Below are positions 1 through 64,000 of a DNA stretch of 64,000 nt, in pieces. The stretch's first letter is position 1. The number at the start of each line of letters is the position of its first letter. The stretch covers positions 248,001 to 312,000 of the forward strand of contig NZ_CANMDB010000001.1 of the NCBI RefSeq assembly GCF_947496515.1, given 5' to 3'. The translations under genes were made by a program, and so were the position numbers. Source of the DNA: an uncultured Roseobacter sp. GTDB lineage: Bacteria > Pseudomonadota > Alphaproteobacteria > Rhodobacterales > Rhodobacteraceae. The notes below the pieces were generated by a model. The model was not told where the DNA came from. It ran no database searches and was given only the letters and a program-made list of their open reading frames with translations.

Positions 1-2
1 GT

Positions 3-983
3 CCGCTGCTCGACCGGATGGAGATCATTCCGCTGGCAGGCTACACCGAGGACGAAAAGCGCGAGATTGCGCGGCAGCATCTGGTGCCCAAGCAGATCAA
101 GAACCACGGGCTGAAAGCCAAGGAATTTGACCTGCAGGAAAGCGCGCTGACGGAGATGATCCGTACCTACACGCGTGAGGCGGGTGTGCGGAACCTTGAG
201 CGCGAGATCGCCAAGGTCGCGCGCAAGTCGCTGACCAAGATCATCAAGAAAGAGGCCGACGCGGTCGTGGTGACCGACGAGAACCTCGATGATTTTCTGG
301 GCGTCAAAAAGTATCGCTACGGTCTGGCCGAGAAGGAAGACCAGATCGGTGTTGTCACGGGGCTCGCCTATACCTCCGTGGGAGGTGAGTTGCTGAGCAT
401 CGAGGCGCTGCGCCTGCCCGGTAAGGGTCGGATGAAGACCACCGGCAAGCTGGGTGATGTCATGAAGGAGAGCATCGATGCGGCCGCTTCCTATGTCCGC
501 TCGATTAGCCCTCAGATCGGCGTGAAACCGCCTCAGTTCGATCAGTTGGACATCCACGTCCACGTCCCCGATGGCGCCACGCCCAAGGACGGACCAAGTG
601 CGGGGCTGGCCATGGTGACTTCCATCGTGTCGGTGCTGACCAAGATCCCGGTGCGCAAGGATATCGCGATGACCGGCGAGGTCAGTCTGCGCGGCAATGC
701 GATGCCCATCGGCGGATTGAAGGAGAAGCTGCTGGCAGCTCTGCGGGGTGGGATCACCAAAGTGTTGATTCCACGGGAAAACGCCAAGGATCTGGCCGAG
801 ATCCCCGACAACGTGAAAGAGGGGTTGGAGATCATTCCGGTCAGTCATGTGTCGGAAGTGCTCGAGCATGCGCTGACCCGTCGGCCCGACCCCATTGAGT
901 GGGATCAGGAGGCCGAAGACGCAGCGGCCGCCGCGGCTTTGGCAGCCAAGTCGGGAACCGGCGATCCGGCCACCGCACACTGA
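3..983 (+). CDS. lon: ATP-dependent Lon protease, C-terminal part (5' truncated by window edge)
   Basis: The open frame enters from the left edge and ends at a TGA, giving about 326 C-terminal residues. It contains the end of the AAA+ module followed by the Lon serine-protease domain. The catalytic Ser lies in DGPSAGLAM (codon 597-599) and the catalytic Lys in GGLKEKLLAA (codon 720-722), the Ser-Lys dyad of LonA enzymes. Lon degrades misfolded and regulatory proteins in the cytoplasm as a hexamer. The tail is Ala-rich, as in many alphaproteobacterial Lons. A strong terminator follows, so lon ends its transcription unit here. The ATPase domain is outside the window. Confidence 0.97.
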   Translation, partial: PLLDRMEIIPLAGYTEDEKREIARQHLVPKQIKNHGLKAKEFDLQESALTEMIRTYTREAGVRNLEREIAKVARKSLTKIIKKEADAVVVTDENLDDFLGVKKYRYGLAEKEDQIGVVTGLAYTSVGGELLSIEALRLPGKGRMKTTGKLGDVMKESIDAAASYVRSISPQIGVKPPQFDQLDIHVHVPDGATPKDGPSAGLAMVTSIVSVLTKIPVRKDIAMTGEVSLRGNAMPIGGLKEKLLAALRGGITKVLIPRENAKDLAEIPDNVKEGLEIIPVSHVSEVLEHALTRRPDPIEWDQEAEDAAAAAALAAKSGTGDPATAH

Positions 984-1007
984 TCCAAACCTCTCCTGAA
1001 AGCATAG

Positions 1008-1041
1008 CCCCCGTTCGAAAATCGGACGGGGGGTTTCTTTT
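1008..1041 (+). terminator. Rho-independent terminator of lon
   Basis: A CCCCCGT / ACGGGGG hairpin is followed by TTTCTTTT, 25 nt after the lon stop codon. The 1042-1211 stretch between it and the tRNA promoter holds nothing recognisable. Confidence 0.85.
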
Positions 1042-1211
1042 GCCGCTTATGCTCTGGCAGGGTGTGAAGCCTCCGCCGGGTCACGGCGACGAATTGCATG
1101 GTCTCGAACGCCGGATCCCGCGCCGTCTCGCGATCATCGGCGCGCTCCTGTGTCTATCGACGCCTCACCTTTTCAAAACCCGCGCAAGCCTTCATACCGT
1201 GCGTTTTCCCC

Positions 1212-1239
1212 TTGAAAGGCCGCGCCCGCACGGTTAAAT
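1212..1239 (+). promoter_or_regulatory. Putative sigma-70 promoter of tRNA-Val(CAC)
   Basis: TTGAAA at 1212-1217, a 16-nt spacer and TTAAAT at 1234-1239 lie 10 nt before the mature tRNA 5' end. Spacing and position fit a stable-RNA promoter. Assigned by eye. Confidence 0.5.
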
Positions 1240-1249
1240 CACGCGCCAC

Positions 1250-1324
1250 GGGTGATTAGCTCAGTGGTAGAGCGCTTCGTTCACATCGAAGATGTCAGGA
1301 GTTCAAATCTCTTATCACCCACCA
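1250..1324 (+). tRNA. tRNA-Val (anticodon CAC)
   Basis: A full cloverleaf can be drawn: acceptor GGGTGAT pairs with ATCACCC, the D-arm has GCTC/GAGC, the anticodon stem CTTCG/CGAAG encloses loop TTCACAT (anticodon CAC), and the T-arm contains TTCAAAT. Discriminator A and an encoded CCA follow. It reads GTG codons. A second, TAC-anticodon Val tRNA follows 680 nt downstream, after a phosphatase gene. Confidence 0.95.
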
Positions 1325-1391
1325 TTTTCCACCGCTGCCACGCGCTGAACAGGCGCAGGTGGTCGGCGCACCGAAGGCCTGACTTCAGCCC

Positions 1392-1970
1392 GTGTTTCCC
1401 CCACTCTACATCATGCGCCATGGGCAGACCGAATGGAATGCGCAGCACAGGATTCAAGGTAGCTTGGATTCGCCTCTGACCGAGCTGGGACGCGCCCAGG
1501 CCCGGACGCAGCGCAAGCTGCTGCAAGACTGTGACCTGGAAGGCTATCGCGCCCTTTGCAGCCCCCAAGGGCGTGCCTTTCAGACCGCAGCGATCGCGTT
1601 GGAGGGCCTTTTTACCCACATCGAGACGGACGCGCGGCTTGCCGAGATCGGGGTTGGTGCCTGGGAGGGCTTGCAGCGGACCGAGTTGACACTGGATCGC
1701 GTGGTTGATGAAAGCGAGGAGAGTGCGCTTGATCTTTATGATCGGGCACCGGGCGGAGAGGGATTTGTAGCGCTGCGGGCGCGCTGTGCGTCGTTCATGA
1801 ATAGTCTCTCTGGCCCGACGGTGCTTGTCACCCATGGTATCACCTCGCGCATGCTGCGCGTCATTGCCCTGAACATGGACATCAGAGAAATCGGGGCCCT
1901 GCCGGGGGGGCAGGGCGTGATCTATCATCTGAACCGTGGCACGATGCAGCGGCTGTCGATGGGGGCTTGA
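1392..1970 (+). CDS. Histidine phosphatase family protein (phosphoglycerate mutase-like)
   Basis: A 192-aa protein starting at GTG. The N-terminal YIMRHGQTEWN carries the RHG motif of the branch-1 histidine phosphatase fold, with phospho-acceptor His10. A second conserved His is in VTHGITSRM and an acidic EIGVGAWEG segment is typical of these phosphatases. The family removes phosphate from small molecules or proteins; the substrate cannot be read from the sequence. It sits alone between two tRNA-Val genes, and its 5' end starts only about 70 nt after the first tRNA, so it may be cotranscribed with it. A GTG start is chosen because the conserved motif begins within eight residues of it. Confidence 0.85.
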   Translation: MFPPLYIMRHGQTEWNAQHRIQGSLDSPLTELGRAQARTQRKLLQDCDLEGYRALCSPQGRAFQTAAIALEGLFTHIETDARLAEIGVGAWEGLQRTELTLDRVVDESEESALDLYDRAPGGEGFVALRARCASFMNSLSGPTVLVTHGITSRMLRVIALNMDIREIGALPGGQGVIYHLNRGTMQRLSMGA

Positions 1971-2005
1971 AGCGCGGCACGGCTTTGGCTAAACCCCATC
2001 GCAGC

Positions 2006-2081
<76 letters not shown>

Positions 2082-2341
2082 TGCCTTGTGCGGGGTCCGC
2101 GCGCAGCCTTTATCTCTGCAGATGCAAATGCGCGTGAGCGTTATACCGTGGGTTGACAGATGCCCAGCTTCCATTGACACTCAGGCCTGTGGACAAGTCC
2201 TAGGAATGCAACGAGCTATGGCGGGCGGTCATTTGGTGCCTTTCCGCGTCGTTATGTTCCCCACAGTTCATTTGTGAGGCGGATGTGCACACCGCGAGAT
2301 CGTGGCGGCACCTTCGGATAAGAGTTGAGAGCGGACACGAT

Positions 2342-2617
2342 ATGACCGTGCCGACGGCTGACATTTCCTCCGAGGTTGTGGACCTGAACGCGGCGCTGGC
2401 CGCTCTCGATGGCTTGCCCAACAGGGACAGGGTGCGGCTGTCCATGCAGATCGCAGCACAGTTTCTTGAATACGCGGCCTTCGAGATGGCGTTGGAACAG
2501 GGCGCCTGCGACGTGTCCGAGATTATCCATATGGCAGCCAAGCTGGACCAGGCCGCGCGCCGGATCGAGCGGGCGACAGCGCTCGCCCATCAAGGATCGG
2601 CGATGCACAAGATGTGA
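2342..2617 (+). CDS. Hypothetical protein, 91 aa
   Basis: A small, mostly alpha-helical acidic protein starting MTVPTADISSEV. The ATG at 2342 is preferred over an in-frame upstream ATG because it follows the purine-rich GAGTTGAGAGCGG. There is no signal peptide, membrane segment or recognisable motif; the middle is a run of amphipathic helix (LSMQIAAQFLEYAAFEMAL). I do not recognise the family. It ends 65 nt before the pirin gene on the same strand and may be cotranscribed with it. The 260 nt upstream, back to tRNA-Val, show only loose TTGACA-like hexamers near 2152 and 2174. Confidence 0.6.
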   Translation: MTVPTADISSEVVDLNAALAALDGLPNRDRVRLSMQIAAQFLEYAAFEMALEQGACDVSEIIHMAAKLDQAARRIERATALAHQGSAMHKM

Positions 2618-2682
2618 GTGCGACGTTGCGCTGGCTGCTGCGTCCGGTATGTTTTCAAGGAGGCTGGCAGAGGAGAAACCCG

Positions 2683-3621
2683 GTGAGCTGGAACCCCGCG
2701 CTTGATCCCGATTGCCCGACAGGCGATGCCGTGGATGCGATTGAGACGGTCATCGTGCCCCGGGCGCGTGATCTCGGTGGCTTTGAGGTGCGGCGCGCTT
2801 TGCCTGCACCGAAACGGCAGATGGTCGGTCCCTTCATCTTTTTTGACCAGATGGGCCCCGCGGAATTCGTGACCGGCAAGGGGATTGACGTGCGTCCGCA
2901 TCCGCATATCGGGCTGGCGACTGTCACCTATCTTTACACGGGCAAGATCCATCACCGTGACAGTCTTGGCACGGATCAGTGGATCGAACCGGGCGCGGTG
3001 AACTGGATGGTGGCGGGCCACGGCATTACGCATTCCGAACGGACCGATGGTGACATTCGCACGCGCCCGCATGATCTTTTCGGGATCCAGACCTGGGTGG
3101 CGCTGCCCGAGGCGGCGGAGGATGATGCCGCCGCGTTCGAGCATGCGCCCAAGGACAGCCTGCCAATGCTCGACGGGGAGGGCAAACAGGTGCGTCTGAT
3201 CCTCGGGACGGCCTACGGCGAAACGGCCCCGGTCAAGACCTATTCGGAGATGTTCTATGCCGACGCGCTGTTGCAGCCGGGCGCCCGCATTCCCCTGCCG
3301 GACGATCACGAGGACAGGGGCGTCTATGTCGTCTCCGGCGAAATCACGGTCGCGGGAGAGCGGTTCGAGGCCGGGCAGATGATGGTCTTTCGCCCGGGCG
3401 ACGGCATAACGCTTGTGGCGGGCGACGCAGGTGCCCGGCTGATGCTGCTGGGCGGGGCGACGTTGGAGGGGCCGCGTCACATCTGGTGGAATTTCGTGGC
3501 CTCCTCAAAGGACCGTATTGACGCCGCCAAGGAAGCATGGCGGGCGGGCGACTGGGCGCACGGGCGGTTTCAACTGCCACTGGGGGATGAGGATGAATTC
3601 ATCCCGCTGCCAACGCGCTGA
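2683..3621 (+). CDS. Pirin family protein
   Basis: A 312-aa bicupin. The N-terminal cupin has the pirin metal-site motifs RPHPHIGLAT and GHGITHSER, supplying three His and one Glu that bind Fe in characterised pirins. The second cupin (about residues 195-285) is degenerate and without metal ligands. Pirins act as iron-dependent quercetinase-like dioxygenases or as protein-binding regulators; which applies here is unknown. The GTG at 2683 is taken as start because AGGAGAAA lies just upstream and the conserved region begins soon after. An earlier in-frame ATG at 2614 would add 23 non-conserved residues and overlap the preceding gene. Confidence 0.9.
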   Translation: MSWNPALDPDCPTGDAVDAIETVIVPRARDLGGFEVRRALPAPKRQMVGPFIFFDQMGPAEFVTGKGIDVRPHPHIGLATVTYLYTGKIHHRDSLGTDQWIEPGAVNWMVAGHGITHSERTDGDIRTRPHDLFGIQTWVALPEAAEDDAAAFEHAPKDSLPMLDGEGKQVRLILGTAYGETAPVKTYSEMFYADALLQPGARIPLPDDHEDRGVYVVSGEITVAGERFEAGQMMVFRPGDGITLVAGDAGARLMLLGGATLEGPRHIWWNFVASSKDRIDAAKEAWRAGDWAHGRFQLPLGDEDEFIPLPTR

Positions 3622-3706
3622 GACAGGCTGGCCACGATGTACGTGAAGCAAGCCGAATACCTGTGCTGACCGTGATTTCGGGTGCTCTGGAACCCAGAGC
3701 CCCGGC

Positions 3707-4420
3707 ATGATCCAGCGGGTCCGCCAGATATTGCTGGCTCCGGTGCTTGGCGCTCAAGCGGTGCAGGTGATCCGGCGCACGCCACGGCTGCCGGAGGCGG
3801 CGGGTCCCCGCAGCGGAGAGGTTGGTACCGGAGAGCCGCTTTCTTTGCTGGTTGTCGGGGATTCCTCGGCTGCCGGGGTTGGTGTCTCCGACCAAGAAAG
3901 CGCCTTGTCGGGGCAGTTGACCCGAGGTCTCGCCGATCACTATTCGGTACGTTGGCAATTGGTGGCCCGCACCGGGATGACGACCGCGCGCATGGTAGAT
4001 TATCTGGACCGATCCGCCCCCGAAGAGGCCGTGATCGCGGTGACGGCTCTAGGTGTCAATGACGCCACGCGGCTGGTTGCCCCGCGCCGCTGGGTCGCGC
4101 AAACGCGAGCGCTGCACCACGTGCTGCGGAGCCGTTTTGGTGTGCAGCGGATCTATGTCACCGCCATGCCGCCTCTGGACGCGTTTCCCGCTTTGCCACA
4201 ACCCTTGGCCAACCTGCTCGGTGCTCAGGCGAGGGCCATGTGGGAGGCATTGCGGTCGGACTGTGCCGATGACCCTTCGGTGCGGTTGTTCGTGCCGGAC
4301 TGGGGGCTGGACAGCGCTCAGATGGCGCGCGACGGCTTTCACCCCGGTGCTGCGATCTACGCCCGCTGGGGCCAGTCGCTGGCACAGCAGATCCTGCGGG
4401 ACGGGCCCGTGGTCCGTTGA
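3707..4420 (+). CDS. SGNH/GDSL-type hydrolase
   Basis: A 237-aa protein with the four SGNH blocks: block I LLVVGDSSAAG with the nucleophile Ser, a Gly in the second strand region, GVNDAT with the oxyanion Asn (block III) and DGFHPG with the catalytic His and Asp (block V). These are esterases, lipases or acetyl hydrolases acting on ester bonds in lipids or carbohydrates. No convincing signal peptide is present, although an N-terminal hydrophobic patch exists. It stands alone between the pirin gene and tRNA-Asp, on the plus strand. Substrate unknown. Confidence 0.85.
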   Translation: MIQRVRQILLAPVLGAQAVQVIRRTPRLPEAAGPRSGEVGTGEPLSLLVVGDSSAAGVGVSDQESALSGQLTRGLADHYSVRWQLVARTGMTTARMVDYLDRSAPEEAVIAVTALGVNDATRLVAPRRWVAQTRALHHVLRSRFGVQRIYVTAMPPLDAFPALPQPLANLLGAQARAMWEALRSDCADDPSVRLFVPDWGLDSAQMARDGFHPGAAIYARWGQSLAQQILRDGPVVR

Positions 4421-4475
4421 CAGCACGCGTGGCCACCGCACACCAAAAAAGTGACGGAACGAGGCGCCAATCTGC

Positions 4476-4504
4476 TTGACGTGCCCACGGACGCCGCCTA
4501 AGAC
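4476..4504 (+). promoter_or_regulatory. Putative promoter of tRNA-Asp
   Basis: TTGACG at 4476-4481, a 17-nt spacer and TAAGAC at 4499-4504 lie 40 nt before the tRNA 5' end. Assigned by eye from hexamer match and spacing. Confidence 0.45.
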
Positions 4505-4543
4505 GTCCCAACGCGGCGCAGAGTGCTGTGGCGCGTGCAGTGG

Positions 4544-4620
4544 GCGGTTGTAGCTCAGTTGGTTAGAGTACCGGCCTGTCACGCCGGGGGTCGCGGGTTC
4601 GAGCCCCGTCAACCGCGCCA
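4544..4620 (+). tRNA. tRNA-Asp (anticodon GTC)
   Basis: Acceptor GCGGTTG pairs with CAACCGC, the anticodon stem CCGGC/GCCGG encloses loop CTGTCAC (anticodon GTC), and the T-arm is GCGGG/CCCGT-type with TTCGAGC. Discriminator G and encoded CCA follow. A terminator hairpin starts 11 nt downstream. Confidence 0.96.
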
Positions 4621-4630
4621 CCGCTGCTTG

Positions 4631-4657
4631 AAAAGGGATCCTCTCGGGTCCCTTTTT
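4631..4657 (+). terminator. Rho-independent terminator after tRNA-Asp
   Basis: AAAAGGGA and TCCCTTTTT form a hairpin that ends in a T run. Because the stem begins with an A run it can also act on the opposite strand, for the dehalogenase-like gene that ends 18 nt further on. Confidence 0.75.
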
Positions 4658-4674
4658 CAGTTTTTGGCCGGTGC

Positions 4675-5559
4675 TCAGCCGCGCGTCTGAGAGTGGCGCA
4701 TCAGAAAATCCTTCAGTGTCGCCACGGTCTCGTCCGGCGACTGATCCACGAAAAAATGCCCGCCTGAGATCGCGGCGCTTTCCATCTGGCTGAGCCGCTG
4801 GGCCCAGGTGGCGGGCACATCGTAGTGATCCGCCATCACGCCCTGCGCACCGTAGAGCACAAGCGCGGGGCAGGTGACCTGCCGCCCCAGATCCGCCGCA
4901 TCCAGATCGAAATCCAGCGTGAGCGCCGCACGGTAATCGGCACACATGCCGCGGATCGTTTCGGGCTGGCGCCAGGCATGCCGGTAGGCTGCCAGCGCGT
5001 CCGGGTCGAAATCCTCCAGCGTCGCGGCACCCCACCCCAGCAGGCAGCGTTCAAAGTAGCTGTCCGGATCCGCCACAATCATCCGTTCCGGGAAGGGGTA
5101 GGGTTGGGCGAGGAAAAACCAGTGATAATAGGCGGCGGCAACCTCGCGCGACAGATCATTCAGCAAAAGATGCGTGGGCACGATGTCCATGACAGTCAGG
5201 GTCTCGACCCGCTCCGGTGCGTCCAGCGCGAGCCGGTGCGCCACCCGCCCGCCGCGGTCGTGTCCCGCCAGGTGGAACCTGTCGTGACCGAGCGCGTCTA
5301 TCAGCCTTCAGACATCTTCCGCCATGTGCCGAAAGCTGTAGGCATCGGTGCCCTCGGGCTTGCCGCTGTCACCGTAGCCGCGCAGGTCCGGTGCAACGAC
5401 CGTGAAATCCGTGCTTAAGCTGCCCGCCACCGCGCGCCACATCGCATGGGTCTGCGGGAACCCGTGCAACAGGATCAGTGGCGGCCCCTTGCCTGTTTGC
5501 GCATAGCAGATCCGCTGCCCCGCGGCCTCCAGAACCTGCGGGGTGAACGGGTCAGTCAC
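4675..5559 (-). pseudogene. Haloacetate (fluoroacetate) dehalogenase-like alpha/beta hydrolase interrupted by an in-frame TGA
   Basis: From a GTG at 5559 the frame encodes an alpha/beta hydrolase of 294 codons with a single in-frame TGA at codon 84 (5308-5310). Both halves are well conserved: oxyanion LLHGFPQTH, nucleophile elbow GHDRGGRVAHR (Asp nucleophile plus the two Arg that bind the carboxylate in fluoroacetate dehalogenases), MDIVP with the supporting Asp, the HW pair of the halide site in YYHWFFLAQPY, and the catalytic His in SGGHFFVD. The GTG overlaps the M20 peptidase stop by 8 nt, so the genes are translationally coupled. TGA most simply replaces CGA (Arg). Either a recent nonsense mutation or a base-call error; otherwise an intact enzyme cleaving C-halogen bonds of haloacetates. 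Confidence 0.85.
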
Positions 5560-6940
5560 CGGCGCCGTCCTGTGCCAGTGCCGCGAGGATCCGGGCCCAG
5601 CTGCGAATGCCCTTGTGAAAGCTTTCCACGTCGTATTTCTCATTGGGTGAATGGATCGCGTCGTCGTCCTTGGCAAAGCCGATCAGCATCGGTGTCGTGC
5701 CGAGAATGTTGTGGAAATGGCCTGCAATGGGGATGGAGCCGCCGCAGCCGACATAGGCCGCTGGCACCTCCCATTCTGCGCTGAGCGCGCGGCGCGCGGC
5801 GTCAAACGCGGGATCTTGCGTGGAGGTGACCGACGCCCGGCTGGCCCCGTGGTCATCAAAGCTGACCTCGCAATCGGCGGGCAGCATGTCGCGGACCATG
5901 GTGCGAAAGCTGTCACGGATGGCCAGCGGGTCCTGATCCCCCACCAGCCGGAACGACACCTTGGCCTGTGCTTTTGACGGCAGCACCGTCTTGAACCCTT
6001 CGCCTGTATAGCCGCTCCACATGCCGTTGATCTCGCAGGTGGGCCGGGACCAGATCATCTCCAGCGGCGTGCGGTCCTGCTCGCCCGCAGGATCCGCCAA
6101 ACCTACGGTCTCGAGAAAATTCGCATGATCAAATGCGAGCCCCTGCCACTGCGCCTCGATGTCGTCGGGCAGGTCCGGCACGCCGTCGTAGAAGCCCGGA
6201 ACCGTCACCCGGCCTTGCTCATCATGCAGTGCGCCCAGCACCTTGGCCATCACCCGTGCGGGGTTTATGGCGATGCCACCGTACATCCCCGAATGGAGGT
6301 CGATACGCGGTCCGGTGATGGTGATCTGCTCACCGAGCAGCCCGCGCAGCATGGTCACGATGGCGGGGGTGCGGCTTTCAAAAAGCCCGGTATCGCAGAT
6401 CAGCGCAAGATCGGATTTCAGCTCGTCCGCGTTCTCTTTCATGAAGGGCACCAGAGAGGGCGAGCCGCTCTCCTCCTCTCCCTCGAAGAAGAACGTGATC
6501 TTGCACGGCAGGCTGCCATAGACATCCTTCCAGGCTCGGCAAGCCTCGATAAACGTCATCAGCTGGCCTTTGTCGTCAGAGGACCCGCGCCCCCGGATCA
6601 CCCGGCCATTGGCGGTTTCCTCCACTTTGGGATCAAACGGATCGCTCTCCCATAACTTAATTGGATCAACCGGTTGGACGTCATAGTGCCCGTAAAACAG
6701 CAGATGTGGCCCGGTGCCGTCCGTTTGACCGACGACCATCGGATGCCCGGGGGTGGTGCGTTTTTCCGCGTGGACCCCGAGGCTTTGCAGATCGGCAACC
6801 AGCCAGTCCGCGGCACGGTCACAGGCCTCCTCATAGGCCGGATCGGTCGAGATCGACGGGATCCGCAGCAGCGCCATCAGTCGCGCCATGGCAGCGGGCA
6901 GATCGGCATCAATGCGGGCGAGGACTGCGTCGATGGACAT
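5552..6940 (-). CDS. M20/M25/M40 family metallopeptidase (dipeptidase)
   Basis: A 462-aa zinc peptidase. The metal-binding motifs are in order: [11 protein letters not shown] (His and general-base Asp), RGSSDDKGQ (bridging Asp), [10 protein letters not shown] (catalytic Glu and metal Glu), LICDTG, and a late GGSIP segment. The dimerisation/lid domain lies between about residues 200 and 330. These cytoplasmic enzymes hydrolyse dipeptides or N-acyl amino acids. The ATG at 6940 is chosen because AAAGGAG precedes it; an upstream in-frame extension lacks conservation. The gene leads an operon with the overlapping dehalogenase-like gene, and hemA is divergent upstream. Confidence 0.92.
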
Positions 6941-7171
6941 GGGGCGGCTCCTTTGAATTTTGCCGCAGCCTAGCAGCGGCGCGGGTGAGGGCAAGCGCTG
7001 GATCCCAGTGCTGCGACCTTGGGAAAAACGCTGAAAATACCCGACCGAGCGTTAGCCTGCGACATGGTGCGCAGCGCAGGGTCATTGAACCTTAATTCCT
7101 GCGCCTATATTGGGTTTAGAAAGATTCCAATTGTGGTCCCGCGGCCCGGGATCACGGCGAGGAGAATTCGG

Positions 7172-8395
7172 GTGAGCTACGACGACAAGCTGGATCAGGC
7201 CTTGGCACGTTTGCACGATGAAGGCCGCTACCGGACCTTTATCGATATCGAACGGCACAAGGGCCATTACCCGCACGCGACCCGGACACGCCCCGATGGC
7301 AGCCGTCAGTCGGTCACGGTCTGGTGCGGCAATGATTACCTGGGTATGGGCCAGCATCCGGTCGTGCTCTCCGCCATGCACGAGGCGCTGGATGCCACTG
7401 GCGCAGGCTCCGGCGGCACCCGGAACATCTCGGGCACCACGGTCTATCACAAACGGTTGGAGGCGGAGCTGGCAGATCTCCACGGCAAGGAAGCGGCACT
7501 GCTGTTCACCTCTGCCTACATCGCCAATGATGCCACCCTGTCCACGTTGCCGAAGCTCTTTCCCGGTCTCATCATCTATTCGGACGCGCTCAATCACGCG
7601 TCCATGATCGAGGGCGTGCGGCGCAACGGCGGTGCCAAGCGGATCTTTCAACACAACGACGTGGAGCACCTCAGAGAGTTGCTGGCGGCGGATGATCCGG
7701 CGGTGCCAAAGATCATCGCTTTTGAATCGATTTATTCGATGGACGGTGATTTCGGCCCGATCCAGGCGATCTGCGATCTGGCAGACGAGTTCAACGCGCT
7801 GACCTATATCGATGAGGTGCATGCCGTCGGCATGTATGGCCCGCGCGGGGCAGGGGTCGCGGAACGGGACCGGTTGATGCACCGCCTGGACATCATCAAC
7901 GGCACGCTGGCCAAGGCCTACGGTGTCATGGGTGGCTATATCGCCGCATCGGCCAAGATGTGCGACGCCATCCGCTCCTATGCGCCGGGGTTCATCTTTA
8001 CGACTTCTTTACCGCCTTCGGTGGCCGCCGGGGCTGCTGCATCGGTTGCTTTTCTGAAGACGGCGCCCGACCTGCGCGAGGCGCATCAGACCCAGGCGCG
8101 CATTCTCAAAATGCGGCTCAAAGGGTTGGGTTTGCCGATCATTGATCATGGCAGCCATATCGTTCCCGTGATGGTCGGTGATCCGGTCCATACCAAGATG
8201 CTGAGCGATATGCTCTTGGAAGATCACGGAATTTACGTCCAGCCCATCAACTTCCCGACCGTACCAAGAGGCACGGAACGGCTTCGGTTTACCCCGTCGC
8301 CGGTACACGGTCCGCGGGAAATGGATGCTTTGGTGCAAGCAATGGACGCGCTGTGGTCGCATTGTGCGCTAAATCGCGCCGAAGCGGTTGGCTAG
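7172..8395 (+). CDS. hemA: 5-aminolevulinate synthase
   Basis: A 407-aa PLP enzyme condensing glycine and succinyl-CoA to 5-aminolevulinate, the committed step of heme and tetrapyrrole synthesis in alphaproteobacteria. It shows the alpha-oxoamine synthase pattern: [47 protein letters not shown] (cofactor Asp and His) and [12 protein letters not shown] with the Schiff-base lysine at residue 248. Length and lysine number equal those of Rhodobacter HemA. The GTG at 7172 follows GGCGAGGAG. About 90 nt upstream, TTGAAC and TATATT are 15 nt apart and may be the promoter. No FNR or PpsR box was recognised. Confidence 0.97.
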
Positions 8396-8524
8396 CATCC
8401 CGCGGGATGAATTTGCAGTTGTCTTGTGTTAACCTAGCATAAACAACAGGTCAGGTACGAATCGTGGGGACGATTCTCAGCCTGACGGAGGCGTTAGGCA
8501 GCTTCGGGGACATAGGGCAAGACT

Positions 8525-9769
8525 ATGATTGGGCGCAAGCACTCCAAGAGTGTCAAGGACGATGTTGAGCGTAAGGGGTTCGATGACTTCGAACTTCGGC
8601 TTGGTGACGTCATGCGCGGTGAACGGGCCACCATGGGCAAATCGCTCCTGGATGTGCAACGCGAGCTGCGGATCAAGGCCGCCTATATCGCTGCCATTGA
8701 AAACTGCGATCCCGATGCTTTTGATACCCCCGGTTTCATCGCCGGCTACGTCAGATCCTATGCGCGTTATCTGGGCATGGATCCTGACGAGGCCTTCGAG
8801 ACCTTCTGCGCTGAGAGTAATTTTGCCGTCGCCCATGGAATGTCTTCCAAGGCGTCGGTCATTAAGAAATCGGGTCGAGAGGAGGCGCGGGGGCGCTCTA
8901 TGGACGCAGACATGTTCAACAGGCCCGGCACGCCTTTTGTGCCCACGCGAGAAGGGTTCTTTGCCGGGATCGAGCCAAGCGCGATTGGATCGTCGCTGGT
9001 CTTGCTCGCCCTGATTGGCGCGATTGGCTTTGGCAGCTATTCCGTCCTGCAAGAGGTGCAGCGGGTGCAGGTCGCACCGGTTGAGCAGGCGCCGATCGTG
9101 CTGTCGGACCTTGATCCTTTGGACGGCGTTCTGTCGGCCGCACCGGATGCGACCAGCACAGCAGCCCCCACCGCCATGGATCAACCCCGGGCCGAGGCGC
9201 TGGACAGGCTCTACCGCCCACAAGCCCTTGATGTGCCGGTGCTGGTGGCGCGTGATGCGCCGATCTCGACCATTGATCCTCGCTCCTCTGGCCTTTTTGC
9301 GCGCGCAGAGACGCCCGAGCCCGACGTGCCAGCCGAGCAAAGCTTTGCGGGCGCCATTGATCACGCTGTGTCGCAGTCTCTGGCAGAGGCACCCGGCGTG
9401 GTGCCGCAGGTGGTCAAGGATAGAGGTCCTGCGTTGCGCATGGTTGCTGTCCGCCCTTCCTGGGTCCGGATCACGGCGGCCGATGGCACCGTCATTTACG
9501 AAACAATTATGGAACCCGGTGAAGTATGGGACGCTCCTGCTTCGGAGGCGCCAGCCACCCTGCGCACCGGCGAAAGCGGTGCGATCTATTTCTCCATGAG
9601 CGGCGAGTACTACGGACCCGTCGGCGAAACCGGTACGGTCACATCCCGCCTGGCGCTTGATGTGGAGACGCTGAAGTCCCGCTACACTGTTGCAGATTTG
9701 GCCTCCGACGAAGCCCTTGCGACAACAGTGGTGGAGTTGCAGACACCTGCCGCTACCCCATCGGAGTAG
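8525..9769 (+). CDS. RodZ-like helix-turn-helix / DUF4115 membrane protein
   Basis: A 414-aa protein with a cytoplasmic N-terminal RodZ-type helix-turn-helix (about residues 20-95, LRIKAAYIAAIENCD and IAGYVRSYARYL), one transmembrane segment near residues 155-172, a low-complexity Pro/Ala-rich linker and a C-terminal beta-rich DUF4115 domain (about 305-390, WVRITAADGTVIYE). RodZ links MreB to the cell-wall machinery. This order and the position before ispG match the RodZ-like gene found next to ispG in many proteobacteria. A candidate promoter is TTGCAG, 16 nt, TAGCAT near 8417-8445. A CATCCCGCGGGATG palindrome without T run (8396-8409) separates it from hemA. Confidence 0.8.
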   Translation: MIGRKHSKSVKDDVERKGFDDFELRLGDVMRGERATMGKSLLDVQRELRIKAAYIAAIENCDPDAFDTPGFIAGYVRSYARYLGMDPDEAFETFCAESNFAVAHGMSSKASVIKKSGREEARGRSMDADMFNRPGTPFVPTREGFFAGIEPSAIGSSLVLLALIGAIGFGSYSVLQEVQRVQVAPVEQAPIVLSDLDPLDGVLSAAPDATSTAAPTAMDQPRAEALDRLYRPQALDVPVLVARDAPISTIDPRSSGLFARAETPEPDVPAEQSFAGAIDHAVSQSLAEAPGVVPQVVKDRGPALRMVAVRPSWVRITAADGTVIYETIMEPGEVWDAPASEAPATLRTGESGAIYFSMSGEYYGPVGETGTVTSRLALDVETLKSRYTVADLASDEALATTVVELQTPAATPSE

Positions 9770-9868
9770 CGCTAAGGCTATTTCATCGGTGGGAAGGCCC
9801 AACCGAGTGCGTGATCAAAAGGTACGCGCTGGCAGTGTGTGGCGATCATCTCCCTTGATATCAACTGC

Positions 9869-9884
9869 CCAGCACATGTGCTGG
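9869..9884. promoter_or_regulatory. Perfect 16-bp palindrome upstream of ispG; possible operator
   Basis: CCAGCACATGTGCTGG is a perfect palindrome in the 332-nt gap between the RodZ-like gene and ispG. It has no T tail, so it is not a usual terminator. It lies about 220 nt before the ispG ATG. The rest of the gap shows no gene or recognisable RNA. Confidence 0.3.
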
Positions 9885-10101
9885 TCTGTGTCATGGGCAT
9901 TTGCCGACCCATACTGAGATGGTTTCGGAACCGGCGGTTAGACTTCCTCCCGATCTTTGACTGTGCATCGCTTTTGACATCCCAAGCCAACCGCCCGATT
10001 TGCGCGCCAGTCTACCGCGACCACCTGACGCGATGAAGCCATTGCGACCCCCCGCCGGAGCCTCTATCCTAGCAGCACCTTTACTGCATAGGATTGCCAC
10101 G

Positions 10102-11232
10102 ATGTCCCTCAACCATGTCCGCCCGTGGCGCAACATCTACCGGCGGACCTCCCGGCAGATCATGGTTGGCAATGTCCCGGTTGGGGGGGATGCGCCCATC
10201 ACCGTGCAGACCATGACCAACACGCTGACCACAGATGTGCCGGCGACGATTGCTCAGATCCAGGCGGCGACAGACGCGGGAGCGGACATCGTGCGCGTCT
10301 CGGTCCCGGACGAGGCCTCGTCAAAGGCCCTTCGGGAGATCGTGGCCGAGGTATCGGTGCCGATCGTCGCTGACATCCATTTCCACTACAAGCGCGGGAT
10401 CGAGGCAGCAGAAGCTGGCGCCGCGTGTCTGCGCATCAATCCCGGGAACATCGGCGACGAAAAGCGCGTTCGCGAGGTCATCAAGGCGGCACGGGATCAT
10501 AATTGTTCGATGCGCATTGGGGTCAATGCGGGCAGCCTGGAAAAGCATCTGCTCGACAAATATGGTGAGCCATGCCCGGACGCGATGGTGGAATCCGGTC
10601 TGGATCACATCAAGATCCTGCAGGACAACGATTTTCACGAGTTCAAGATCAGCTGCAAGGCATCGGATGTCTTCATGGCCGCCGCGGCCTATCAGCAACT
10701 GGCCGAGGCAACGGATGCGCCCATTCATCTGGGCATCACCGAGGCGGGAGGCCTGATGTCGGGCACGATCAAATCGGCCATCGGGCTGGGAAATCTTCTC
10801 TGGATGGGCATCGGTGATACCATCCGTGTGAGCCTCTCTGCCGATCCGGTTGAGGAGGTCAAGGTAGGCTACGAGATCCTGAAATCGCTTGGTCTTCGCC
10901 ACCGCGGTGTCAACATCATCAGCTGCCCCAGCTGCGCCCGTCAGGGCTTTGATGTCATCAAGACGGTCGAGGCTCTGGAAAAGCGGCTGGAGCATATCAA
11001 GACGCCCATGAGCCTCAGCATTATCGGCTGTGTGGTGAATGGCCCAGGCGAGGCGTTGATGACAGATGTCGGGTTTACCGGGGGGGGCGCGGGATCCGGG
11101 ATGGTCTATCTTGCGGGCAAGCAGAGCCACAAGATGGGCAATGACGAGATGATCGAGCACATCGTCGAACAGGTGGAGCGTAAGGCCGAGGAATTGGAAG
11201 CGCAGGCTGCCGTCCCGAGTGCTGCAGAGTAA
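10102..11232 (+). CDS. ispG: 4-hydroxy-3-methylbut-2-en-1-yl diphosphate synthase (IspG/GcpE)
   Basis: A 376-aa iron-sulfur enzyme of the MEP isoprenoid pathway, converting MEcPP to HMBPP. The N-terminal TIM barrel starts at [13 protein letters not shown] and contains [10 protein letters not shown] and RINPGNIG. The C-terminal cluster domain supplies the [4Fe-4S] ligands: Cys275 and Cys278 in CPSCARQG, Cys310 in [10 protein letters not shown], and Glu317 in the same motif. Length is typical of the short bacterial form. The ATG at 10102 is chosen over an upstream in-frame start because homology begins with the [10 protein letters not shown] segment. A terminator follows. Confidence 0.97.
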
Positions 11233-11278
11233 CGCTGACCGAACTGTTCGCAAAGTAAACGGCGAGCAGCCTCATGGC

Positions 11279-11309
11279 AAAAGGCCCTGGATAGTTCCAC
11301 GGCCTTTTT
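11279..11309 (+). terminator. Rho-independent terminator of ispG
   Basis: AAAAGGCC and GGCCTTTTT form a hairpin with a 14-nt loop and T run, 47 nt after the ispG stop. Confidence 0.75.
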
Positions 11310-11310
11310 C

Positions 11311-11898
11311 ACGGTGACAACCGATCACGTGGCTGTCCAGCCGGACTGATTTGCCTGTTTGGGTGCACCATCGATTTCAAAGAGCGTCTTTGGCAAGGGC
11401 CGGGTGCAATAGGTTCCCGACGCGGCCGATGACGATCTCGCGCCGCGCCCGGCAGGTCGCGTTCCAAATGGTCCCTGTGATCGCGGTGTGCTATGGGCGC
11501 CCTAAAATCACACCCTGAGAGTATTGGACCGCGGAAAATGCGTTCAAGCGGTGTGAAACGCGCATAAAACCGGCAATGTTGGCGTGGCAACCGTTCTCAT
11601 TGGCGAAGACATCGTACCTGTGCTGATGGACAGGTCGCTAAATGCTCTGGATTTCAGCACAGGTCGCACACGACGGCCCGTGACCGAGGTGCCTCCACAC
11701 AGCTGGCCCGGTCGTTGCACGGCACCAACCCCACATACTCCAGCGTAAGGGCAAACAATCAACCTGTTGAAAGCCAAGGTAGCGCGGGTCGGGGAGAGGA
11801 CTTCAGTGCACGATGGACAATCCAGGCTCGGCTGTTCAAACTTGCGCAAAAGAATCCGAAGGGTGACCAAGACACCCGGAGACAAAGGGAGAGACCAC
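11311..11898. other. Gene-poor leader region upstream of the ABC operon
   Basis: About 590 nt without a convincing gene. Short open frames on both strands lack start signals or similarity. A stretch near 11575-11690 reads like coding sequence in one plus frame (VLIGEDIVPVL), but it is bounded by stops and may be a decayed gene. No tRNA, terminator or clear operator was found. It probably carries the promoter and 5' UTR of the transporter operon. Confidence 0.4.
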
Positions 11899-13047
11899 AT
11901 GCACTTCAAATCATTGATCCTCGCGACGGCACTGGCCGCCACGGCCACGTCAGGCATCGCGGACGAACATGCGGGGTCCGTCAAGGTCGGTATGATCACC
12001 ACCCTGTCAGGTGGTGGCGCGGGTCTTGGCATCGATGTGCGCGATGGTTTCATGCTGGCCGCGAAGATGGCCGGAAACGACAAGCTGGACGTCGTGATCG
12101 AGGACGATCAGCGCAAACCCGAGATCGCCGTGCAACTGGCCGACAAGATGATCCAATCCGAAAAGGTGGACATCATGACCGGCATCATCTTTTCCAACCT
12201 CGCCATGGCCGTGATCCCCGCGGCAACGGCGCAGGGCAAGTTCTATATCTCGCCAAATGCAGGTCCGTCCGCTCTTGCCGGTCGGGGGTGTCATCCGCTC
12301 TACTTCAACGTGGCCTGGCAGAACGACAATCTGCACGAGGCCGCAGGGGCCTATGCCAATGACGCGGGCTACAGCAATTCCTTTATCCTCGCGCCCAACT
12401 ATCCGGCAGGCCAGGATGCGCTGACCGGCTACAAGCGGATGTATGAGGGCGAGCTGGCAGGCGAGCTTTATACGTCGCTGGGACAGACCGACTATGCGGC
12501 GGAGCTTGCGCAGATCCGGGCGAGCGGGGCGGACTCCGTCTTTTTCTTCCTGCCTGGCGGCATGGGCATTTCCTTTCTCAAGCAATACGCGGGCTCCGGG
12601 ATTGATCTGCCCGTGGTGGGGCCTGCCTTCAGCTTTGACCAGGGGATCCTGCAAGCGGTAGGCGCGGCGGCCCTGGGGATCAAGAACACCTCGCAATGGA
12701 ACAAGGACATCGACAACCCGGCCAATGCGGCCTTTGTCGAGGCGTTTCAGGCCGAATATGGCCGCCTGCCGTCGCTCTACGCAAGCCAGGGATATGACGC
12801 GGCCAATCTGATCCTGAGTGCCATGGCCAAGGCTGAGGTGACAGATACCGACGCCTTCCGTGCGGCACTGGCCGAGGCCGATTTCGACAGTGTTCGCGGT
12901 GATTTCAGCTTCGGCCCCAACCAGCATCCGATCCAGGACTACTACGTGCGCGAGGTCATTCAGGAAGGCGACGTCTTCACCAACAAGATCATCGGCGCCA
13001 GCCTGACCGATCACGGTGATGTCTACGCGGCAGAGTGCAGCTACTGA
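11899..13047 (+). CDS. Branched-chain amino acid-type ABC transporter substrate-binding protein
   Basis: A 382-aa periplasmic binding protein of the Leu/Ile/Val (type I) fold. A Sec signal peptide spans about residues 1-21 (ILATALAATATSGIA). The mature protein opens with VKVGMITTLSGGGAGLG, the usual first strand, and has YISPNAGPSALAG and GYDAANLIL later. It delivers ligand to the permeases encoded next; this family also binds aromatic compounds, amides and urea, so the ligand is not certain. GGGAGAG precedes the ATG. It is the first gene of a five-gene operon, with 67 nt before the next gene. Confidence 0.9.
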   Translation: MHFKSLILATALAATATSGIADEHAGSVKVGMITTLSGGGAGLGIDVRDGFMLAAKMAGNDKLDVVIEDDQRKPEIAVQLADKMIQSEKVDIMTGIIFSNLAMAVIPAATAQGKFYISPNAGPSALAGRGCHPLYFNVAWQNDNLHEAAGAYANDAGYSNSFILAPNYPAGQDALTGYKRMYEGELAGELYTSLGQTDYAAELAQIRASGADSVFFFLPGGMGISFLKQYAGSGIDLPVVGPAFSFDQGILQAVGAAALGIKNTSQWNKDIDNPANAAFVEAFQAEYGRLPSLYASQGYDAANLILSAMAKAEVTDTDAFRAALAEADFDSVRGDFSFGPNQHPIQDYYVREVIQEGDVFTNKIIGASLTDHGDVYAAECSY

Positions 13048-13114
13048 TCCTTCCTGCGGCCGTCCCGTTTCAGGGGCGGCAGCCTGCCCGACCTGCCTGC
13101 GGAGCCGTTCGCAC

Positions 13115-14032
13115 ATGACCACGCTTTTGCTGATCGAGCAGATCCTCAATGGTCTGCAATTCGGTGTCATGCTGTTTCTGATGGCGGCCGGGCTGACGCT
13201 GATCTTTGGCGTGATGGGGCTGATCAACCTGGCACATGGCTCGCTTTACATGATCGGCGCCTTCGCGGCGGCGGCGGTGGCGGGCGCGACGGGATCGTTC
13301 CTGCTGGCGCTCGTGGCGAGCCTTGCGGCGGCTGCAGCGGCGGGTGCGCTGATCGAGCTTGTGGTGATCCGCAGGCTTTATGACCGCGACCATCTGGATC
13401 AGGTTCTGGCGACCTTTGCGCTCATCTTGATTTTTTCCGAAGGGACCCGCTGGATCTTTGGGTCTTTTCCTCTGTTTCTCGACATTCCTGCGGCGCTTGC
13501 CGGCCCGGTCAGCCTGCCTGGCGGGATCCAGTATCCGGCGTACCGGCTGCTGATCATCGCCATTGGTCTCGCGGTCGCTGTGGGGCTGTTCCTGCTGATC
13601 AGCCGAACCCGTCTGGGCATCCGTATTCGCGCGGGCGAGAGTGACCGGGAGATGATCGCAGCGCTCGGCGTTGACATCTGGCGTCTCTACACGGCTGTCT
13701 TTGCGCTTGGCGCCGCGCTGGCGGGGCTCGCGGGCGCGCTGGTCGGCGCGATCCAGTCCGTACAGGTCGGCATGGGAGAGCCGGTTTTGATCCTGGCCTT
13801 TGTCGTCATCGTCATCGGTGGCATCGGGTCGGTCAAGGGAGCGCTGGTCGGTGCGCTGCTGGTGGGGCTGACGGATACGCTGGGCGGTGTTCTTCTGCCC
13901 GGCCTTTTCGCGACCTTCATGGACCCTGCTGCGGCTACAGCGGTAGGCGCGTCGCTCGCCTCGATGGCGATCTATATCCTCATGGCCGCGGTGCTGATCT
14001 TTCGGCCCACGGGCCTCTACGGGCGGGCCTGA
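13115..14032 (+). CDS. livH: ABC transporter permease, LivH type
   Basis: A 305-aa inner-membrane permease with about eight hydrophobic helices. The LivH signature GLTLIFGVMGLINLAHGSLYMIGAF appears as GLTLIFGVMGLINLAHG near the N-terminus, and a coupling segment RIRAGESDREMIAALGVD precedes the last helices. It forms the translocation channel with the LivM-like subunit and receives substrate from the upstream binding protein. The ATG at 13115 is chosen because upstream residues of the open frame are hydrophilic and unrelated. It is separated by 1 nt from the next permease gene. Confidence 0.92.
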   Translation: MTTLLLIEQILNGLQFGVMLFLMAAGLTLIFGVMGLINLAHGSLYMIGAFAAAAVAGATGSFLLALVASLAAAAAAGALIELVVIRRLYDRDHLDQVLATFALILIFSEGTRWIFGSFPLFLDIPAALAGPVSLPGGIQYPAYRLLIIAIGLAVAVGLFLLISRTRLGIRIRAGESDREMIAALGVDIWRLYTAVFALGAALAGLAGALVGAIQSVQVGMGEPVLILAFVVIVIGGIGSVKGALVGALLVGLTDTLGGVLLPGLFATFMDPAAATAVGASLASMAIYILMAAVLIFRPTGLYGRA

Positions 14033-14033
14033 G

Positions 14034-15017
14034 ATGACCCGCGCAGGACTGCTGAACATCCTTCTTTTCGTGATGCTGCCGGTCACGGCGGTGGCTGCCC
14101 TGCTGCTGGATGAGCCGTTTATCATCACGCTGGCGACCAAGGCCGCGATCCTGGCGCTGGCGGCGGTGGGGCTTAACATCGCGCTCGGCCTTGGTGGGCT
14201 GGTCAGCCTGGGGCATGCGGCGTTCTTCGGGATCGGTGGCTATGCCATGGGCATTCTCGCATCACACGCGCAGAGTTTCACACCCCTGATGCAGGTGCCC
14301 GTCGTTATCGAAGGGACCAAGTCGATGCCCATCATCTGGCTTGTGGCGGTGGTTGCGGGGGCGCTTGCAGCCCTTGCGATCGGAGCGTTGAGCCTGCGCA
14401 CCACGGGTGTTTACTTCATCATGATCACGCTCGCGTTCGGGCAGATGCTTTACTACTTTGCTGTCGGCTGGCCCGCCTACGGAGGGGAGGATGGGTTGTC
14501 CATCTACGTCCGCAACGGCTTTCCCGGGATGAACACGCTCGATCCCATCCAGTTCTTCGTCATTGCGTTCGCTGTACTCAGCGTTGTGTTGCTGATCGCG
14601 GGGCGACTGGCTGCATCGCCTTTCGGGCTCGCTTTGCAAGCGGCGCGGCAAAATCCCGAACGGGTGGAGACGATAGGCCTGTCGCCTTACGGGCTGCGGC
14701 TTCTGGCGTTCGTGATCTCGGGGGCGATCACGGCGCTGGCAGGCGCGCTCTTTGCCGATCTGAACCGCTTTGTCAGCCCGACGATGCTCAGCTGGCACAT
14801 GTCGGGCGAGATCATGATCTTTGTCATATTGGGCGGGGTCGGGCGGCTCTTTGGCCCTGTGGCAGGGGCCGCGCTCTTTATCCTGTTGGAGCATGTGCTG
14901 GGCGGGTTGAGCGATTTCTGGCACGTTTATCTGGGATTGCTGCTGCTCGGTGTGGTGCTTTTTGCCCGTGGCGGTCTGATCGGAGCGTTGGCCGGGCGGG
15001 ACGTGGCCCATGACTGA
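14034..15017 (+). CDS. livM: ABC transporter permease, LivM type
   Basis: A 327-aa permease with about nine hydrophobic segments and the LivM motifs LNIALGLGGLVSLGHAAFF and VSPTMLSWHMSGEI. A loop at about residues 80-100 is longer than in minimal LivM proteins. It pairs with the LivH-like subunit. The stop codon overlaps the start of the following ATPase gene by 8 nt, so translation is coupled. Confidence 0.92.
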   Translation: MTRAGLLNILLFVMLPVTAVAALLLDEPFIITLATKAAILALAAVGLNIALGLGGLVSLGHAAFFGIGGYAMGILASHAQSFTPLMQVPVVIEGTKSMPIIWLVAVVAGALAALAIGALSLRTTGVYFIMITLAFGQMLYYFAVGWPAYGGEDGLSIYVRNGFPGMNTLDPIQFFVIAFAVLSVVLLIAGRLAASPFGLALQAARQNPERVETIGLSPYGLRLLAFVISGAITALAGALFADLNRFVSPTMLSWHMSGEIMIFVILGGVGRLFGPVAGAALFILLEHVLGGLSDFWHVYLGLLLLGVVLFARGGLIGALAGRDVAHD

Positions 15018-15765
15018 AGCGCTTCTGGAGACGCGGGGGTTGGTCAAGTCCTTTGGCGCACTCAGGGCAACGGACGCGGTGTCGCTGACGCTGCATCCAG
15101 GTGAGATCCACGCGTTGATCGGACCGAACGGCGCCGGAAAATCCACCCTGATCAAGCAGATCGCGGGCGGGCTGGCACCCGACGCGGGCAGCATCTGGTT
15201 CGACGGTCGGGATGTGACTGCCATGGGGACGGTGGCGCGCGCGCGAGCAGGGCTGGGGCGGACATTTCAGATTTCCTCGCTGGCGATGGAGTATACCGCA
15301 CTGCAGAACGCGATGCTCGGCGCGCTCGGGGCGCGGGGCACCGTCTGGCGGTTCTTTCGACCGGTCATGGGCGATGCGGATCTGCGCCAAACCGCGCTTG
15401 ATGCGCTGGCCCGCGTCGGGCTGGAGGCACAGGCGACCACCCGCGCCGCAGAGCTGAGCCACGGTCAGCGACGGCTGCTGGAGGTTGCGGTGGCGCTGAC
15501 CCTCAAGCCCCGCGCGTTCCTGATGGATGAACCCATGGCGGGATTGGGCACCCGGGGCTCCAAACGGATGACGGCGTTTCTGGACACGCTGCGCGCGCAA
15601 GCCCCGATCCTGTTGGTGGAACATGACATGGATGCGGTTTTTGCGCTGGCGGACCGTATTTCGGTGCTGGTTTACGGTCAGATCATTGCCACGGGGACCG
15701 CTGCTGAAATCCGCGCCAATGAGCATGTGCGCGCTGCTTATCTGGGGGAGGAGGATCCCGCATGA
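15010..15765 (+). CDS. livG: ABC transporter ATP-binding protein, LivG type
   Basis: A 251-aa ATPase. Walker A is GPNGAGKST, the Q-loop lies in LGRTFQISSL, the signature is LSHGQRRLLEVA (variant of LSGGQ), Walker B is FLMDEPMAGL and the H-loop is LLVEHDMD. The long LivG insertion after the Q-loop is present. The LivG-type C-terminal extension is short. It powers import with the LivF-like partner. Overlaps both neighbours by 4-8 nt. Confidence 0.93.
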   Translation: MTEALLETRGLVKSFGALRATDAVSLTLHPGEIHALIGPNGAGKSTLIKQIAGGLAPDAGSIWFDGRDVTAMGTVARARAGLGRTFQISSLAMEYTALQNAMLGALGARGTVWRFFRPVMGDADLRQTALDALARVGLEAQATTRAAELSHGQRRLLEVAVALTLKPRAFLMDEPMAGLGTRGSKRMTAFLDTLRAQAPILLVEHDMDAVFALADRISVLVYGQIIATGTAAEIRANEHVRAAYLGEEDPA

Positions 15766-16451
15766 GCTTTCTGACGCTGCGGGGCGTTGAGGCCTCCTAT
15801 GGTGCGTCACAGACCCTTTTCGGTGTGGATCTGGACATGGCCGAAGGCGAGGTCTGTGCGTTGATGGGCCGCAACGGCATGGGCAAATCCACCACGATCA
15901 AGGTGATCTGCCGCTTGCTGAAACATGACCGAGGAGAGGTCAGCTTTGCAGGACAAGACCTTGGCGCCCTTCCGGCCCACAAGGCCGCGCGCGCCGGTTT
16001 GGGGCTGGTGCCCGAGGGGCGGCGTTGTTTTGCAAATCTGACGGTGTTTGAGAACCTGATTGCCGCGGCGCGGCCTGGGTCGTGGGATTTTGCGGCAGTG
16101 GCGCGACTGTTTCCGCGGCTGGAGGAGCGGCAAGGCCAGTCTGCCGCCTCTCTGTCCGGTGGGGAGCAGCAGATGCTGTCGATCGGACGGGCGCTGATGA
16201 CCAACCCGCGGCTTTTGCTGTTGGATGAGGCCACCGAAGGTCTCGCGCCGGTTGTCCGCCAGGAGATCTGGGCCGCGATCCGAGCGCTCAAAACCAGAGG
16301 CGATATGACCATCCTTTTGGTCGACAAATCTCTGACGGAACTGCGGCAGATCGCGGATCGCGGCGTTATTCTGGAGCGCGGCAGCGTGGTCTGGTCCGGC
16401 GCCATGGATGCGGTGACGCATGAGATCGCCGATCAATACCTGGGGGTTTAG
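15762..16451 (+). CDS. livF: ABC transporter ATP-binding protein, LivF type
   Basis: A 229-aa ATPase with Walker A GRNGMGKST, the LivF-specific LGLVPEGRRCFANLTVFENL segment (only its core PEGRRCFANLTV need be noted), signature LSGGEQQML and Walker B LLLDEATEGLAP. The H-loop position reads LLVDKSLTEL, with Lys where most ABC ATPases have His and most LivF have Gln. The start ATG overlaps the livG stop by 4 nt. It is the last operon gene and is convergent with the XRE regulator 21 nt away. Confidence 0.92.
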   Translation: MSFLTLRGVEASYGASQTLFGVDLDMAEGEVCALMGRNGMGKSTTIKVICRLLKHDRGEVSFAGQDLGALPAHKAARAGLGLVPEGRRCFANLTVFENLIAAARPGSWDFAAVARLFPRLEERQGQSAASLSGGEQQMLSIGRALMTNPRLLLLDEATEGLAPVVRQEIWAAIRALKTRGDMTILLVDKSLTELRQIADRGVILERGSVVWSGAMDAVTHEIADQYLGV

Positions 16452-16472
16452 CCGCGCCAACGGGTCCGTGTC

Positions 16473-17264
16473 CTAACGAAAGCTGTCCTCGGGCTGAAGC
16501 AGACGCTGATGAAACGGCATCAAGTCTTCGAGCTTGCAGAAGCCCGATCGCCGGGCGAGCGGCAATATCCGCGCTATTTCCGTACCGATGTATTCATAGA
16601 CCAGCCGGGTCATGCGGACACTGGCGGAGTTCTCGCGGACGGTGCGCGCCACATATCCAACCCAGAAGTTATTCTGAAACGAGGTGACGCGGCTGAGATA
16701 GTTGAAAGATGCCGTCATCGCATTGCGCCGCGCCACAGTTACCGCAAAGCCGTCTTCGATATTCATGACAAAACCGCGGTATTCCCGGGCCTTTGCATCG
16801 GCCGGAATACCTTGCATGGCCATGGCGATCTTGGGCTCAAAACCACGCAGAAACGTGTTCTCGCCCTGGCGTTTGATCAGGACAACGCCGCGCGCGTATT
16901 CGTCGTTGTTGACAAAACTGCGGCGGGCAAACTGGTAAAAACCGCTCGGCAATGCTTCTTCGGAGACGACTTGAACGCCGGTCCCCATGAATTCGCTCAT
17001 GTAGGCGCTGGCGGCAGGGTCATTGCCCGCGCGGATGTCATCCACCGATTCCAGCAGCACACGGGCGTCCACCGAGAAAAAATCACAGATACGCGCCAGC
17101 ACGTCCGGGCGCGGAAAGCTCTCGCCGCTGAGATAGCGATTGTACTGCGTTCTGTTGATGCCAAGGTCCCGCGCAAGCGCGGAGACCGACGGGTAGTCCG
17201 ATGAAAGGACCCGCAGGTTGGCACCGAACATGTTGCGCAATTCAGAGGGTGATCTTGCCGTCAA
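16473..17264 (-). CDS. XRE-family helix-turn-helix transcriptional regulator
   Basis: A 263-aa protein. The N-terminal Cro/C1-type HTH (about residues 25-65) contains ARDLGINRTQYNRYLSGES. The remaining 190 residues form an uncharacterised sensor-like domain that I do not recognise by name. The TTG at 17264 is chosen because AAGGAA lies 9 nt upstream and related proteins seem to have the short extension; an ATG at 17231 is the alternative. Being convergent with the transporter operon it may control it, but its promoter lies on the other side, facing a small conserved gene across an inverted repeat. Confidence 0.75.
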   Translation of the reverse strand: MTARSPSELRNMFGANLRVLSSDYPSVSALARDLGINRTQYNRYLSGESFPRPDVLARICDFFSVDARVLLESVDDIRAGNDPAASAYMSEFMGTGVQVVSEEALPSGFYQFARRSFVNNDEYARGVVLIKRQGENTFLRGFEPKIAMAMQGIPADAKAREYRGFVMNIEDGFAVTVARRNAMTASFNYLSRVTSFQNNFWVGYVARTVRENSASVRMTRLVYEYIGTEIARILPLARRSGFCKLEDLMPFHQRLLQPEDSFR

Positions 17265-17387
17265 AGCAATTCTGTTCCTTCAGCCATCTTGCTGGCACTT
17301 CATTTTGTGGCAGAAACAGGTCCTGCGCCATTTATCCGAAAGGTTTAGCACCGATGTGACGCGAAACAGCGTCAAAAATCGCTCAAC

Positions 17388-17419
17388 TTTGTGTCAATTA
17401 TACCCATCCGCGACACAAA
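17388..17419. promoter_or_regulatory. Inverted repeat in the divergent XRE / small-protein promoter region
   Basis: TTTGTGTC (17388-17395) and GACACAAA (17412-17419) are perfect 8-nt inverted arms separated by 16 nt, between the divergent starts at 17264 and 17510. Arm centres are 24 nt apart, roughly two helical turns, as for a dimeric HTH operator. Autoregulation by the XRE protein is an inference. Confidence 0.4.
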
Positions 17420-17509
17420 TTCCAAGCGTACGCTCCTGTTTTTATGATGGGCTGGGAGGTTAACTTCTTGGTACGCTTGAGAGTAGAAAAAAAATAAGTG
17501 GGTACGACT

Positions 17510-17860
17510 ATGATGGGCGTTGTTCTCTGGAGCGACCCATCTGACCGCAAGGCGGTCATTTGGTGCGAAGACCAAGGCGACTTGGCGTTTCTGAACGCCG
17601 GCGACGATGCGTGGCACTCCGGGTCATTCTTTGATGCAGGAGACATGGTGCAGTTCGAGATGGAGGTACATGCGTCCATGCGACGGGCGCGCAATCCGCG
17701 CCTCGTGTTGGAGCAGGTGGGATGCGAACTGCCAGAGACACTGCGGCAGCGGGGGACTTCACAGCCGCCCGCGCCCGACGGTTTCGGGGCAAAGGTGATC
17801 CCGTTCAAACCGCGCTGTGCTGAGAGTGTTGCGCCCTACCGTCAGGCATCAAAGGCCTAA
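17510..17860 (+). CDS. Conserved small hypothetical protein, 116 aa
   Basis: Begins MMGVVLWSDPSDRKAVIWCEDQGDLAF. It resembles a short protein that I recall as common in Rhodobacterales, with a compact beta-rich N-terminal part (about residues 1-55) and a variable basic C-terminal tail. No signal peptide or membrane segment. Function unknown. A GTG at 17498 is an alternative start; ATG at 17510 is preferred because conservation starts with GVVLWSD. It is divergent from the XRE gene and convergent with ilvH, which ends 6 nt beyond its stop. Confidence 0.65.
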   Translation: MMGVVLWSDPSDRKAVIWCEDQGDLAFLNAGDDAWHSGSFFDAGDMVQFEMEVHASMRRARNPRLVLEQVGCELPETLRQRGTSQPPAPDGFGAKVIPFKPRCAESVAPYRQASKA

Positions 17861-17865
17861 GGCGG

Positions 17866-18426
17866 CTACTCTCCGCGCGAAAGTGCCGCGACACCGGTGC
17901 GTGCCACGTCGGTCAGGCCCAGCGGGCGCATGAGATCCGCAAAAGCGTCGACCTTTTCCGGCGCGCCGGTGATCTCGAAGATGAAGCTTTCGAGCGTGCT
18001 ATCCACGACGCTCGCCCGGAAGATGTCGGCCAACCGCAGGGCTTCGACCCGTTTGTCACCGGTGCCGGTCACCTTGAACATGGCAAGCTCACGCTCGACG
18101 CTGGCGCCCTCGACGGTCAGGTCATGAACATCGTGCACGCTGACAATTCGGCCCAGCTGCGCCTTGATTTGCTCGATCACTTGCGGTGTGCCGGACGTCA
18201 CGATGGTGATCCGGCTCAGATGCCCCGTGTGATCAACTTCGGCGACGGTCAGGCTGTCGATGTTGTACCCACGCCCGGAAAACAGACCGATCACTCGCGC
18301 CAGAACCCCCGGCTCGTTCTCGACCAGCACCGCAAGTGTGTGCCGCTCCACCACATCCGAGAATGTGGGGCGCAGGTTGTAGGCGGAATGGCTGGTAGCA
18401 CCTTTTTTGATTTTTAGCGGGGACAT
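17866..18426 (-). CDS. ilvH: Acetolactate synthase small (regulatory) subunit
   Basis: A 186-aa regulatory subunit. An ACT domain (about residues 26-100) begins RHTLAVLVENEPGVLARVIGLF with the core VENEPGVLARV and GYNIDSL that bind valine at the dimer interface; a C-terminal ALS_ss_C domain follows. It activates the catalytic subunit and confers valine feedback inhibition. The ATG at 18426 (MSPLKIKKG) is chosen; the longer open frame upstream runs through the divergent promoter region. Unlike in many bacteria it is not adjacent to ilvI: a lipoprotein gene and an opposite-strand HAD-like gene lie between. Confidence 0.95.
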   Translation of the reverse strand: MSPLKIKKGATSHSAYNLRPTFSDVVERHTLAVLVENEPGVLARVIGLFSGRGYNIDSLTVAEVDHTGHLSRITIVTSGTPQVIEQIKAQLGRIVSVHDVHDLTVEGASVERELAMFKVTGTGDKRVEALRLADIFRASVVDSTLESFIFEITGAPEKVDAFADLMRPLGLTDVARTGVAALSRGE

Positions 18427-18505
18427 GGCGAACCTTTTTGAAGCTGAGACGTTGGAGAGGTTGAACGCAACTGCCGCGCGGCGCGGCCTTTGAACGGGAA
18501 ACCTC

Positions 18506-19174
18506 ATGAAACCGAAAGCAATTTTTCTGGGCGCCATCGGCACCGTTGTCGACACCTCTGATCTGCAGCGTCAGGCATTCAACGCAGCCTTTGAGCGCGC
18601 GGGCTTGGACTGGTCGTGGGATTGGCCTGTTTACGAAAAATTGCTGGCGGTGGTGGGCGGCAAGAACCGCATCGCGGCCTATGCGCAGGAACGTGGGCAA
18701 GACGTTGATGTGGCAGCGTTGCACGCCGCTAAATCCGAGATTTTCCAAACACGCATGCGGCGCGAAGGGCTGAGCCCACGCCCCGGTGTTGCCGAGTTGA
18801 TTGGATCGGCGAAAGCGCAGCGGATCCCGCTGGCGTGGGTGACGACAACGTCGCGGGAAAACATTGATGCGGCGCTGGATGCGTTGGGCGGGAAGGTCTC
18901 GGCCCATGATTTTGATCTGATCGTGGACCGCAGCATGGTCAACAACCCCAAACCCGACCCCGAATGTTACCGTCTCGCGATGCGCGAGCTCAACGTCAGC
19001 CCGGGCGATGTCGTGGCGGTGGAAGACACGCCCGAAAGCCTTCAAGCGGCCCGTCGTGCGGGTGCTTCCTGCGTGGCCTTTCCGGGGGCTGTGCCGCCGG
19101 GTAGCACTTGGGACGCTTCGGACGCGATTGTAGAGAACGTGGGCCACTTGCTGGACGAGGTGTTGGTGGAGTGA
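18506..19174 (+). CDS. HAD-like protein lacking the catalytic aspartates
   Basis: A 222-aa protein of the beta-phosphoglucomutase/CbbY-like HAD architecture: small helical cap at about residues 18-85, motif II WVTTTSREN, motif III Lys in NNPKPDPECY and motif IV VVAVEDTPES are all present. Motif I, which should read DxDGT, is FLGAIGTVVDT, so both the nucleophilic Asp and the general acid Asp are missing (Gly9 and Ile11). Phosphatase activity is therefore unlikely. Motifs II to IV remain intact, suggesting a ligand-binding or regulatory role rather than decay. It is divergent from ilvH, 79 nt away. Confidence 0.8.
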   Translation: MKPKAIFLGAIGTVVDTSDLQRQAFNAAFERAGLDWSWDWPVYEKLLAVVGGKNRIAAYAQERGQDVDVAALHAAKSEIFQTRMRREGLSPRPGVAELIGSAKAQRIPLAWVTTTSRENIDAALDALGGKVSAHDFDLIVDRSMVNNPKPDPECYRLAMRELNVSPGDVVAVEDTPESLQAARRAGASCVAFPGAVPPGSTWDASDAIVENVGHLLDEVLVE

Positions 19175-19419
19175 GTGTCTTGGTGGCAAAGTATGTGCCA
19201 AACACGAGGCGCCAGTCCGGTCGCTCATAGCACACCTACGAAACAGGAACATGGTGCAGAGCTGACCATTTGATCATCCCAGGTTTTGGTCAGGCGACCA
19301 TTGCATGCGTCTTTTCTACGGCCGAGGCCGGCTCGCACGTGGGACGATTGGTCCTCACGACAATAGGATGACGCGACCCGAACGCGGGCCGAGATGAGGA
19401 AGACATCCGACCGGTTCAT

Positions 19420-20037
19420 TTACAGGCTGTCCTCAACCAACACCCGGCACTTATAGGCGCCGAAGCGGGTTTTCGTCGCCCTTCCTGCAGGACTATCCCG
19501 CACGCGCATTTTCCCGGCAGACGCATTGCACCCCTCAAGTGCGGTACGATTTGCTTCGCGCTGCGAGGCTGCGTTTCCGGCGGTTGCGAATGCACCGTCC
19601 GTATTCATGGACAAAGCAGCGAACCTGCCAGCGGCAGTACGTGACCGCGCACGTTCCAAGGATTGGAATGCGGCAGCCGGAAGCCCGTCGGTCGCGGTGG
19701 GATCGACCGGTTCAACGGTCGCGTAAAGCACGCAAGCCATGCCATCTGCATGCTTGGCACTGATGTCGTCGCAGGTTGCTTTTGCCGCTCTTTTGGCGTC
19801 TGCGAGGGTTGGGGCCGCGCCCTGCCGTCCGCCACCGCGACCGTCTTCGGTGACATACATCGCGCCGAAAAAGTCGGTACTCTGCCTGAATTCTCGGAAC
19901 CGCGCCGTGCCGGTCGGCCCTAGCTCTATGGTCGAGAATACCTGGAGGGAACGACCGGACTGGCTGTCAGAAACCGGCGTGCAGCCCATGGCCAGTAGTA
20001 CCGCGATGCCGGTGAGAAACGTCGCTCGTGGCTTCAC
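19420..20037 (-). CDS. Secreted DUF4189-like lipoprotein, coupled to ilvI
   Basis: A 205-aa exported protein. The signal peptide ends LLAMGCTP, a near-lipobox, so it is probably lipidated at Cys19. The mature part holds two related units, each with an FGAMYV/FAALSM strand, an A-rich helix containing AKRAAKATCD or REANRTALEGC, and a closing ACVLYATVEP/YKCRVLVED strand, so Cys residues are paired. This resembles DUF4189-type repeats. The ATG overlaps the ilvI stop as ATGA, so it is translated by coupling from the ilvI mRNA. Function unknown; a link to acetolactate synthesis is not obvious. 19175-19419 carries no gene. Confidence 0.65.
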   Translation of the reverse strand: MKPRATFLTGIAVLLAMGCTPVSDSQSGRSLQVFSTIELGPTGTARFREFRQSTDFFGAMYVTEDGRGGGRQGAAPTLADAKRAAKATCDDISAKHADGMACVLYATVEPVDPTATDGLPAAAFQSLERARSRTAAGRFAALSMNTDGAFATAGNAASQREANRTALEGCNASAGKMRVRDSPAGRATKTRFGAYKCRVLVEDSL

Positions 20038-21785
20038 ACCAGCACGCTCCCCTTGCTGTCGATCACACCCTGGGTCTCCGCTTCGCCCAGCAGCATCTCG
20101 TTGTGCGCTTTACCCGACGGGATCATGGGGAAGCAGTTTTCGTGCTTTTCCACCAGACAGTCAAAGATTACCGGGCCATCGTGGTTGATCATCTCCATGA
20201 TCGCATCGTCGAGATCGTCGGGATCCGAGCACAGGATACCCTTGGCACCAAAGGCCTCGGCCAGCTTCACGAAATCAGGCAGCGCTTCGGACCAGCTTTG
20301 CGAGTAACGTTCGCCGTGCAGCAACTCCTGCCACTGGCGCACCATGCCGAGACGTTCGTTGTTCAGGATGAACTGTTTGACGGGCAGGCGGTATTGAACG
20401 GCCGTGCCCATCTCCTGCATGTTCATCAGCCAGCTCGCCTCGCCCGCGACGTTGATCACCAGCGCATCCGGATGGCCCATCTGCACGCCGATGGAGGCAG
20501 GGAAGCCGTAACCCATGGTGCCCAGGCCGCCGGAGGTCATCCAGCGGTTGGGGTCTTCAAAACCCAGGTATTGCGCCGCCCACATTTGATGCTGGCCCAC
20601 TTCGGTGCAAATGTAGCGGTCGTGCTTCTTGGTCAGCTCTTCCAGCCGCACGAGCGCGTGCTGTGGTTTGATGGTCTTGCCGGTCTGCTTGAACTTCAGG
20701 CAATCGACCTCTTTCCAGGCTTCGATCTGGCGCCACCATTTGGCAAGCGCCTCGGAATTTGTTTTGCGCCCGCGCGACTTCCAAACCTTGAGGATATCCT
20801 CCAGCACATGGCCCACATCGCCAACGATGGGGATGTCGGTCTTGATGACCTTGTTGATGGAGGAGGGGTCGATGTCGATATGTGCCTTGATCGACTTGGG
20901 GCTGAAGGCATCTATGCGCCCGGTGATCCGGTCATCGAAGCGCGCGCCGATGTTGATCATCAGATCGCAATCATGCATCGCCATATTCGCCTGGTAGAGC
21001 CCGTGCATCCCCAACATGCCAAGCCAGTTTTCGCCTGACGCCGGGTAGCTGCCGAGCCCCATCAGTGTAGAGGTAATCGGAAATCCGGTGGCCTTGACCA
21101 GCTCGCGCAACAGCTGGCTGGCGGCGGGGCCCGAATTGATCACACCGCCGCCTGTGTAAAAGACGGGCCGCTTTGCCTTTTCCATGGCCGCCACCAGCTC
21201 GGTGATCTCCTCCATGTCGCCCTTGACCCTCGGCTGGTACCGCGAGGCGGAGGGTTTCGGCGGCGCGTAGCTGCCCGTGGCGAACTGCACGTCCTTGGGG
21301 ATGTCGACGAGCACCGGACCGGGCCGTCCTTGCGTGGCCACGTGAAATGCCTCGTGGAGAACACCGGCGAGGCGCTCTGTTTCTTTCACCAGCCAATTGT
21401 GCTTGGTGCAGGGGCGGGTGATGCCGACGGTATCGGCCTCCTGAAAGGCGTCCGATCCGATCATGAACGTGGGCACCTGGCCGGTCAGCACGACGATCGG
21501 GATGGAATCCATCAGCGCGTCGGTCAGGCCGGTCACGGCATTTGTCGCACCAGGCCCGGAGGTCACAATGACGACGCCCGGTTTGCCGGTCGCACGGGCG
21601 TATCCTTCTGCTGCATGCACCGCGCCTTGCTCGTGGCGCACCAGAATGTGCCGGATCGCATTTTGTTGGTGCAATTCGTCGTAGATCGGCAGGACCGCGC
21701 CGCCGGGGTATCCAAATACGGTGTCAACGCCCTGATCGATCAAGGCCTGGACAATCATCTTTGCGCCGGACATCTGCCGTGTCAT
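20034..21785 (-). CDS. ilvI: Acetolactate synthase large (catalytic) subunit
   Basis: A 583-aa ThDP- and FAD-dependent enzyme that makes 2-acetolactate or 2-aceto-2-hydroxybutyrate from pyruvate, the first common step of Val, Leu and Ile synthesis. The N-terminal PYR domain has FGYPGGAVLPIYD and RHEQGAVHAAEGYAR with the catalytic Glu; the FAD-binding middle domain follows; the C-terminal PP domain has a GDAS-like motif read as NVAGEASWLMN. ATG at 21785. A leader peptide and attenuator lie directly upstream, so end-product amino acids should control transcription. Partner ilvH is 1.6 kb downstream. Confidence 0.97.
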   Translation of the reverse strand: MTRQMSGAKMIVQALIDQGVDTVFGYPGGAVLPIYDELHQQNAIRHILVRHEQGAVHAAEGYARATGKPGVVIVTSGPGATNAVTGLTDALMDSIPIVVLTGQVPTFMIGSDAFQEADTVGITRPCTKHNWLVKETERLAGVLHEAFHVATQGRPGPVLVDIPKDVQFATGSYAPPKPSASRYQPRVKGDMEEITELVAAMEKAKRPVFYTGGGVINSGPAASQLLRELVKATGFPITSTLMGLGSYPASGENWLGMLGMHGLYQANMAMHDCDLMINIGARFDDRITGRIDAFSPKSIKAHIDIDPSSINKVIKTDIPIVGDVGHVLEDILKVWKSRGRKTNSEALAKWWRQIEAWKEVDCLKFKQTGKTIKPQHALVRLEELTKKHDRYICTEVGQHQMWAAQYLGFEDPNRWMTSGGLGTMGYGFPASIGVQMGHPDALVINVAGEASWLMNMQEMGTAVQYRLPVKQFILNNERLGMVRQWQELLHGERYSQSWSEALPDFVKLAEAFGAKGILCSDPDDLDDAIMEMINHDGPVIFDCLVEKHENCFPMIPSGKAHNEMLLGEAETQGVIDSKGSVLV

Positions 21786-21837
21786 ATCTTTGAACTCCGC
21801 TGTGGCCTGTGCCAGGCCGCTTTTACCTTTCGGACAT

Positions 21838-21871
21838 AAAAAAGCCCCCGGTTTTGGCGGGGGCGCAAGGG
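21838..21871 (-). terminator. ilvI transcription attenuator (terminator/antiterminator region)
   Basis: Read on the minus strand, GCCCCCG, a 7-nt loop and CGGGGGC are followed by TTTTTT (21838-21864), an intrinsic terminator before ilvI. A segment CCCTTGCGC (21863-21871) overlapping its first arm can pair with GCGCATGGG inside the leader reading frame (21896-21904), with one U-U mismatch. This would be the alternative antiterminator when ribosomes stall at the Val/Leu/Ile codons. Confidence 0.82.
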
Positions 21872-21888
21872 TCAGAAGATGGTCTCCG

Positions 21889-21936
21889 CTACCGGCCCAT
21901 GCGCAACTTTCCTACAATGACGACTAGAACAGCCAT
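21889..21936 (-). CDS. ilvI leader peptide (branched-chain amino acid attenuator peptide)
   Basis: A 15-residue open frame MAVLVVIVGKLRMGR followed by TAG. Seven of the 15 codons are Val, Leu or Ile, and six of these lie consecutively at codons 3-8. AGAAGGGGCG lies upstream of the ATG as a ribosome-binding site. A G/C-rich terminator hairpin follows 25 nt after its stop and ilvI starts 50 nt beyond that. Composition, size and position match leader peptides of ilv operons. Too short for routine gene finders. Confidence 0.88.
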   Translation of the reverse strand: MAVLVVIVGKLRMGR

Positions 21937-22113
21937 GGAACGCCCCTTCTTCATGTTTGGCGACATTAGAAGCGGGTACAGATAGCGTCAAGCGCCTTCT
22001 GCAGAAAAAAATATGTCCTGAGACAGCGGTTTCATGACAGATCATTGCAGCCAGCGCCGGTATCGAGACATTTTCGCAATTCCGGACACCAGGATCGAGC
22101 CGGTTTCGAGAGA

Positions 22114-22836
22114 TCAGGAACTTTCGATGCTTTCGATATCCTCGCGCGCCGAAACGGTCAGCTGCTGCACCTCTTCGGCGAGTGTCTTGAACTCCTGCGC
22201 GATGATTGCGAGGCCCTTGCCTGCCTCGCCAGCGCGCGACGCCTCGACGGAGGCGTTGATCGACATCGAACGCACGTATTTACCGATGCGTTCCAGCCGG
22301 GTGAGCCCTTCGTTGAGGCGCGCGGCAGACTGCATGGCCCGCTCCAACTGTTCGGCGCGGCCATCTTCAATGGTGGCCCAGATCCGATCGGTCAGACGGC
22401 TGACCGCGCTGAGAAAATCGTCCTCTGCAAAGCTGATGAAGGACGCGAGGTCTGTGGCTTCGACGCCATCGCCGCTCAGCGCCTGTTGAACCAATTTGTC
22501 GGCCTTGTCCGCCATATGCGCGATCACATGAGCTTCCTTGGTGTTCTGCTTGGCGATGGAGGCCAGCCAGTGACCCAAGGCCTCCGGCAAATCGTCAAAG
22601 GTCTGCTCACCGCTCAGAACCGCTGCCGTCGTCTTCAGGCTCGCGGACAGGTCCTTCAGATCGGAGGTGAGCTGTCCGTGCCGGGTCGAGGTCTCGTCCG
22701 CTGCGAGCTGGCTGACATTCAGTGCAATCTGCATGGAAAGAGTGCGCAACATCGCAACCCGGTCGATCGCCTTGCGGTAGGGCAGGGTGTCGAGTGTCGC
22801 GGCATCGGGCGCGGTGATCTGGCTTTGCATGTTCAT
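22114..22836 (-). CDS. Soluble protein with a methyl-accepting-chemotaxis-like signalling hairpin
   Basis: A 240-aa, almost wholly alpha-helical protein with no membrane segment or signal peptide. The C-terminal 60 residues, with INASVEASRAGEAGKGLAII and FKTLAEEVQQ, resemble the tip and adjacent helices of the MCP signalling hairpin. The N-terminal part is heptad-rich and unassigned. It could join a chemosensory array or act as a stand-alone signal adaptor. It ends a minus-strand group with the response regulator and sensor kinase, separated by 86 nt. The gap 21937-22113 contains nothing else evident. Confidence 0.65.
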   Translation of the reverse strand: MNMQSQITAPDAATLDTLPYRKAIDRVAMLRTLSMQIALNVSQLAADETSTRHGQLTSDLKDLSASLKTTAAVLSGEQTFDDLPEALGHWLASIAKQNTKEAHVIAHMADKADKLVQQALSGDGVEATDLASFISFAEDDFLSAVSRLTDRIWATIEDGRAEQLERAMQSAARLNEGLTRLERIGKYVRSMSINASVEASRAGEAGKGLAIIAQEFKTLAEEVQQLTVSAREDIESIESS

Positions 22837-22922
22837 GCGGTTTGAATAGCCCGGCGTTGCTTAAGAAACCCTCAACCCGAAGCTTCAAAAAACGCAAAAA
22901 AGGGCCAGCGTCGGTGCCGTGA

Positions 22923-23573
22923 TCAGAACTGCGCCCCCGTGCCTTGCAGCACCCCATGTTCCATGGCGTAACGGGTCAGCCCGGCGGTGCTGGAAATACC
23001 CAGTTTTCGTTTGATGTTCTTGCGGTGCGTCTCGACCGTGCGGACCGAAATATCCAGCGCCTGAGCCACCTCCTTGTTGGATTTGCCCTGCGCCACCTGC
23101 AACAGGATCGTCTGCTCGCGCCCCGTCAGCGCCTCCCGGGCGTTATCCTCTTTTGGTGCCAGCGACCCACGCGCGCCGGTACACAAGTACCGATCCCCTC
23201 CCATCACCACGTCGATGGCCTGCTTGATCTCGTCGGTGGGCACGTCCTTGAGTACATATCCCATGGCCCCATGGCTCAGCGCACTAGAGATATATTCGGG
23301 GCTGTCGTGCATCGACAGCACCAGAATGCGGGTCTGGGGCCGTTGCTCGAGGATGATCTCCGTCGCGGTCAGCCCGCCCATCTCCGGCATGTTGAGATCC
23401 ATCAGAATGACGTCCGGATCCAGGGTCTTCAGATCGGCGATGGCCTCGTTAGCGGAGTTGCGGGTGCCCACCACAGTGATGTCATCGTAGCTTTCCAGGA
23501 TGGATTGGATGCCTTCGGCAACCATCGGGTGATCGTCCACGATCAGGATGCGGATTTGGTTCAGAGTGCTCAT
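22923..23573 (-). CDS. NarL/LuxR-family response regulator
   Basis: A 216-aa two-domain regulator. The receiver domain has the acidic pair Asp13-Asp14, the phospho-acceptor Asp59 in VILMDLNMPEMGG, and a Lys in YVLKDVPTDE. The C-terminal LuxR HTH (about residues 148-210) reads LTGREQTILLQVAQGKSNKE and TVETHRKNIKRKL. It should bind DNA as a dimer after phosphorylation by the kinase whose stop codon it overlaps by 4 nt. Candidate target: the divergent TRAP operon, whose promoter region has a CTAC/GTAG repeat. Confidence 0.92.
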   Translation of the reverse strand: MSTLNQIRILIVDDHPMVAEGIQSILESYDDITVVGTRNSANEAIADLKTLDPDVILMDLNMPEMGGLTATEIILEQRPQTRILVLSMHDSPEYISSALSHGAMGYVLKDVPTDEIKQAIDVVMGGDRYLCTGARGSLAPKEDNAREALTGREQTILLQVAQGKSNKEVAQALDISVRTVETHRKNIKRKLGISSTAGLTRYAMEHGVLQGTGAQF

Positions 23574-24991
23574 ACGGGGACCTCGGGGCGTTGGTGCCGT
23601 TCCGGTCCGGGCGGCAAAAGATGCGACAGCGGCACGGTGACTTCGATGGTGGTTCCGGCGCCGCGGCGTGGCTGTGTAATGCGCAACCGACCCTCAAGCT
23701 GGTCGATCCGCTCCTGCATGTTGCGCAGCCCCAGACCGCCCGTGGGCGTGTCGGGCAGGCCGCAGCCGTTGTCCTCGATCCGCAGGGTGGCGCCTTTCTT
23801 GTGGCCGCGCAGGTCGATGCGTACGTGGCTGGCCTTGGCGTGGCGTTCGATATTGGTCAGTGCTTCCTGCGCGATGCGGTACATGGCGATCTTGGCTTCT
23901 TCGTCCAGGCGGTTGCGGAAAACCACCGTCTCAAAATCGATCTCGACCCCGGTGCGGTCGGAGAAATCCTCCGCCAGCGCCTTGATCGCCGGGCCAAGCC
24001 CCAGATCATCCAGAACTCCGGGTCGCAGATCGCGACTGATCCGGCGCACTTCGTGAATGGCCTCTCCCAGCGTGTCGATGCCCTTGTTGAGCGGCGCCTT
24101 GGCCTCCGGATCGCCGCGTTCAAGTTTGCGCCGCGCGGTATCGAGCGCGTACCGCACACCGACCAGCAACTGGCTGATCCCGTCATGGAGTTCGCGCGCA
24201 ACACGCCCACGCTCCTCCTCCTGCGCGTCGAGCACCCGTTGGGTGAGCCGCTTGAGCTTGATGTCCGCCAGACGCCGCTCGCGGATGTTCAGGCCCATGC
24301 CGGTCAGAAACACCGCCAGCAGGGCCGCCAGCGTGATCAGCCCGATGTAGAAAAACGTCTGCTGGACCCGTTCCTCCACCTCGGCCCGGGCGGAGGCGAC
24401 GGTGGCCAGCACATCGTCAATGAAAACCCCCGTACCCACGGCCCACCGCCAGCTGGGAAAGCTGGTCACATAGGTGATCATCCGCGCCTCGTCGCGGGTG
24501 GAGGGTTTTGGCCACAGATGCGTCAGATACCCGTCGCCCTGCCGCGCGATGCGGATCAGCTCATCCACGACGGCGGTGCCTTCGCTGTCGGTCTCGCCGC
24601 TCCAGTTGCGGTTGATGCGCTCTGTCTGGCGCGGGCTGACCAGGTTGGTGCCGTCGTAGTCGTAGACGAAAAAGAACCCGTCAGAGCCATAGATCATCGC
24701 CGACAGGATCTGGGCGACCTGATCCTTGGCGGTCTGATCGTCGGGGGCGGCGGAGCCGTAGATGAAGTAAAAACCGTTCCGGGCCTGTGTGACGTAATTC
24801 CGCAGTTCCGCCTTCTTGGCCTCCAGCAGCTGCGTTTCCAGCAGCTTGATCTCGCGCTCGGCCAGCGCCCGTGACTGATAGGCCACCAGCACCGCAATGG
24901 CTGCCACCGCCACGATCAGCGGAACCGTGGCGACAAGGGACAACTTCTGCGCGTAGCTGGGGCGCATCAGAGGGCTGAGAAGCTTTTTCAT
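23570..24991 (-). CDS. Membrane sensor histidine kinase with periplasmic Cache domain
   Basis: A 473-aa kinase. Transmembrane helix 1 spans about residues 19-38, a periplasmic single-Cache domain about 45-205 (GFYFIYGS, DGFFFVYDYDG, SWRWAVGTGVFIDDV) and transmembrane helix 2 about 213-233. A HisKA_3 dimerisation domain carries phospho-His269 in RVARELHDGISQLL, and the HATPase_c domain has N-box ALTNIERHAKA and G-box DNGCGL, GLGLRNM. Cache domains bind small carboxylates or amino acids, fitting control of the adjacent TRAP transporter. The ATG at 24991 is preferred to a much longer N-terminal frame. Confidence 0.92.
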   Translation of the reverse strand: MKKLLSPLMRPSYAQKLSLVATVPLIVAVAAIAVLVAYQSRALAEREIKLLETQLLEAKKAELRNYVTQARNGFYFIYGSAAPDDQTAKDQVAQILSAMIYGSDGFFFVYDYDGTNLVSPRQTERINRNWSGETDSEGTAVVDELIRIARQGDGYLTHLWPKPSTRDEARMITYVTSFPSWRWAVGTGVFIDDVLATVASARAEVEERVQQTFFYIGLITLAALLAVFLTGMGLNIRERRLADIKLKRLTQRVLDAQEEERGRVARELHDGISQLLVGVRYALDTARRKLERGDPEAKAPLNKGIDTLGEAIHEVRRISRDLRPGVLDDLGLGPAIKALAEDFSDRTGVEIDFETVVFRNRLDEEAKIAMYRIAQEALTNIERHAKASHVRIDLRGHKKGATLRIEDNGCGLPDTPTGGLGLRNMQERIDQLEGRLRITQPRRGAGTTIEVTVPLSHLLPPGPERHQRPEVPV

Positions 24992-25132
24992 CGCCCTTTG
25001 GTTACGCTCAAACCCGGGCGAATCAAAGCCTTGATCGGTCCACCACCGGGCTGTCAAACACGGACGCCGCACCCCGCTGCATTCGGCAAACTGCCGCACA
25101 ACCGACCGTCCGTGTATCAAAATGATCGAAAT

Positions 25133-25143
25133 CTACGCAGTAG
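25133..25143. promoter_or_regulatory. CTAC-N3-GTAG inverted repeat before the TRAP operon
   Basis: CTACGCAGTAG lies 103 nt upstream of the TRAP binding-protein ATG, in the divergent region shared with the sensor kinase. Short inverted repeats of this size are typical half-site arrangements for NarL/LuxR regulators. Assignment to the neighbouring regulator is inference. Confidence 0.3.
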
Positions 25144-25245
25144 TTGGTATTTCAATTGGCAGAGGCATCGCTAGTGTGGCGCCACTTGAAACGACCCGCG
25201 CGCGGATCTGCGCCGTGGGCGAAATAGTCTGGGAGGACTACCTAC

Positions 25246-26334
25246 ATGGATCGTCGTTCATTTCTGAAGACATCTGCACTCGGCGGCTCGGCCGCTGCGG
25301 CAACCACTCTGGCCGCACCCGCGATTGCCCAAGGCAACCGGACCCTCACAATGGTCACAAGCTGGCCCCGCGGTTTCGCGGTTCTGGACGATGCCGCGAC
25401 CTACTTCGAAGAGATGGTCGGCGCGATGTCCGGCGGCTCGCTGACAATCGAGAAGAAAGCCCCCGGTGAACTCGTCGGCGCCTTTGAGGTGTTTGACGCG
25501 GTCTCCTCCGGTCAGGCGGACATCTACCACGCCGCGGATTACTACTTCATCAACCAGCACCCTGGGTACGCGTATTTCACCGCGGTGCCCTTTGGCGGCA
25601 CAGCTCAGGAGGTCACCAACTGGTACCACCACGGCGGCGGTCACGAGCTGCACAATGAGCTGGGCGAGATCTTCAATCTGAAATCCTTCATCGCCGGCAA
25701 CTCCGGATCGCAGTCGGGTGGCTGGTTCCGCAACGAGATCAACTCCGCCGAAGACTTCAATGGTCTGAAATTCCGCATGCCGGGTCTGGGTGGCAAGGTG
25801 CTGGGCGAGCTTGGTGCCTCCGTGCAGAACATCCCCGGCGGCGAGCTTTATCAGGCGCTGAGCTCCGGCGCGCTGGACGGTCTGGAGTGGGTCGGTCCCT
25901 TCGCGGACGAACGCGCCGGCTTCCAGGAAGTGGCCAAAGTCTACTACACCGCCGGTTTCCACGAGCCGGGCTCGGCTCTGACAGCGGCTGTGAACCTCGA
26001 CGTGTTCAACGATCTGGAACCCGCGCATCAGGCGATCATCGAGAATGCGGCCATGGCCACCACCCACTACCAGCTGGCCGAAACGCTCGCCAACAACGGC
26101 GCCGCGCTCGCGCGTCTGCAGGCACAGGGCGTCAAGGCGCTGCAGTTCCCCGACGATGTCTGGGATGCCTTCGGTGCCGCGTCCAAGACCGTGCTGGACG
26201 AGAACATGGGCGACGAGCTCTTTGCTAAGATCCGGGGTTCCTTCGAGGAATCGCTGGCGCAAAGCTCCGACTGGCTGCTCAAGTCCGACGGCTTCTACGT
26301 CGAGCAACGCAACCGCGTGCTGGCCAACGGCTAG
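25246..26334 (+). CDS. TRAP transporter substrate-binding protein (DctP/TakP type)
   Basis: A 362-aa periplasmic binding protein with a Tat-type signal peptide: DRRSFLKTSALGG followed by a hydrophobic Ala-rich stretch and APAIAQ, cleavage near residue 27. The mature protein begins LTMVTSWPRGFAVLDDAA and contains RMPGLGGKVLGELGAS and WVGPFADERA, as in the TakP-like family whose Rhodobacter member binds 2-oxo acids. The likely ligand is a carboxylate. Tat export implies folding before export. First gene of a three-gene operon. GGGAGGA precedes the ATG. Confidence 0.9.
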   Translation: MDRRSFLKTSALGGSAAAATTLAAPAIAQGNRTLTMVTSWPRGFAVLDDAATYFEEMVGAMSGGSLTIEKKAPGELVGAFEVFDAVSSGQADIYHAADYYFINQHPGYAYFTAVPFGGTAQEVTNWYHHGGGHELHNELGEIFNLKSFIAGNSGSQSGGWFRNEINSAEDFNGLKFRMPGLGGKVLGELGASVQNIPGGELYQALSSGALDGLEWVGPFADERAGFQEVAKVYYTAGFHEPGSALTAAVNLDVFNDLEPAHQAIIENAAMATTHYQLAETLANNGAALARLQAQGVKALQFPDDVWDAFGAASKTVLDENMGDELFAKIRGSFEESLAQSSDWLLKSDGFYVEQRNRVLANG

Positions 26335-26350
26335 GCGATCTGCCAAGATC

Positions 26351-26389
26351 AGCGAGAGGGCAGGGGGCCACGGCTCTTGCCCTCTCGCT
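26351..26389 (+). promoter_or_regulatory. Intercistronic stem-loop between TRAP binding-protein and permease genes
   Basis: AGCGAGAGGGCA and TGCCCTCTCGCT are perfect 12-nt inverted arms with a 15-nt loop, 16 nt after the binding-protein stop. No T run follows, so it is better read as an mRNA 3'-end stabiliser or partial terminator that lets the binding protein be made in excess of the permeases. Confidence 0.6.
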
Positions 26390-26464
26390 ACACCGAGACC
26401 CGCCGGTTCCTGACCAGTGTGGCTTGGTCAGTGCCGGGGCGGGCACATCGGGTGAGGGACATAT

Positions 26465-27397
26465 ATGGAAAATGACGCGGCCGAAGCATCAGGCGGAGTC
26501 TGGATCATCCTTGAAGGGATCCAGTGGTTCTTTGTCAACATCGCCATGGCCTTTTACAATCTAGCCTACGCGATCACCCATCCGTCGCTTTGGCTGGACT
26601 GGTCAAACAAGGAGGCCATCACCCGCTTCGTCTACTACGGCGGATCGGTGGAGTTCTTCTTTGTCGTTTTGACCACCGTGCTGGTCCTGTTCGGCATCGG
26701 TCTGTGGCGCAACGGTTTCATGTGGGGCTGCGTGCGCGTGCTGGAAAGCTTTGCCAATACCACAGGGCGCTTTTTTGCCTGGGCCGGGCTGTTGATGGTG
26801 ATCCAGCAAATCATCATCGTCTTTATGCAGCGGATCTTCACGCGGCCTGATATCTCCATCGGGTTTGGCATTCCCTTGCAGTTCGATATCAGCTGGTTTG
26901 CCGAAGAGCTCAAGCTTTACAATGCGTTGGTCGTTTGCCTGTGCATGGCCTACACCTTTGTGCAGGGCGGCCATGTCCGCGTTGATCTGGTCTACTCCGC
27001 CGTCAAGTTCCGCACCAAGAAGGTGATCGACATGTTCGGCGCCGTGTTTTTCATGATGCCGGTGGCGGTGCTTATCTGGATGTACGGCTGGTTCTTCCTC
27101 TGGCGCCATCTGATCGTGCCCAACCCGTCTGCCTCCGACACGCTCGACCGGCTGCTGATGAAGTCCCGCGCCCTGCGCTGGAACGTGGAGACCATCGGCT
27201 TCAGCCCCAACGGCTTCAACGCGTATTTCCTCTTCAAGGTCCTGCTCTGCGCCTTCACGGCGATGCTGTTCCTGCAGGCGGTGTCGATGCTCTTCCGCTC
27301 CTATCTGGAGTGGAAAGAAGGCCCTGAGAGCGAAAACAAATACCTCGACCGCGATAGCTTGGGCGACGGCGAAGAAGCCTATGAGGGCACACACTAA
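26465..27397 (+). CDS. TRAP transporter small permease (DctQ type)
   Basis: A 310-aa membrane protein, longer than the usual 160-230 residues. It has about six hydrophobic segments, among them FFVVLTTVLVLFGIGLW, FAWAGLLMVIQQIIIVFM and VIDMFGAVFFMMPVAVLIW. The QGGHVRVDLVY motif of DctQ proteins is clear. Extra N-terminal and C-terminal sequence fits the TakQ-like branch paired with large DctM subunits. It forms the membrane complex with the next gene product, 39 nt downstream. Confidence 0.88.
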   Translation: MENDAAEASGGVWIILEGIQWFFVNIAMAFYNLAYAITHPSLWLDWSNKEAITRFVYYGGSVEFFFVVLTTVLVLFGIGLWRNGFMWGCVRVLESFANTTGRFFAWAGLLMVIQQIIIVFMQRIFTRPDISIGFGIPLQFDISWFAEELKLYNALVVCLCMAYTFVQGGHVRVDLVYSAVKFRTKKVIDMFGAVFFMMPVAVLIWMYGWFFLWRHLIVPNPSASDTLDRLLMKSRALRWNVETIGFSPNGFNAYFLFKVLLCAFTAMLFLQAVSMLFRSYLEWKEGPESENKYLDRDSLGDGEEAYEGTH

Positions 27398-27436
27398 GAG
27401 ACGCCGCGATACACGCAGCGCAATGAGGGACGGTTT

Positions 27437-29791
27437 ATGTTTTTCGGACTAGATGGCGTCGAAGTCGGCCTGATCATCGTTTTCATCTGCCTCTTCGGCG
27501 GCATCCTGTCAGGCTTTCCGGTGGCTTTCGCCATTGCCGGGGCGGGGGTGATCTCCTTTGGGATCATCGCAGCACTGGACAGCGCCGGGCTGCTCATCCA
27601 CCAGGCGATTGATACCGGCAGTCAGGTCTACCGGGATCTGGTGAATTCCGGGGTCAAGGCCGACACGATTTCCGTCTTCCGATACCCGGAGTTGCCGCGG
27701 ATCGAAGAAGCGGTGTTCCCGCGTGGTTGGGAAGACGCCATGAACCGCAATGTCTCCTTCGTGGTCAACCGTATGAACGAGCGGGTGCTTGCGGGCCAGT
27801 CCATCGAGACACTGCTGGCGGTGCTGATGTTCGTGCTCATGGGGATCACGCTCGAACGCTCCAAGATCGCAAATGATCTGCTGACCACCATGGCGCGGGT
27901 CTTTGGCCCGCTGCCCGGCGGTCTGGCGGTTTCCATCGTCGTCGTGGGGGCCTTCCTTGCCGCCTCCACCGGGATCGTGGGCGCCACGGTCGTGACCATG
28001 GGGCTGCTGGCTTTGCCAACCATGTTGCGCAACGGGTATTCGCCGGAGCTGTCGACCGGTGTCATCGCCGCCTCCGGTACATTGGGGCAGATCATCCCGC
28101 CTTCCATCGTGATCGTTCTTCTGGGCACTTTGGCGGGGGATCTCTACTCGCGCGCGCAGGAGGACCGGGCCAAGCTCGAAGGATGTACCGACGCTCTGAC
28201 CTATCTGGGTGAACCGGCGGTCCTGTCGGTGGGAACGCTGTTCCAAGCAGCGTTGTTGCCCGGCATCATGCTGGCGCTGCTCTATGCGCTCTATGCCTTT
28301 GGCTACGCGCTGCTGAACCCTGACAAGGCCCCCGCCGTCGAGATGGGCAGCACCAACGCAGAGCCGGTCACCCGCTCCGAGGCGTTCACCTGGTTCCTGG
28401 GCGCCCCCGTGGCGCTGGTGGTCGGTGCCATCCTGCTCGGCAACCTTGGCGTCATCGGCGACCAGTCGACCACCGTTTCGCGTTTTTCCGACATCGGGGA
28501 AGGGGCCTCGTTGCGCACCAATGTGGGCCCCGAGTGCCAGGCCTCCATGATCGAACTGCACGGGCAGGCCGCCTGGGATGCCGCCGTCGCAGAGCAACAG
28601 GCCATAGCTGACGCCGGTGGCGTGCAGGCCTCGGAACGGCTGACCGACGAAGAGTTCGCGCAAGCCCGGGTCGACAAGATCGCCAATGCAGCGCCCATCG
28701 GCACCGGCATCGCGATCATCCTTGTTCTGACAGGGCTCATTCTGACCTCAGCCCGCGGCATTGCGCCCTCCCAATCACCGCAACCGCTTATTGTCGGCGC
28801 CATCGGTGCCATCGGGATGATCCTGGTGGACATCGTGCTGGTGGGGCCTGCGACCTCCTCTGGGATCATGGTCGCGCTGATGTTCCTGCCCTTTGTCCTG
28901 CTGATGTACGGGGTGGTCCACGCGACCAAGGTGTGCGCTAGTAACGAGCTGGTTCGCGTGGTCTTTCCACCGCTCATCCTGATCGTGGCCGTGCTGGGCT
29001 CTATCCTCGGCGGCATCACCAATCCGACACCTGCCGCGGCTCTGGGCGCAGGCGGGGCCATCATGCTGGCCGCCTACCGCAAGCTCAAGGATCAGGACCG
29101 CACGCCAAAGGTAATCATCTGGTCCACGCTGGCCATCGTTGTCTGTATTCTCGTGGGCATCAATTTTGATCTGCGGGTCAATGCCAACAGTGTCAGTGCC
29201 GAAACATGGATCGCCTTTATCGTTGCCTATGCCGCGTATCTCTACGCGCTCTTCGGGCTGCTGTTCTCCTGCTGGGTGCTCTACAGCTCTGGCGTGCTGA
29301 GCCCGGTGGTGCGGGAGACGGCCAAGGTTACCTCCATGGTCTTCACCATTCTGATCGGCTCGCAGCTTCTGAACATGGTGGTGATCTCCTTCGGCGGAGA
29401 GCATTATATCCAGCAGTTCCTCAAGAGCTTTGACGATGAGTTCACCGTCTTCCTGATCGTCATGCTGGTGCTCTTCGTGCTGGGCTTTGTGCTCGACTTC
29501 CTTGAGATCATCTACATCGTGATCCCCATCGTCGGCCCCGTGATCTACGGCGGCAGCTTCGATCCCAAATGGGTGACGATCATGATCGCGGTGAACCTGC
29601 AGACCTCCTTCCTGACACCACCTTTTGGCTTCGCGCTCTTCTATCTGCGGGGCGTGGCCCCCAAAGAGGTCACGACCGGGCATATCTACCGTGGGATCAT
29701 CCCCTTCGTGCTGATCCAGGTGGCGGGGTTGGCGCTTCTGTGGACCTTCCCCGGGATCGTGACCATCGTGCCGGATCTGATCCCGAACTGA
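27437..29791 (+). CDS. TRAP transporter large permease (DctM type), extended form
   Basis: A 784-aa permease, against roughly 430 for ordinary DctM. The start LIIVFICLFGGILSGFPVAF and the later TM motifs IVGATVVTMG, ASGTLGQIIPPSIV and the closing TPPFGFALFYLRG are family-typical. Additional sequence lies at about residues 45-110 and as a soluble, charged loop at about 345-420 containing one Cys, each flanked by hydrophobic helices, plus several extra TM segments around 420-560. This matches the long DctM branch used by TakP-like systems. Sodium-driven import is expected. A terminator follows the stop. Confidence 0.9.
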   Translation: MFFGLDGVEVGLIIVFICLFGGILSGFPVAFAIAGAGVISFGIIAALDSAGLLIHQAIDTGSQVYRDLVNSGVKADTISVFRYPELPRIEEAVFPRGWEDAMNRNVSFVVNRMNERVLAGQSIETLLAVLMFVLMGITLERSKIANDLLTTMARVFGPLPGGLAVSIVVVGAFLAASTGIVGATVVTMGLLALPTMLRNGYSPELSTGVIAASGTLGQIIPPSIVIVLLGTLAGDLYSRAQEDRAKLEGCTDALTYLGEPAVLSVGTLFQAALLPGIMLALLYALYAFGYALLNPDKAPAVEMGSTNAEPVTRSEAFTWFLGAPVALVVGAILLGNLGVIGDQSTTVSRFSDIGEGASLRTNVGPECQASMIELHGQAAWDAAVAEQQAIADAGGVQASERLTDEEFAQARVDKIANAAPIGTGIAIILVLTGLILTSARGIAPSQSPQPLIVGAIGAIGMILVDIVLVGPATSSGIMVALMFLPFVLLMYGVVHATKVCASNELVRVVFPPLILIVAVLGSILGGITNPTPAAALGAGGAIMLAAYRKLKDQDRTPKVIIWSTLAIVVCILVGINFDLRVNANSVSAETWIAFIVAYAAYLYALFGLLFSCWVLYSSGVLSPVVRETAKVTSMVFTILIGSQLLNMVVISFGGEHYIQQFLKSFDDEFTVFLIVMLVLFVLGFVLDFLEIIYIVIPIVGPVIYGGSFDPKWVTIMIAVNLQTSFLTPPFGFALFYLRGVAPKEVTTGHIYRGIIPFVLIQVAGLALLWTFPGIVTIVPDLIPN

Positions 29792-29814
29792 TCACCGCCA
29801 TCTATGTGACGACA

Positions 29815-29836
29815 GGGGGCCACTGGCCCCCTTTTT
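29815..29836 (+). terminator. Rho-independent terminator of the TRAP operon
   Basis: GGGGGCC, ACT and GGCCCCC followed by TTTTT, 23 nt after the permease stop. Confidence 0.88.
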
Positions 29837-29925
29837 CATGTGTCGGGAGATCCCGCTCAATTTGATCCAGAGCAAGGCACGGTGCGGCGCGCCGTGATCC
29901 ACTCCGCTGAAGAGGGAGAGGACCA

Positions 29926-30444
29926 ATGGCCGCGACGACGAAGACCCAGTTGCTTGAAGTGACCCAAAAGGAATATCGCAAGCTCGCGGATCTCATCGCC
30001 ACGCTGGATCCGGCGATGGTGGATGTGAAGGATGCAGAGGATACCTCCATCACCGACATCCTCTGCCACCGGGCGCATTGGATCGATCTGTTTCTGGGGT
30101 GGTACGCCAACGGTCAGGCGGGCAAGACCGTTTGGTTTCCGGCCAAGGGCTACAAGTGGAACGAGCTCAAACGCTACAACGCCGATCTGCGCGCGCGCCA
30201 CGCTGGCACCCCTTGGCCCGAGGCTGTGAATAGGTTGGAACAGGCTCACGGTCGGCTCGTCACCTTTATGGAGAGCAAAACCGATGCGGCCCTTTACAGC
30301 CAGCCCATGAAAGGCGCGAACAACCGCTGGACGCCCGGGCGGTGGGCCGAAGCAGCGGGTCCAAGCCACTACCGATCTGCGGCGAAGGTCATCCGGGCCC
30401 GACTGCGGGCCGCACGGGCCTCAGAGTGCGGCGAGCTTCGTTGA
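29926..30444 (+). CDS. ClbS/DfsB family protein
   Basis: A 172-aa four-helix-bundle protein of the DinB-like superfamily. ITDILCHRAHWIDLFLGWY and the GYKWNE segment are characteristic; His in CHRAHW may be a metal ligand. ClbS of colibactin producers is a cyclopropane hydrolase, while DfsB members outside that cluster have unknown roles. GAGGGAGAGG precedes the ATG. It stands alone after the TRAP terminator. The C-terminus (from about residue 145) is basic and unlike the family. Confidence 0.75.
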   Translation: MAATTKTQLLEVTQKEYRKLADLIATLDPAMVDVKDAEDTSITDILCHRAHWIDLFLGWYANGQAGKTVWFPAKGYKWNELKRYNADLRARHAGTPWPEAVNRLEQAHGRLVTFMESKTDAALYSQPMKGANNRWTPGRWAEAAGPSHYRSAAKVIRARLRAARASECGELR

Positions 30445-30501
30445 GCGGCACCTATTCCGTCGCAAAACGCAAGACAGGCGTTCAGACAGGTCCGCCGGTG
30501 C

Positions 30502-30834
30502 TCAAAATGCTCCGGGACAGCTGCGCGCAGCCGTGCGTTGCATCTTGCCCATTTGCCGTGTGACGCGACCCTGACGCGGCAATTGCTGAACGGCAGCCAT
30601 GTTGTCGCGGCCCGTGTACCAGGAGTCGAACAGCAGTGCGCGAATGTTAGCGTCCAGCACCTCTTCCGCGACACGGTATACGCACAGGCAAATCGCCTGA
30701 TCCATCCCGTTGGCGCGTCCGTCGCTGATCATTCTGGCGCAGGTCTGTTCGGGCGATGGTGCAGCAGCGACATAGCCCGGTATAGTCACGAGTGCTGCCA
30801 GCAGCAACGCCCTTACGTTGGTATTCTGTGTCAC
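30502..30834 (-). CDS. Small secreted hypothetical protein, 110 aa
   Basis: A GTG-started protein with a Sec signal peptide (ALLLAALVTIPGYVAAA, cleavage near residue 25) and three to four Cys in the mature part (QTCARM, ICLCVYR, ARSCPG), so disulfide bonds in the periplasm are likely. Family not recognised. There is no clear Shine-Dalgarno. It lies downstream of bpt on the same strand, 37 nt away. Confidence 0.55.
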   Translation of the reverse strand: MTQNTNVRALLLAALVTIPGYVAAAPSPEQTCARMISDGRANGMDQAICLCVYRVAEEVLDANIRALLFDSWYTGRDNMAAVQQLPRQGRVTRQMGKMQRTAARSCPGAF

Positions 30835-30870
30835 GGAGAGTTCTCTGGATCAGGGATGGATCTGCAGCGC

Positions 30871-31689
30871 CTAGCGGGTCGGCCTGGTATCAGGCAGGTG
30901 GATGTTGGCCACCTGCTCTGCGATGGGATCGGTGGACAGGGGGTGCGTATCGGCGCTGAACGCCTCCGGGTCCTTCATCTTTTGCCACGCACCGCCGAAG
31001 TATACCTCCAGCCCGGAAAACTTGGACTTGTACCCCATCTTCTGACTGCCGGGCACCCAGTAGCCAAGATAGACGTAAGGAAGCCCCGCTTCACGCGCGA
31101 TCTCCACATGATCGAGGATCATATAGGTACCAAGCGAGCGCTTGGGTTCATCGGGCGCGTAGAAGGAGTAGACCATGCTCAACCCATCCGACAGCACATC
31201 CGTCAGGCTGACGCCCGTTAGCGTGCCGCTCTTGGTCTCCGCGTATTCCACCACGCGGCTGCGGATTGGCGTCTCTTCGATCATCGCGGCAAATTCGAAC
31301 ACGTCCATGTCCGCCATGCCACCTTCGGCGTGGCGGCTGTCAAGATAGGCGCGGAACAGCTCGTACTGTGCTTCGGAGGCCCAGGGTGAGGTCGCGCGGC
31401 GTTCGAGATCCCGGTTTTGCGAAATGGCGCGGCGCTGGCTGCGCGAGGGCCGGAACGCCGCCACATCGATGCGGGCGCTGAGGCAGGCGGAGCATTCGAC
31501 ACAGGAGGGGCGGTAGAGCACGTTTTGCGAGCGTCTGAACCCTTGCTGAGACAGGCTGTCGTTCAGCTTGTCGGCGTTATCTCCCTGCAGTGCGGTGAAC
31601 AGCTTACGCTCCATCCGGCCGTCCAGATACGGACAGGGCTGCGGTGCAGTCACGTAGAACTGCGGAGCGATGGGCAACGTGTGGCGCAT
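30871..31689 (-). CDS. bpt: Aspartate/glutamate leucyltransferase (arginyltransferase homologue)
   Basis: A 272-aa enzyme that transfers Leu from Leu-tRNA to proteins with N-terminal Asp or Glu, marking them for ClpS/ClpAP degradation in the N-degron pathway. The N-terminal domain has [14 protein letters not shown] and [11 protein letters not shown] with conserved Cys. The C-terminal GNAT-like domain contains [19 protein letters not shown] and [16 protein letters not shown]. Length is typical of Bpt/Ate proteins. ATG at 31689 ([13 protein letters not shown]) is chosen over a GTG seven codons earlier; a TATAAT hexamer just upstream suggests a short 5' UTR. Confidence 0.93.
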
Positions 31690-31758
31690 GGGATTCCAAG
31701 GATTATACACATCACGATAACAAGCGATGACCCAGCCGCCAAGATGAAGTTTACAACT

Positions 31759-32196
31759 TTAGCGGAACGCGGCCCGGCGGTTGACGGCGACCGTGCCGAG
31801 AACATGATCGCTGAGCCCCTGGCCGCGCTCGGTAGAGGCCATCATCACCATTGAAATCAATTGCAGCGGGAAGACACCCCAGCTCACCGTGTAGCCCAGC
31901 GTATGGGCAAAAGCTCCCCCCACATCAAGCCGCTCGCCGTCCGTCCTGCGCAGCTCGATCGCAAGGAGCCGCATGCCCCAGGTCGCCGACCCATTGGCCA
32001 GCGTGACCGTGCGGTACATGAACCCGACGATCAGGAACATCAGGGGAAAAACAAAGATGCCCGTGAAAAAGGTGAATGGCAGGACCAGCAGACACAGCAC
32101 AAAGGTCAGTGTCGCATCCACTCCCCAGGCCAGCAGGCGCTTGAGGGGCACGTCCTTGTAGAATTCGGGCTGGTTCTGCGGATCGGGGATCGTCAT
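31759..32196 (-). CDS. RDD family membrane protein
   Basis: A 145-aa protein with the RDD pattern: an Arg-containing RLLAWGVDATLTFVLCLLVLP region (core RLLAWGVDA), a second TM helix PLMFLIVGFMYRTV, the NGSATWGMRLLAIE segment and a closing hydrophobic helix LQLISMVMM. RDD proteins are small inner-membrane proteins of poorly known function, some implicated in ion exchange. It lies between bpt and the DUF2852 gene, all on the minus strand with 60-70 nt gaps. Confidence 0.85.
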   Translation of the reverse strand: MTIPDPQNQPEFYKDVPLKRLLAWGVDATLTFVLCLLVLPFTFFTGIFVFPLMFLIVGFMYRTVTLANGSATWGMRLLAIELRRTDGERLDVGGAFAHTLGYTVSWGVFPLQLISMVMMASTERGQGLSDHVLGTVAVNRRAAFR

Positions 32197-32262
32197 CGTG
32201 CTGTGTTGCTTTCTCTGTGGTCAAAGGGCGGTGCCGGGAGCGTGCCCGGCACCGATCCATCA

Positions 32263-32667
32263 TCAGGCGTCGGCGGTGGTGCCACTCTTGTTGGCCCGGT
32301 CGTCCATAAACTGGTCGAACTCCGCCTTGTCTTTTGCCTCGCGCAGACGCTCGAGGAAAGCTTCAAACTGCTCTTGCTCTTCTTCGAGCCTGCGCAACGT
32401 GTCGCTTTTGTAGGCGTCGAAGGCGGCGTTGCCGGTGGAGCGCATGCCTGTGCGCATGGCGGCGGTCTTGCGGCTGCAGGATTTGAACATGTTCTTGCTC
32501 CATATCATGTAGAAGAGAAGGGCGAGCCCAATGGGCCAGAAAAAGACGAACCCGAGCACCATGGCTGCGATCCAGGCGCCTTTGCCTTTTCGGTCGAGCC
32601 AGTCTTCGGCGCGGGAGAACCAGCTCGGCCGAGCGGGCAGGGAGGTCATGGAAGTCGCGGTGTTCAT
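32263..32667 (-). CDS. DUF2852 family membrane protein
   Basis: A 134-aa protein. One strong membrane helix (AAMVLGFVFFWPIGLALLFY, about residues 32-51) is followed by a basic segment and a charged coiled-coil helix (LRRLEEEQEQFEAFLERLRE). This layout is that of DUF2852 proteins, common in alphaproteobacteria and of unknown function. The ATG at 32667 (MNTATSMTSLP) is chosen; an earlier start would run into the upstream repeat. Two TGTGA/TCACA-like repeats lie 37-115 nt upstream and suggest regulated expression. Confidence 0.8.
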   Translation of the reverse strand: MNTATSMTSLPARPSWFSRAEDWLDRKGKGAWIAAMVLGFVFFWPIGLALLFYMIWSKNMFKSCSRKTAAMRTGMRSTGNAAFDAYKSDTLRRLEEEQEQFEAFLERLREAKDKAEFDQFMDDRANKSGTTADA

Positions 32668-32703
32668 CGGGATGCCTTTCTGTTTCGGTTGCGGGGTCTT
32701 GGT

Positions 32704-32781
32704 TATGTGAATGCCTTTCACATACCCTAGATTGGGATGCCGGGCGGCCTGCGCAAGAGGAAATGTAAATCTTTTTCACAT
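32704..32781. promoter_or_regulatory. Crp/Fnr-like inverted repeats upstream of the DUF2852 gene
   Basis: TATGTGA and TCACATA are perfect arms separated by 7 nt (32704-32724). A weaker copy, ATGTAA with TTCACAT, lies at 32763-32781. Sites of this form bind Crp/Fnr-superfamily dimers, usually with a 6-nt spacer. They lie between the DUF2852 gene and glnE and could serve either promoter. The rest of 32668-32920 is A/T-rich for this genome. Confidence 0.4.
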
Positions 32782-32920
32782 ATTTCTTCTTTGTTGTTTC
32801 TTATCAGCTGGTTGCGGCTGACATTCCCCTTGGTGTCGTGCAAATCTTGCGTCGCCTTCACCCTGTCTTGTCGCGAAAACAGCCATTGACCTCCGCGCGC
32901 CCTGCGGCAAATGCTGCGCC

Positions 32921-35689
32921 ATGAGCTTTGCCGCCGCCCTGACCCGCTGCCCGCGCCCCTTCGATCCGGACCGCGGGCGCGAAGCGCTGGATCTGCTGCC
33001 CGCATTGCCGCGCGACCTGTGCGGTTTGATCGAAGGGACGGCGGGGTGCAGCCCTTATCTTGCCGGGTTGATTGCCAAGGAAGCCGCGTGGCTGCCGATG
33101 GCCCTCGAGACCCCCGTGACCTCGCTCAAGGCGCAGATCTCGCAAGCGCGGGAGGCGCCGCCCGATCACATAGCGGTGACGTTGCGGCAGGCCAAGCGGC
33201 GGGTTGCGCTCCTGACGGCTCTGGCGGATCTGGGCGGCGCATGGTCGTTGGAACGGGTGACGGGGGCGCTCACGGATCTGGCTGATGCGGCCTGCACCGC
33301 AGCACTCCGCGCCGCACTCGGTCGCCAGATCCGCCGGGGCAAGCTGCCGGGCAAGACGCTGGATGATCTGGACGACGCGGCAGGCATGTGCGTGCTCGCC
33401 ATGGGCAAGATGGGGGCGGGCGAGTTGAACTATTCCTCCGACATCGATCTGATTTGCCTTTTTGACGAGACGCGTTTTGACCCCGAGGACTTCCACGATG
33501 CCCGCACCGCCTTTGTCCGGGCAACCCGCGAGATGAGTGCCACGCTCAGCGAAAATACCGCCGAAGGTTATGTCTTTCGCACGGATCTGCGCTTGCGGCC
33601 CGACCCCGCGGTGACCCCTGTCTGCATGGCGATGGAGGCGGCGGAGAGGTACTATGAAAGCCTGGGCCGGACGTGGGAGCGCGCGGCCTACATCAAGGCG
33701 CGGGTCGCGGCAGGCACGCGGGCGGGCGGCGCACGCTTTCTGAAGGATCTCACACCCTTCGTTTGGCGCAAGCACCTTGATTTCGCGGCCATTCAGGATG
33801 CCCACGACATGCGGCTCGCGATCCGCACGCACAAGGGGCTCGGCGGGCCGATTACGCTGTCGGGCCATAATATGAAGCTCGGGCGCGGTGGCATCCGCGA
33901 GATCGAATTCTTTACCCAGACCCGCCAGTTGATCGCAGGTGGGCGTGACGCGGATCTCAGGCCGCGCGGAACGGTTGCCGCGCTGGCCGCACTCGCGCGG
34001 AAAGGGTGGGTACCGGCGGAAACGGCAGCGGTGCTGACGGAACACTACACCGCCCACCGCACGGTCGAGCACCGGTTGCAGATGGTGCAGGACGCCCAGA
34101 CCCACAGCCTGCCGCGCAACGACGAAGGCTTTGATCGGCTGGCCTGCCTGATGGATTGTGAGCGCGCCGCGCTGGAGGCAGATCTGAGCGCGCGGCTGCA
34201 AGAGGTGCATGCGCTGACCGAAGGCTTCTTTGCACCGTCCAAGCCGCAGAGTGCCGCACCGGACGTACTGAGCGACGATATGCAGACGCGCTGGCTGAGC
34301 TATCCAGCGCTGCGGAGCGAGCGGAGCCGCACCCTCTTTGAACGGCTGCGCCCGGAGCTTCTGGCGCGGTTCGCGCAGTCCTCCCGACCGGAGGAGACGG
34401 TGCTCGCTTTTGACGGCTTTTTGGCGGGGCTGCCGTCTGGCGTGCAGCTCTTTTCCTTGCTGGAGGCCAATCCGACGCTGATGGATCTGCTGATCGACGT
34501 CACCGGCACCTCGCCGTCGCTGGCCCGGTATCTGTCGCGCAACGCCAGCGTTTTCGATGCGGTGATCGCCGGGGATTTCTTTAACGACTGGCCGGGGCAG
34601 GCGGGGTTGGAGACGCTGCTGAAAGCCGCAGTGAACGCCGAGGCGGACTATGAACGGGCGCTGGACGCCGCGCGGCGCTGGTCCAAGGAGTGGCATTTCC
34701 GCATCGGGGTGCACCTGCTGCGCGGGCTGATCCAGTCAGAGGCGGCGGCGCACCAGTATGCGGATCTCGCCCGGGCGGTTCTGGCCGTGCTATGGCCGTT
34801 GGTCACCGAGCAATTCGCGCGCCGTCATGGCCCCCCGCCCGGTCGCGGCGCTGTTGTGCTGGGGATGGGCTCGCTAGGGGCCGGGCAGCTCAACGCAGGC
34901 TCTGACCTTGATCTGATCGTCATATACGACCCTCAGAATGCCGAAAGTTCCGACGGCGACAAGCCGCTCGCGACGCGCCCGTATTACGCCCGTCTGACTC
35001 AGGCGCTGATCACCGCGCTGACGGCGCCGATGTCCCAGGGGCGGCTTTACGAGGTGGATATGCGGCTGCGCCCTTCGGGAAATCAGGGGCCGGTGGCCAC
35101 CAGCTGGGCCGCCTTTCAGGACTACCAGCGCGCGCAGGCCTGGGTGTGGGAACACATGGCCCTGACCCGCGCGGCTGTTATCGCAGGCCCCGGCGATCTG
35201 GCGCAGGATGTGAGCGGTTTTCGCACGGCGTTGCTGAGCACGGCACGGCCCGTCGCTGAGGTGCGGCAAGAGGTCGGGGCAATGCGGGACCGGATCCGGG
35301 CGGCCAAACGGCCCGGCAGCCTGTGGGAGGTCAAGATCGGCCCCGGCCGCCTGCAAGAGATCGAATTGCTCGCACAGGCAGGCGCCTTGGCGCAGGGCAT
35401 GTCGCACAGCGAAACGGATGCAGGCTTGCAAGCGGTAGTCGCAGCCGGGCTGCTGAGCGCCGAAGACGGCGCGGAACTCAGCCTGCTTGCCCGCTTTCTT
35501 GGCCGGGTGCACCAGATCGTCCGTCTGCTGTCGGACGCGCCCTTGGTGGCGGCGGATCTGGGTCCCGCGGGCCGGGCGTTCGTGTTGCGCACATTGGAGG
35601 AGAAGACCATGGAAGCGGTTGAGACGCGACTGGAGGCGGGATACCGGCGGGCGGTGGTGCTAATCGATGACGCGGTGACGGGATCATGA
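32921..35689 (+). CDS. glnE: Bifunctional glutamine synthetase adenylyltransferase/adenylyl-removing enzyme
   Basis: A 922-aa protein with two nucleotidyltransferase halves. The N-terminal adenylyl-removase domain has AMGKMGAGELNYSSDIDL with the catalytic Asp pair, and the C-terminal adenylyltransferase has GMGSLGAGQLNAGSDLDL, each followed by GlnD/PII-type helical domains. It adenylylates or deadenylylates glutamine synthetase according to PII state and glutamine, tuning nitrogen assimilation. Length matches alphaproteobacterial GlnE. ATG at 32921 follows a weak ribosome site. The stop overlaps the next start as ATGA. Confidence 0.96.
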   Translation: MSFAAALTRCPRPFDPDRGREALDLLPALPRDLCGLIEGTAGCSPYLAGLIAKEAAWLPMALETPVTSLKAQISQAREAPPDHIAVTLRQAKRRVALLTALADLGGAWSLERVTGALTDLADAACTAALRAALGRQIRRGKLPGKTLDDLDDAAGMCVLAMGKMGAGELNYSSDIDLICLFDETRFDPEDFHDARTAFVRATREMSATLSENTAEGYVFRTDLRLRPDPAVTPVCMAMEAAERYYESLGRTWERAAYIKARVAAGTRAGGARFLKDLTPFVWRKHLDFAAIQDAHDMRLAIRTHKGLGGPITLSGHNMKLGRGGIREIEFFTQTRQLIAGGRDADLRPRGTVAALAALARKGWVPAETAAVLTEHYTAHRTVEHRLQMVQDAQTHSLPRNDEGFDRLACLMDCERAALEADLSARLQEVHALTEGFFAPSKPQSAAPDVLSDDMQTRWLSYPALRSERSRTLFERLRPELLARFAQSSRPEETVLAFDGFLAGLPSGVQLFSLLEANPTLMDLLIDVTGTSPSLARYLSRNASVFDAVIAGDFFNDWPGQAGLETLLKAAVNAEADYERALDAARRWSKEWHFRIGVHLLRGLIQSEAAAHQYADLARAVLAVLWPLVTEQFARRHGPPPGRGAVVLGMGSLGAGQLNAGSDLDLIVIYDPQNAESSDGDKPLATRPYYARLTQALITALTAPMSQGRLYEVDMRLRPSGNQGPVATSWAAFQDYQRAQAWVWEHMALTRAAVIAGPGDLAQDVSGFRTALLSTARPVAEVRQEVGAMRDRIRAAKRPGSLWEVKIGPGRLQEIELLAQAGALAQGMSHSETDAGLQAVVAAGLLSAEDGAELSLLARFLGRVHQIVRLLSDAPLVAADLGPAGRAFVLRTLEEKTMEAVETRLEAGYRRAVVLIDDAVTGS

Positions 35690-35952
35690 CCGGGGACCTG
35701 CACGACCCCAAGGGATTGATCCGCGAGGCCTACCGGATTGACGGCATCGGTCTTGCGGAATGCCGGACGATCTTTCTCGATTGGGCGTTGAGCCTGCCTG
35801 AGGGACAAGAGGCCGGTGCCGCGCTGCGGGATCTGCTGGCGCGCTATGGAGAGGCCGATCCGGATCATCCCATGACAGCCGTCATGCAGGAAGGTCTGGC
35901 CAAGGCCGCACAGCCCACCCGGCGCGGTGGTTGGCGCGGACGGCGCCGATAG
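35686..35952 (+). CDS. Small hypothetical protein translationally coupled to glnE
   Basis: An 88-aa acidic, helical protein starting MTGDLHDPKGLIREAYRIDG, with a basic Arg/Gly tail. Its ATG overlaps the glnE TGA by 4 nt. The sequence LREAYRIDGI...ECRTIFLDWALSLP is of a kind I recall from small proteins that follow glnE in Rhodobacterales, though I cannot name a family. No motif, signal peptide or membrane helix. The 40 nt after it, to the RlmI-like gene, are noncoding. Confidence 0.7.
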   Translation: MTGDLHDPKGLIREAYRIDGIGLAECRTIFLDWALSLPEGQEAGAALRDLLARYGEADPDHPMTAVMQEGLAKAAQPTRRGGWRGRRR

Positions 35953-35991
35953 GCTCTTTCGCCGCGGCACACGACCGGGTAGAGCAGCGCC

Positions 35992-37206
35992 ATGACAACA
36001 GCCTCTCCCGATACGATCTCTGACCTGCCGGTCATTCGCCTGCGGCCCAAAGCTAATGCCCGGGCGATCCGCCACGGGTTTCCCTGGGTCTACGCCAATG
36101 AGCTGGTGACCGACCGGCGGACCAAGGCGCTCACGCCGGGAAGTCTCGCTCGCTTGCAGGATGACGCCCGGCGCGACATGGGGGTGGTGGCGGTGAACCC
36201 CGGCTCCAAGATCATCGCGCGCATGCTCGACCGCGATCCGGGGGCGACGATTGATGCCGCGTGGTTCGAGGCGCGGCTGGCCCGAGCGCTGGCGCTGCGC
36301 GAACGGCTCTATGACGCGCCCTATTACCGGCTGATCCATGCAGAGGCGGACGGGCTGCCGGGTGTCGTGATCGATCGCTTCGGGGATCTCTGTGTGATCC
36401 AGCCGAATGCCGCCTGGGTCGAGGTGCAACTGCCCGCGCTGGTGGCGGCGCTGCAAACGGTCACGGGGGTCGCGACGGTCTTGAAGAATGCCGGTGGCCG
36501 CACCCGGGGGCTCGAAGGGCTCGATGATGTGTCCGGCGTGCTGGCCGGGACCGCACCCGACGGTCCACTGACGGTCCCGATGAATGGCGCCCGCTACAGG
36601 GCGGATGTGACCGGCGGTCAGAAGACGGGGCTCTTTTACGATCAGCGGCCCAACCACGCCTTTGCAGCGACCCTCGCGCGCGGCGCGCGGGTGCTGGATG
36701 TCTTCAGCCACGTGGGAGGGTTTTCGCTTGCCGCGCTCGCAGCCGGTGCGGCGGAGGCGCTGGCCGTGGATGCCGCGCGCCCCGCGCTGGATCTGGCGGA
36801 GGCGGGTGCCGCAGAGATGGGGATGACCGCGCGCTTTGCCACCCGCCAGGGTGACGCCTTTGACATGCTGCAGGCGTTGGCGGGCGAGGGCGCGCGGTTT
36901 GACGTGGTAATCTGCGATCCGCCCGCCTTTGCGCCTGCGCGCCCGGCACTGGAGGCGGGCTTGCGCGCTTACGAGCGGATCGCGCGGCTGTCTGCGGGGC
37001 TGGTCGTGGATGGCGGCATTCTGGGACTGTGTTCGTGTTCCCACGCGGCGGATCTGGAGGCGTTTCGCGGCGCCAGCCTGCGCGGTATCGGCCGGGCGGG
37101 CAGATCGGCGGCACTGATCCACACAGGGTTTGCTGGCCCGGACCATCCGCAGCTGCCGCAACTGGCGCAAAGCGGGTATCTCAAATCGCTCTTCTTCCGG
37201 GTCTGA
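35992..37206 (+). CDS. RlmI-like class I SAM-dependent rRNA methyltransferase
   Basis: A 404-aa methyltransferase. An N-terminal PUA-like domain (about residues 15-90, ARAIRHGFPWVYANEL) precedes the EEHEE-type linker and a Rossmann SAM domain: GLFYDQRPN, motif I VLDVFSHVGGFSLAAL, motif IV CDPPAFAP and motif VI CSCSH with a catalytic Cys. E. coli RlmI methylates C5 of a 23S rRNA cytosine; whether this protein has the same target is inferred only. It follows the small glnE-linked gene by 39 nt and precedes the PIN gene by 3 nt, suggesting one operon. Confidence 0.88.
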   Translation: MTTASPDTISDLPVIRLRPKANARAIRHGFPWVYANELVTDRRTKALTPGSLARLQDDARRDMGVVAVNPGSKIIARMLDRDPGATIDAAWFEARLARALALRERLYDAPYYRLIHAEADGLPGVVIDRFGDLCVIQPNAAWVEVQLPALVAALQTVTGVATVLKNAGGRTRGLEGLDDVSGVLAGTAPDGPLTVPMNGARYRADVTGGQKTGLFYDQRPNHAFAATLARGARVLDVFSHVGGFSLAALAAGAAEALAVDAARPALDLAEAGAAEMGMTARFATRQGDAFDMLQALAGEGARFDVVICDPPAFAPARPALEAGLRAYERIARLSAGLVVDGGILGLCSCSHAADLEAFRGASLRGIGRAGRSAALIHTGFAGPDHPQLPQLAQSGYLKSLFFRV

Positions 37207-37209
37207 GCG

Positions 37210-37749
37210 GTGCGGATCACGCTGGATGCCTGCGTCCTTTACCCAACGGTGATGCGCTCGATGCTGCTGGGCGTGGCGGCGACGGGCGCGTTCGAGCCGG
37301 TATGGTCGCCGCGCATCCTGGAGGAATGGGCACGGGCCGCGATCAAACTGGGACCCACCGGAGAGACACAGGCGCGGGCGGAGATTGCGCTGTTGCGCGC
37401 CGCCTGGCCGGAGGCCGAGCGCGCGGAGGCGCCCCATGTGACGTCGCGGCTGTGGTTGCCGGACCCCAATGACATCCACGTTCTGGCCACGGCGGTTTCC
37501 AGTTCCAGCGATGCGATCCTGACCCTGAACGCCAAGGATTTTCCAAAAGGCGTGCTGGCCGAAGAGGGGATCGCGCGGCTGGCCCCCGATGAATACCTCT
37601 ATCAGTGCTGGCAATCGGATCCGGCGTCGGTCGAGGCCGCCGCCGCCGCGGTTCTGGCCGATGCGCGGCGGCTGTCGGGCGCGGAGTGGGAGATGCGGGC
37701 GCTGCTCAAGAAAGCGCGTCTGCCTCGATTGGCGAAGGCCGTCGGGTAG
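37210..37749 (+). CDS. PIN domain protein
   Basis: A 179-aa protein starting at GTG 3 nt after the methyltransferase stop. It has the PIN pattern: TLDACVLYP with the first acidic residue, SPRILEEWARA with Glu, DPNDIHVLATAV with the central Asp and LTLNAKDFP with the last Asp. These residues hold metal for RNA cleavage. The length exceeds that of VapC toxins and no antitoxin gene sits beside it, so it is more likely an RNA-processing nuclease than a toxin. The C-terminal 50 residues are helical. Confidence 0.78.
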   Translation: MRITLDACVLYPTVMRSMLLGVAATGAFEPVWSPRILEEWARAAIKLGPTGETQARAEIALLRAAWPEAERAEAPHVTSRLWLPDPNDIHVLATAVSSSSDAILTLNAKDFPKGVLAEEGIARLAPDEYLYQCWQSDPASVEAAAAAVLADARRLSGAEWEMRALLKKARLPRLAKAVG

Positions 37750-37754
37750 GGGGC

Positions 37755-38456
37755 TCAGGTGCGCGCGGGTGGCGCACCGATCCACTTTGCCTCCAACGCG
37801 CGCAGGGCGGCAATACGGTCGGCTGTCTTGGGATGGCTCATCAGCCACACGGGCATCGTGCCACCATTGGTACGCGTCAGCCCTTCGAGCTTTTCAAAGA
37901 GGCTGATCTGCGGTGCGACACCAATCCCTGCCTTGGTCAGCAGGGCAGCGGCATAGGCGTCGGCCTCGTATTCGTCCGAGCGCGACAGCCTTGCTGCCAG
38001 CAGCGAGGTCAGCATCCCGGCAATCCACACGCCGATGCCCGGGATAAACCGGCTCAGCACCATGCCGAGGGCGGTGCGCAGCGCGTTCTGGCCCGAGAAA
38101 TCAATCATTCGGCGGCGGGAATGGCCGAGCGCCACATGACCCATCTCATGGGCAATCACGCTCGCCATCTCCTCGTCGGTGACCTCGCCCGCGCGAAACT
38201 TGTTGTAAAAGCCGCGGGTGATGAAGATCCGCCCATCGGGGGCCGCCAGACCGTTCACCGGATCAATCTCGTAGATATGCACGCGAATGCGCGGCAGCTC
38301 CAGCGCCGCGGCCATCCTGTCCATCAGCCGCTTGAGCTTTGGATCGGCGAGTTCCGTCGATTGCTCATCGAGCGCCTTGGCCGTGCGCCAGGCGGAAAAG
38401 CGGTACATCACCAGCCCGTAGAGCACGGCCAGCAGGATGGGCATGAGCTTGATCAT
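37755..38456 (-). CDS. M48 family zinc metalloprotease
   Basis: A 233-aa membrane-anchored protease. An N-terminal hydrophobic helix (LMPILLAVLYGLVMYRF) precedes the catalytic motif VIAHEMGHVALGH, with the third zinc ligand in SRSDEYEADAYAA. This is the HtpX/Oma1-like architecture that cleaves misfolded membrane proteins; LAAPDGRIFITRGF is also typical. The ATG at 38456 (MIKLMPIL) is chosen; an in-frame ATG 7 codons upstream is the alternative. Convergent with the PIN gene, 5 nt away. Confidence 0.9.
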   Translation of the reverse strand: MIKLMPILLAVLYGLVMYRFSAWRTAKALDEQSTELADPKLKRLMDRMAAALELPRIRVHIYEIDPVNGLAAPDGRIFITRGFYNKFRAGEVTDEEMASVIAHEMGHVALGHSRRRMIDFSGQNALRTALGMVLSRFIPGIGVWIAGMLTSLLAARLSRSDEYEADAYAAALLTKAGIGVAPQISLFEKLEGLTRTNGGTMPVWLMSHPKTADRIAALRALEAKWIGAPPART

Positions 38457-38545
38457 GGAGTAGATATGGGCGGCCATGGGGCCTGCGGCAAGCGCTGGAT
38501 AGTGCCAGCGGTGACATTTCACGGCGCAAAACGCCGCAGTGCGCC

Positions 38546-39733
38546 TTAACGGCTGAGTGTTTTCACGCCGCGCGCAAGCCCTGCGAGGGTCATGGGCACC
38601 ATCGCCTCTGCGCCAACGGTCTCCTGGATCATGCCGATGGATTGCGTGTAGCGCCAGTGCTGCTCGGGGACCGGGTTGATCCAGAGCGTGGCGGGCCATT
38701 GGTCGCGCAGCCGGGAGAGCCAGACCGCACCGCTCTCGGCGTTCCAATGCTCATTGGCGCCGCCGGGGTAGGCGATCTCATAAGGCGACATCGACGCATC
38801 GCCCACGATGATGCACTTGTAGTCAGGGCCGAAGGTCCGCAGCACCTCGTGGGTGGGGATCTGCGCGTCCCAGCGGCGGCGGTTGTCGCGCCAGAGCCCT
38901 TCGTAGATGCAGTTGTGAAAGTAGTAGTGCTCAAGGTGCTTGAACTCCGCACGGGCCGCGGAGAAAAGCTCCTCCACCACCCTGATATGCGGATCCATGG
39001 AGCCGCCCACATCCAGAAACAACAGCACCTTGACCGCATTGCGCCGCTCGGGCCGGGTTTTCACGTCGAGATACCCGTGCTCCGCGGTGGCGCGGATGGT
39101 GCCGTTCAGATCCAGCTCCTGCGCGGCACCGTCGCGGGCCCAGCGGCGCAGACGTTTGAGCGCGACTTTGATGTTGCGGGTGCCCAGTTCTACCGTGTCA
39201 TCCAGATTGCGAAATTCGCGCTTGTCCCAGACCTTGGTGGCGCGCTGGTGGCGCGAGCGGTCCTGACCGATGCGCACGCCTTCGGGATTGTAGCCGTAGG
39301 CACCAAAAGGCGAGGTGCCCGCGGTCCCGATCCATTTGTTGCCGCCCTGATGCCTGCCCTGCTGCTCCTTGAGCCGTTCCTGCAGGGTCTTCATCAGTTT
39401 CTCAAACCCGCCGAGCGCCTCGATCTCGGCTCGTTCTTCCGGCGTCAGGTGCTTTTCGGCCATCTTCTTTAGCCAGTCGGCGGGCAGATCGACGGCCTTC
39501 ATCACCGCCTCCGCGGGGATCTCGTCGAGGCCTGAGAAGCTTTGTCCGAAGGCGCGGTCGAACTTGTCGATGTTGCGCTCGTCTTTCACCAGCGTCAGCC
39601 GCGCCAGATAATAGAATGCCTCCACGTCGTAGGTCACCAGCCCGGCCCGCAGCCCTTCGAGAAAGGACAGGAACTCCCGGAGGGACACCGGCACCCGCTG
39701 ACCGCGCAGCGCCTCGAAGAAGGGCAGGAACAT
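38546..39733 (-). CDS. VWA domain protein, CoxE family
   Basis: A 395-aa protein. The helical N-terminal region (about 1-180) contains FFEALRGQRVPVSLREFL, typical of VWA_CoxE proteins that partner MoxR ATPases. The VWA domain (about 235-390) has the MIDAS motif FLDVGGSMDPH, with Thr and Asp sites later (IVGDASMSPYE). Such pairs act as metal-centre insertion or protein-complex chaperones. A MoxR-type ATPase gene lies 0.7 kb upstream on the same strand, so they likely work together. Cytoplasmic, no signal peptide. Confidence 0.9.
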   Translation of the reverse strand: MFLPFFEALRGQRVPVSLREFLSFLEGLRAGLVTYDVEAFYYLARLTLVKDERNIDKFDRAFGQSFSGLDEIPAEAVMKAVDLPADWLKKMAEKHLTPEERAEIEALGGFEKLMKTLQERLKEQQGRHQGGNKWIGTAGTSPFGAYGYNPEGVRIGQDRSRHQRATKVWDKREFRNLDDTVELGTRNIKVALKRLRRWARDGAAQELDLNGTIRATAEHGYLDVKTRPERRNAVKVLLFLDVGGSMDPHIRVVEELFSAARAEFKHLEHYYFHNCIYEGLWRDNRRRWDAQIPTHEVLRTFGPDYKCIIVGDASMSPYEIAYPGGANEHWNAESGAVWLSRLRDQWPATLWINPVPEQHWRYTQSIGMIQETVGAEAMVPMTLAGLARGVKTLSR

Positions 39734-39736
39734 GGC

Positions 39737-39904
39737 CTAGACCAGCATGCGGTGGACAATCACAGTGGCGATCATGCCCACGATGGCAAAGGCCATGGCG
39801 TAGCCAGCGGCATATTGCGCGATGTCCTTGCGGTTGCCCTTGCGGCGGGCGGCGGTCACCCCGCCGATGAGCGCGCCGAGAAGGGCTGCTGCGATGACGA
39901 TCAT
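39737..39904 (-). CDS. Small two-helix membrane protein, 55 aa
   Basis: Begins MIVIAAALLGALIGGVTAARR, a hydrophobic helix with a Gly-rich face, and ends with a second helix AMAFAIVGMIATVIVH. It fits the 3-nt gap before the VWA gene, so the two are probably cotranscribed. No family recognised. The ATG at 39904 is preceded by a weak purine stretch. A longer upstream frame would add only low-complexity hydrophilic sequence. Confidence 0.65.
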   Translation of the reverse strand: MIVIAAALLGALIGGVTAARRKGNRKDIAQYAAGYAMAFAIVGMIATVIVHRMLV

Positions 39905-39974
39905 GAAGATATTTTCCGTTTGTGCGGTTCTGTTTGGCCTAGCGTGGCCGGTGCGATCTGTCCAGCCGGGAGGG

Positions 39975-40433
39975 TCAGCGGCGGGCGTACTTGATAAAAG
40001 GGGTCTGCACGCCCACGCGGTCATAGAGCTTGCGGGCCTGCGTGTTGAAATCTTGGGTCAGCCAGTAAACTGACGGTGCACCGGCGGCATCTGCGGCGGC
40101 GTAGACCGCCTCGATCAGCGCCCGCCCGATCCCTGTGCCGCGCACCTCCGGGTCAGCGTAGAGATCCTGAAGGTAACACACGTTCTCCTCTGACCAGCCG
40201 TGCCGGTGAAAGACGTAATGCGTCAGGCCAAGGAGCTTGCCGTCCTCTTCGGCAACCAGGGCGTTGAAGTCCTGCGGGTCATCGCCCAGCAATCGCTCGA
40301 AGTAGAGATCGAAGATTTCCGGGGGCCGGGTGGTCTCGTAAAAGGCCAGATAGGCCGTCCAGAGGCTGGACCATTGCGGTTTGTCCTCCTGGCGCAGCGG
40401 TCTGACGGTCGGCCCGGTGGTGTCTGTCATCAT
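39975..40433 (-). CDS. GNAT family N-acetyltransferase
   Basis: A 152-aa acetyltransferase. Acetyl-CoA-binding motif A is YADPEVRGTGIGRALIEAV with the RGTGIG pyrophosphate loop; LYDRVGVQTPFIKY at the end is motif B. The substrate may be an amine or a diamine but cannot be read. It sits between the MoxR-type ATPase gene (15 nt upstream) and the small membrane protein gene, all on the minus strand, within an apparent operon that ends with the VWA gene. Confidence 0.88.
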   Translation of the reverse strand: MMTDTTGPTVRPLRQEDKPQWSSLWTAYLAFYETTRPPEIFDLYFERLLGDDPQDFNALVAEEDGKLLGLTHYVFHRHGWSEENVCYLQDLYADPEVRGTGIGRALIEAVYAAADAAGAPSVYWLTQDFNTQARKLYDRVGVQTPFIKYARR

Positions 40434-40448
40434 CTTGCCCTTTCGCCG

Positions 40449-41288
40449 CTATTGTCCGCGGCGGGCCAGAAAGGCCAGCCGTTCAAACAGATGCACGTCC
40501 TGCTCGTTCTTCAGTAGGGCGCCGTGCAGTTTCGGCAGCGCGCCCGCTCCACCCGCCTTGAGGTCCTCGGCGGTCAGATCTTCGGCCAGCAGCAGCTTGA
40601 GCCAGTCCAGGACCTCGGAGGTAGAGGGTTTTTTCTTCAGCCCCGCCTGATCCCGGATTTCGTAGAACTGGGTCAGCGCCGTGCTCAGCAGCTGCTCCTT
40701 GATGCCGGGAAAATGCACCTCCACGATGGCGCGCAGGGTCTCGATCTCCGGAAAGCGGATGTAGTGGAAAAAGCAGCGGCGCAGGAAGGCATCGGGCAGT
40801 TCTTTTTCGTTGTTGGACGTGATGATGACGACGGGCCGGTGCCGCGCTGTGATGGTCTGTCCGGTCTCGTAGACGAAAAACGCCATTTTATCGAGCTCCT
40901 GCAGCAGATCGTTGGGAAATTCGATGTCGGCCTTGTCGATCTCGTCAATCAGCAGGACGGTCTTTTGTCCGGCCTCAAAGGCCTCCCACAGCTTGCCCTT
41001 GCGGATGTAGTTGCCCACGTCATGCACGCGCTCCTCGCCCAGCTGGCTGTCGCGCAGGCGGCTGACCGCGTCATATTCGTACAAGCCCTGTTGCGCGCGG
41101 GTGGTGGATTTTACGTGCCATTCGATCATCGGCAGCTCCAGCGCGCGGCTGACCTGACGCGCAAGCTCCGTTTTGCCGGTGCCGGGCTCGCCCTTAACCA
41201 GCAAGGGGCGTTCTAGGGTCACGGCAGCATTGACCGCGACCGTCAAATCCTCCGTGGCGATGTAATCGTCGGTGCCCTGGAATTTCAT
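40449..41288 (-). CDS. MoxR-type AAA+ ATPase
   Basis: A 279-aa AAA+ protein. Walker A is KGEPGTGKTELAR, Walker B VLLIDEIDKAD, sensor 1 ITSNNEKELP, the arginine-finger region DAFLRRCFFHYIRF, and a helical lid completes the domain. MoxR proteins act with VWA partners to assemble or activate enzyme complexes. It is the first gene of a minus-strand group: ATPase, GNAT, small membrane protein, VWA protein. The intergenic stretch 41289-41457 to dksA holds a shared divergent promoter region. Confidence 0.92.
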   Translation of the reverse strand: MKFQGTDDYIATEDLTVAVNAAVTLERPLLVKGEPGTGKTELARQVSRALELPMIEWHVKSTTRAQQGLYEYDAVSRLRDSQLGEERVHDVGNYIRKGKLWEAFEAGQKTVLLIDEIDKADIEFPNDLLQELDKMAFFVYETGQTITARHRPVVIITSNNEKELPDAFLRRCFFHYIRFPEIETLRAIVEVHFPGIKEQLLSTALTQFYEIRDQAGLKKKPSTSEVLDWLKLLLAEDLTAEDLKAGGAGALPKLHGALLKNEQDVHLFERLAFLARRGQ

Positions 41289-41457
41289 GTGCTGTCAACC
41301 CTTTGTGGCGCGCTATTACAGGACGCTTTTAGCCGTGTTTGCGCAGGATTGTGTAGTGACAATCGAAAGGACGTGGGATAGATGCTGCGCCATGGGGGTC
41401 ACTTGAGCCGAGGACAAGTCGCGCATGAGAGACGTTAGCCACGTTGAGGGGAAGCAA

Positions 41458-41880
41458 ATGAAACAGGAACTGTTCCTGCCGGAGGATTACCGCCCGGCCG
41501 AGGACGAGCCGTTCATGAATGACCGGCAAGTCGAGTATTTTCGTCGTAAGCTTTTGACCTGGCGGGCGGAGCTGCTTGCGGGCAGCAAAGACACCATCGA
41601 AGGTCTGCAGGACGGCACCCGCAACATTCCCGATGTGGCGGATCGCGCCAGCGAGGAGACCGACCGGGCATTGGAGCTGCGCACCCGGGATCGTCAGCGC
41701 AAGCTGGTAAGCAAGATCGACAGCGCGCTGCGCCGGATCGAGGAAGGCGAGTTTGGCTATTGTTCCGTGACCGGCGAGCCGATTTCGCTGAAACGGCTTG
41801 ATGCGCGACCCATCGCCACCATGAGCCTGGAGGCGCAGGAGCGCCATGAGCGCCGCGAGAAAGTGCACCGGGACGATTGA
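41458..41880 (+). CDS. dksA: RNA polymerase-binding regulator DksA, single-cysteine type
   Basis: A 140-aa protein with the coiled-coil of DksA (FMNDRQVEYFRRKLLTWRAELL and the catalytic tip near DVADRASEETD) and a zinc-finger-like domain. The four Cys of E. coli DksA appear here as Cys, Thr, Ser and Ala (start FGYCSVTGEP, end TMSLEAQE), so one Cys remains; Rhodobacter DksA with a single Cys has been shown to work. It tunes transcription initiation with ppGpp. The ATG at 41458 follows GAGGGGAAG and is preferred to one 11 codons upstream. Confidence 0.93.
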   Translation: MKQELFLPEDYRPAEDEPFMNDRQVEYFRRKLLTWRAELLAGSKDTIEGLQDGTRNIPDVADRASEETDRALELRTRDRQRKLVSKIDSALRRIEEGEFGYCSVTGEPISLKRLDARPIATMSLEAQERHERREKVHRDD

Positions 41881-41948
41881 TCCCGCGATGCTGCGGATCT
41901 GCTGGATAGGTATGAGAGCGTCGGGGCCGTGGCTCCGGCGTTTTGCGT

Positions 41949-43118
41949 ATGAGCCCTAGGGGGATCCAGAAAGCCATTGTGATCGGGGCAGGGATCGGCG
42001 GGCTGGCAGCCGCCTTGGCGCTGGCGCAGCGTGGCGTAGCGGTTCGCGTGATCGAACAGGCGCCCGAGATTGCCGAGGTCGGTGCAGGTCTACAGATCAG
42101 CCCCAATGGCCTGGCGGTGCTGCGCGCGCTCGGTCTGGCGGAGGAGCTGGTCGCGCGCGGCGCCGTCAAGGCGCAGGCCGTGGTGCTGGCGGATTACAAG
42201 GCCGGGCGCGAGGTGGCGCGGCTGGATCTGCGGCGGCTGGCGGATCAGTCCTACTTCTTTGTGCACCGCCACGACCTGATCGACCTCTTGGCCGAGGCTG
42301 TCTTTGCGGCGGGCGTGACGGTAGACTTCGGGAAGCCCGTGCGCGAGGTGCTGCCCGGCACGCCTCCCCGCGCGGTGCTGGCCAATGGTGATGCGATCTC
42401 AGCGGAGGTGATCCTCTGTGCGGACGGGCTGCATTCCGTGGGCAGACAAGCGGTGGCGCCCGGAGGTCAGGCGTTTTTCACAGGGCAGGTGGCCTGGCGC
42501 GCGACCGTGCCTGCCGACGGCTCGGACCCTGCTGAGGCGCGGGTGACCATGGGGCCGGGACGCCATATTGTCAGCTATCCGTTGCGCCAGGGTCGGCTGA
42601 TGAACCTCGTCGCGGTGCAGGAGCGCGCGGAATGGGCGGCGGAGGGCTGGCGACATCCGGCGGATCCCTCTGATCTGCGCAGGGTCTTTGCGGATTTCGG
42701 AGGACCTGCGGGCAGGTTGCTGGAGCAGGTCCGCGCAGCGCGCGTCTGGGGCCTGTTTCGGCATCCGGTCGCCCCGTGCTGGCTACGGGAAAATGTGGCG
42801 CTACTGGGCGATGCGGCACATCCGACACTGCCGTTTCTGGCACAGGGAGCCAATCTGGCGCTGGAGGATGCCTGGGTGTTGAGCAGCTGTCTTATGCGCG
42901 GCGAACTGGACACCTACCAGGACATCCGACGGGATCGCGCGATCCGTGTGATCGAGACAGCCAGCGGCAACGCGTGGAAGTATCACCTGCGCGACGGCCC
43001 CATCCGGCGGCTGGCGCATCTCGGCCTCAGCCTGGGCAGCCGTGTGGCACCGGGTGCGATGATGCGGCAGTTCGACTGGCTCTACGGTCACGACGTGACG
43101 AAAAGCTCGCAGAGTTGA
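41949..43118 (+). CDS. FAD-dependent monooxygenase (salicylate / 3-hydroxybenzoate hydroxylase type)
   Basis: A 389-aa class A flavoprotein. The N-terminal Rossmann motif is VIGAGIGGLAAALALAQRG with the acidic end VIEQA; CADGLHSVGRQ (DG fingerprint) lies mid-protein and LLGDAAHPTLPFLAQGANLA (GD motif) late. These enzymes hydroxylate aromatic acids using NAD(P)H and O2. No ring-cleavage or aromatic transport genes adjoin, so the substrate is open. It ends 20 nt before an IS1182 remnant, which may have removed downstream partners. Confidence 0.9.
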   Translation: MSPRGIQKAIVIGAGIGGLAAALALAQRGVAVRVIEQAPEIAEVGAGLQISPNGLAVLRALGLAEELVARGAVKAQAVVLADYKAGREVARLDLRRLADQSYFFVHRHDLIDLLAEAVFAAGVTVDFGKPVREVLPGTPPRAVLANGDAISAEVILCADGLHSVGRQAVAPGGQAFFTGQVAWRATVPADGSDPAEARVTMGPGRHIVSYPLRQGRLMNLVAVQERAEWAAEGWRHPADPSDLRRVFADFGGPAGRLLEQVRAARVWGLFRHPVAPCWLRENVALLGDAAHPTLPFLAQGANLALEDAWVLSSCLMRGELDTYQDIRRDRAIRVIETASGNAWKYHLRDGPIRRLAHLGLSLGSRVAPGAMMRQFDWLYGHDVTKSSQS

Positions 43119-44294
43119 TCCGGTGACGCGCACGTCATGTTTTGGGCGGTGCCGTTTCTGCGGAAAAACAGCGTGTTGCTGGCGCGGAAAATGACGTGTT
43201 GAAAGGGATGCGTGCGCCTGTCTGATCAGGCTTTGCGCGTTTGCCGCGGCGCAGGGAAAATCTTGGCCTGTTTGCGGAGGTTCTGGGCGGTGGCGGCGAG
43301 GAGGAATTCGTCGTTTGCGCCGCTTGGCCCGCGGAATCGCAGCCGTTCCAACCGGAGGATACGGTCGAGGTGCGCGAAGAGCATCTCGACCTTCTTTCGG
43401 AGCTCCACCGAGACCTTGTACTGCGCTGTCTCGCGGATGGCGCGGGCACGTCGCAGGCATCTTCATGTTCTTCACGGGTGATTTTGCGGCAATCGGCCTT
43501 GGGATTGCACTTGATCTTGGATGGGCATGCCAGGCAGGTGTGTTCGAGCGCTTAGTATTTGGCGACATCATTGCCGGTCGGGCCACGGTTTGGGTCAAAA
43601 TTTTTCCGGTGGAACTGTTTGAGCGCTTCGCCCTCTGGGCAGATGTATTGGTTGTTCTCGGCGTCCCATTCGAAGTCGGCACGGGCCCGGGTTCCGTCTG
43701 TCCGTCCAGCGTTATCGATGAGTGGGATGTGCGGCGTGATCTTGCGGTCCTCTTACCAGCTACGCGCAGGCCCGATGCCGTAGGCGGTATCCGCAATCAG
43801 CCGCTCCGGGTGCAGTTCGAACTTCGTCTTCACCCGTTCCAGCATTGTTTTTGTCGATCCCATTTCGGCCTGCCGGATCGAGCGTGCGGCTTCGACGTCG
43901 AGGATAACACCATGGTCCGTGTCGATCGGGTAGTTGTCAGAGTAGGCAAAGAATGCAGGGCTTTTGCAGGTAGCGGTACATGGGCTGGTGGGATCGGAAA
44001 AGGATGTGAACTTCGGCTTCACAGAAGTTGCAGCGCCGAAGGCGGCATTATCCAGTGTGTCGAGATACTCCTTCACAGCCCTCGGCACGACGACTTGATC
44101 TATCCTGCCAGCATCCCATTCTTCCTTGGATGCGGAGAACTGCCTGTTGGCGCCAGCTTCAATGAAGCTAGCGTCGACAGCCCTGCGTTGGCCGCTGACC
44201 AGACCTTCGTCGATGCACCGCGCCACGGTCATCTCGAACGAGTGGCGTAGCAACTCGCTCTCAGGGAAACGGCCATGACGGTTCTTCGAGAACG

Positions 44295-45662
44295 TTCTCT
44301 GATTGCGGGGATGGCAACGGGCGTCGGCGTTGTACCTGAGGGGCACTGTTCTCTCCGAGGTAGACTGGTGCCGCCCTATAAGGGCTTGAGGGGCTGACCG
44401 CTTCCATATGTCGAATGCGGGATTTTCTTTGCCTCATGTTCTCGAAAGAGATTGATCTGCCTTCCGTCCCGCAGGGACTTCGCATCCTGCCGTTTCTGGT
44501 GGACATCCAGATCAGGTAGCGGCCTCCGTAGTCCAATGAAATTCTCTTCCGGTTTTCCAGAGCGTCAATGTAAGAACGGTGAGTTTTCGGGCGGTCGTCA
44601 CGGCGGTCTTTTTGAAACCGCGCCTCACCGCGAGCCGGATAGCCCAGGATTTCAAAGGCGGATATCGCTTCACACGGCCGATCAGCGTACCGGCTGCTTC
44701 GTACAGAAGGCGACGCATGGTAGCATCGCCACGCTTGGATATGCGGAGAGAATGATCGACCTCACCGGACTGATGTTACCTCGGCGCCAAGCCCGGGAAC
44801 GCTCCAACTTTTGTTGTTTCAGGAAACCGCCCGGTAGTGTCGGTCAGTGCCAGAAAGCTCAGGGCGACAACTGGGCCTGCGATGAGCCATTGAGTGTGCC
44901 ATTGGTTCAAGCACGATGGCGAATGGATCGTCATCAATCGACGCGACAGATCTTGGCATCTGGCAATAGCGGCGATCTCATCCTCAAGTGCAGCTACCGT
45001 TGAACATACCTCCCTCATGCGATGGGAGAACACGATCAATGACGAAAACCAGCGCCAGGTCGAATTTCCGCACAACTGACCGCTGTCGCTGCCGCCCATT
45101 GCCGGTTGCGGTCAGGCGAGTGTAAGTGTCTTCAGGATCCCCCGCATATGAGCCTCAATCTCCATTCTGAGACGCATAAAATGATCCCGAGCCCCAATGA
45201 TTACACGCAGGCGATCCGCATCTACGCTGCGGACGTGGACGGCTGTAAACCAGCCGCTCCGGGCCAAGTGAGCCAATCCTTCTGCGTCTGAACGATCGGA
45301 TGTGTTGGGTTTTGCCGAAAGCATCCTGTGGGCTGACCTCGCATCGACGCAGATGGCAGGTAGCCCCAAACCTTCAAGTTGCCGCTGAAGCCAGATCGAT
45401 ATCTGTCCGCTTTCATGCACGATCCAGTGCGGCGCCACCTCTTGCTCGCCCAAGCCATCCCGGACGGCCAGCGGACAAAAGGGCAAGCTTCGACGAAAGA
45501 CGAGACCTCCCGCGTCATCGACAACGTGTATGGACATCTTTTTCAAATAAGCACCTAAACCTGCAAAGTGCTTTATGGTCGTTCTCCTCACGGCTTTTAT
45601 CCATGAGGCCAACATACCGGACCTCTTTCGCCGCCGGAGAGCGACCGCCGAAATCACACCAT
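44295..45662 (-). mobile_element. IS110-family element, degenerate, inserted into the IS1182 transposase gene
   Basis: About 1.37 kb separates the codons DHST from TFSKN of the IS1182 transposase, and this size is right for an IS110-family element. No inverted repeats are visible at its ends, as expected for the family. It encodes a broken transposase on the minus strand. Junctions are placed from the loss of IS1182 homology and are accurate to roughly 5 nt. Confidence 0.75.
44512..45537 (-). pseudogene. IS110-family transposase, degenerate
   Basis: The N-terminal RuvC-like region is recognisable (KKMSIHVVDDAGGLVF, ICVDARSAHRMLS, DAEGLAHLARSGWFTAVHV), but the first catalytic Asp block (normally GLDVS) is deleted. 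The Tnp2 part follows in other frames: RRLMTI, AGPVVALSFLAL, KVGAFPGLAPR, and at the C-terminus MRRLLYEAAGTLIGRVKRY and ARKLTVLTLTLWKTGREFHW. Extra residues break the GPVVAL segment. At least two frameshifts. Inactive. Confidence 0.8.
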
Positions 45663-45952
45663 GTGGAATGATCGAGGATGCGGTCGTTCAACTCGAGGCG
45701 GCAGAACCAGCGGTATGCCAGGTTCGGATGCACTTTTTCGCATAGCTGATGCTCAGATCGACGAACCAATCAATCGACCGCAGCAGATGATCTTGGGGAA
45801 CGTCTTCATCCAATGAGAACTCATGGAACAGCGCCACTTGCGCGTCCTGTCTGGGTACCATCATCGCAAACCCTTCCTCGTACGAGGAATTGAACCAGCG
45901 ACCTAAGCGTCAATCAGGACAGAGTTTTTGACGGAATACGCCCAAAACGGCG

Positions 45953-47008
45953 CTACACCGGTCGGGCGCGCGCCAGCATGCCAAAGAGATCGCGCGGGTC
46001 ATCGGGATCGGCCAGCAGATCCAGCGGGTAGAAAAACTCGGTCCCAGCGAGCCGCTCGTGGATGTAGCGCAGGGCCGAGTAGTCCTCGATCGCAAAGCCC
46101 ACGGAATCAAAGAGTGTGATCTGCTCGGGCGCGGTGCGGCCCGCGGCCTGGCCGGTGAGCACTTCCCAGATCTCGGTCACGGGATGATCGGCCTCCAACT
46201 GCTGGATTTCGCCTTCGATGCGGGTCTGTTCTGGGTACTCCACGAAAATCGTCGACCGCTGCAGGATTGCGGGGGCCAGCTCCGTCTTGCCGGGGCAGTC
46301 GCCCCCGATGGCGTTGATGTGCACGCCGCTGCCCACCATGTTATCCGTGAGGATCGTCGCATATTGCTTGTCAGCCGTGCAGGTGGTGATGATCTGGGCG
46401 CCCATAATCGCATCTTCGGCGGTCTGGCAGGGCGTCACGGTCAGCCCGTGCCCTCGCAGATTGCGCGCACATTTCGCGGTGGCGACGGGGTCGATGTCAT
46501 AAAGCCGCACTTCGGTCACGCCGCAGACGGCCTTCATCGCCAGGCTCTGAAACTCCGCCTGCGCGCCGTTGCCAATCATCGCCATCACTCGGGCGTCCTC
46601 TGGTGCGAGGGTACGCGCAACCAGCGCCGACGTGGCCGCCGTGCGCAGGGCGGTGAGCAGGGTCATCTCGCTCAGCAGCACGGGGTAGCCGCTCGCCACA
46701 TCGGCCAGCAGACCAAAGGCGGTCACGGTCTGCAGCCCCTCGCGGGTGTTCTTGGGGTGACCGTTCACATATTTGAAGCCGTAAAGCTCCCCGTCAGAGG
46801 TGGGCATGAGCTCGATCACCCCCTCGGGTGAGTGGCTTGCGACCCGCGGTGTCTTGTCAAACAGCTCCCAGCGTTTGAAATCGGTCTCGATGGCGGCGGC
46901 CAGCCCCCGCAGCATCTCTTCGATACCGATGTGGTGGATGATCTGCATCATGTGATCGACGGAGACGAAGGGCACAAGCGCCTTGTCGGAGGGGGCAAGA
47001 GAGGTCAT
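45953..47008 (-). CDS. ocd: Ornithine cyclodeaminase
   Basis: A 351-aa NAD-dependent enzyme of the OCD/mu-crystallin family, converting ornithine to proline and ammonia. KYVNGHPKNTREGL holds the substrate-binding Lys, LLTALRTAATSALVA the helix before the Rossmann fold, MIGNGAQAEFQSLA the dinucleotide loop and INAIGGDCPGKTEL the catalytic Asp region. The C-terminus is complete and ends 5 nt before the IS1182 end, so the insertion just missed the gene. It is 21 nt downstream of the arginase gene, giving a two-gene arginine-to-proline route. Confidence 0.94.
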   Translation of the reverse strand: MTSLAPSDKALVPFVSVDHMMQIIHHIGIEEMLRGLAAAIETDFKRWELFDKTPRVASHSPEGVIELMPTSDGELYGFKYVNGHPKNTREGLQTVTAFGLLADVASGYPVLLSEMTLLTALRTAATSALVARTLAPEDARVMAMIGNGAQAEFQSLAMKAVCGVTEVRLYDIDPVATAKCARNLRGHGLTVTPCQTAEDAIMGAQIITTCTADKQYATILTDNMVGSGVHINAIGGDCPGKTELAPAILQRSTIFVEYPEQTRIEGEIQQLEADHPVTEIWEVLTGQAAGRTAPEQITLFDSVGFAIEDYSALRYIHERLAGTEFFYPLDLLADPDDPRDLFGMLARARPV

Positions 47009-47029
47009 GAGGTGGCTCCTTTCGCGGGA

Positions 47030-47950
47030 TCAGTAGGCGTTGGTGGGCCGGTCAAAGACACGACGCCCGAGCGCGGAGGCGGCGAGATCGACCATCACCC
47101 GTGCGGTGCGGCCCCGCTCATCGAGGGCGGGGTTCAGTTCCACCAGATCGAGTGAGGTCATCAGGCCGCTGTCGTGCAGCATCTCCATCACCAGATGGCC
47201 TTCTCGGATCGTGGCGCCTCCGGGCACGGTGGTGCCGACAGCGGGGGCGACCGACGGGTCGAGGAAATCCACATCGAGCGAGACATGCAGCAGGCCATCA
47301 GCGGCGGCCACGCGCTCCAGAAAGCGGCTGAGCGGGCGGGCGATGCCACGCTCGTCGATCTCACGCATGTCGACGCGGTGTATCTGTGTCCTCTGAAGGG
47401 CGGCGCGTTCGGCGGCATCGACGGAGCGCAGCCCGATGATCGCCACGTTCTCATGGGGCAGGGGCGTGGAGATGGGCGGAAAGCCCGCGAAGGCGCCGCG
47501 GGCCGTCACATAGCCCAGCGGGGTGCCGTGCAGATTGCCGCTGTCGGTGCTGTCGGGCGTGTGAAAATCGCTGTGCGCATCGAGCCAGAGCACAAAAAGC
47601 GGGCGGTTTACGCCACGGGCATGTTGCATCGCGCCACGCACGGTGCCGAGCGACAGCGCGTGATCGCCGCCCATGAAGATCGGCAACCCGTCGGCCAGTG
47701 CTGCCTCAGCGGCATCCGAGAGCGCATGGGTCCAGGCGATGGTTTCTTCCAGCGCGTGCAGCTTGGGGTGCGCTTCTGCCGTAAAGGGGCGGGGCGCAAC
47801 ATTGCCGCGATCCTCGACCCGGTGGCCAAGATCGCTCAACGCTTCTGCCAGGCCGGCGGTGCGGTACGCATCTGGTCCCATCAGACAGCCGCGGCGCCGC
47901 TTGCCGCTATCAACAGGCGCGCCGATCAAAAGGATGGTGGGGTCGGTCAT
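47030..47950 (-). CDS. Arginase
   Basis: A 306-aa ureohydrolase that splits arginine to ornithine and urea. Manganese ligands are in FMGGDHALSLG, WLDAHSDFHTP and SLDVDFLDPSVAP; SGNLHGTPLG carries the substrate-binding Asn/His; the DLVELNPALDERG segment is the arginase signature. GRRRGCLMGPDAYR near the N-terminus is also typical. It heads an operon with ornithine cyclodeaminase and is divergent from an Lrp-type regulator 108 nt away, which probably responds to an amino acid such as arginine. Confidence 0.95.
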   Translation of the reverse strand: MTDPTILLIGAPVDSGKRRRGCLMGPDAYRTAGLAEALSDLGHRVEDRGNVAPRPFTAEAHPKLHALEETIAWTHALSDAAEAALADGLPIFMGGDHALSLGTVRGAMQHARGVNRPLFVLWLDAHSDFHTPDSTDSGNLHGTPLGYVTARGAFAGFPPISTPLPHENVAIIGLRSVDAAERAALQRTQIHRVDMREIDERGIARPLSRFLERVAAADGLLHVSLDVDFLDPSVAPAVGTTVPGGATIREGHLVMEMLHDSGLMTSLDLVELNPALDERGRTARVMVDLAASALGRRVFDRPTNAY

Positions 47951-48015
47951 GGTAAACTCCGGATGGGGTATGATCTATGGCTACTGCGCGGTCCGGGCCA
48001 TGGACAAGGGACCAA

Positions 48016-48039
48016 ATTGCGCATATTGCGTATATATCA
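48016..48039. promoter_or_regulatory. A/T-rich candidate Lrp operator between arginase and lrp
   Basis: TTGCGCATATTGCG followed by TATATATCAA is an imperfect palindrome, much more A/T-rich than its surroundings, in the 108-nt divergent promoter region. Lrp/AsnC proteins bind such sites. Binding is inferred from location. Confidence 0.4.
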
Positions 48040-48058
48040 ACCGCATTGGATCGCTTGA

Positions 48059-48484
48059 ATGGACGAATTGGATAGGCAGCTGATCGGTGTCTTGCGCCGC
48101 GACGCGCGGGCGTCGATCTCACAGCTGGCGAGTGATCTGGGCTGGTCGCGCACCACCGTTCGGGCGCGTCTGGGCCGTTTGCAGCAGACCGGAGAGATCG
48201 TCGGGTTTTCGGTCGTGCTGCGTGAGGACATGCTGAGCGAGCCGGTGCGTGGCCTGATGATGATCGCCATCGAGGGGCGCGGCACCGACCGCATCATCCG
48301 TCAATTGCAAGGCCAGACCGAGGTCCGGCGGATCCATTCCACCAATGGCCGCTGGGATGTGATCGTGGAGATCGGCACAGATACGCTGGAACGGTTTGAC
48401 CAGGTGCTCTTTCAGATCCGGCGGCTGGAGGGGGTGACAGCGAGCGAGACGAGCCTGCTGCTCAGCACCCGCAAGGACAGCTAG
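48059..48484 (+). CDS. Lrp/AsnC family transcriptional regulator
   Basis: A 141-aa regulator. N-terminal winged HTH is DELDRQLIGVLRRDARASIS plus SRTTVRARLGRL; the C-terminal RAM/AsnC_trans_reg domain covers about residues 65-138 (GLMMIAIEGRGT, IHSTNGRWDVIVEIGT). By divergent orientation it most likely controls the arginase/ornithine cyclodeaminase operon and itself. Its stop codon TAG lies at the edge of a 98-bp repeat. Confidence 0.92.
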   Translation: MDELDRQLIGVLRRDARASISQLASDLGWSRTTVRARLGRLQQTGEIVGFSVVLREDMLSEPVRGLMMIAIEGRGTDRIIRQLQGQTEVRRIHSTNGRWDVIVEIGTDTLERFDQVLFQIRRLEGVTASETSLLLSTRKDS

Positions 48485-48582
48485 AGCGTTTCGACTTCGA
48501 CGTGAGACATCAGGTATAGCCCTTTGCGTTGGACCGAAGGGAGCGGGAGCAAATACCCGATTGAGGCTTACATCGAAACGCT
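48485..48582. repeat. 98-bp inverted-repeat (REP/MITE-like) element
   Basis: AGCGTTTCGA (48485-48494) and TCGAAACGCT (48573-48582) are perfect inverted ends around a G/C-rich core containing GGAGCGGGAGCAAATACCCG. It starts one base after the Lrp stop and reaches into the end of the dsbB reading frame, supplying its last codons and stop. The layout resembles short intergenic repeats in Rhodobacterales genomes. Only one copy is seen in this window. Confidence 0.6.
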
Positions 48583-49041
48583 TTGGACCCGGCGCGCGGC
48601 ATGGAGCCACAGCAGCATCAGCGCCACGGAGAGCAGCGCGTTCCAGCCCGCCATGCTGATCCCGGCCAGCTGCCAGGCAATTTCGTCACAGCGCACAAGA
48701 GGGGCGGCCATGATCTGGTCAAAGAGCGCGTCGGCGCTGAGATCGGCTGCGGATCCGCCGCTGCAGGTGCTGGGCCCCTGCCACCAGCCTTGCTCAACCC
48801 CGACATGAAAGATCCCGATCCCGGCGCCTGTGGCCATGGCCAGCGCGCCCATCAGCGGCAGAAGCCTGCCGGGCAGCGCCAGCGCCAGCGCACCGGCTGC
48901 CATGGCCACGACATGGGGGTAGCGCTGCCAGAGGCACATCTGACAGGGCGCCAGCCCGCCGATATGCTGAAAGGCAAAGGCGCCCAGCAGCAGCGCCGCG
49001 GATCCCCCGGTCGCGAGGAAAAGAGCCCACCGGCGGGTCAA
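48568..49041 (-). CDS. dsbB: Disulfide bond formation protein B
   Basis: A 157-aa inner-membrane quinone reductase that reoxidises DsbA. Four hydrophobic helices are present. The first Cys pair is in APCQMCLWQRYPH and the second pair in STCSGG and LVRCDEIAW, as expected. TTG at 49041 is used because it overlaps the exoD stop as TTGA and homology begins there; a long upstream frame is unrelated. The last residues (RVQSVSM) come from the adjacent 98-bp repeat. Confidence 0.88.
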   Translation of the reverse strand: MTRRWALFLATGGSAALLLGAFAFQHIGGLAPCQMCLWQRYPHVVAMAAGALALALPGRLLPLMGALAMATGAGIGIFHVGVEQGWWQGPSTCSGGSAADLSADALFDQIMAAPLVRCDEIAWQLAGISMAGWNALLSVALMLLWLHAARRVQSVSM

Positions 49042-49652
49042 AGGCCCATCCAGCCCTTGATCAGGCTCGCCAGCGTGGCCCCGGCAAAGACCAGGGAGGC
49101 GATCCACGCCGTGCCGAGCACCATGCCAAGGATCACCAGAATGCCGTCGCGCTGCAAAAAACCCATCGCGACCAGAACGACCGCGACACCGGGTATTGTG
49201 TTGGTGCCCGGCAACGGCACGAGGATCGAGGCGCTGAAGAGCACCAGAGACAGCCCCACGAGCCGGTCCACAGGCGGGCGTGTCAGCCCCGTTTGCCGGG
49301 GTCGGCTGACAGCCTCGATCCGGTGGAGCCATGGACCGGCCCGGCGTGCAAGGCTCTGCAGCCCTTCGCTTGAAACGGTACGTGCGGCCAACCCGGCGGG
49401 CAGCCACGGCGTTTTGCGCCCCAGCAGGATCTGCGCAGAGACAAACATCAGCGGCAACGACACGATCTGGGGAATTCCGTACAGAAAAGGAATGCAACAG
49501 GGCAGGGCCAGCACCAGAAGAAAGAAGCCAAAGGCCCGCTCGTGAAGCTGATCCAGAATCCAGGCCAGCGTCACCGCGCTGCCGTTTGCGTTTTTCGCCA
49601 ACTGGTCGAGACGGTCGGAAATCGCGGCGTCTGTCATGGCAGGGGCCGTCAT
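49038..49652 (-). CDS. exoD: ExoD family exopolysaccharide synthesis protein
   Basis: A 204-aa membrane protein. A cytoplasmic N-terminus (SDRLDQLAKNANGSAVTLAW) precedes several membrane helices: FGFFLLVLALPCCIPFLYGI, LPLMFVSAQILLG, LSLVLFSASILVPLPGT and ILGMVLGTAWIASLV. The PGTNTIPG segment is typical of ExoD. The family affects exopolysaccharide production and alkali tolerance in rhizobia. ATG at 49652 follows AAAGGAG. The stop overlaps dsbB. Upstream lies tRNA-Leu on the other strand. Confidence 0.87.
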   Translation of the reverse strand: MTAPAMTDAAISDRLDQLAKNANGSAVTLAWILDQLHERAFGFFLLVLALPCCIPFLYGIPQIVSLPLMFVSAQILLGRKTPWLPAGLAARTVSSEGLQSLARRAGPWLHRIEAVSRPRQTGLTRPPVDRLVGLSLVLFSASILVPLPGTNTIPGVAVVLVAMGFLQRDGILVILGMVLGTAWIASLVFAGATLASLIKGWMGL

Positions 49653-49831
49653 GCGGGTATCTCCTTTGGTCGGCGCGTCAGGTGGCGCCATGAACGCTTT
49701 GGCCCCGCCTAGCAAATTGCGGGCAGGCGCACCAGATCAGCCGGTCAGAACGCGTGTCCGCGGCATGGGTGCCGCTGAATTGAACCTTTGGGCTGGACGC
49801 CGTGCTCTTGCTTGGATAAGCACTCAACCGT

Positions 49832-49917
49832 GCCCAAGTGGCGGAATGGTAGACGCAGCGGATTCAAAATCCGCCGGTAGTGATACCGTGCCGGTTCGAG
49901 TCCGGCCTTGGGTACCA
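49832..49917 (+). tRNA. tRNA-Leu (anticodon CAA)
   Basis: Acceptor GCCCAAG pairs with CTTGGGT (last pair G-T). The anticodon stem GCGGA/TCCGC encloses TTCAAAA, giving anticodon CAA. A long variable arm and T-loop TTCGAGT follow, with A and encoded CCA. A class II tRNA reading TTG codons. Confidence 0.95.
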
Positions 49918-50312
49918 GGCACTTAGCAGATTTGGCGCTCGCGCGGTTTTCATGTTTGCCCAGTTTCCGGGAACGTGCTTCTGGATGCGCTGTGGATGTC
50001 CCCCGAGATGCCTCGGCAACGATCCAAGGCAGTCTTTCCCGGCTCCAGTGGTGATCGACGCGGTGCTGCGCGTCCATTGTTGCATCAGGAGTGTGGTCCA
50101 CAGCCACAATGTCCCGTCGCCCGGGGCCATCACATCGGGTTTGTCTGCCAGTCTCAGGCCACCGGGGGCACACAGCGGCGGGGTGTGATCAGCACTGATA
50201 ACCCGCGCGTCTCCGACGAACCACGTGCCGTTTCAGCCACCCGTCTCTGCTCAGCCATCGGCGGAAATTCGCAAGATAATCCCGTTTGCAACGATCTATC
50301 GAATTTCTTTCT

Positions 50313-50340
50313 TTGTTCAATGAGTTGTCTTCGCTACAAA
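50313..50340 (+). promoter_or_regulatory. Putative promoter upstream of the RTX/Hint gene
   Basis: TTGTTC at 50313-50318, a 16-nt spacer and TACAAA at 50335-50340, about 60 nt before the start codon. The rest of the 480-nt gap from tRNA-Leu shows no gene; it contains GATCA and TGATC/TGATAA stretches near 50187-50203 but nothing I can identify. Confidence 0.35.
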
Positions 50341-50399
50341 GATCAGCACGGCGTTCTGCCGGGGGGAGATGTGCGACGGTCGCCTGAAAGCCGTTTCGC

Positions 50400-52865
50400 A
50401 TGAGAATGTGGTACGATGTTATGTCAGAGCAACGGATGGATCCCCACGCGGATCATCTGATCGGGCTGTGGGCGCCTTCAGAGCGCCCCGACCAGCAGGA
50501 GCAGGTGGCCGCGGATGGTACGCCGGGGCATCAGCGGATGCCCGCAGGCGGACGGCTGATGGAAGGCGCGGTTGTCCTTGTTTTCCGAGCAACGGAGAGC
50601 TCTGGCACCGTCCTATTCGCCAGCGGCTCTGAGAGCGACACCGGCGCTCTGCGTGTCGAGGCAACGGATGATGGTCGAATCCTGCTCAGCCACGGAACCG
50701 GGGAGACAGGCGCGACAATCGAGACTGCGGCGGATCTTTTTCAGCCCGGCGATGACGTTACTGTGCGATATGGCTGGTCCGCACAAACGGGTGCGCGTCT
50801 TGAAGTCGAAAATCTCAGCTCCGGTGTGACGCAGGCTGTCAGTTACGACACCCAAGGGCTGGAGCTGTCGGTGCCGGAGGACACTGAGCCCGAGGATGGG
50901 TCCGTAACCCGGCTGGCCATCTACGACGCTGATATCGTTGGGCAAACCGCTGGCCCGGGGGTTGTCTCGGGCACCGACGGGGCAGAGACGATCAACGTTG
51001 GCTACGATGACGATCCAGAGGGCGACCGCATCGACGCGGGCGACGCCACGCAACCCGGTGCCGGACCGAATGATGACATTGTCGACGCGGGCGCGGGCGA
51101 TGACCGGGTCTTCGGGGGCAGGGGCAACGACGTCATCTACGGCGGTGCCGGCTCTGACAGGCTGGCGGGCGCCAACGGCGATGACACGATCTACGGCGAC
51201 CGGACGCTGAGCGGTGATCCTGCACCGGGCAGCGCACCAGCCCCACGCGAGGCGTTCCGTTGGAGCGAGGCACCCGGGCCGGATGGCGATGACGAGATCG
51301 AGGACGACGACAGCCTGCTCGCCGGGTTTCAACAGGATACGGGGTCGGCCACTGTCCGGTTTTCCGTGCTGGACGGCACCCGCGGCGAGACCCGGTTTTC
51401 CGAAAACAGCCAGAACGTCCGCGATATCGACACCGGCGATGACAGCATCAACACACAAAGCGCGCTGTCCAGCACCACCCGCGGCAACGGCCAGAATCTC
51501 GCCTACCAATGGCGGTTTGACACCCCGGTCGAGAATGTCAGCTTTCGGGTCAATGACATCGACAGCACCGGCGTGGTGCGGATCCTGGCTTTTGACGAAA
51601 ATGGTGCGCAGGTGCCAATTGATCTCAGCGCCGGGAGCAGGGTGGGGCTGAGCGACAGCGGTGGCGCTACAGGCAACGACACGGCGCGCAGCCTGGGCGG
51701 GGGCGGACGCGACGCCAGTCCGGAATACTCTGCTCTGGTCGATATTGACGGCCCCGTCTCGCGCATTGTCATCCAGCACGCCCAAGGCGGGCGGGGCGCG
51801 TCGGGCATCAGCGTCAGTGACATCTATTTTGACGTCCCGCCTACCTACGATGACCTGATCGATGGCGGCGACGGGAACGACACGCTGATCGGCGAGCTGG
51901 GTGATGATATTCTGCTGGGTCGCAAGGGGGACGACACCCTTCTGGGTGGCGAAGGCGATGACAGGATCTCGGGCGGATCAGGCGCAGACGTGCTCAGCGG
52001 TGGGCCGGGCGAGGGTCGCGATGTCCTCTTTGGGGGCGCGGACCGGGACCGGATTATTGATGTCGGTCAAGGGGATAGGGTCGACGGTGGAAGCGGTGGC
52101 GATGATTTCGACACGCTCGATCTGACCGGGACACCGGGGTTGGACGGCGCGGTGCTGCGCTTTACCAGCGACGACCGCGAAGACGGTGTTCTGACGTTCT
52201 TTGACGCTGATGGGGTTGAAACAGGCACGCTGGTCTTTCGCGAGATTGAGCAGATCGTCGGCGGGCCAACCCCCATATGCTTCACACCCGGCGTGCGGAT
52301 CGCGACACCGCAGGGGTTGAGATCGGTGGAGGATCTGCAGCAGGGGGACCGGGTCCTGACCCGCGATAACGGCATTCAGACGGTCTGCTGGAAAGGTACG
52401 CGGCCGATGACAACCGCTGATTTTGCCCGGCGGCCTGATCTGCGGCCCATTCGCATTGCGAAAGACGCTTTGGGACCCGGGATGCCGGAGCGCGACATCA
52501 AGGTCAGCCCGAACCACAGGGTGCTTGTGTCCAACGAGCAGACGCAGCTCTATTTCGACGAGCGCGAGGTGCTCGTGGCGGCGAAACATCTGGTGGGCGT
52601 ACCAGGTGTTGTGGTGCAGCATTTGTGGTCCACAACCTATGTGCATGTGATGTTCGAGCAGCATGAGGTGATCCTGTCGGACGGGCTGTGGACCGAGAGC
52701 TTTCAGCCGGGCGACTACAGCCTTGCTGGCATCGCGCAGGCGCAGCGGGCCGAGTTGGAATATCTCTTTCCCGAATTTGCCGATCCGGCGGGGGTCCGGG
52801 ACTATGCGGCCGCGCGCCGTTCGTTGAAGCGGTTTGAAGCAGCACTGCTGGCGCGCAGCCTCTGA
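50400..52865 (+). CDS. RTX calcium-binding protein with C-terminal Hint domain
   Basis: An 821-aa acidic protein without a classical signal peptide, suiting type I secretion. An N-terminal beta-rich domain (about 40-185) is followed by RTX nonapeptides (about 190-270: GAGDDRVFGGRGND), a second beta domain (280-480) and more RTX repeats (about 485-575: GGDGNDTLIGELGDD). A Hint_2 domain begins at Cys627 (CFTPGVRIATPQGL), with VSPNHRVLV as the His block. Hint domains self-cleave in inteins and Hedgehog; here processing or anchoring is plausible. The start is uncertain: ATGs at 50400, 50421 and 50436 all lack a good ribosome site. Confidence 0.85.
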   Translation: MRMWYDVMSEQRMDPHADHLIGLWAPSERPDQQEQVAADGTPGHQRMPAGGRLMEGAVVLVFRATESSGTVLFASGSESDTGALRVEATDDGRILLSHGTGETGATIETAADLFQPGDDVTVRYGWSAQTGARLEVENLSSGVTQAVSYDTQGLELSVPEDTEPEDGSVTRLAIYDADIVGQTAGPGVVSGTDGAETINVGYDDDPEGDRIDAGDATQPGAGPNDDIVDAGAGDDRVFGGRGNDVIYGGAGSDRLAGANGDDTIYGDRTLSGDPAPGSAPAPREAFRWSEAPGPDGDDEIEDDDSLLAGFQQDTGSATVRFSVLDGTRGETRFSENSQNVRDIDTGDDSINTQSALSSTTRGNGQNLAYQWRFDTPVENVSFRVNDIDSTGVVRILAFDENGAQVPIDLSAGSRVGLSDSGGATGNDTARSLGGGGRDASPEYSALVDIDGPVSRIVIQHAQGGRGASGISVSDIYFDVPPTYDDLIDGGDGNDTLIGELGDDILLGRKGDDTLLGGEGDDRISGGSGADVLSGGPGEGRDVLFGGADRDRIIDVGQGDRVDGGSGGDDFDTLDLTGTPGLDGAVLRFTSDDREDGVLTFFDADGVETGTLVFREIEQIVGGPTPICFTPGVRIATPQGLRSVEDLQQGDRVLTRDNGIQTVCWKGTRPMTTADFARRPDLRPIRIAKDALGPGMPERDIKVSPNHRVLVSNEQTQLYFDEREVLVAAKHLVGVPGVVVQHLWSTTYVHVMFEQHEVILSDGLWTESFQPGDYSLAGIAQAQRAELEYLFPEFADPAGVRDYAAARRSLKRFEAALLARSL

Positions 52866-52871
52866 AGCGCA

Positions 52872-52891
52872 TTCTTAGGCGCTATTAAGAA
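52872..52891 (+). terminator. Weak hairpin between the convergent RTX and nucleotidyltransferase genes
   Basis: TTCTTA, 8 nt, TAAGAA, extended by GCG/CGC with a bulge, 7 nt after the RTX stop. No T run follows, so termination strength is doubtful. Confidence 0.3.
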
Positions 52892-52893
52892 CG

Positions 52894-53544
52894 CTATTTC
52901 AGAGCCTTGCCGGGCGTTCCTGAAGTTTTACCGGGTTGAGGATCGCGCGTGGCACGCCACGCAGCCCAGTCTTCGGGGGTGTCGAGATCGAGGCGTGCAC
53001 GAGTGCCCGGCAGGGGAACGAGCACAACCCGCCCCTTGGCCCGGGCGATCACGGGGTGGCCGCCGTCGTCGCCCTCAAGTCCGGCGAAGGCGGAAAACAG
53101 CGGCCGGGCAAAGACAATGGGGTGACCGGGCTTCCCATCGCTAGTCGCACCTCTCCAGACAAGATTTTCCGACTTTAGATCAACGGTATGCAGGACGGAC
53201 TTCAAGTCATTGGCTGTTAGGTCCGGCAGGTCGGCAAGGAACAAAAGCGCTGCCTCCGCAGTGTCCGGGACGGCAGCAAAAACGCGCCTGAGGCTGGCGT
53301 TCAACCCTTCTGCTGCGTCGGGAACCCGCACGATCTCGACGGGCAGATCGCTGACGCAGGCATCCCGGGGGTGCGGCGCGGGGGGAAGCGCCACGAGCAC
53401 CGGGGCATCGGTGACCTCGCAGGCCATCCGGGCCTGACGGCGCAGCAGAGGCTCCCCGTCGACGTCCTCGAGGAGCTTGTCGCGTCCACGCATCCGGCGG
53501 GACTGGCCTGCGGCGAGCAGGAGGATGGGCAGATCCGGGACCAT
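52894..53544 (-). CDS. MobA-like NTP transferase (molybdenum cofactor nucleotidyltransferase type)
   Basis: A 216-aa protein with the NTP_transf_3 fold: ILLLAAGQSRRMRGRDKLL is the nucleotide-binding start, FLADLPDLT holds the metal-binding Asp, and HPIVFARPLF and GDDGGHPVI are family segments. Such proteins add CMP or GMP to molybdopterin, or act on other sugars/cofactors. No molybdoenzyme gene lies nearby. The ATG at 53544 (MVPDLPILL) is chosen; longer frames upstream are low-complexity and cross the repeat region. Confidence 0.82.
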   Translation of the reverse strand: MVPDLPILLLAAGQSRRMRGRDKLLEDVDGEPLLRRQARMACEVTDAPVLVALPPAPHPRDACVSDLPVEIVRVPDAAEGLNASLRRVFAAVPDTAEAALLFLADLPDLTANDLKSVLHTVDLKSENLVWRGATSDGKPGHPIVFARPLFSAFAGLEGDDGGHPVIARAKGRVVLVPLPGTRARLDLDTPEDWAAWRATRDPQPGKTSGTPGKALK

Positions 53545-53686
53545 GGCCGGACCGTAGCGCAAAAGCCAGCGGGAGCGAAAGGCACCCGCATCATGGTTAA
53601 CGGGGCGGGCGCGCAACGGCGGTGTATGTGGCGGCGGGTTGGTCGGGGCAGCGGCGTTAAGAACTGATTTCACGGGAAAAACCCGC

Positions 53687-53741
53687 ATCGGTATCACGTC
53701 GGTATAACGTCGGTATTGTGTCGGTGGGAAGTCGGTGGCCG
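53687..53741. repeat. Five 11-bp tandem repeats, helically phased
   Basis: Units of exactly 11 nt: ATCGGTATCAC, GTCGGTATAAC, GTCGGTATTGT, GTCGGTGGGAA and GTCGGTGGCCG. The first three share TCGGTAT; all share TCGGT. They begin about 140 nt upstream of the nucleotidyltransferase start. The period of one DNA turn would place a bound protein on one face of the helix. Not known to me as a named element. Confidence 0.6.
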
Positions 53742-53839
53742 GGTGCGGTAACAGGGCGCGCGGCGTGGTTCCTGAGCGAAGCGTGACCGGTGCGACCGGT
53801 GTCCCGGTCCGACCCCGCGCACGGCGGGTGCCGCCGGGG

Positions 53840-53861
53840 GAAAGGCCTTGCAAGGCCTTTC
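53840..53861. repeat. Perfect 22-bp palindrome
   Basis: The half GAAAGGCCTTG is followed at once by its exact reverse complement, with no spacer. It lies in the gene-free 740-nt stretch between the nucleotidyltransferase and tctC. No T tail. It could be an operator or a repeat-element core. Confidence 0.5.
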
Positions 53862-54286
53862 GTCGCCGGAGCGCCGATTGGATCCCGTGGGTGTGGCGAG
53901 GCGGGCGGGATCAGACCGCTTTGAGGACACCAGACACGGTGCATGGAAGCGATTCGATGTGCGGCAGCGACGGCAGACCCGACCTGCACCCCGTGAGGTG
54001 GTTGGCGTTCGGGAGAGCTGTGATCAGGCATGTGATCGTGTGAGAGAGCAGCGCGTTTACCGTGGAAGTGACGCCCGTTGTGATGAGAAATTATAACCTT
54101 TCAAAATCATAATAGTAGAGGTAGTTATTAATGTAATTACTGAGGTGCGAGGGCCGTGGCAGACGGGTGGCTGATACAGGCTTTTGGGGGCAATCACCTC
54201 TCGGGACTGGTTTGTATCGGGGTGGTGTGCTGTAGATAGTCGCAGCTGAGCCGCAAAGCGGTCAGATCCAATAACGGGAGGACATA
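53862..54286. other. Gene-free region with an A/T-rich patch upstream of tctC
   Basis: No gene was found on either strand. 54085-54150 is strikingly A/T-rich for this genome (AAATTATAACC-like and TTATTAATGTAATTAC stretches), as for a promoter or protein-binding region of the tct operon. Exact promoter hexamers could not be fixed. Confidence 0.4.
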
Positions 54287-55270
54287 ATGTCACAACTGAA
54301 GCTGGGCCGCCGCGCCCTGATCGCGGCTGTCGCCGCACTGGGCCTTGCGGGGCCTGCAGCAGCCGAGGGCCATCAGGTCCTCGAAAACATTCACTTTCTG
54401 ATCCCCGGCGGCGCCGGCGGCGGTTGGGACGGCACGGCTCGTGGCACCGGCGAGGCGCTGACGAAATCCGGGCTGGTGGGCAACGCGTCCTACGAGAACA
54501 TGTCGGGCGGCGGTGGCGGCAAGGCCATCGGGTTCCTGATCGAGAACGCCGACAGCAACCAGGACACGCTGATGGTGAATTCCACACCCATCGTGATCCG
54601 GTCGCTGACGGGCGTATTCCCGCACAGCTTCCGCGACCTGACGCTGGTGTCTGGCACCATCGGTGACTATGCGGCCCTCGTGGTCGGCAAGGACAGCGAG
54701 ATCAGCTCCATGGACCAACTCCTGGCGGCCTTTGACGCGGATCCAAACGCGACAGCCATCGGTGGTGGCTCGGTGCCGGGCAGCATGGACCATCTGGTGG
54801 CCGCGATGGTGATGGAGGCTGCGGGCCGCGATGCGCTCGATGTAAAATACATCCCCTATGATGCAGGCGGCAAAGCCATGGCGGCCCTGCTCTCGGGCGA
54901 GATCGCGGCACTGTCCACAGGTCTGTCAGAGGCGATCGATCTGGCCAATGCAGGCGAGGTCAAAATCATCGGTGTCACCTCGGACGAGCGCGTCGAGGCC
55001 GCACCGGATGCGCCCACCATGAAAGAGCAGGGGATCGACACGACCTTTGTGAACTGGCGCGGGTTCTTCGGCGCTCCGGGCATGCCCGAGGAGAAAGTGG
55101 CGCAGTTCCAGCAGGCCATTGAAAAGATGTACGACACGCCCGAGTGGGAAGAGGTGCGTGCGCGCAATGGCTGGGTGAACATCCACAATCCCGGTGACGA
55201 GTTCCTGAGCTTCCTCGAAGCGCAGGAAAAGGCCATCGGCGATCTGATGACAAAACTCGGCTTTCTCTGA
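54287..55270 (+). CDS. tctC: Tripartite tricarboxylate transporter substrate-binding protein
   Basis: A 327-aa periplasmic binding protein (Bug/TctC family). A signal peptide covers about residues 1-26 (ALIAAVAALGLAGPAAAEG). The mature protein opens FLIPGGAGGGWDGTARGTGEAL, the usual ligand loop with core PGGAGGGWD, and ends with the Bug-type KMYDTPEWEEVRARNGW. Ligand probably a carboxylate such as citrate. CGGGAGGA precedes the ATG. First gene of the tctCBA operon, 62 nt before tctB. Confidence 0.9.
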   Translation: MSQLKLGRRALIAAVAALGLAGPAAAEGHQVLENIHFLIPGGAGGGWDGTARGTGEALTKSGLVGNASYENMSGGGGGKAIGFLIENADSNQDTLMVNSTPIVIRSLTGVFPHSFRDLTLVSGTIGDYAALVVGKDSEISSMDQLLAAFDADPNATAIGGGSVPGSMDHLVAAMVMEAAGRDALDVKYIPYDAGGKAMAALLSGEIAALSTGLSEAIDLANAGEVKIIGVTSDERVEAAPDAPTMKEQGIDTTFVNWRGFFGAPGMPEEKVAQFQQAIEKMYDTPEWEEVRARNGWVNIHNPGDEFLSFLEAQEKAIGDLMTKLGFL

Positions 55271-55332
55271 GAAAGACCGGGAGAGCGGCGGGGCGCGGGG
55301 GCGCCCTGCCGGATGAACAGGGGGGGGGCGCC

Positions 55333-55818
55333 ATGATGGCTTTGGATCGCTGGATCGCATTGATCCTACTGGGGATTTGTCTGGCCTACGGCTATACGGC
55401 CTGGTTCACGATGGACGGCAGCCTTGCCCCTTTCATGCAGCGCAACCCGATCTGGCCCAGCACCTTCCCCAAGGTGTTGTCGGTCATGGGGGTGGTCGCC
55501 TGCACGGTCATCCTGCTGGGGTTCGAGACATCCCAGCCGAAGGACGCCGACATCGATTACCGCCGGTTGCATGAGTACAACCTCGGTCAGGCGGTGCTGC
55601 TGCTGGTCCTGATGGTGGGCTATGCGCTGTGCCTGCGACCTTTGGGGTTCCTTTTGTCCACGTCCGGATTTCTGATCCTCGGCTCGGTTCTGCTGGGCGA
55701 GCGAAAGTGGCACATCATGCTGCCGGTATCGCTGATCGCGGCGGGTGGCGTGTGGTATCTGGTGCAAGAGGTTCTGGGCATCTACATGCGCCCCTTGCCC
55801 GGCTTTTTGGGAGGCTGA
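55333..55818 (+). CDS. tctB: Tripartite tricarboxylate transporter TctB-like small subunit
   Basis: A 161-aa membrane protein with about four hydrophobic helices: ALILLGICLAYGYTAWF, VLSVMGVVACTVILLGF, AVLLLVLMVGYALCLRPLGF and MLPVSLIAAGGVWYLVQEVL. This pattern with the interhelical YTAWFTMD start is that of TctB. Poorly conserved at sequence level, it is identified mainly by topology and its place between tctC and tctA. A G run just before the ATG gives a purine-rich ribosome site. Confidence 0.85.
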   Translation: MMALDRWIALILLGICLAYGYTAWFTMDGSLAPFMQRNPIWPSTFPKVLSVMGVVACTVILLGFETSQPKDADIDYRRLHEYNLGQAVLLLVLMVGYALCLRPLGFLLSTSGFLILGSVLLGERKWHIMLPVSLIAAGGVWYLVQEVLGIYMRPLPGFLGG

Positions 55819-55819
55819 C

Positions 55820-57331
55820 ATGCTCGAAGGTCTGTTGATCGGTCTGCAAACGGCCCTCTCCGTTCAAAACCTGCTGATGGTCATCGGCGGATGTCTCATC
55901 GGGACGTTTATCGGGATGCTGCCCGGGCTGGGGCCGATGTCGATCATCGCGATCATGATCCCGGTGGCGATTTCCATGGGCGATCCCTCTGCCGCGCTGA
56001 TCCTGCTGGCGGGGGTCTATTATGGGGCGATTTTCGGCGGTTCGACCTCTTCCATCCTGCTGAACGCGCCGGGTGTCGCGGGAACGGTGGCGTCGAGTTT
56101 CGACGGCTACCCGATGGCGCGACAGGGCAAGGCGGGCAAGGCGCTGACCATCGCGGCCATCGCCAGTTTCGCGGGCGGCACCATCGGCGCGCTGCTGCTG
56201 ATGATCTTTGCGCCGATGCTGTCGTCTGTGGCGCTGCTGTTCCATTCGGCGGAGTATTTCGCGCTGATGGTGGTGGGCCTGTCGGCCATCGCGGCCTTTG
56301 CGGGCACGGGGCAGGTGGCCAAGGCGCTGATCATGACCATTCTGGGGCTGATCATGGCCACCGTGGGCGAGGGTGCGCTGTTCAACCTGCCACGCTTCAC
56401 CATGGGGATCATGGATCTGCAATCGGGCTTCGGGTTCATCACGCTGGCGATGGCGATGTTTGCGCTGCCCGAGGCGCTGTTTCTGGTGCTCAAGCCCAAG
56501 GACATGAAGGGCGGTGAGGGCGATATCAAGGACCTGCGCATCAGCCGGTCCGAGGCGCGCGCGATTGCACCGGTGATCGGACGCCAATCCTTGCAGGGGT
56601 TCTTTATCGGCGTGTTGCCGGGGGCAGGGGCGACGATTGCCAGTTTTCTGGGCTACGCGGTCGAGCGCAACATCGCGCCCAAGGCCGAGCAGGAGGAGTT
56701 CGGCAAAGGCTCCATCAAGGGGTTGGCGGCGCCGGAGAGTGCCAACAACGCCGCCTGCACGGGGTCTTTCGTGCCGTTGCTGACGCTGGGCATTCCCGGC
56801 TCGGGGACGACGGCGATCCTGCTGGGGGCGCTGATTGCGCTGAATGTGACACCGGGGCCACGGCTGATGATCGACGAGCCGCAGATCTTCTGGGCCGTGA
56901 TCATGTCGATGTTCATCGGCAATCTGGTGCTGCTGATCCTGAACCTGCCGCTGATCCCTTACATCGCCAAGGTGCTGGCGGTGCCGCGCAATTATCTGAT
57001 CCCGTTCATTCTGTTTTTCACGCTGATGGGGGCCTATATCGGGCAGAACAACGCCACGGAGCTGTTGTTGCTGGTGGGTTTCGGGGTCTGTGCCACGGCA
57101 CTCAAATTTGCGGACTACCCGCTGGCGCCACTGCTCATCGGGTTTATCCTTGGCGGGATGATGGAGAATAACTTCGCCCGCTCCATGCAGCTCTATGACG
57201 GGGTGTCCTTCATCTGGGAGCGGCCGATGACGCTGGGTCTGCTCGCGGTGGCGGTGTTTTTGGTGGTGCTGCCGAGCTACCGGGCGCGGATCGCCCGGAA
57301 ACGTGCCGAAGGTGTGGCGGACGGCGATTGA
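55820..57331 (+). CDS. tctA: Tripartite tricarboxylate transporter TctA-like large permease
   Basis: A 503-aa permease with 11-12 hydrophobic helices. GTFIGMLPGLGPMSIIAIMIP is the first TctA motif (core MLPGLGPM), followed by YGAIFGGSTSSILLN and a mirrored second half with GVLPGAGATIASFLGY and LGIPGSGTTAILLGAL. Both halves have the PGLG/PGAG re-entrant loops expected. ATG at 55820 is 1 nt after the tctB stop. Ends the operon; a hairpin follows. Confidence 0.95.
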   Translation: MLEGLLIGLQTALSVQNLLMVIGGCLIGTFIGMLPGLGPMSIIAIMIPVAISMGDPSAALILLAGVYYGAIFGGSTSSILLNAPGVAGTVASSFDGYPMARQGKAGKALTIAAIASFAGGTIGALLLMIFAPMLSSVALLFHSAEYFALMVVGLSAIAAFAGTGQVAKALIMTILGLIMATVGEGALFNLPRFTMGIMDLQSGFGFITLAMAMFALPEALFLVLKPKDMKGGEGDIKDLRISRSEARAIAPVIGRQSLQGFFIGVLPGAGATIASFLGYAVERNIAPKAEQEEFGKGSIKGLAAPESANNAACTGSFVPLLTLGIPGSGTTAILLGALIALNVTPGPRLMIDEPQIFWAVIMSMFIGNLVLLILNLPLIPYIAKVLAVPRNYLIPFILFFTLMGAYIGQNNATELLLLVGFGVCATALKFADYPLAPLLIGFILGGMMENNFARSMQLYDGVSFIWERPMTLGLLAVAVFLVVLPSYRARIARKRAEGVADGD

Positions 57332-57347
57332 TCTTTGCGCAGGCACG

Positions 57348-57371
57348 CCCGCCAGCGCGTCGGCTGGCGGG
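57348..57371. terminator. Hairpin between the convergent tctA and DJ-1/PfpI genes
   Basis: CCCGCCAGC and GCTGGCGGG are perfect 9-nt arms with a 6-nt loop. No T run on either side, so termination would need Rho or be bidirectional and weak. Confidence 0.5.
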
Positions 57372-57386
57372 TTGCCCGTGTCGCCG

Positions 57387-58100
57387 TCAGGCGGCGTGGG
57401 TCCGTGTCTCCGCCTCGGCCAGCGCCTCGACCAGATGCGTGCCCACGGCCTCGCTTGACTGCGGGTTCTGACCGGTGATCAACTGACCGTCCCGCACCGC
57501 GTGAGAGGTGAAGTTCGGGGCAGGCTCGAACACGGCGCCAAGCGCGCGCAGGCGGCTCTCCAGCAGGAACGGCACCACGTCTGTCAGCTCCACCGCGGCT
57601 TCCTCGGCATCGGTGAAGCCTGCCACGCGCAGACCCTTGACCAATGGTTCACCATCCGCCCGGGTCGCGTTCACCAGACCCGCAGGCCCGTGACAGACGG
57701 CGCCCACGATGCCACCCGCAGCGTAGATCTGACCGATGGCCTGCGCGAGCGCTACGTTGTCAGGATAATCCCAGACGGTGCCGTGACCGCCGGGCAGGAA
57801 GATCGCGTCAAAATCCGACGCCTCCACCGTGTCGATCGCGGGGGTGTCGGCGAGCTTGGCCATGGCTGCCGCGTCGTCGAGGAACCGCTGCACCGGGGCC
57901 GCACGCTCAGACGGGTCGTCAGGCAGGCTGCCGGGGTCGTGGACCGCCGCGCCGCCTTTGATGGAGGCGATGGTCACCTCATGGCCCGCGTCCACCAGTG
58001 ACCAGTAGGGGGCTGCCAGCTCCTCGAAGTAAAAGCCGGTGGGATTACCGGTATCGCCGAGGCGGGTGTGCGATGTCAGTACGATCAGAATCTGTTTCAT
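57387..58100 (-). CDS. DJ-1/PfpI family protein (Hsp31-like glutamine amidotransferase fold)
   Basis: A 237-aa protein. The nucleophile elbow is AVCHGPAGL with the reactive Cys, FLPGGHGTVWDYPD is the family loop, and an early Glu in TGFYFEELAAPYW completes the triad region. The length and the Hsp31-type insert place it with GATase1_Hsp31-like proteins, which act as glyoxalases or protein chaperones. ATG at 58100 (MKQILIVLTS) is chosen. A LysR gene lies 105 nt downstream on the same strand. Confidence 0.9.
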   Translation of the reverse strand: MKQILIVLTSHTRLGDTGNPTGFYFEELAAPYWSLVDAGHEVTIASIKGGAAVHDPGSLPDDPSERAAPVQRFLDDAAAMAKLADTPAIDTVEASDFDAIFLPGGHGTVWDYPDNVALAQAIGQIYAAGGIVGAVCHGPAGLVNATRADGEPLVKGLRVAGFTDAEEAAVELTDVVPFLLESRLRALGAVFEPAPNFTSHAVRDGQLITGQNPQSSEAVGTHLVEALAEAETRTHAA

Positions 58101-58205
58101 GTGGTCGTCTCCTGTTTTGCGTTTCATTGAGTTGCTATCTAGGCGCGCCGCCGGGGTTCGGGAAATCGGAACCCCCGATAGATCAAATCGGCTGGCGCGA
58201 TAGGC

Positions 58206-59135
58206 TCACGAGACGGGCGCCCGGGGCGGCTCAAAGGCGCGCAGCGCGGTCTCGCGGAACCATGCTTCCGCGGGGTCTCGATGTGCGGTGGCACTCCACG
58301 CGAGGGTGTTTTCGACGGGCGGCACAGCGACAGGGCAGGGGTCATGGGCGAGACACGCATGGCCCGCGAGGGCCTGGGCGACGAAATCGGGCACCGTGGT
58401 GATCAGATCCGTCCCGGGCAGTGTGGCGAGGATCAGGGCAAAGCTCGACAGCCCCACGACGATGCGCCGCGCGCGCCCGATGGCGGCAAGCTGATCATCG
58501 ACGAAGCCTGACAGATCGCCCATGGGCGTGACCAACACCTGCGGTCTGGCGCAGAAATCATCGATGCCCGTGATGGCGGGGGCCGAGGCGTCCCGCAGGA
58601 CAACCCAGGAGGCGCTGCGCAGCACGCGCATCTTTGCGGTGGCGGCGGGATCGTGGCGCAGATAGCCCGCGATGGTTGTGACCTCACCGGTGGAGAGCAT
58701 ATCGGGCAGGGTGCGGTAGTCGCCGATCCGCACCGACAGATCGCAGTGCGGGGCCTGCGCGCGCAGCGTCGCGGTCAGCTGCGGCAGGGCGGCGAGTGCG
58801 AAAGCGTCCGTGCAGCCGAGCCGAAACACCCGTGCGTCCTGCCGGGGATCGAAGTCGCGCACGGCACCGAGCGCCGCGGCGAGCCTGTCGTAATGCGGGC
58901 GCACCGCCTCCAGCAGATCGAGCGCGCGGGCCGTTGGCACCAGATCGCGTCCCTGACGGACCAGCAACTCATCATCGAAGACGGTGCGCAGCCGTGCCAG
59001 CAGGCCCGACACGGTGGATTGTGCCAGATGGAGCCGCTGTGCCGCCTGCGTCGTCGAGCGCTCCTCGATCAGGGCGATGAGGGCGGCGATCAGCTTGAGA
59101 TCGAGATGGTCGAACCCGGGGGGTGATTTTGGCAT
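58206..59135 (-). CDS. LysR-family transcriptional regulator
   Basis: A 309-aa regulator. N-terminal winged HTH (about residues 8-67): LIALIEERSTTQAAQRLHL and STVSGLLARLRTVFDDELLV. The C-terminal effector-binding domain covers about 95-290. The promoter region is upstream at 59136 and beyond. It lies 105 nt from the DJ-1/PfpI gene, which is upstream of it in transcription terms, so the two are possibly cotranscribed or the regulator controls that gene. Confidence 0.88.
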   Translation of the reverse strand: MPKSPPGFDHLDLKLIAALIALIEERSTTQAAQRLHLAQSTVSGLLARLRTVFDDELLVRQGRDLVPTARALDLLEAVRPHYDRLAAALGAVRDFDPRQDARVFRLGCTDAFALAALPQLTATLRAQAPHCDLSVRIGDYRTLPDMLSTGEVTTIAGYLRHDPAATAKMRVLRSASWVVLRDASAPAITGIDDFCARPQVLVTPMGDLSGFVDDQLAAIGRARRIVVGLSSFALILATLPGTDLITTVPDFVAQALAGHACLAHDPCPVAVPPVENTLAWSATAHRDPAEAWFRETALRAFEPPRAPVS

Positions 59136-59436
59136 GATGTCTTGGTCTGGCTGTTTGCTTACAGGTAGCGGCGCAGGGAAGCAGGGACAGCGCCCCGGTC
59201 AGAAATAGTTGAGCCCGTTGGTGCTTGGAAACCGGTTCTTGGGATGGCTTTGAGGGGGCACTTTCCGGGTGAGGTGGTTTTTATTATGTTTAACAGTACT
59301 TTACGGTTCATTTTTCATGTGTGCGCCGACGTAATCCATTGGGGCTTAGACAGAGCGTCGTCGAACGGTAGGAGTTTGGCGCACGCTTGGCCCTGGCTGC
59401 TGATCAACCGGGTCCGTGACCCTCGGCATTTTCACG
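59136..59436. other. Gene-free stretch with lower GC upstream of the IS remnants
   Basis: No gene recognised. 59275-59340 is A/T-rich (for example TTTTTATTATG) and may hold the LysR promoter or mark the edge of the acquired segment. The composition changes here and stays mixed to the right edge of the window. Confidence 0.4.
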
Positions 59437-59515
59437 GCAGAAGTGTCACCAAAGAGAACGACGAGAGCACGTTTCAGCAGCCCGGAGACCTCAGGTATCG
59501 CAGGGCTGATAAGCC
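59437..59515. mobile_element. ISNCY-type end remnant a
   Basis: GCAGAAGTGTCACC followed by GGAGACCTCAGGTATCGCAG matches the left end and 3' transposase end of the intact ISNCY element at 61321 and the remnant at 60150, with several mismatches and a shorter gap. The most decayed of three copies. Confidence 0.6.
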
Positions 59516-59582
59516 TTATGGGCCGATGTCGCTTAGCCAAACATGCTTGTGGTGGTTCAAACAATTTCGGTAACATCAGCTG

Positions 59583-59936
59583 ATGACGTCGGAACCTGAA
59601 ACTGTAATCTTGTGGAGACCCGTTGGTCCTGAGGAGCTTGCGCTGATCCGGCAAACCGACATGCGTGAATTCCCTCCGCGTCTGCCGGAGCAACCGATTT
59701 TTTATCCGGTTTTGACGGAGGAATACGCGGTTAAAATTGCGCGAGACTGGAATGTTAAGGCGAGCGGCTCCGGGTTCGTGACACGTTTCGAAGTCCTGAA
59801 GTCATATTTGGATGCATATGACGTTCAAGAAGCTGGCGGGCGCGCGCATTTGGAATACTGGATTCCTGCGGAAGAAATGAGCGCTTTCAACGATGCAATC
59901 ATTGGCAGGATTGAAGTCACTCAGGAGTTTTCCTGA
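59583..59936 (+). CDS. Hypothetical protein, 117 aa (annotated elsewhere as ADP-ribosylation/crystallin J1-like)
   Basis: A compact protein beginning MTSEPETVILWRPVGPEEL and containing FPPRLPEQPIFYPVLTEEYA, KASGSGFVTRFEV and HLEYWIPAEEMSAFN. I recall close relatives, often labelled ADP-ribosylation/crystallin J1, in many bacteria; the label has no functional basis I can see. No signal peptide or membrane segment. It lies between two IS-end remnants, so it may be cargo or simply a resident gene flanked by insertions. Confidence 0.7.
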   Translation: MTSEPETVILWRPVGPEELALIRQTDMREFPPRLPEQPIFYPVLTEEYAVKIARDWNVKASGSGFVTRFEVLKSYLDAYDVQEAGGRAHLEYWIPAEEMSAFNDAIIGRIEVTQEFS

Positions 59937-60149
59937 GGCTTGGCGGCGCTGCTGAAGATGGGTTTTTTTCCGGTCGTTTTCGTCTGTCATGCGGCTTTCA
60001 CGGTCTTTTCCATCGCTCGCGAACCCAAGGGGCGACCTTGCCACCTGGCCGGACAGGGTGATCCGCACGCCTCGCGCGTCTTCTTCCTGGGCAACTTAGA
60101 ATACCGTGTGTTTCTCAGTCGTTGGGGGGGATTGCTCAGTGGCAGTAGT

Positions 60150-60273
60150 CTGTTGCAACCAAGTAGAAATGTCACCGGGTTTGCAAAGCAGAAGTGTCGC
60201 CAACAGCGCTGACGTTAGCAAAGCCTGACGGGGCGGAGACCTCAGATATCGCAGCCCTGGCTAGCTTTGCGGT
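60150..60273. mobile_element. ISNCY-type left-end remnant b
   Basis: Shares with the intact copy the outermost CTGTTGCAACCAAGTAG and AAATGTC, then a second GCAAAG-AGAA-TGTC motif, then GGAGACCTCAGATATCGCAG, which is the 3' end of the transposase gene (last residues ASQGCDI). Homology stops near 60270. 59937-60150 has no gene that I can support. Confidence 0.7.
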
Positions 60274-60337
60274 CTACGATGTCACATACTTTACGATGAC
60301 GATTATGCTGACGTTACTTTGTTGGTGAGGATGGCTT

Positions 60338-60751
60338 GTGCACCTAAGTTTTCGGCGCATTCTTCGATTCTGGGCTAGGACAGCGCCCAAAACGCGCATG
60401 CAGCGATTTGGAGCTGGTCTGATGGCGATCAACTCCACTTTTTGCACAATCATTATCGTGATGACTGTCATAAACGCGTCATCGGATGCTTGGACGCTTG
60501 GTGGGGTTTGGGCTAGTGCCGTTCGCCTGAGCGTTATCGTGTTATTGCTACCATTTGGGATAGCACACGGCTTGGCCGCTGTTTTTCCTCGGATTTTTGA
60601 AGCTTGGAACGACAAGCCGACAGATCATGTAGACGGGATGAGAGTGCTTTTCTCTGACAGGTTGAGAGATTTGTATCTCGTGCTTGGGTGGGCGTTCTTG
60701 GTCGGCACGGTTGTCTTTATTGTCGTACTACTCGTCTCTCGGATATTTTGA
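60338..60751 (+). CDS. Small hypothetical membrane protein, 137 aa
   Basis: A GTG-started protein with three or four hydrophobic helices (FCTIIIVMTVINASS, LSVIVLLLPFGIAHGL, LGWAFLVGTVVFIVVLLVS) and a charged loop between the last two. Family unknown. GC is lower than in the neighbourhood. It lies inside the IS cluster, between a left-end remnant and a broken transposase, and so looks like passenger DNA. Confidence 0.55.
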   Translation: MHLSFRRILRFWARTAPKTRMQRFGAGLMAINSTFCTIIIVMTVINASSDAWTLGGVWASAVRLSVIVLLLPFGIAHGLAAVFPRIFEAWNDKPTDHVDGMRVLFSDRLRDLYLVLGWAFLVGTVVFIVVLLVSRIF

Positions 60752-60756
60752 TGTGA

Positions 60757-61225
60757 CTACTGGCCATCGTGTTGTGCTGTTGCTTCAGCAGCTCGTTCAG
60801 CGCGCCTGTGTTCATAGTACGCTGCCATCTTTGAGGGACGTCCTGGCGGACGGCGTCCGGTCTTTTTGTAGCCGTTCTTTGCGCTGAGGGGTTTGACCCT
60901 CGGTGGCGGTCCAGCCTTTTCCTGTTCCTGTTTGATGTTTGGCCAGCATCTCCGCTACGAGGGGCGGCCCGAAATCCGCATAACTCTCTTTGATCACCGA
61001 TAACGCATAGTCGCGCCTGGCATGATGGATGCGGTTGTTCGGAGGTTTGCCACGCGCCTTGTGTCTGATCGCCGACGCGCCATCCTGTCGATACACCTTC
61101 AAAAGCCGGAAAATCTGCCGACGTGTCAGGTTTAGCATGTTTGCTGCATTGTCGACGCTCAGCCTACCATCATCGACCTGCGCCAAAACCTCCACGCGGT
61201 TCAACTCGCGCTCGCTCATTGTCAT
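60757..61225 (-). pseudogene. ISNCY-family transposase, internally deleted and frameshifted
   Basis: The N-terminus MTMSERELNRVEVLAQVDDG with the helix-turn-helix LTRRQIFRLLKVY and KARGKPPNN resembles the intact ISNCY transposase next door (MSKRELNRVEVL). After about 95 residues it jumps to a C-terminal tail (GKGWTATEGQTP), and a shift is needed to read GRPSKMAAYYEHRRAERAAE to a TAG at 60757. The DDE core is missing. A relative of, not identical to, the neighbour. Confidence 0.75.
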
Positions 61226-61320
61226 CCATCTGACGTTCGCTCGTCTTCATCTGCCGTTCAAGGCAACGTAACATTCGTGAATGGTTCATGGCGTGTTCAA
61301 GCGTTGCGGGCTAACGATCG

Positions 61321-62832
61321 CTGTTGCAACCAAGTAGAAATGTCCCTTCCTCCGCAAAGTAGAAATGTCCTACCTGGGCGCTGAGGGGGGCAAAGCCTGA
61401 CAGGGCGGAGACCTCAGATATCGCAGCCCTGGCTGGCTTTGCGGGCCTCCTTGGCGCGGCGGGCGGCGAGTGAGTTCCAGCCGTCGTTGCGGCGGCCATT
61501 CGGCTTGTAGCGGGAGCGCTGTTTGCCCGCGCGGCGTTTCTTCGGCGGGGCTTTGTCCTGCTCTGCCTTGATGTGCTCCAGCACGGCGCTCAGATGCTTG
61601 TTCTCGGTGATCGCCGCATGGGTGATGCGCTGGTCCTTGTCGAAGACGGAGTAGGGGAGCGCGACACCTTTCCAGCGGAACTCCAAGCGCCCGTCTGGGT
61701 ACTCATAGCTGTCGACATATCTGCCGGGCAGGCCGCGTGTGATCTCGTTCTCCTCGAGGATGATCCGCTGCCGGTCGTAGGAGAAGGCCAGCTGGTTGCC
61801 GACATAGCGCTCGTCACGCCAGCACAGAACGTCTGCCAGCCGGTCCGGCTCGGTGTTGAGGGGCCGGTGCAGGTTGTCCGGGCGCCGCGGGGTTTTGGCG
61901 AACTTCGGGTTGTAGCGCTCCATGAAGACCGGAAGGAAGACGTTCGCGGCGTCCATATCCGAGATGCTCGCCAGCCGCAGTTCCTTCACCAGCCGATCCT
62001 GCAGCGTCCGGTTCGCGCGTTCGACGCGGCCCTTGACCTGGGAGCTGTTCGCGCAGAGGATCTCGATGTTGAGCTCGTTCAGGGCACGGCCAAACTGGGT
62101 CATACCGTGGCCTGACTTGGCGGCCTCGCTCGAGACCCGGAACACCGAATGCTTATCGCTGTAGAACGCGACGGGACGCCCATGCGCATGCAGGTAAGCC
62201 TCCAGCGCGCCGAAGTAGCTGAAGGTGCTCTCGGACGTCACGAACTCCAGATGCATCAGTGTGCTGGTCGCGTCGTCGATGAAGACGAGCAGGGTGCAGG
62301 ACGGTCCGCGATCCTCGAACCAGTGATGGTCAGACCCGTCGATCTGGATCAGCTCGCCGAAGCATTCCCGACGCAAGCGCGGTTGGTGGAACTGGCGGCG
62401 TTGCTTGCGCGAGAGCCAGATACCAGCGTCCTGCATCCATTTGCGCAGCGTCTCGCGCGACACCTTCAGCCCGTGTTCCTCGGCGAGCTTCTCGGCTACG
62501 AAGGTCGGCCCGAAGTCGATGTAGTTCTCCCGAACCAGCGTGACCGCGAACTCGCGCACCGCCGGATCAGTCCGGTTGTTCGAAGCGCGACCGCGCGCTT
62601 TATGCCGGATCGCTGCCGGACCGTCTGACTGAAACTTCCTCAGAAGCCGATGAACTTGTCTGCGGCTCAAAGCCAAAACGTCCGCAGCAGTCGTCGCCGT
62701 CATCCGGCCTTGGATTACCTGGCTCAACACCTCGACCCGGTTCAGCTCGCGTTTGCTCATCATCACCCATCCCATGCCCGCAACCTCTGCCTGTTCTCAT
62801 TGGGGCAGAGTGTGACATTTCTTGTCTTAGGC
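61321..62832 (-). mobile_element. ISNCY (IS1202-like) insertion sequence, apparently intact
   Basis: The left end has CTGTTGCAACCAAGTAGAAA with AAATGTC repeated 30 nt inward; the right end has the inverse GACATTTCTTG. A single transposase gene fills the element. Right boundary approximate. It directly abuts the broken transposase remnant on its left and an IS110-family element on its right. Confidence 0.65.
61414..62763 (-). CDS. ISNCY-family (IS1202 group) DDE transposase
   Basis: A 449-aa transposase. N-terminal HTH domains (MSKRELNRVEVLSQV, LSRRQVHRLLRKF) are followed by an rve-like catalytic core with Asp142 in LIQIDGSDHHWFE, Asp203 in AFYSDKHSVF and Glu248 in KGRVERANRTLQDR. The C-terminal tail is basic (KKRRAGKQRSRYK). 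No frameshift. The start is one of two adjacent ATGs (62763 or 62760). Probably functional. Confidence 0.88.
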   Translation of the reverse strand: MMSKRELNRVEVLSQVIQGRMTATTAADVLALSRRQVHRLLRKFQSDGPAAIRHKARGRASNNRTDPAVREFAVTLVRENYIDFGPTFVAEKLAEEHGLKVSRETLRKWMQDAGIWLSRKQRRQFHQPRLRRECFGELIQIDGSDHHWFEDRGPSCTLLVFIDDATSTLMHLEFVTSESTFSYFGALEAYLHAHGRPVAFYSDKHSVFRVSSEAAKSGHGMTQFGRALNELNIEILCANSSQVKGRVERANRTLQDRLVKELRLASISDMDAANVFLPVFMERYNPKFAKTPRRPDNLHRPLNTEPDRLADVLCWRDERYVGNQLAFSYDRQRIILEENEITRGLPGRYVDSYEYPDGRLEFRWKGVALPYSVFDKDQRITHAAITENKHLSAVLEHIKAEQDKAPPKKRRAGKQRSRYKPNGRRNDGWNSLAARRAKEARKASQGCDI

Positions 62833-62861
62833 TGATCCCTGGCTCCCATGCGATACTGGAG

Positions 62862-62999
62862 CCGCTGACCGGCACCTCAAATATGCCGGACAGCGGCGGG
62901 GGACGGATCGGGACATTTCAGGTCGTGCAAGGACCGAAAAGCAGTGTGATCGCCCCCGTCTTTTCTATCGACCTGAACGGATACAGGGGCGCAAAGCCC
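62862..62999 (+). ncRNA. Candidate bridge RNA of the IS110-family element
   Basis: Three hairpins precede the transposase. First, CCGCTG-A-CCGGCA and TGCCGG-A-CAGCGG, 13 positions with one A-A mismatch and a 9-nt loop (62862-62896). Second, TTCAGGTCG (62917-62925) with CGACCTGAA (62969-62977), enclosing GAAAAG/CTTTTC (62936-62941/62960-62965), an internal loop of 10 and 3 nt and an 18-nt apical loop. Third, GGGC/GCCC (62987-62999). IS110-group elements encode a bridge RNA in the noncoding end before the recombinase, with stem-loops whose internal loops guide target and donor. Structure seen; function inferred. Confidence 0.45.
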
Positions 63000-63029
63000 G
63001 CATGACAAGACGAGGTGAGGAAAAGACTG

Positions 63030-63965
63030 ATGAAAGATACCATTGGGATCGACGTGTCGAAAGACTGGCTTGACGCTTATTGCATGGTGCGCGCCGAACA
63101 CAGGCGGTTCGCCAATGATGGCAAGGGCCTGCGCGCGCTGCATCGATGGGTAGAGACCAGCACCGCCAGTTTGGTCGTGTTCGAGGCATCGGGCGTGTAC
63201 CACAGGCGCCTGGAAAACAGCCTGTCTGGAGAGGCTGTTCCTTACGCGAAGGTGAATCCGCGGCAAGCCCGCCGATTTGTCGAGGCGACAGGGAAGATTG
63301 CGAAGACCGATAAGGTCGATGCCGCGATTTTGGCCAAGATGGGTGCTGTTCTGGAGCTCGAACCGCAAGCACCCAAAGCCGAATATCTCAATAGTCTCAG
63401 AGAGATGATGACGGCCAGGCGCGGTTTGATCAAGGATCGCGTCACAGTTCGTACGCGGATGCAGACAACCACTCAGAAACTGTTGAAGCGCCACCTGAAA
63501 GAGCGACTGGTGCAAGTTGAGCAGCATCTTAAGCAAATCGACCAGGCCATCTTGGACCTTGTTTCCCAGGACGATGATCTGACCGCGCGCTTCGACATTC
63601 TGAAAAGCATTCCTGGCATCTCGAAAGTCACCGCCTTTTCGATGCTGATCGAAATGCCTGAACTCGGGGAGATGAGGGGGAAACAGGCCGCATGCCTCGC
63701 CGGGCTTGCACCAATCTCGCGTCAATCGGGCAAATGGCAAGGCAAAGAACGTATCCAGGGCGGGCGCGCATCCTTTCGCCGTGCCATGTACATGCCTGCG
63801 CTGTGTGTGATCCGTCACAATCTGAGCGCCAAAAGGAAATACGATCAGTTGGTGAAATCAGGAAAACCGCCCAAAGTTGCGCTGACTGCTATCATGAGAA
63901 AGCTCGTCGTCATTGCGAACGCGCTTCTCAGGGACAACCGCAAATGGTCCGAAAATCACACTTGA
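63030..63965 (+). CDS. IS110-family transposase (RuvC-like DEDD recombinase)
   Basis: A 311-aa recombinase, intact. The N-terminal RuvC-like domain has Asp8 in GIDVSKDWLD, Glu52 in VVFEASGVYH, and Asp94 and Asp97 in KTDKVDAAIL, the DEDD tetrad. The C-terminal Tnp2 domain includes LKSIPGISKVTAFSMLIEMP and the conserved Ser region near GLAPISRQSGKW (residues about 225-236). ATG at 63030 is chosen because GAGG precedes it; a GTG five codons earlier is in frame. It mobilises its own DNA through a circular form, guided by an RNA in studied members. Confidence 0.93.
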   Translation: MKDTIGIDVSKDWLDAYCMVRAEHRRFANDGKGLRALHRWVETSTASLVVFEASGVYHRRLENSLSGEAVPYAKVNPRQARRFVEATGKIAKTDKVDAAILAKMGAVLELEPQAPKAEYLNSLREMMTARRGLIKDRVTVRTRMQTTTQKLLKRHLKERLVQVEQHLKQIDQAILDLVSQDDDLTARFDILKSIPGISKVTAFSMLIEMPELGEMRGKQAACLAGLAPISRQSGKWQGKERIQGGRASFRRAMYMPALCVIRHNLSAKRKYDQLVKSGKPPKVALTAIMRKLVVIANALLRDNRKWSENHT

Positions 63966-64000
63966 TCAACACGGATACTACTTTGCAGATGTGGGACACT

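Follow-up and report, generated by a model that had tools for sequence, protein, structure and literature searches.

A putative ribosome-mediated attenuator upstream of ilvI in Rhodobacteraceae, and its probable homologue upstream of an MFS transporter gene

The leader of the acetolactate synthase gene ilvI in the 64-kb stretch of DNA analysed here (the window, in which the leader element is read on the minus strand) is, with high probability, a ribosome-mediated transcription attenuator predicted to sense the charged tRNAs for valine, isoleucine and leucine. What we find at this locus is a short frame with start, ribosome site and stop, a conserved run of control codons, a terminator located before the gene and the ribosome spacing of an attenuator. 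On balance, the comparison also favours a wider reading, according to which one homologous module would serve ilvI in Rhodobacteraceae, with mixed Leu, Val and Ile codons, and scattered alphaproteobacterial genes for a Bcr/CflA-type MFS transporter, with mostly Val codons; the MFS gene would thus be placed in a valine-tRNA-sensing response, and a minimal-overlap antiterminator is possible.

The gene encodes the acetolactate synthase large subunit (583 aa; 20034–21785, minus strand), with the Pfam domains TPP_enzyme_N, TPP_enzyme_M and TPP_enzyme_C and with orthologues in relatives. It is not adjacent to ilvH (ALS_ss_C and ACT domains): a 205-aa frame with no Pfam match and a convergent HAD-hydrolase gene are placed between them (window 17866–20037), so that control of ilvI, as originally predicted, is the right scope. 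Upstream of the leader lies a gene for an MCP-signal protein (22836–22114). Elsewhere in the window, at 56855–56982 on the minus strand, there is an Rfam match to the Cis8_sRNA of Ruegeria (123.3 bits).

The leader peptide frame, MAVLVVIVGKLRMGR, occupies positions 21889–21936 (minus strand; ATG at 21936, stop codon TAG at 21891–21889) and was recognized in the sequence and by a codon search in relatives. It reads ATG GCT GTT CTA GTC GTC ATT GTA GGA AAG TTG CGC ATG GGC CGG TAG; the control codons GTT CTA GTC GTC ATT GTA (21913–21930, minus strand), encoding Val-Leu-Val-Val-Ile-Val, are codons 3–8 of the frame and stand at positions -13 to -8 before the stop. The frame with six consecutive Val/Leu/Ile codons announced by the original prediction is hence confirmed, as is its ribosome site, AAGGGG, found 6 nt upstream of the ATG. 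A putative promoter (21963–21991, minus strand) comprises a -35 hexamer TTGACG (21991–21986), a 17-nt spacer and a -10 hexamer TAATGT (21968–21963). A strict sigma-70 consensus scan found no promoter; we propose this one from recurrence in the family leaders, 46 of 49 of which have a TTGAC-type -35 and a -10-like hexamer 81–107 nt (mostly 87–91) before segment 2, this being a recurrence count without a chance rate.

Inside the frame lies the 5′ arm of the predicted antiterminator helix P1 (segment 2, GCGCATGGG; 21896–21904), followed by a small hairpin, P2 (CCG-GTAG-CGG; 21886–21895), which has the stop codon in its loop, and by the 3′ arm of P1 (segment 3, CCCTTGCGC; 21863–21871). The predicted intrinsic terminator (21838–21864; stem 21864–21858 / 21850–21844, T6 at 21843–21838) starts 25 nt past the leader stop and has a TTTTTT tail, as had been described; its stem has seven G-C pairs and its loop 7 nt. 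All these features are on the minus strand; P2, segment 3 and the terminator are backed by pair counts, and the terminator by its sequence as well. The last two bases of the P1 3′ arm (21864–21863) are the first two of the terminator stem. The pairing of 21904–21896 with 21871–21863, originally predicted to overlap the terminator arm, was found to hold at 8 of 9 positions with a 2-nt overlap, the remaining position being a U-U mismatch. This U-U, at columns 39/77 of alignment A1 (see below), is unique to the window among 44 sequences, and the window P1 duplex has -13.0 kcal/mol, versus -17.0 kcal/mol for the family pairing.

The window contains 1584 frames of 10–30 aa from start to stop, 10 of which include five consecutive V/I/L codons and seven of which include six. 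The latter seven correspond to two sites: three are nested starts of the leader itself, and four are nested starts in a stretch of hydrophobic codons at 60662–60698 on the plus strand. As the minimum free energy of the leader is not unusual when compared with shuffled sequences (z = -0.08), the case for an attenuator rests on comparison, not on fold stability. The window genome has a single copy of the element in a search with covariance model R1. No family of Rfam (Rfam 15) reaches the gathering score over the window leader, the seven permissive matches in 21700–22100 being all far under their cut-offs, and Rfam gave no match either when five of the MFS loci and another ilvI locus were searched.

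IlvI matches were obtained in 88 of 99 relatives. The upstream DNA was examined at 70 IlvI orthologue loci (L001–L070, 30 of them from this search), 57 of which (from 56 genomes) belong to the family of the window. When leaders were recognized by codons only, requiring a start and at least four V/I/L among the five codons at -12 to -8 before the stop, 48 of the 57 family loci, chosen by IlvI orthology only, had one. A separate selection, based on a helix-arm DNA pattern and a T-tract with no codon criterion, was positive at 49 of 56 family loci, L057 being outside that count. At these pattern-selected loci, V/I/L codons are present at -12, -11, -10, -9 and -8 in 45, 49, 48, 48 and 45 of 49 cases (235/245 cells), and the run is sharply bounded (6/49 at codon -13 and 1/49 at codon -7). 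The original prediction had named relatives lacking the leader frame or its Val/Leu/Ile codons as the observation that would speak against it; with both present at 48 of 57 loci, that objection fails.

Model R1 matches 338 of 394 family genomes at E <= 0.01 and leaves 56 without a match; by our own count of the matches listed, 314 of the 338 are at about 1e-10 or better, and about 31 of the 394 genomes had supplied model sequences. The predicted attenuator upstream of ilvI is thus supported by comparison, both over loci (48/57) and over genomes (338/394). The gene downstream of the match was determined in 61 family cases, being ilvI in 46, an MFS gene in nine and neither of them in six weak ones; the best R1 matches of genomes G019, G022 and G026 lie at the MFS gene, not at ilvI. 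Several candidates were rejected as elements: L140–L143 (family genomes) and L110–L116 (class survey, R1 23–28 bits) look like terminators only, and L139 and L260 have no ilvI or MFS match.

Nine of the 57 family loci were missed by the codon test, L047 and L048 among these still carrying the RNA. Eight family loci are outside the pattern set. Five of these (L037, L051, L053, L054 and L056) have retained a terminator-like site together with a short frame that contains V/I/L codons. Branched-chain amino acid (BCAA) frames with diverged RNA are found at L037 (MTNTVVLIGRAR), L051 (MRHNVVLI) and L053 (MNGILVLCWRGDRAA), and at L054 and L056 the frame makes a poor leader. L043 shows a terminator-like site only; L055 and L057 show neither such a site nor a BCAA leader. 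R1 scores 40.7 bits at L054, 28.8 at L043, 21.6 at L037 and 18.4 at L051, and gives no match at L053, L055, L056 and L057, nor at the 13 class-level ilvI orthologues outside the family (L058–L070). A loose frame screen outside the family flagged L064, L066, L069 and L070, of which we judge only the last to be leader-like. L070 (genome G062) has a different V/I/L-rich short frame upstream of ilvI, MTTQLVLIRQPLSGRD.

Alignment A1 comprises 44 of the 49 pattern-selected leaders, and the structure scored on it includes nine pairs of P1, three of P2 and five of the inner terminator. In A1, 98.0% of the cells are paired, and none of 500 shuffles equals the alignment on any of five measures. When the structure is slid by one or two columns, 22–57% of the cells are paired; both-side changes still occur in slid structures, at no more than 4 pairs and in no more than 6 cells, versus 6 and 6 observed. 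P2 is paired in 93.9% of cells, with both-side changes in two of its three pairs. P1 is paired in 98.7% of cells (44 sequences) and its covariation is thin because the helix is nearly invariant: we found a single both-side change (A-U replacing G-C), plus a few G-U pairs. Part of this invariance is built in, as the selecting pattern fixes most of the P1 5′ arm. As to the compensatory changes put forward as a check on the original prediction, six pairs of the alignment as a whole show both-side changes, P1 itself contributing just the one.

Codon degeneracy provides a stronger argument than covariation, and indicates an RNA-level constraint on the helix arm. The outermost (first) base of P1 is the third position of codon -5, which in the helix is paired with base two of the terminator stem. 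All 48 codon-only leaders (48/48) have G there, although the residue encoded varies (T 18, K 8, W 7, R 6, M 3, L 2, S 2 and two others); the 49/49 G of the pattern-selected set is circular, as the pattern requires it. Among 69 further ilvI loci found by the models, 67 have leaders by codons and 66 of these have G at this position, the single exception, L129, having its stop one codon earlier. Since the base is fixed despite the varying residue and pairs with a base of the terminator arm, the overlap looks selected.

The strong R1 matches outside the family (L104–L107, 62–72 bits) are located just upstream of an MFS transporter gene, not of ilvI, and two weaker ones (L108 and L109; 39 and 34 bits) are also at the MFS gene; terminator-like chance matches in the class-level R1 search score 23–28 bits. 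When 18 family genomes were re-searched, nine R1 matches were found before the MFS gene. The MFS proteins are 49–67% identical to the first of the set, and four of five are above the TIGR00710 Bcr/CflA cut-off of 200.9 (216.8, 220.4, 217.3 and 224.6), L109 being below it (195.7). MFS relatives were collected as the best 80 of 283 from a scan of named genomes with the MFS alignment, to which L225, from the window genome, was added. In 60 of these 81, the R1 element immediately precedes the MFS gene in the same orientation, 58 of them at E 1e-4 or better (examples among L145–L224 are L165:1875–1975 and L204:1838–1938); the sample is biased, because the query derives from element-bearing loci and only the best 80 of 283 were kept. 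We rejected L225, the best MFS match of the window genome, as an orthologue, since it is without the element and sits on a long branch.

On the MFS tree, the element occurs in 44 of 46 rows of one large group and in 16 of the other 35, and its label is clustered (9 changes versus 18.9 in shuffles). The hosts, to go by the titles of the records, include Roseobacter, Sulfitobacter, Leisingera, Roseibium, Devosia, Microvirga, Inquilinus, Pelagibius and Kiloniellaceae. Inspection by eye of 12 of the 80 MFS neighbourhoods showed no shared neighbour. Some individual loci deserve mention. At L146, from a contig titled Anaerolineae MAG, the MFS gene is 92% identical to that of the alphaproteobacterial MAG L145, and the Anaerolineae assignment is probably a binning error. 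An inserted base in the helix arm of the MFS leader at L157:1875–1975 shifts the frame and ends the peptide early. L189 and L194 (proteobacterial MAGs) have no R1 element; about 200 nt before the same MFS gene, they have Val-rich short frames ending VVVVSVVVRVRLSP and FVVVTVVESLMLSP and a terminator-like site, which may make up a valine attenuator of separate origin.

At codons -11 to -8, Val is found in 25, 42, 37 and 34 of 49 MFS elements (out of the 60). V/I/L account for 158 of the 196 codons at these positions, and Val for 138 of the 158, compared with 130 Val among 235 V/I/L control codons in the ilvI set. The V/I/L run ends at codon -8, as in the ilvI type. Of the 49, 47 have G as the third base of codon -5, a base to which the model used to find these elements is sensitive. 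The overlap of P1 and terminator is 3 nt in the MFS type. P2 is weaker in this set, with 76.9% paired and 1 to 48 of 500 shuffles reaching the five measures. Scored with a different hairpin, AACGG/CCGTT, the structure is reached by none of 500 shuffles, yet this hairpin is paired in just 67.8% of cells, and slid structures show both-side changes at as many as 7 pairs and in as many as 21 cells, versus 8 and 18 observed.

Model R2, built from MFS elements only, finds the window ilvI element with 70 bits (E 8.5e-15). It matches 127 of 149 family genomes; all 22 newly fetched loci are at ilvI, and a few others are MFS copies. In 385 class genomes, R2 gave 16 matches at E 1e-4 or better. The five that belong to the family are without exception at ilvI, and the 11 from other genomes are without exception at the MFS gene. 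The element is sparse outside the family of the window. The reciprocal matches of R1 and R2 argue that the ilvI and MFS attenuators are homologous. The MFS type has the wider taxonomic spread and may therefore have arisen first; the MFS gene may also have been transferred horizontally together with its leader.

Folding was run with the ribosome footprint masked, either at the stop codon or at the control codons. The whole P1 5′ arm is free as long as the A-site is at codon -9 (Ile) or further upstream. An A-site at -8, the last control codon, masks the first two bases of the arm, and a ribosome at the stop codon masks all of it. The footprint geometry had been called tight in the original prediction. 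As P1 stays unmasked for an A-site at any but the last of the five conserved control codons, and so at four of them, that concern is answered. The middle pair of P1 is predicted at about 1.0 with the A-site at -8 or upstream and at 0 with the ribosome at the stop, where the terminator is predicted at about 1.0. When amino acids are ample, the ribosome would reach the stop and cover the P1 5′ arm, the terminator would form and transcription would stop; when charged tRNA is short, the ribosome would stall at codons -12 to -9, P1 would form and read-through into ilvI would rise.

A mutually exclusive switch was expected from masked folding; the equilibrium folds gave near-coexistence instead, P1 and the terminator sharing just 2 nt. 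With a stalled ribosome, the outer pair of the terminator is still at 0.82 (median; 0.86 in the window) at equilibrium, and the two outer pairs of P1, contested by the terminator, are at only 0.13–0.25. The proposal that stalling frees the antiterminator stands in so far as the arm is free when the ribosome is stalled, and does not stand in the equilibrium folds as to the terminator, which forms anyway. In intrinsic termination, the stem pairs beside the U-tract must close while the RNA-DNA hybrid melts. P1 would work with a 2-nt overlap because both bases make the last two pairs of the terminator stem, and we infer a kinetic switch on these last two hairpin pairs, beside the U-tract.

The coexistence of both helices and their two shared nucleotides also suit a leader that is a real attenuator but in which P1 is not a competing antiterminator, the ribosomes acting on the terminator directly, by coupling or occlusion, and P1 only shielding or pausing. 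So do the MFS-type elements (n = 49), in which the outer terminator pair has a median of 0.98 even when stalled, the equilibrium switch being weaker than in the ilvI type. We consider this unlikely, although worth keeping in mind, since the third-base G of codon -5 (48/48) has no visible role besides the P1 pair that overlaps the terminator. Terminators closed by G-U, found at seven loci (L022, L035, L036, L040, L044, L047 and L048), also argue against it: six of them show a large predicted switch, from 0.64–0.92 at the stop to 0.02–0.15 when stalled, and L048 does not (0.92 to 0.80). L025, closed by G-C, drops as well, from 0.95 to 0.06 when stalled.

The end of the leader peptide bears on a second alternative, which we hold to be quite improbable: that the peptide itself acts, by nascent-chain arrest near its RMGR end or in trans like peTrpL of S. 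meliloti, the helix being secondary. RMGR is exact in 40 of 48 leaders, and a trans-acting attenuator peptide is reported in an alphaproteobacterium (PMC7298713). However, the leader end is conserved as nucleotides, third positions included (-5 G 48/48, -4 C 47/48, -2 C 43/48, -1 G 44/48), and the third positions of the control Val codons are more variable than these. Moreover, the end residues differ by gene context (RMGR, RCMVR, RRLDR, RRRAR), whereas the P1 pairing is kept, in 95.7% of cells of the MFS-type set. That the frame arose by chance before an ordinary terminator of the upstream MCP-signal gene (22836–22114) has virtually no probability left and is already refuted by conservation: a short frame and a strong terminator may coincide by chance in an intergenic region, but short frames with six V/I/L codons in a row are confined to two places in the window, and the frame, the helix and a promoter-like site located between the leader and the gene upstream of it are found again across the family.

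Enterobacterial ilv, leu and trp attenuators combine control codons and a terminator with a helix that can form only if the ribosome has stalled, and the trp antiterminator overlaps its terminator by about 6 nt. Interpreted as a ribosome-mediated attenuator, the ilvI element resembles these in its control codons, its terminator and the stall-dependent helix proposed here, and differs in its overlap of 2 nt (3 in the MFS type) versus about 6 nt in trp. No upstream 1:2 protector helix was identified in the ilvI element, short of a systematic search. According to a passage in Corbino et al. 2005 (PMC1273637), the alphaproteobacterial ilvB leader peptide was described by Vitreschak et al. 2004; it shares with the ilvI element a leader peptide of the gene for the acetolactate synthase large subunit. 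To judge from that passage, the ilvI attenuator is of a kind already reported, and the two-target module would be the novel part. A Cys attenuator of Rhodobacterales, the cysS leader uORFC-8-2 (PMC8632094), has the same order as the ilvI leader, a short control-codon frame and then a terminator, and differs from it in its Cys codons and in the gene, cysS. A possible analogue of the MFS copies is bmrC/bmrD of Bacillus subtilis, a drug-transporter gene reported to be under ribosome-mediated attenuation (PMC4191407), which unlike them encodes an ABC pump of a Gram-positive host and is discussed under antibiotic pressure, the MFS copies having mostly valine codons.

Among the papers listed by our literature searches, none was seen to describe the ilvI element, or a Bcr/CflA gene with a valine attenuator. 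The term ilv is absent from the main text of PMC2965389, PMC2864571, PMC4809877 and PMC5107571, and the main text of PMC11921356, searched in the same way, contains it only in an ilvH figure label. As of 2013, Ile/Val attenuators were not represented in Rfam, as stated in a passage of PMC3766115.

The ilvI switch, for which no Rfam family matched, offers a testable rule of BCAA control for Rhodobacteraceae, abundant marine and phototrophic bacteria. The conserved 2-nt overlap offers a clean test of minimal antiterminator contact, because a synonymous base change in some relatives breaks that contact only; the module may block only the last 2–3 terminator pairs with a minimal-overlap antiterminator. 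The MFS homologue turns an uninformative annotation of drug-efflux type into the hypothesis that the gene should respond to valine supply. If true, the two-target module predicts a role of the MFS transporter in valine handling, which would be either uptake or the removal from the cell of a compound acting as an inhibitor of acetolactate synthase or depleting charged tRNA-Val.
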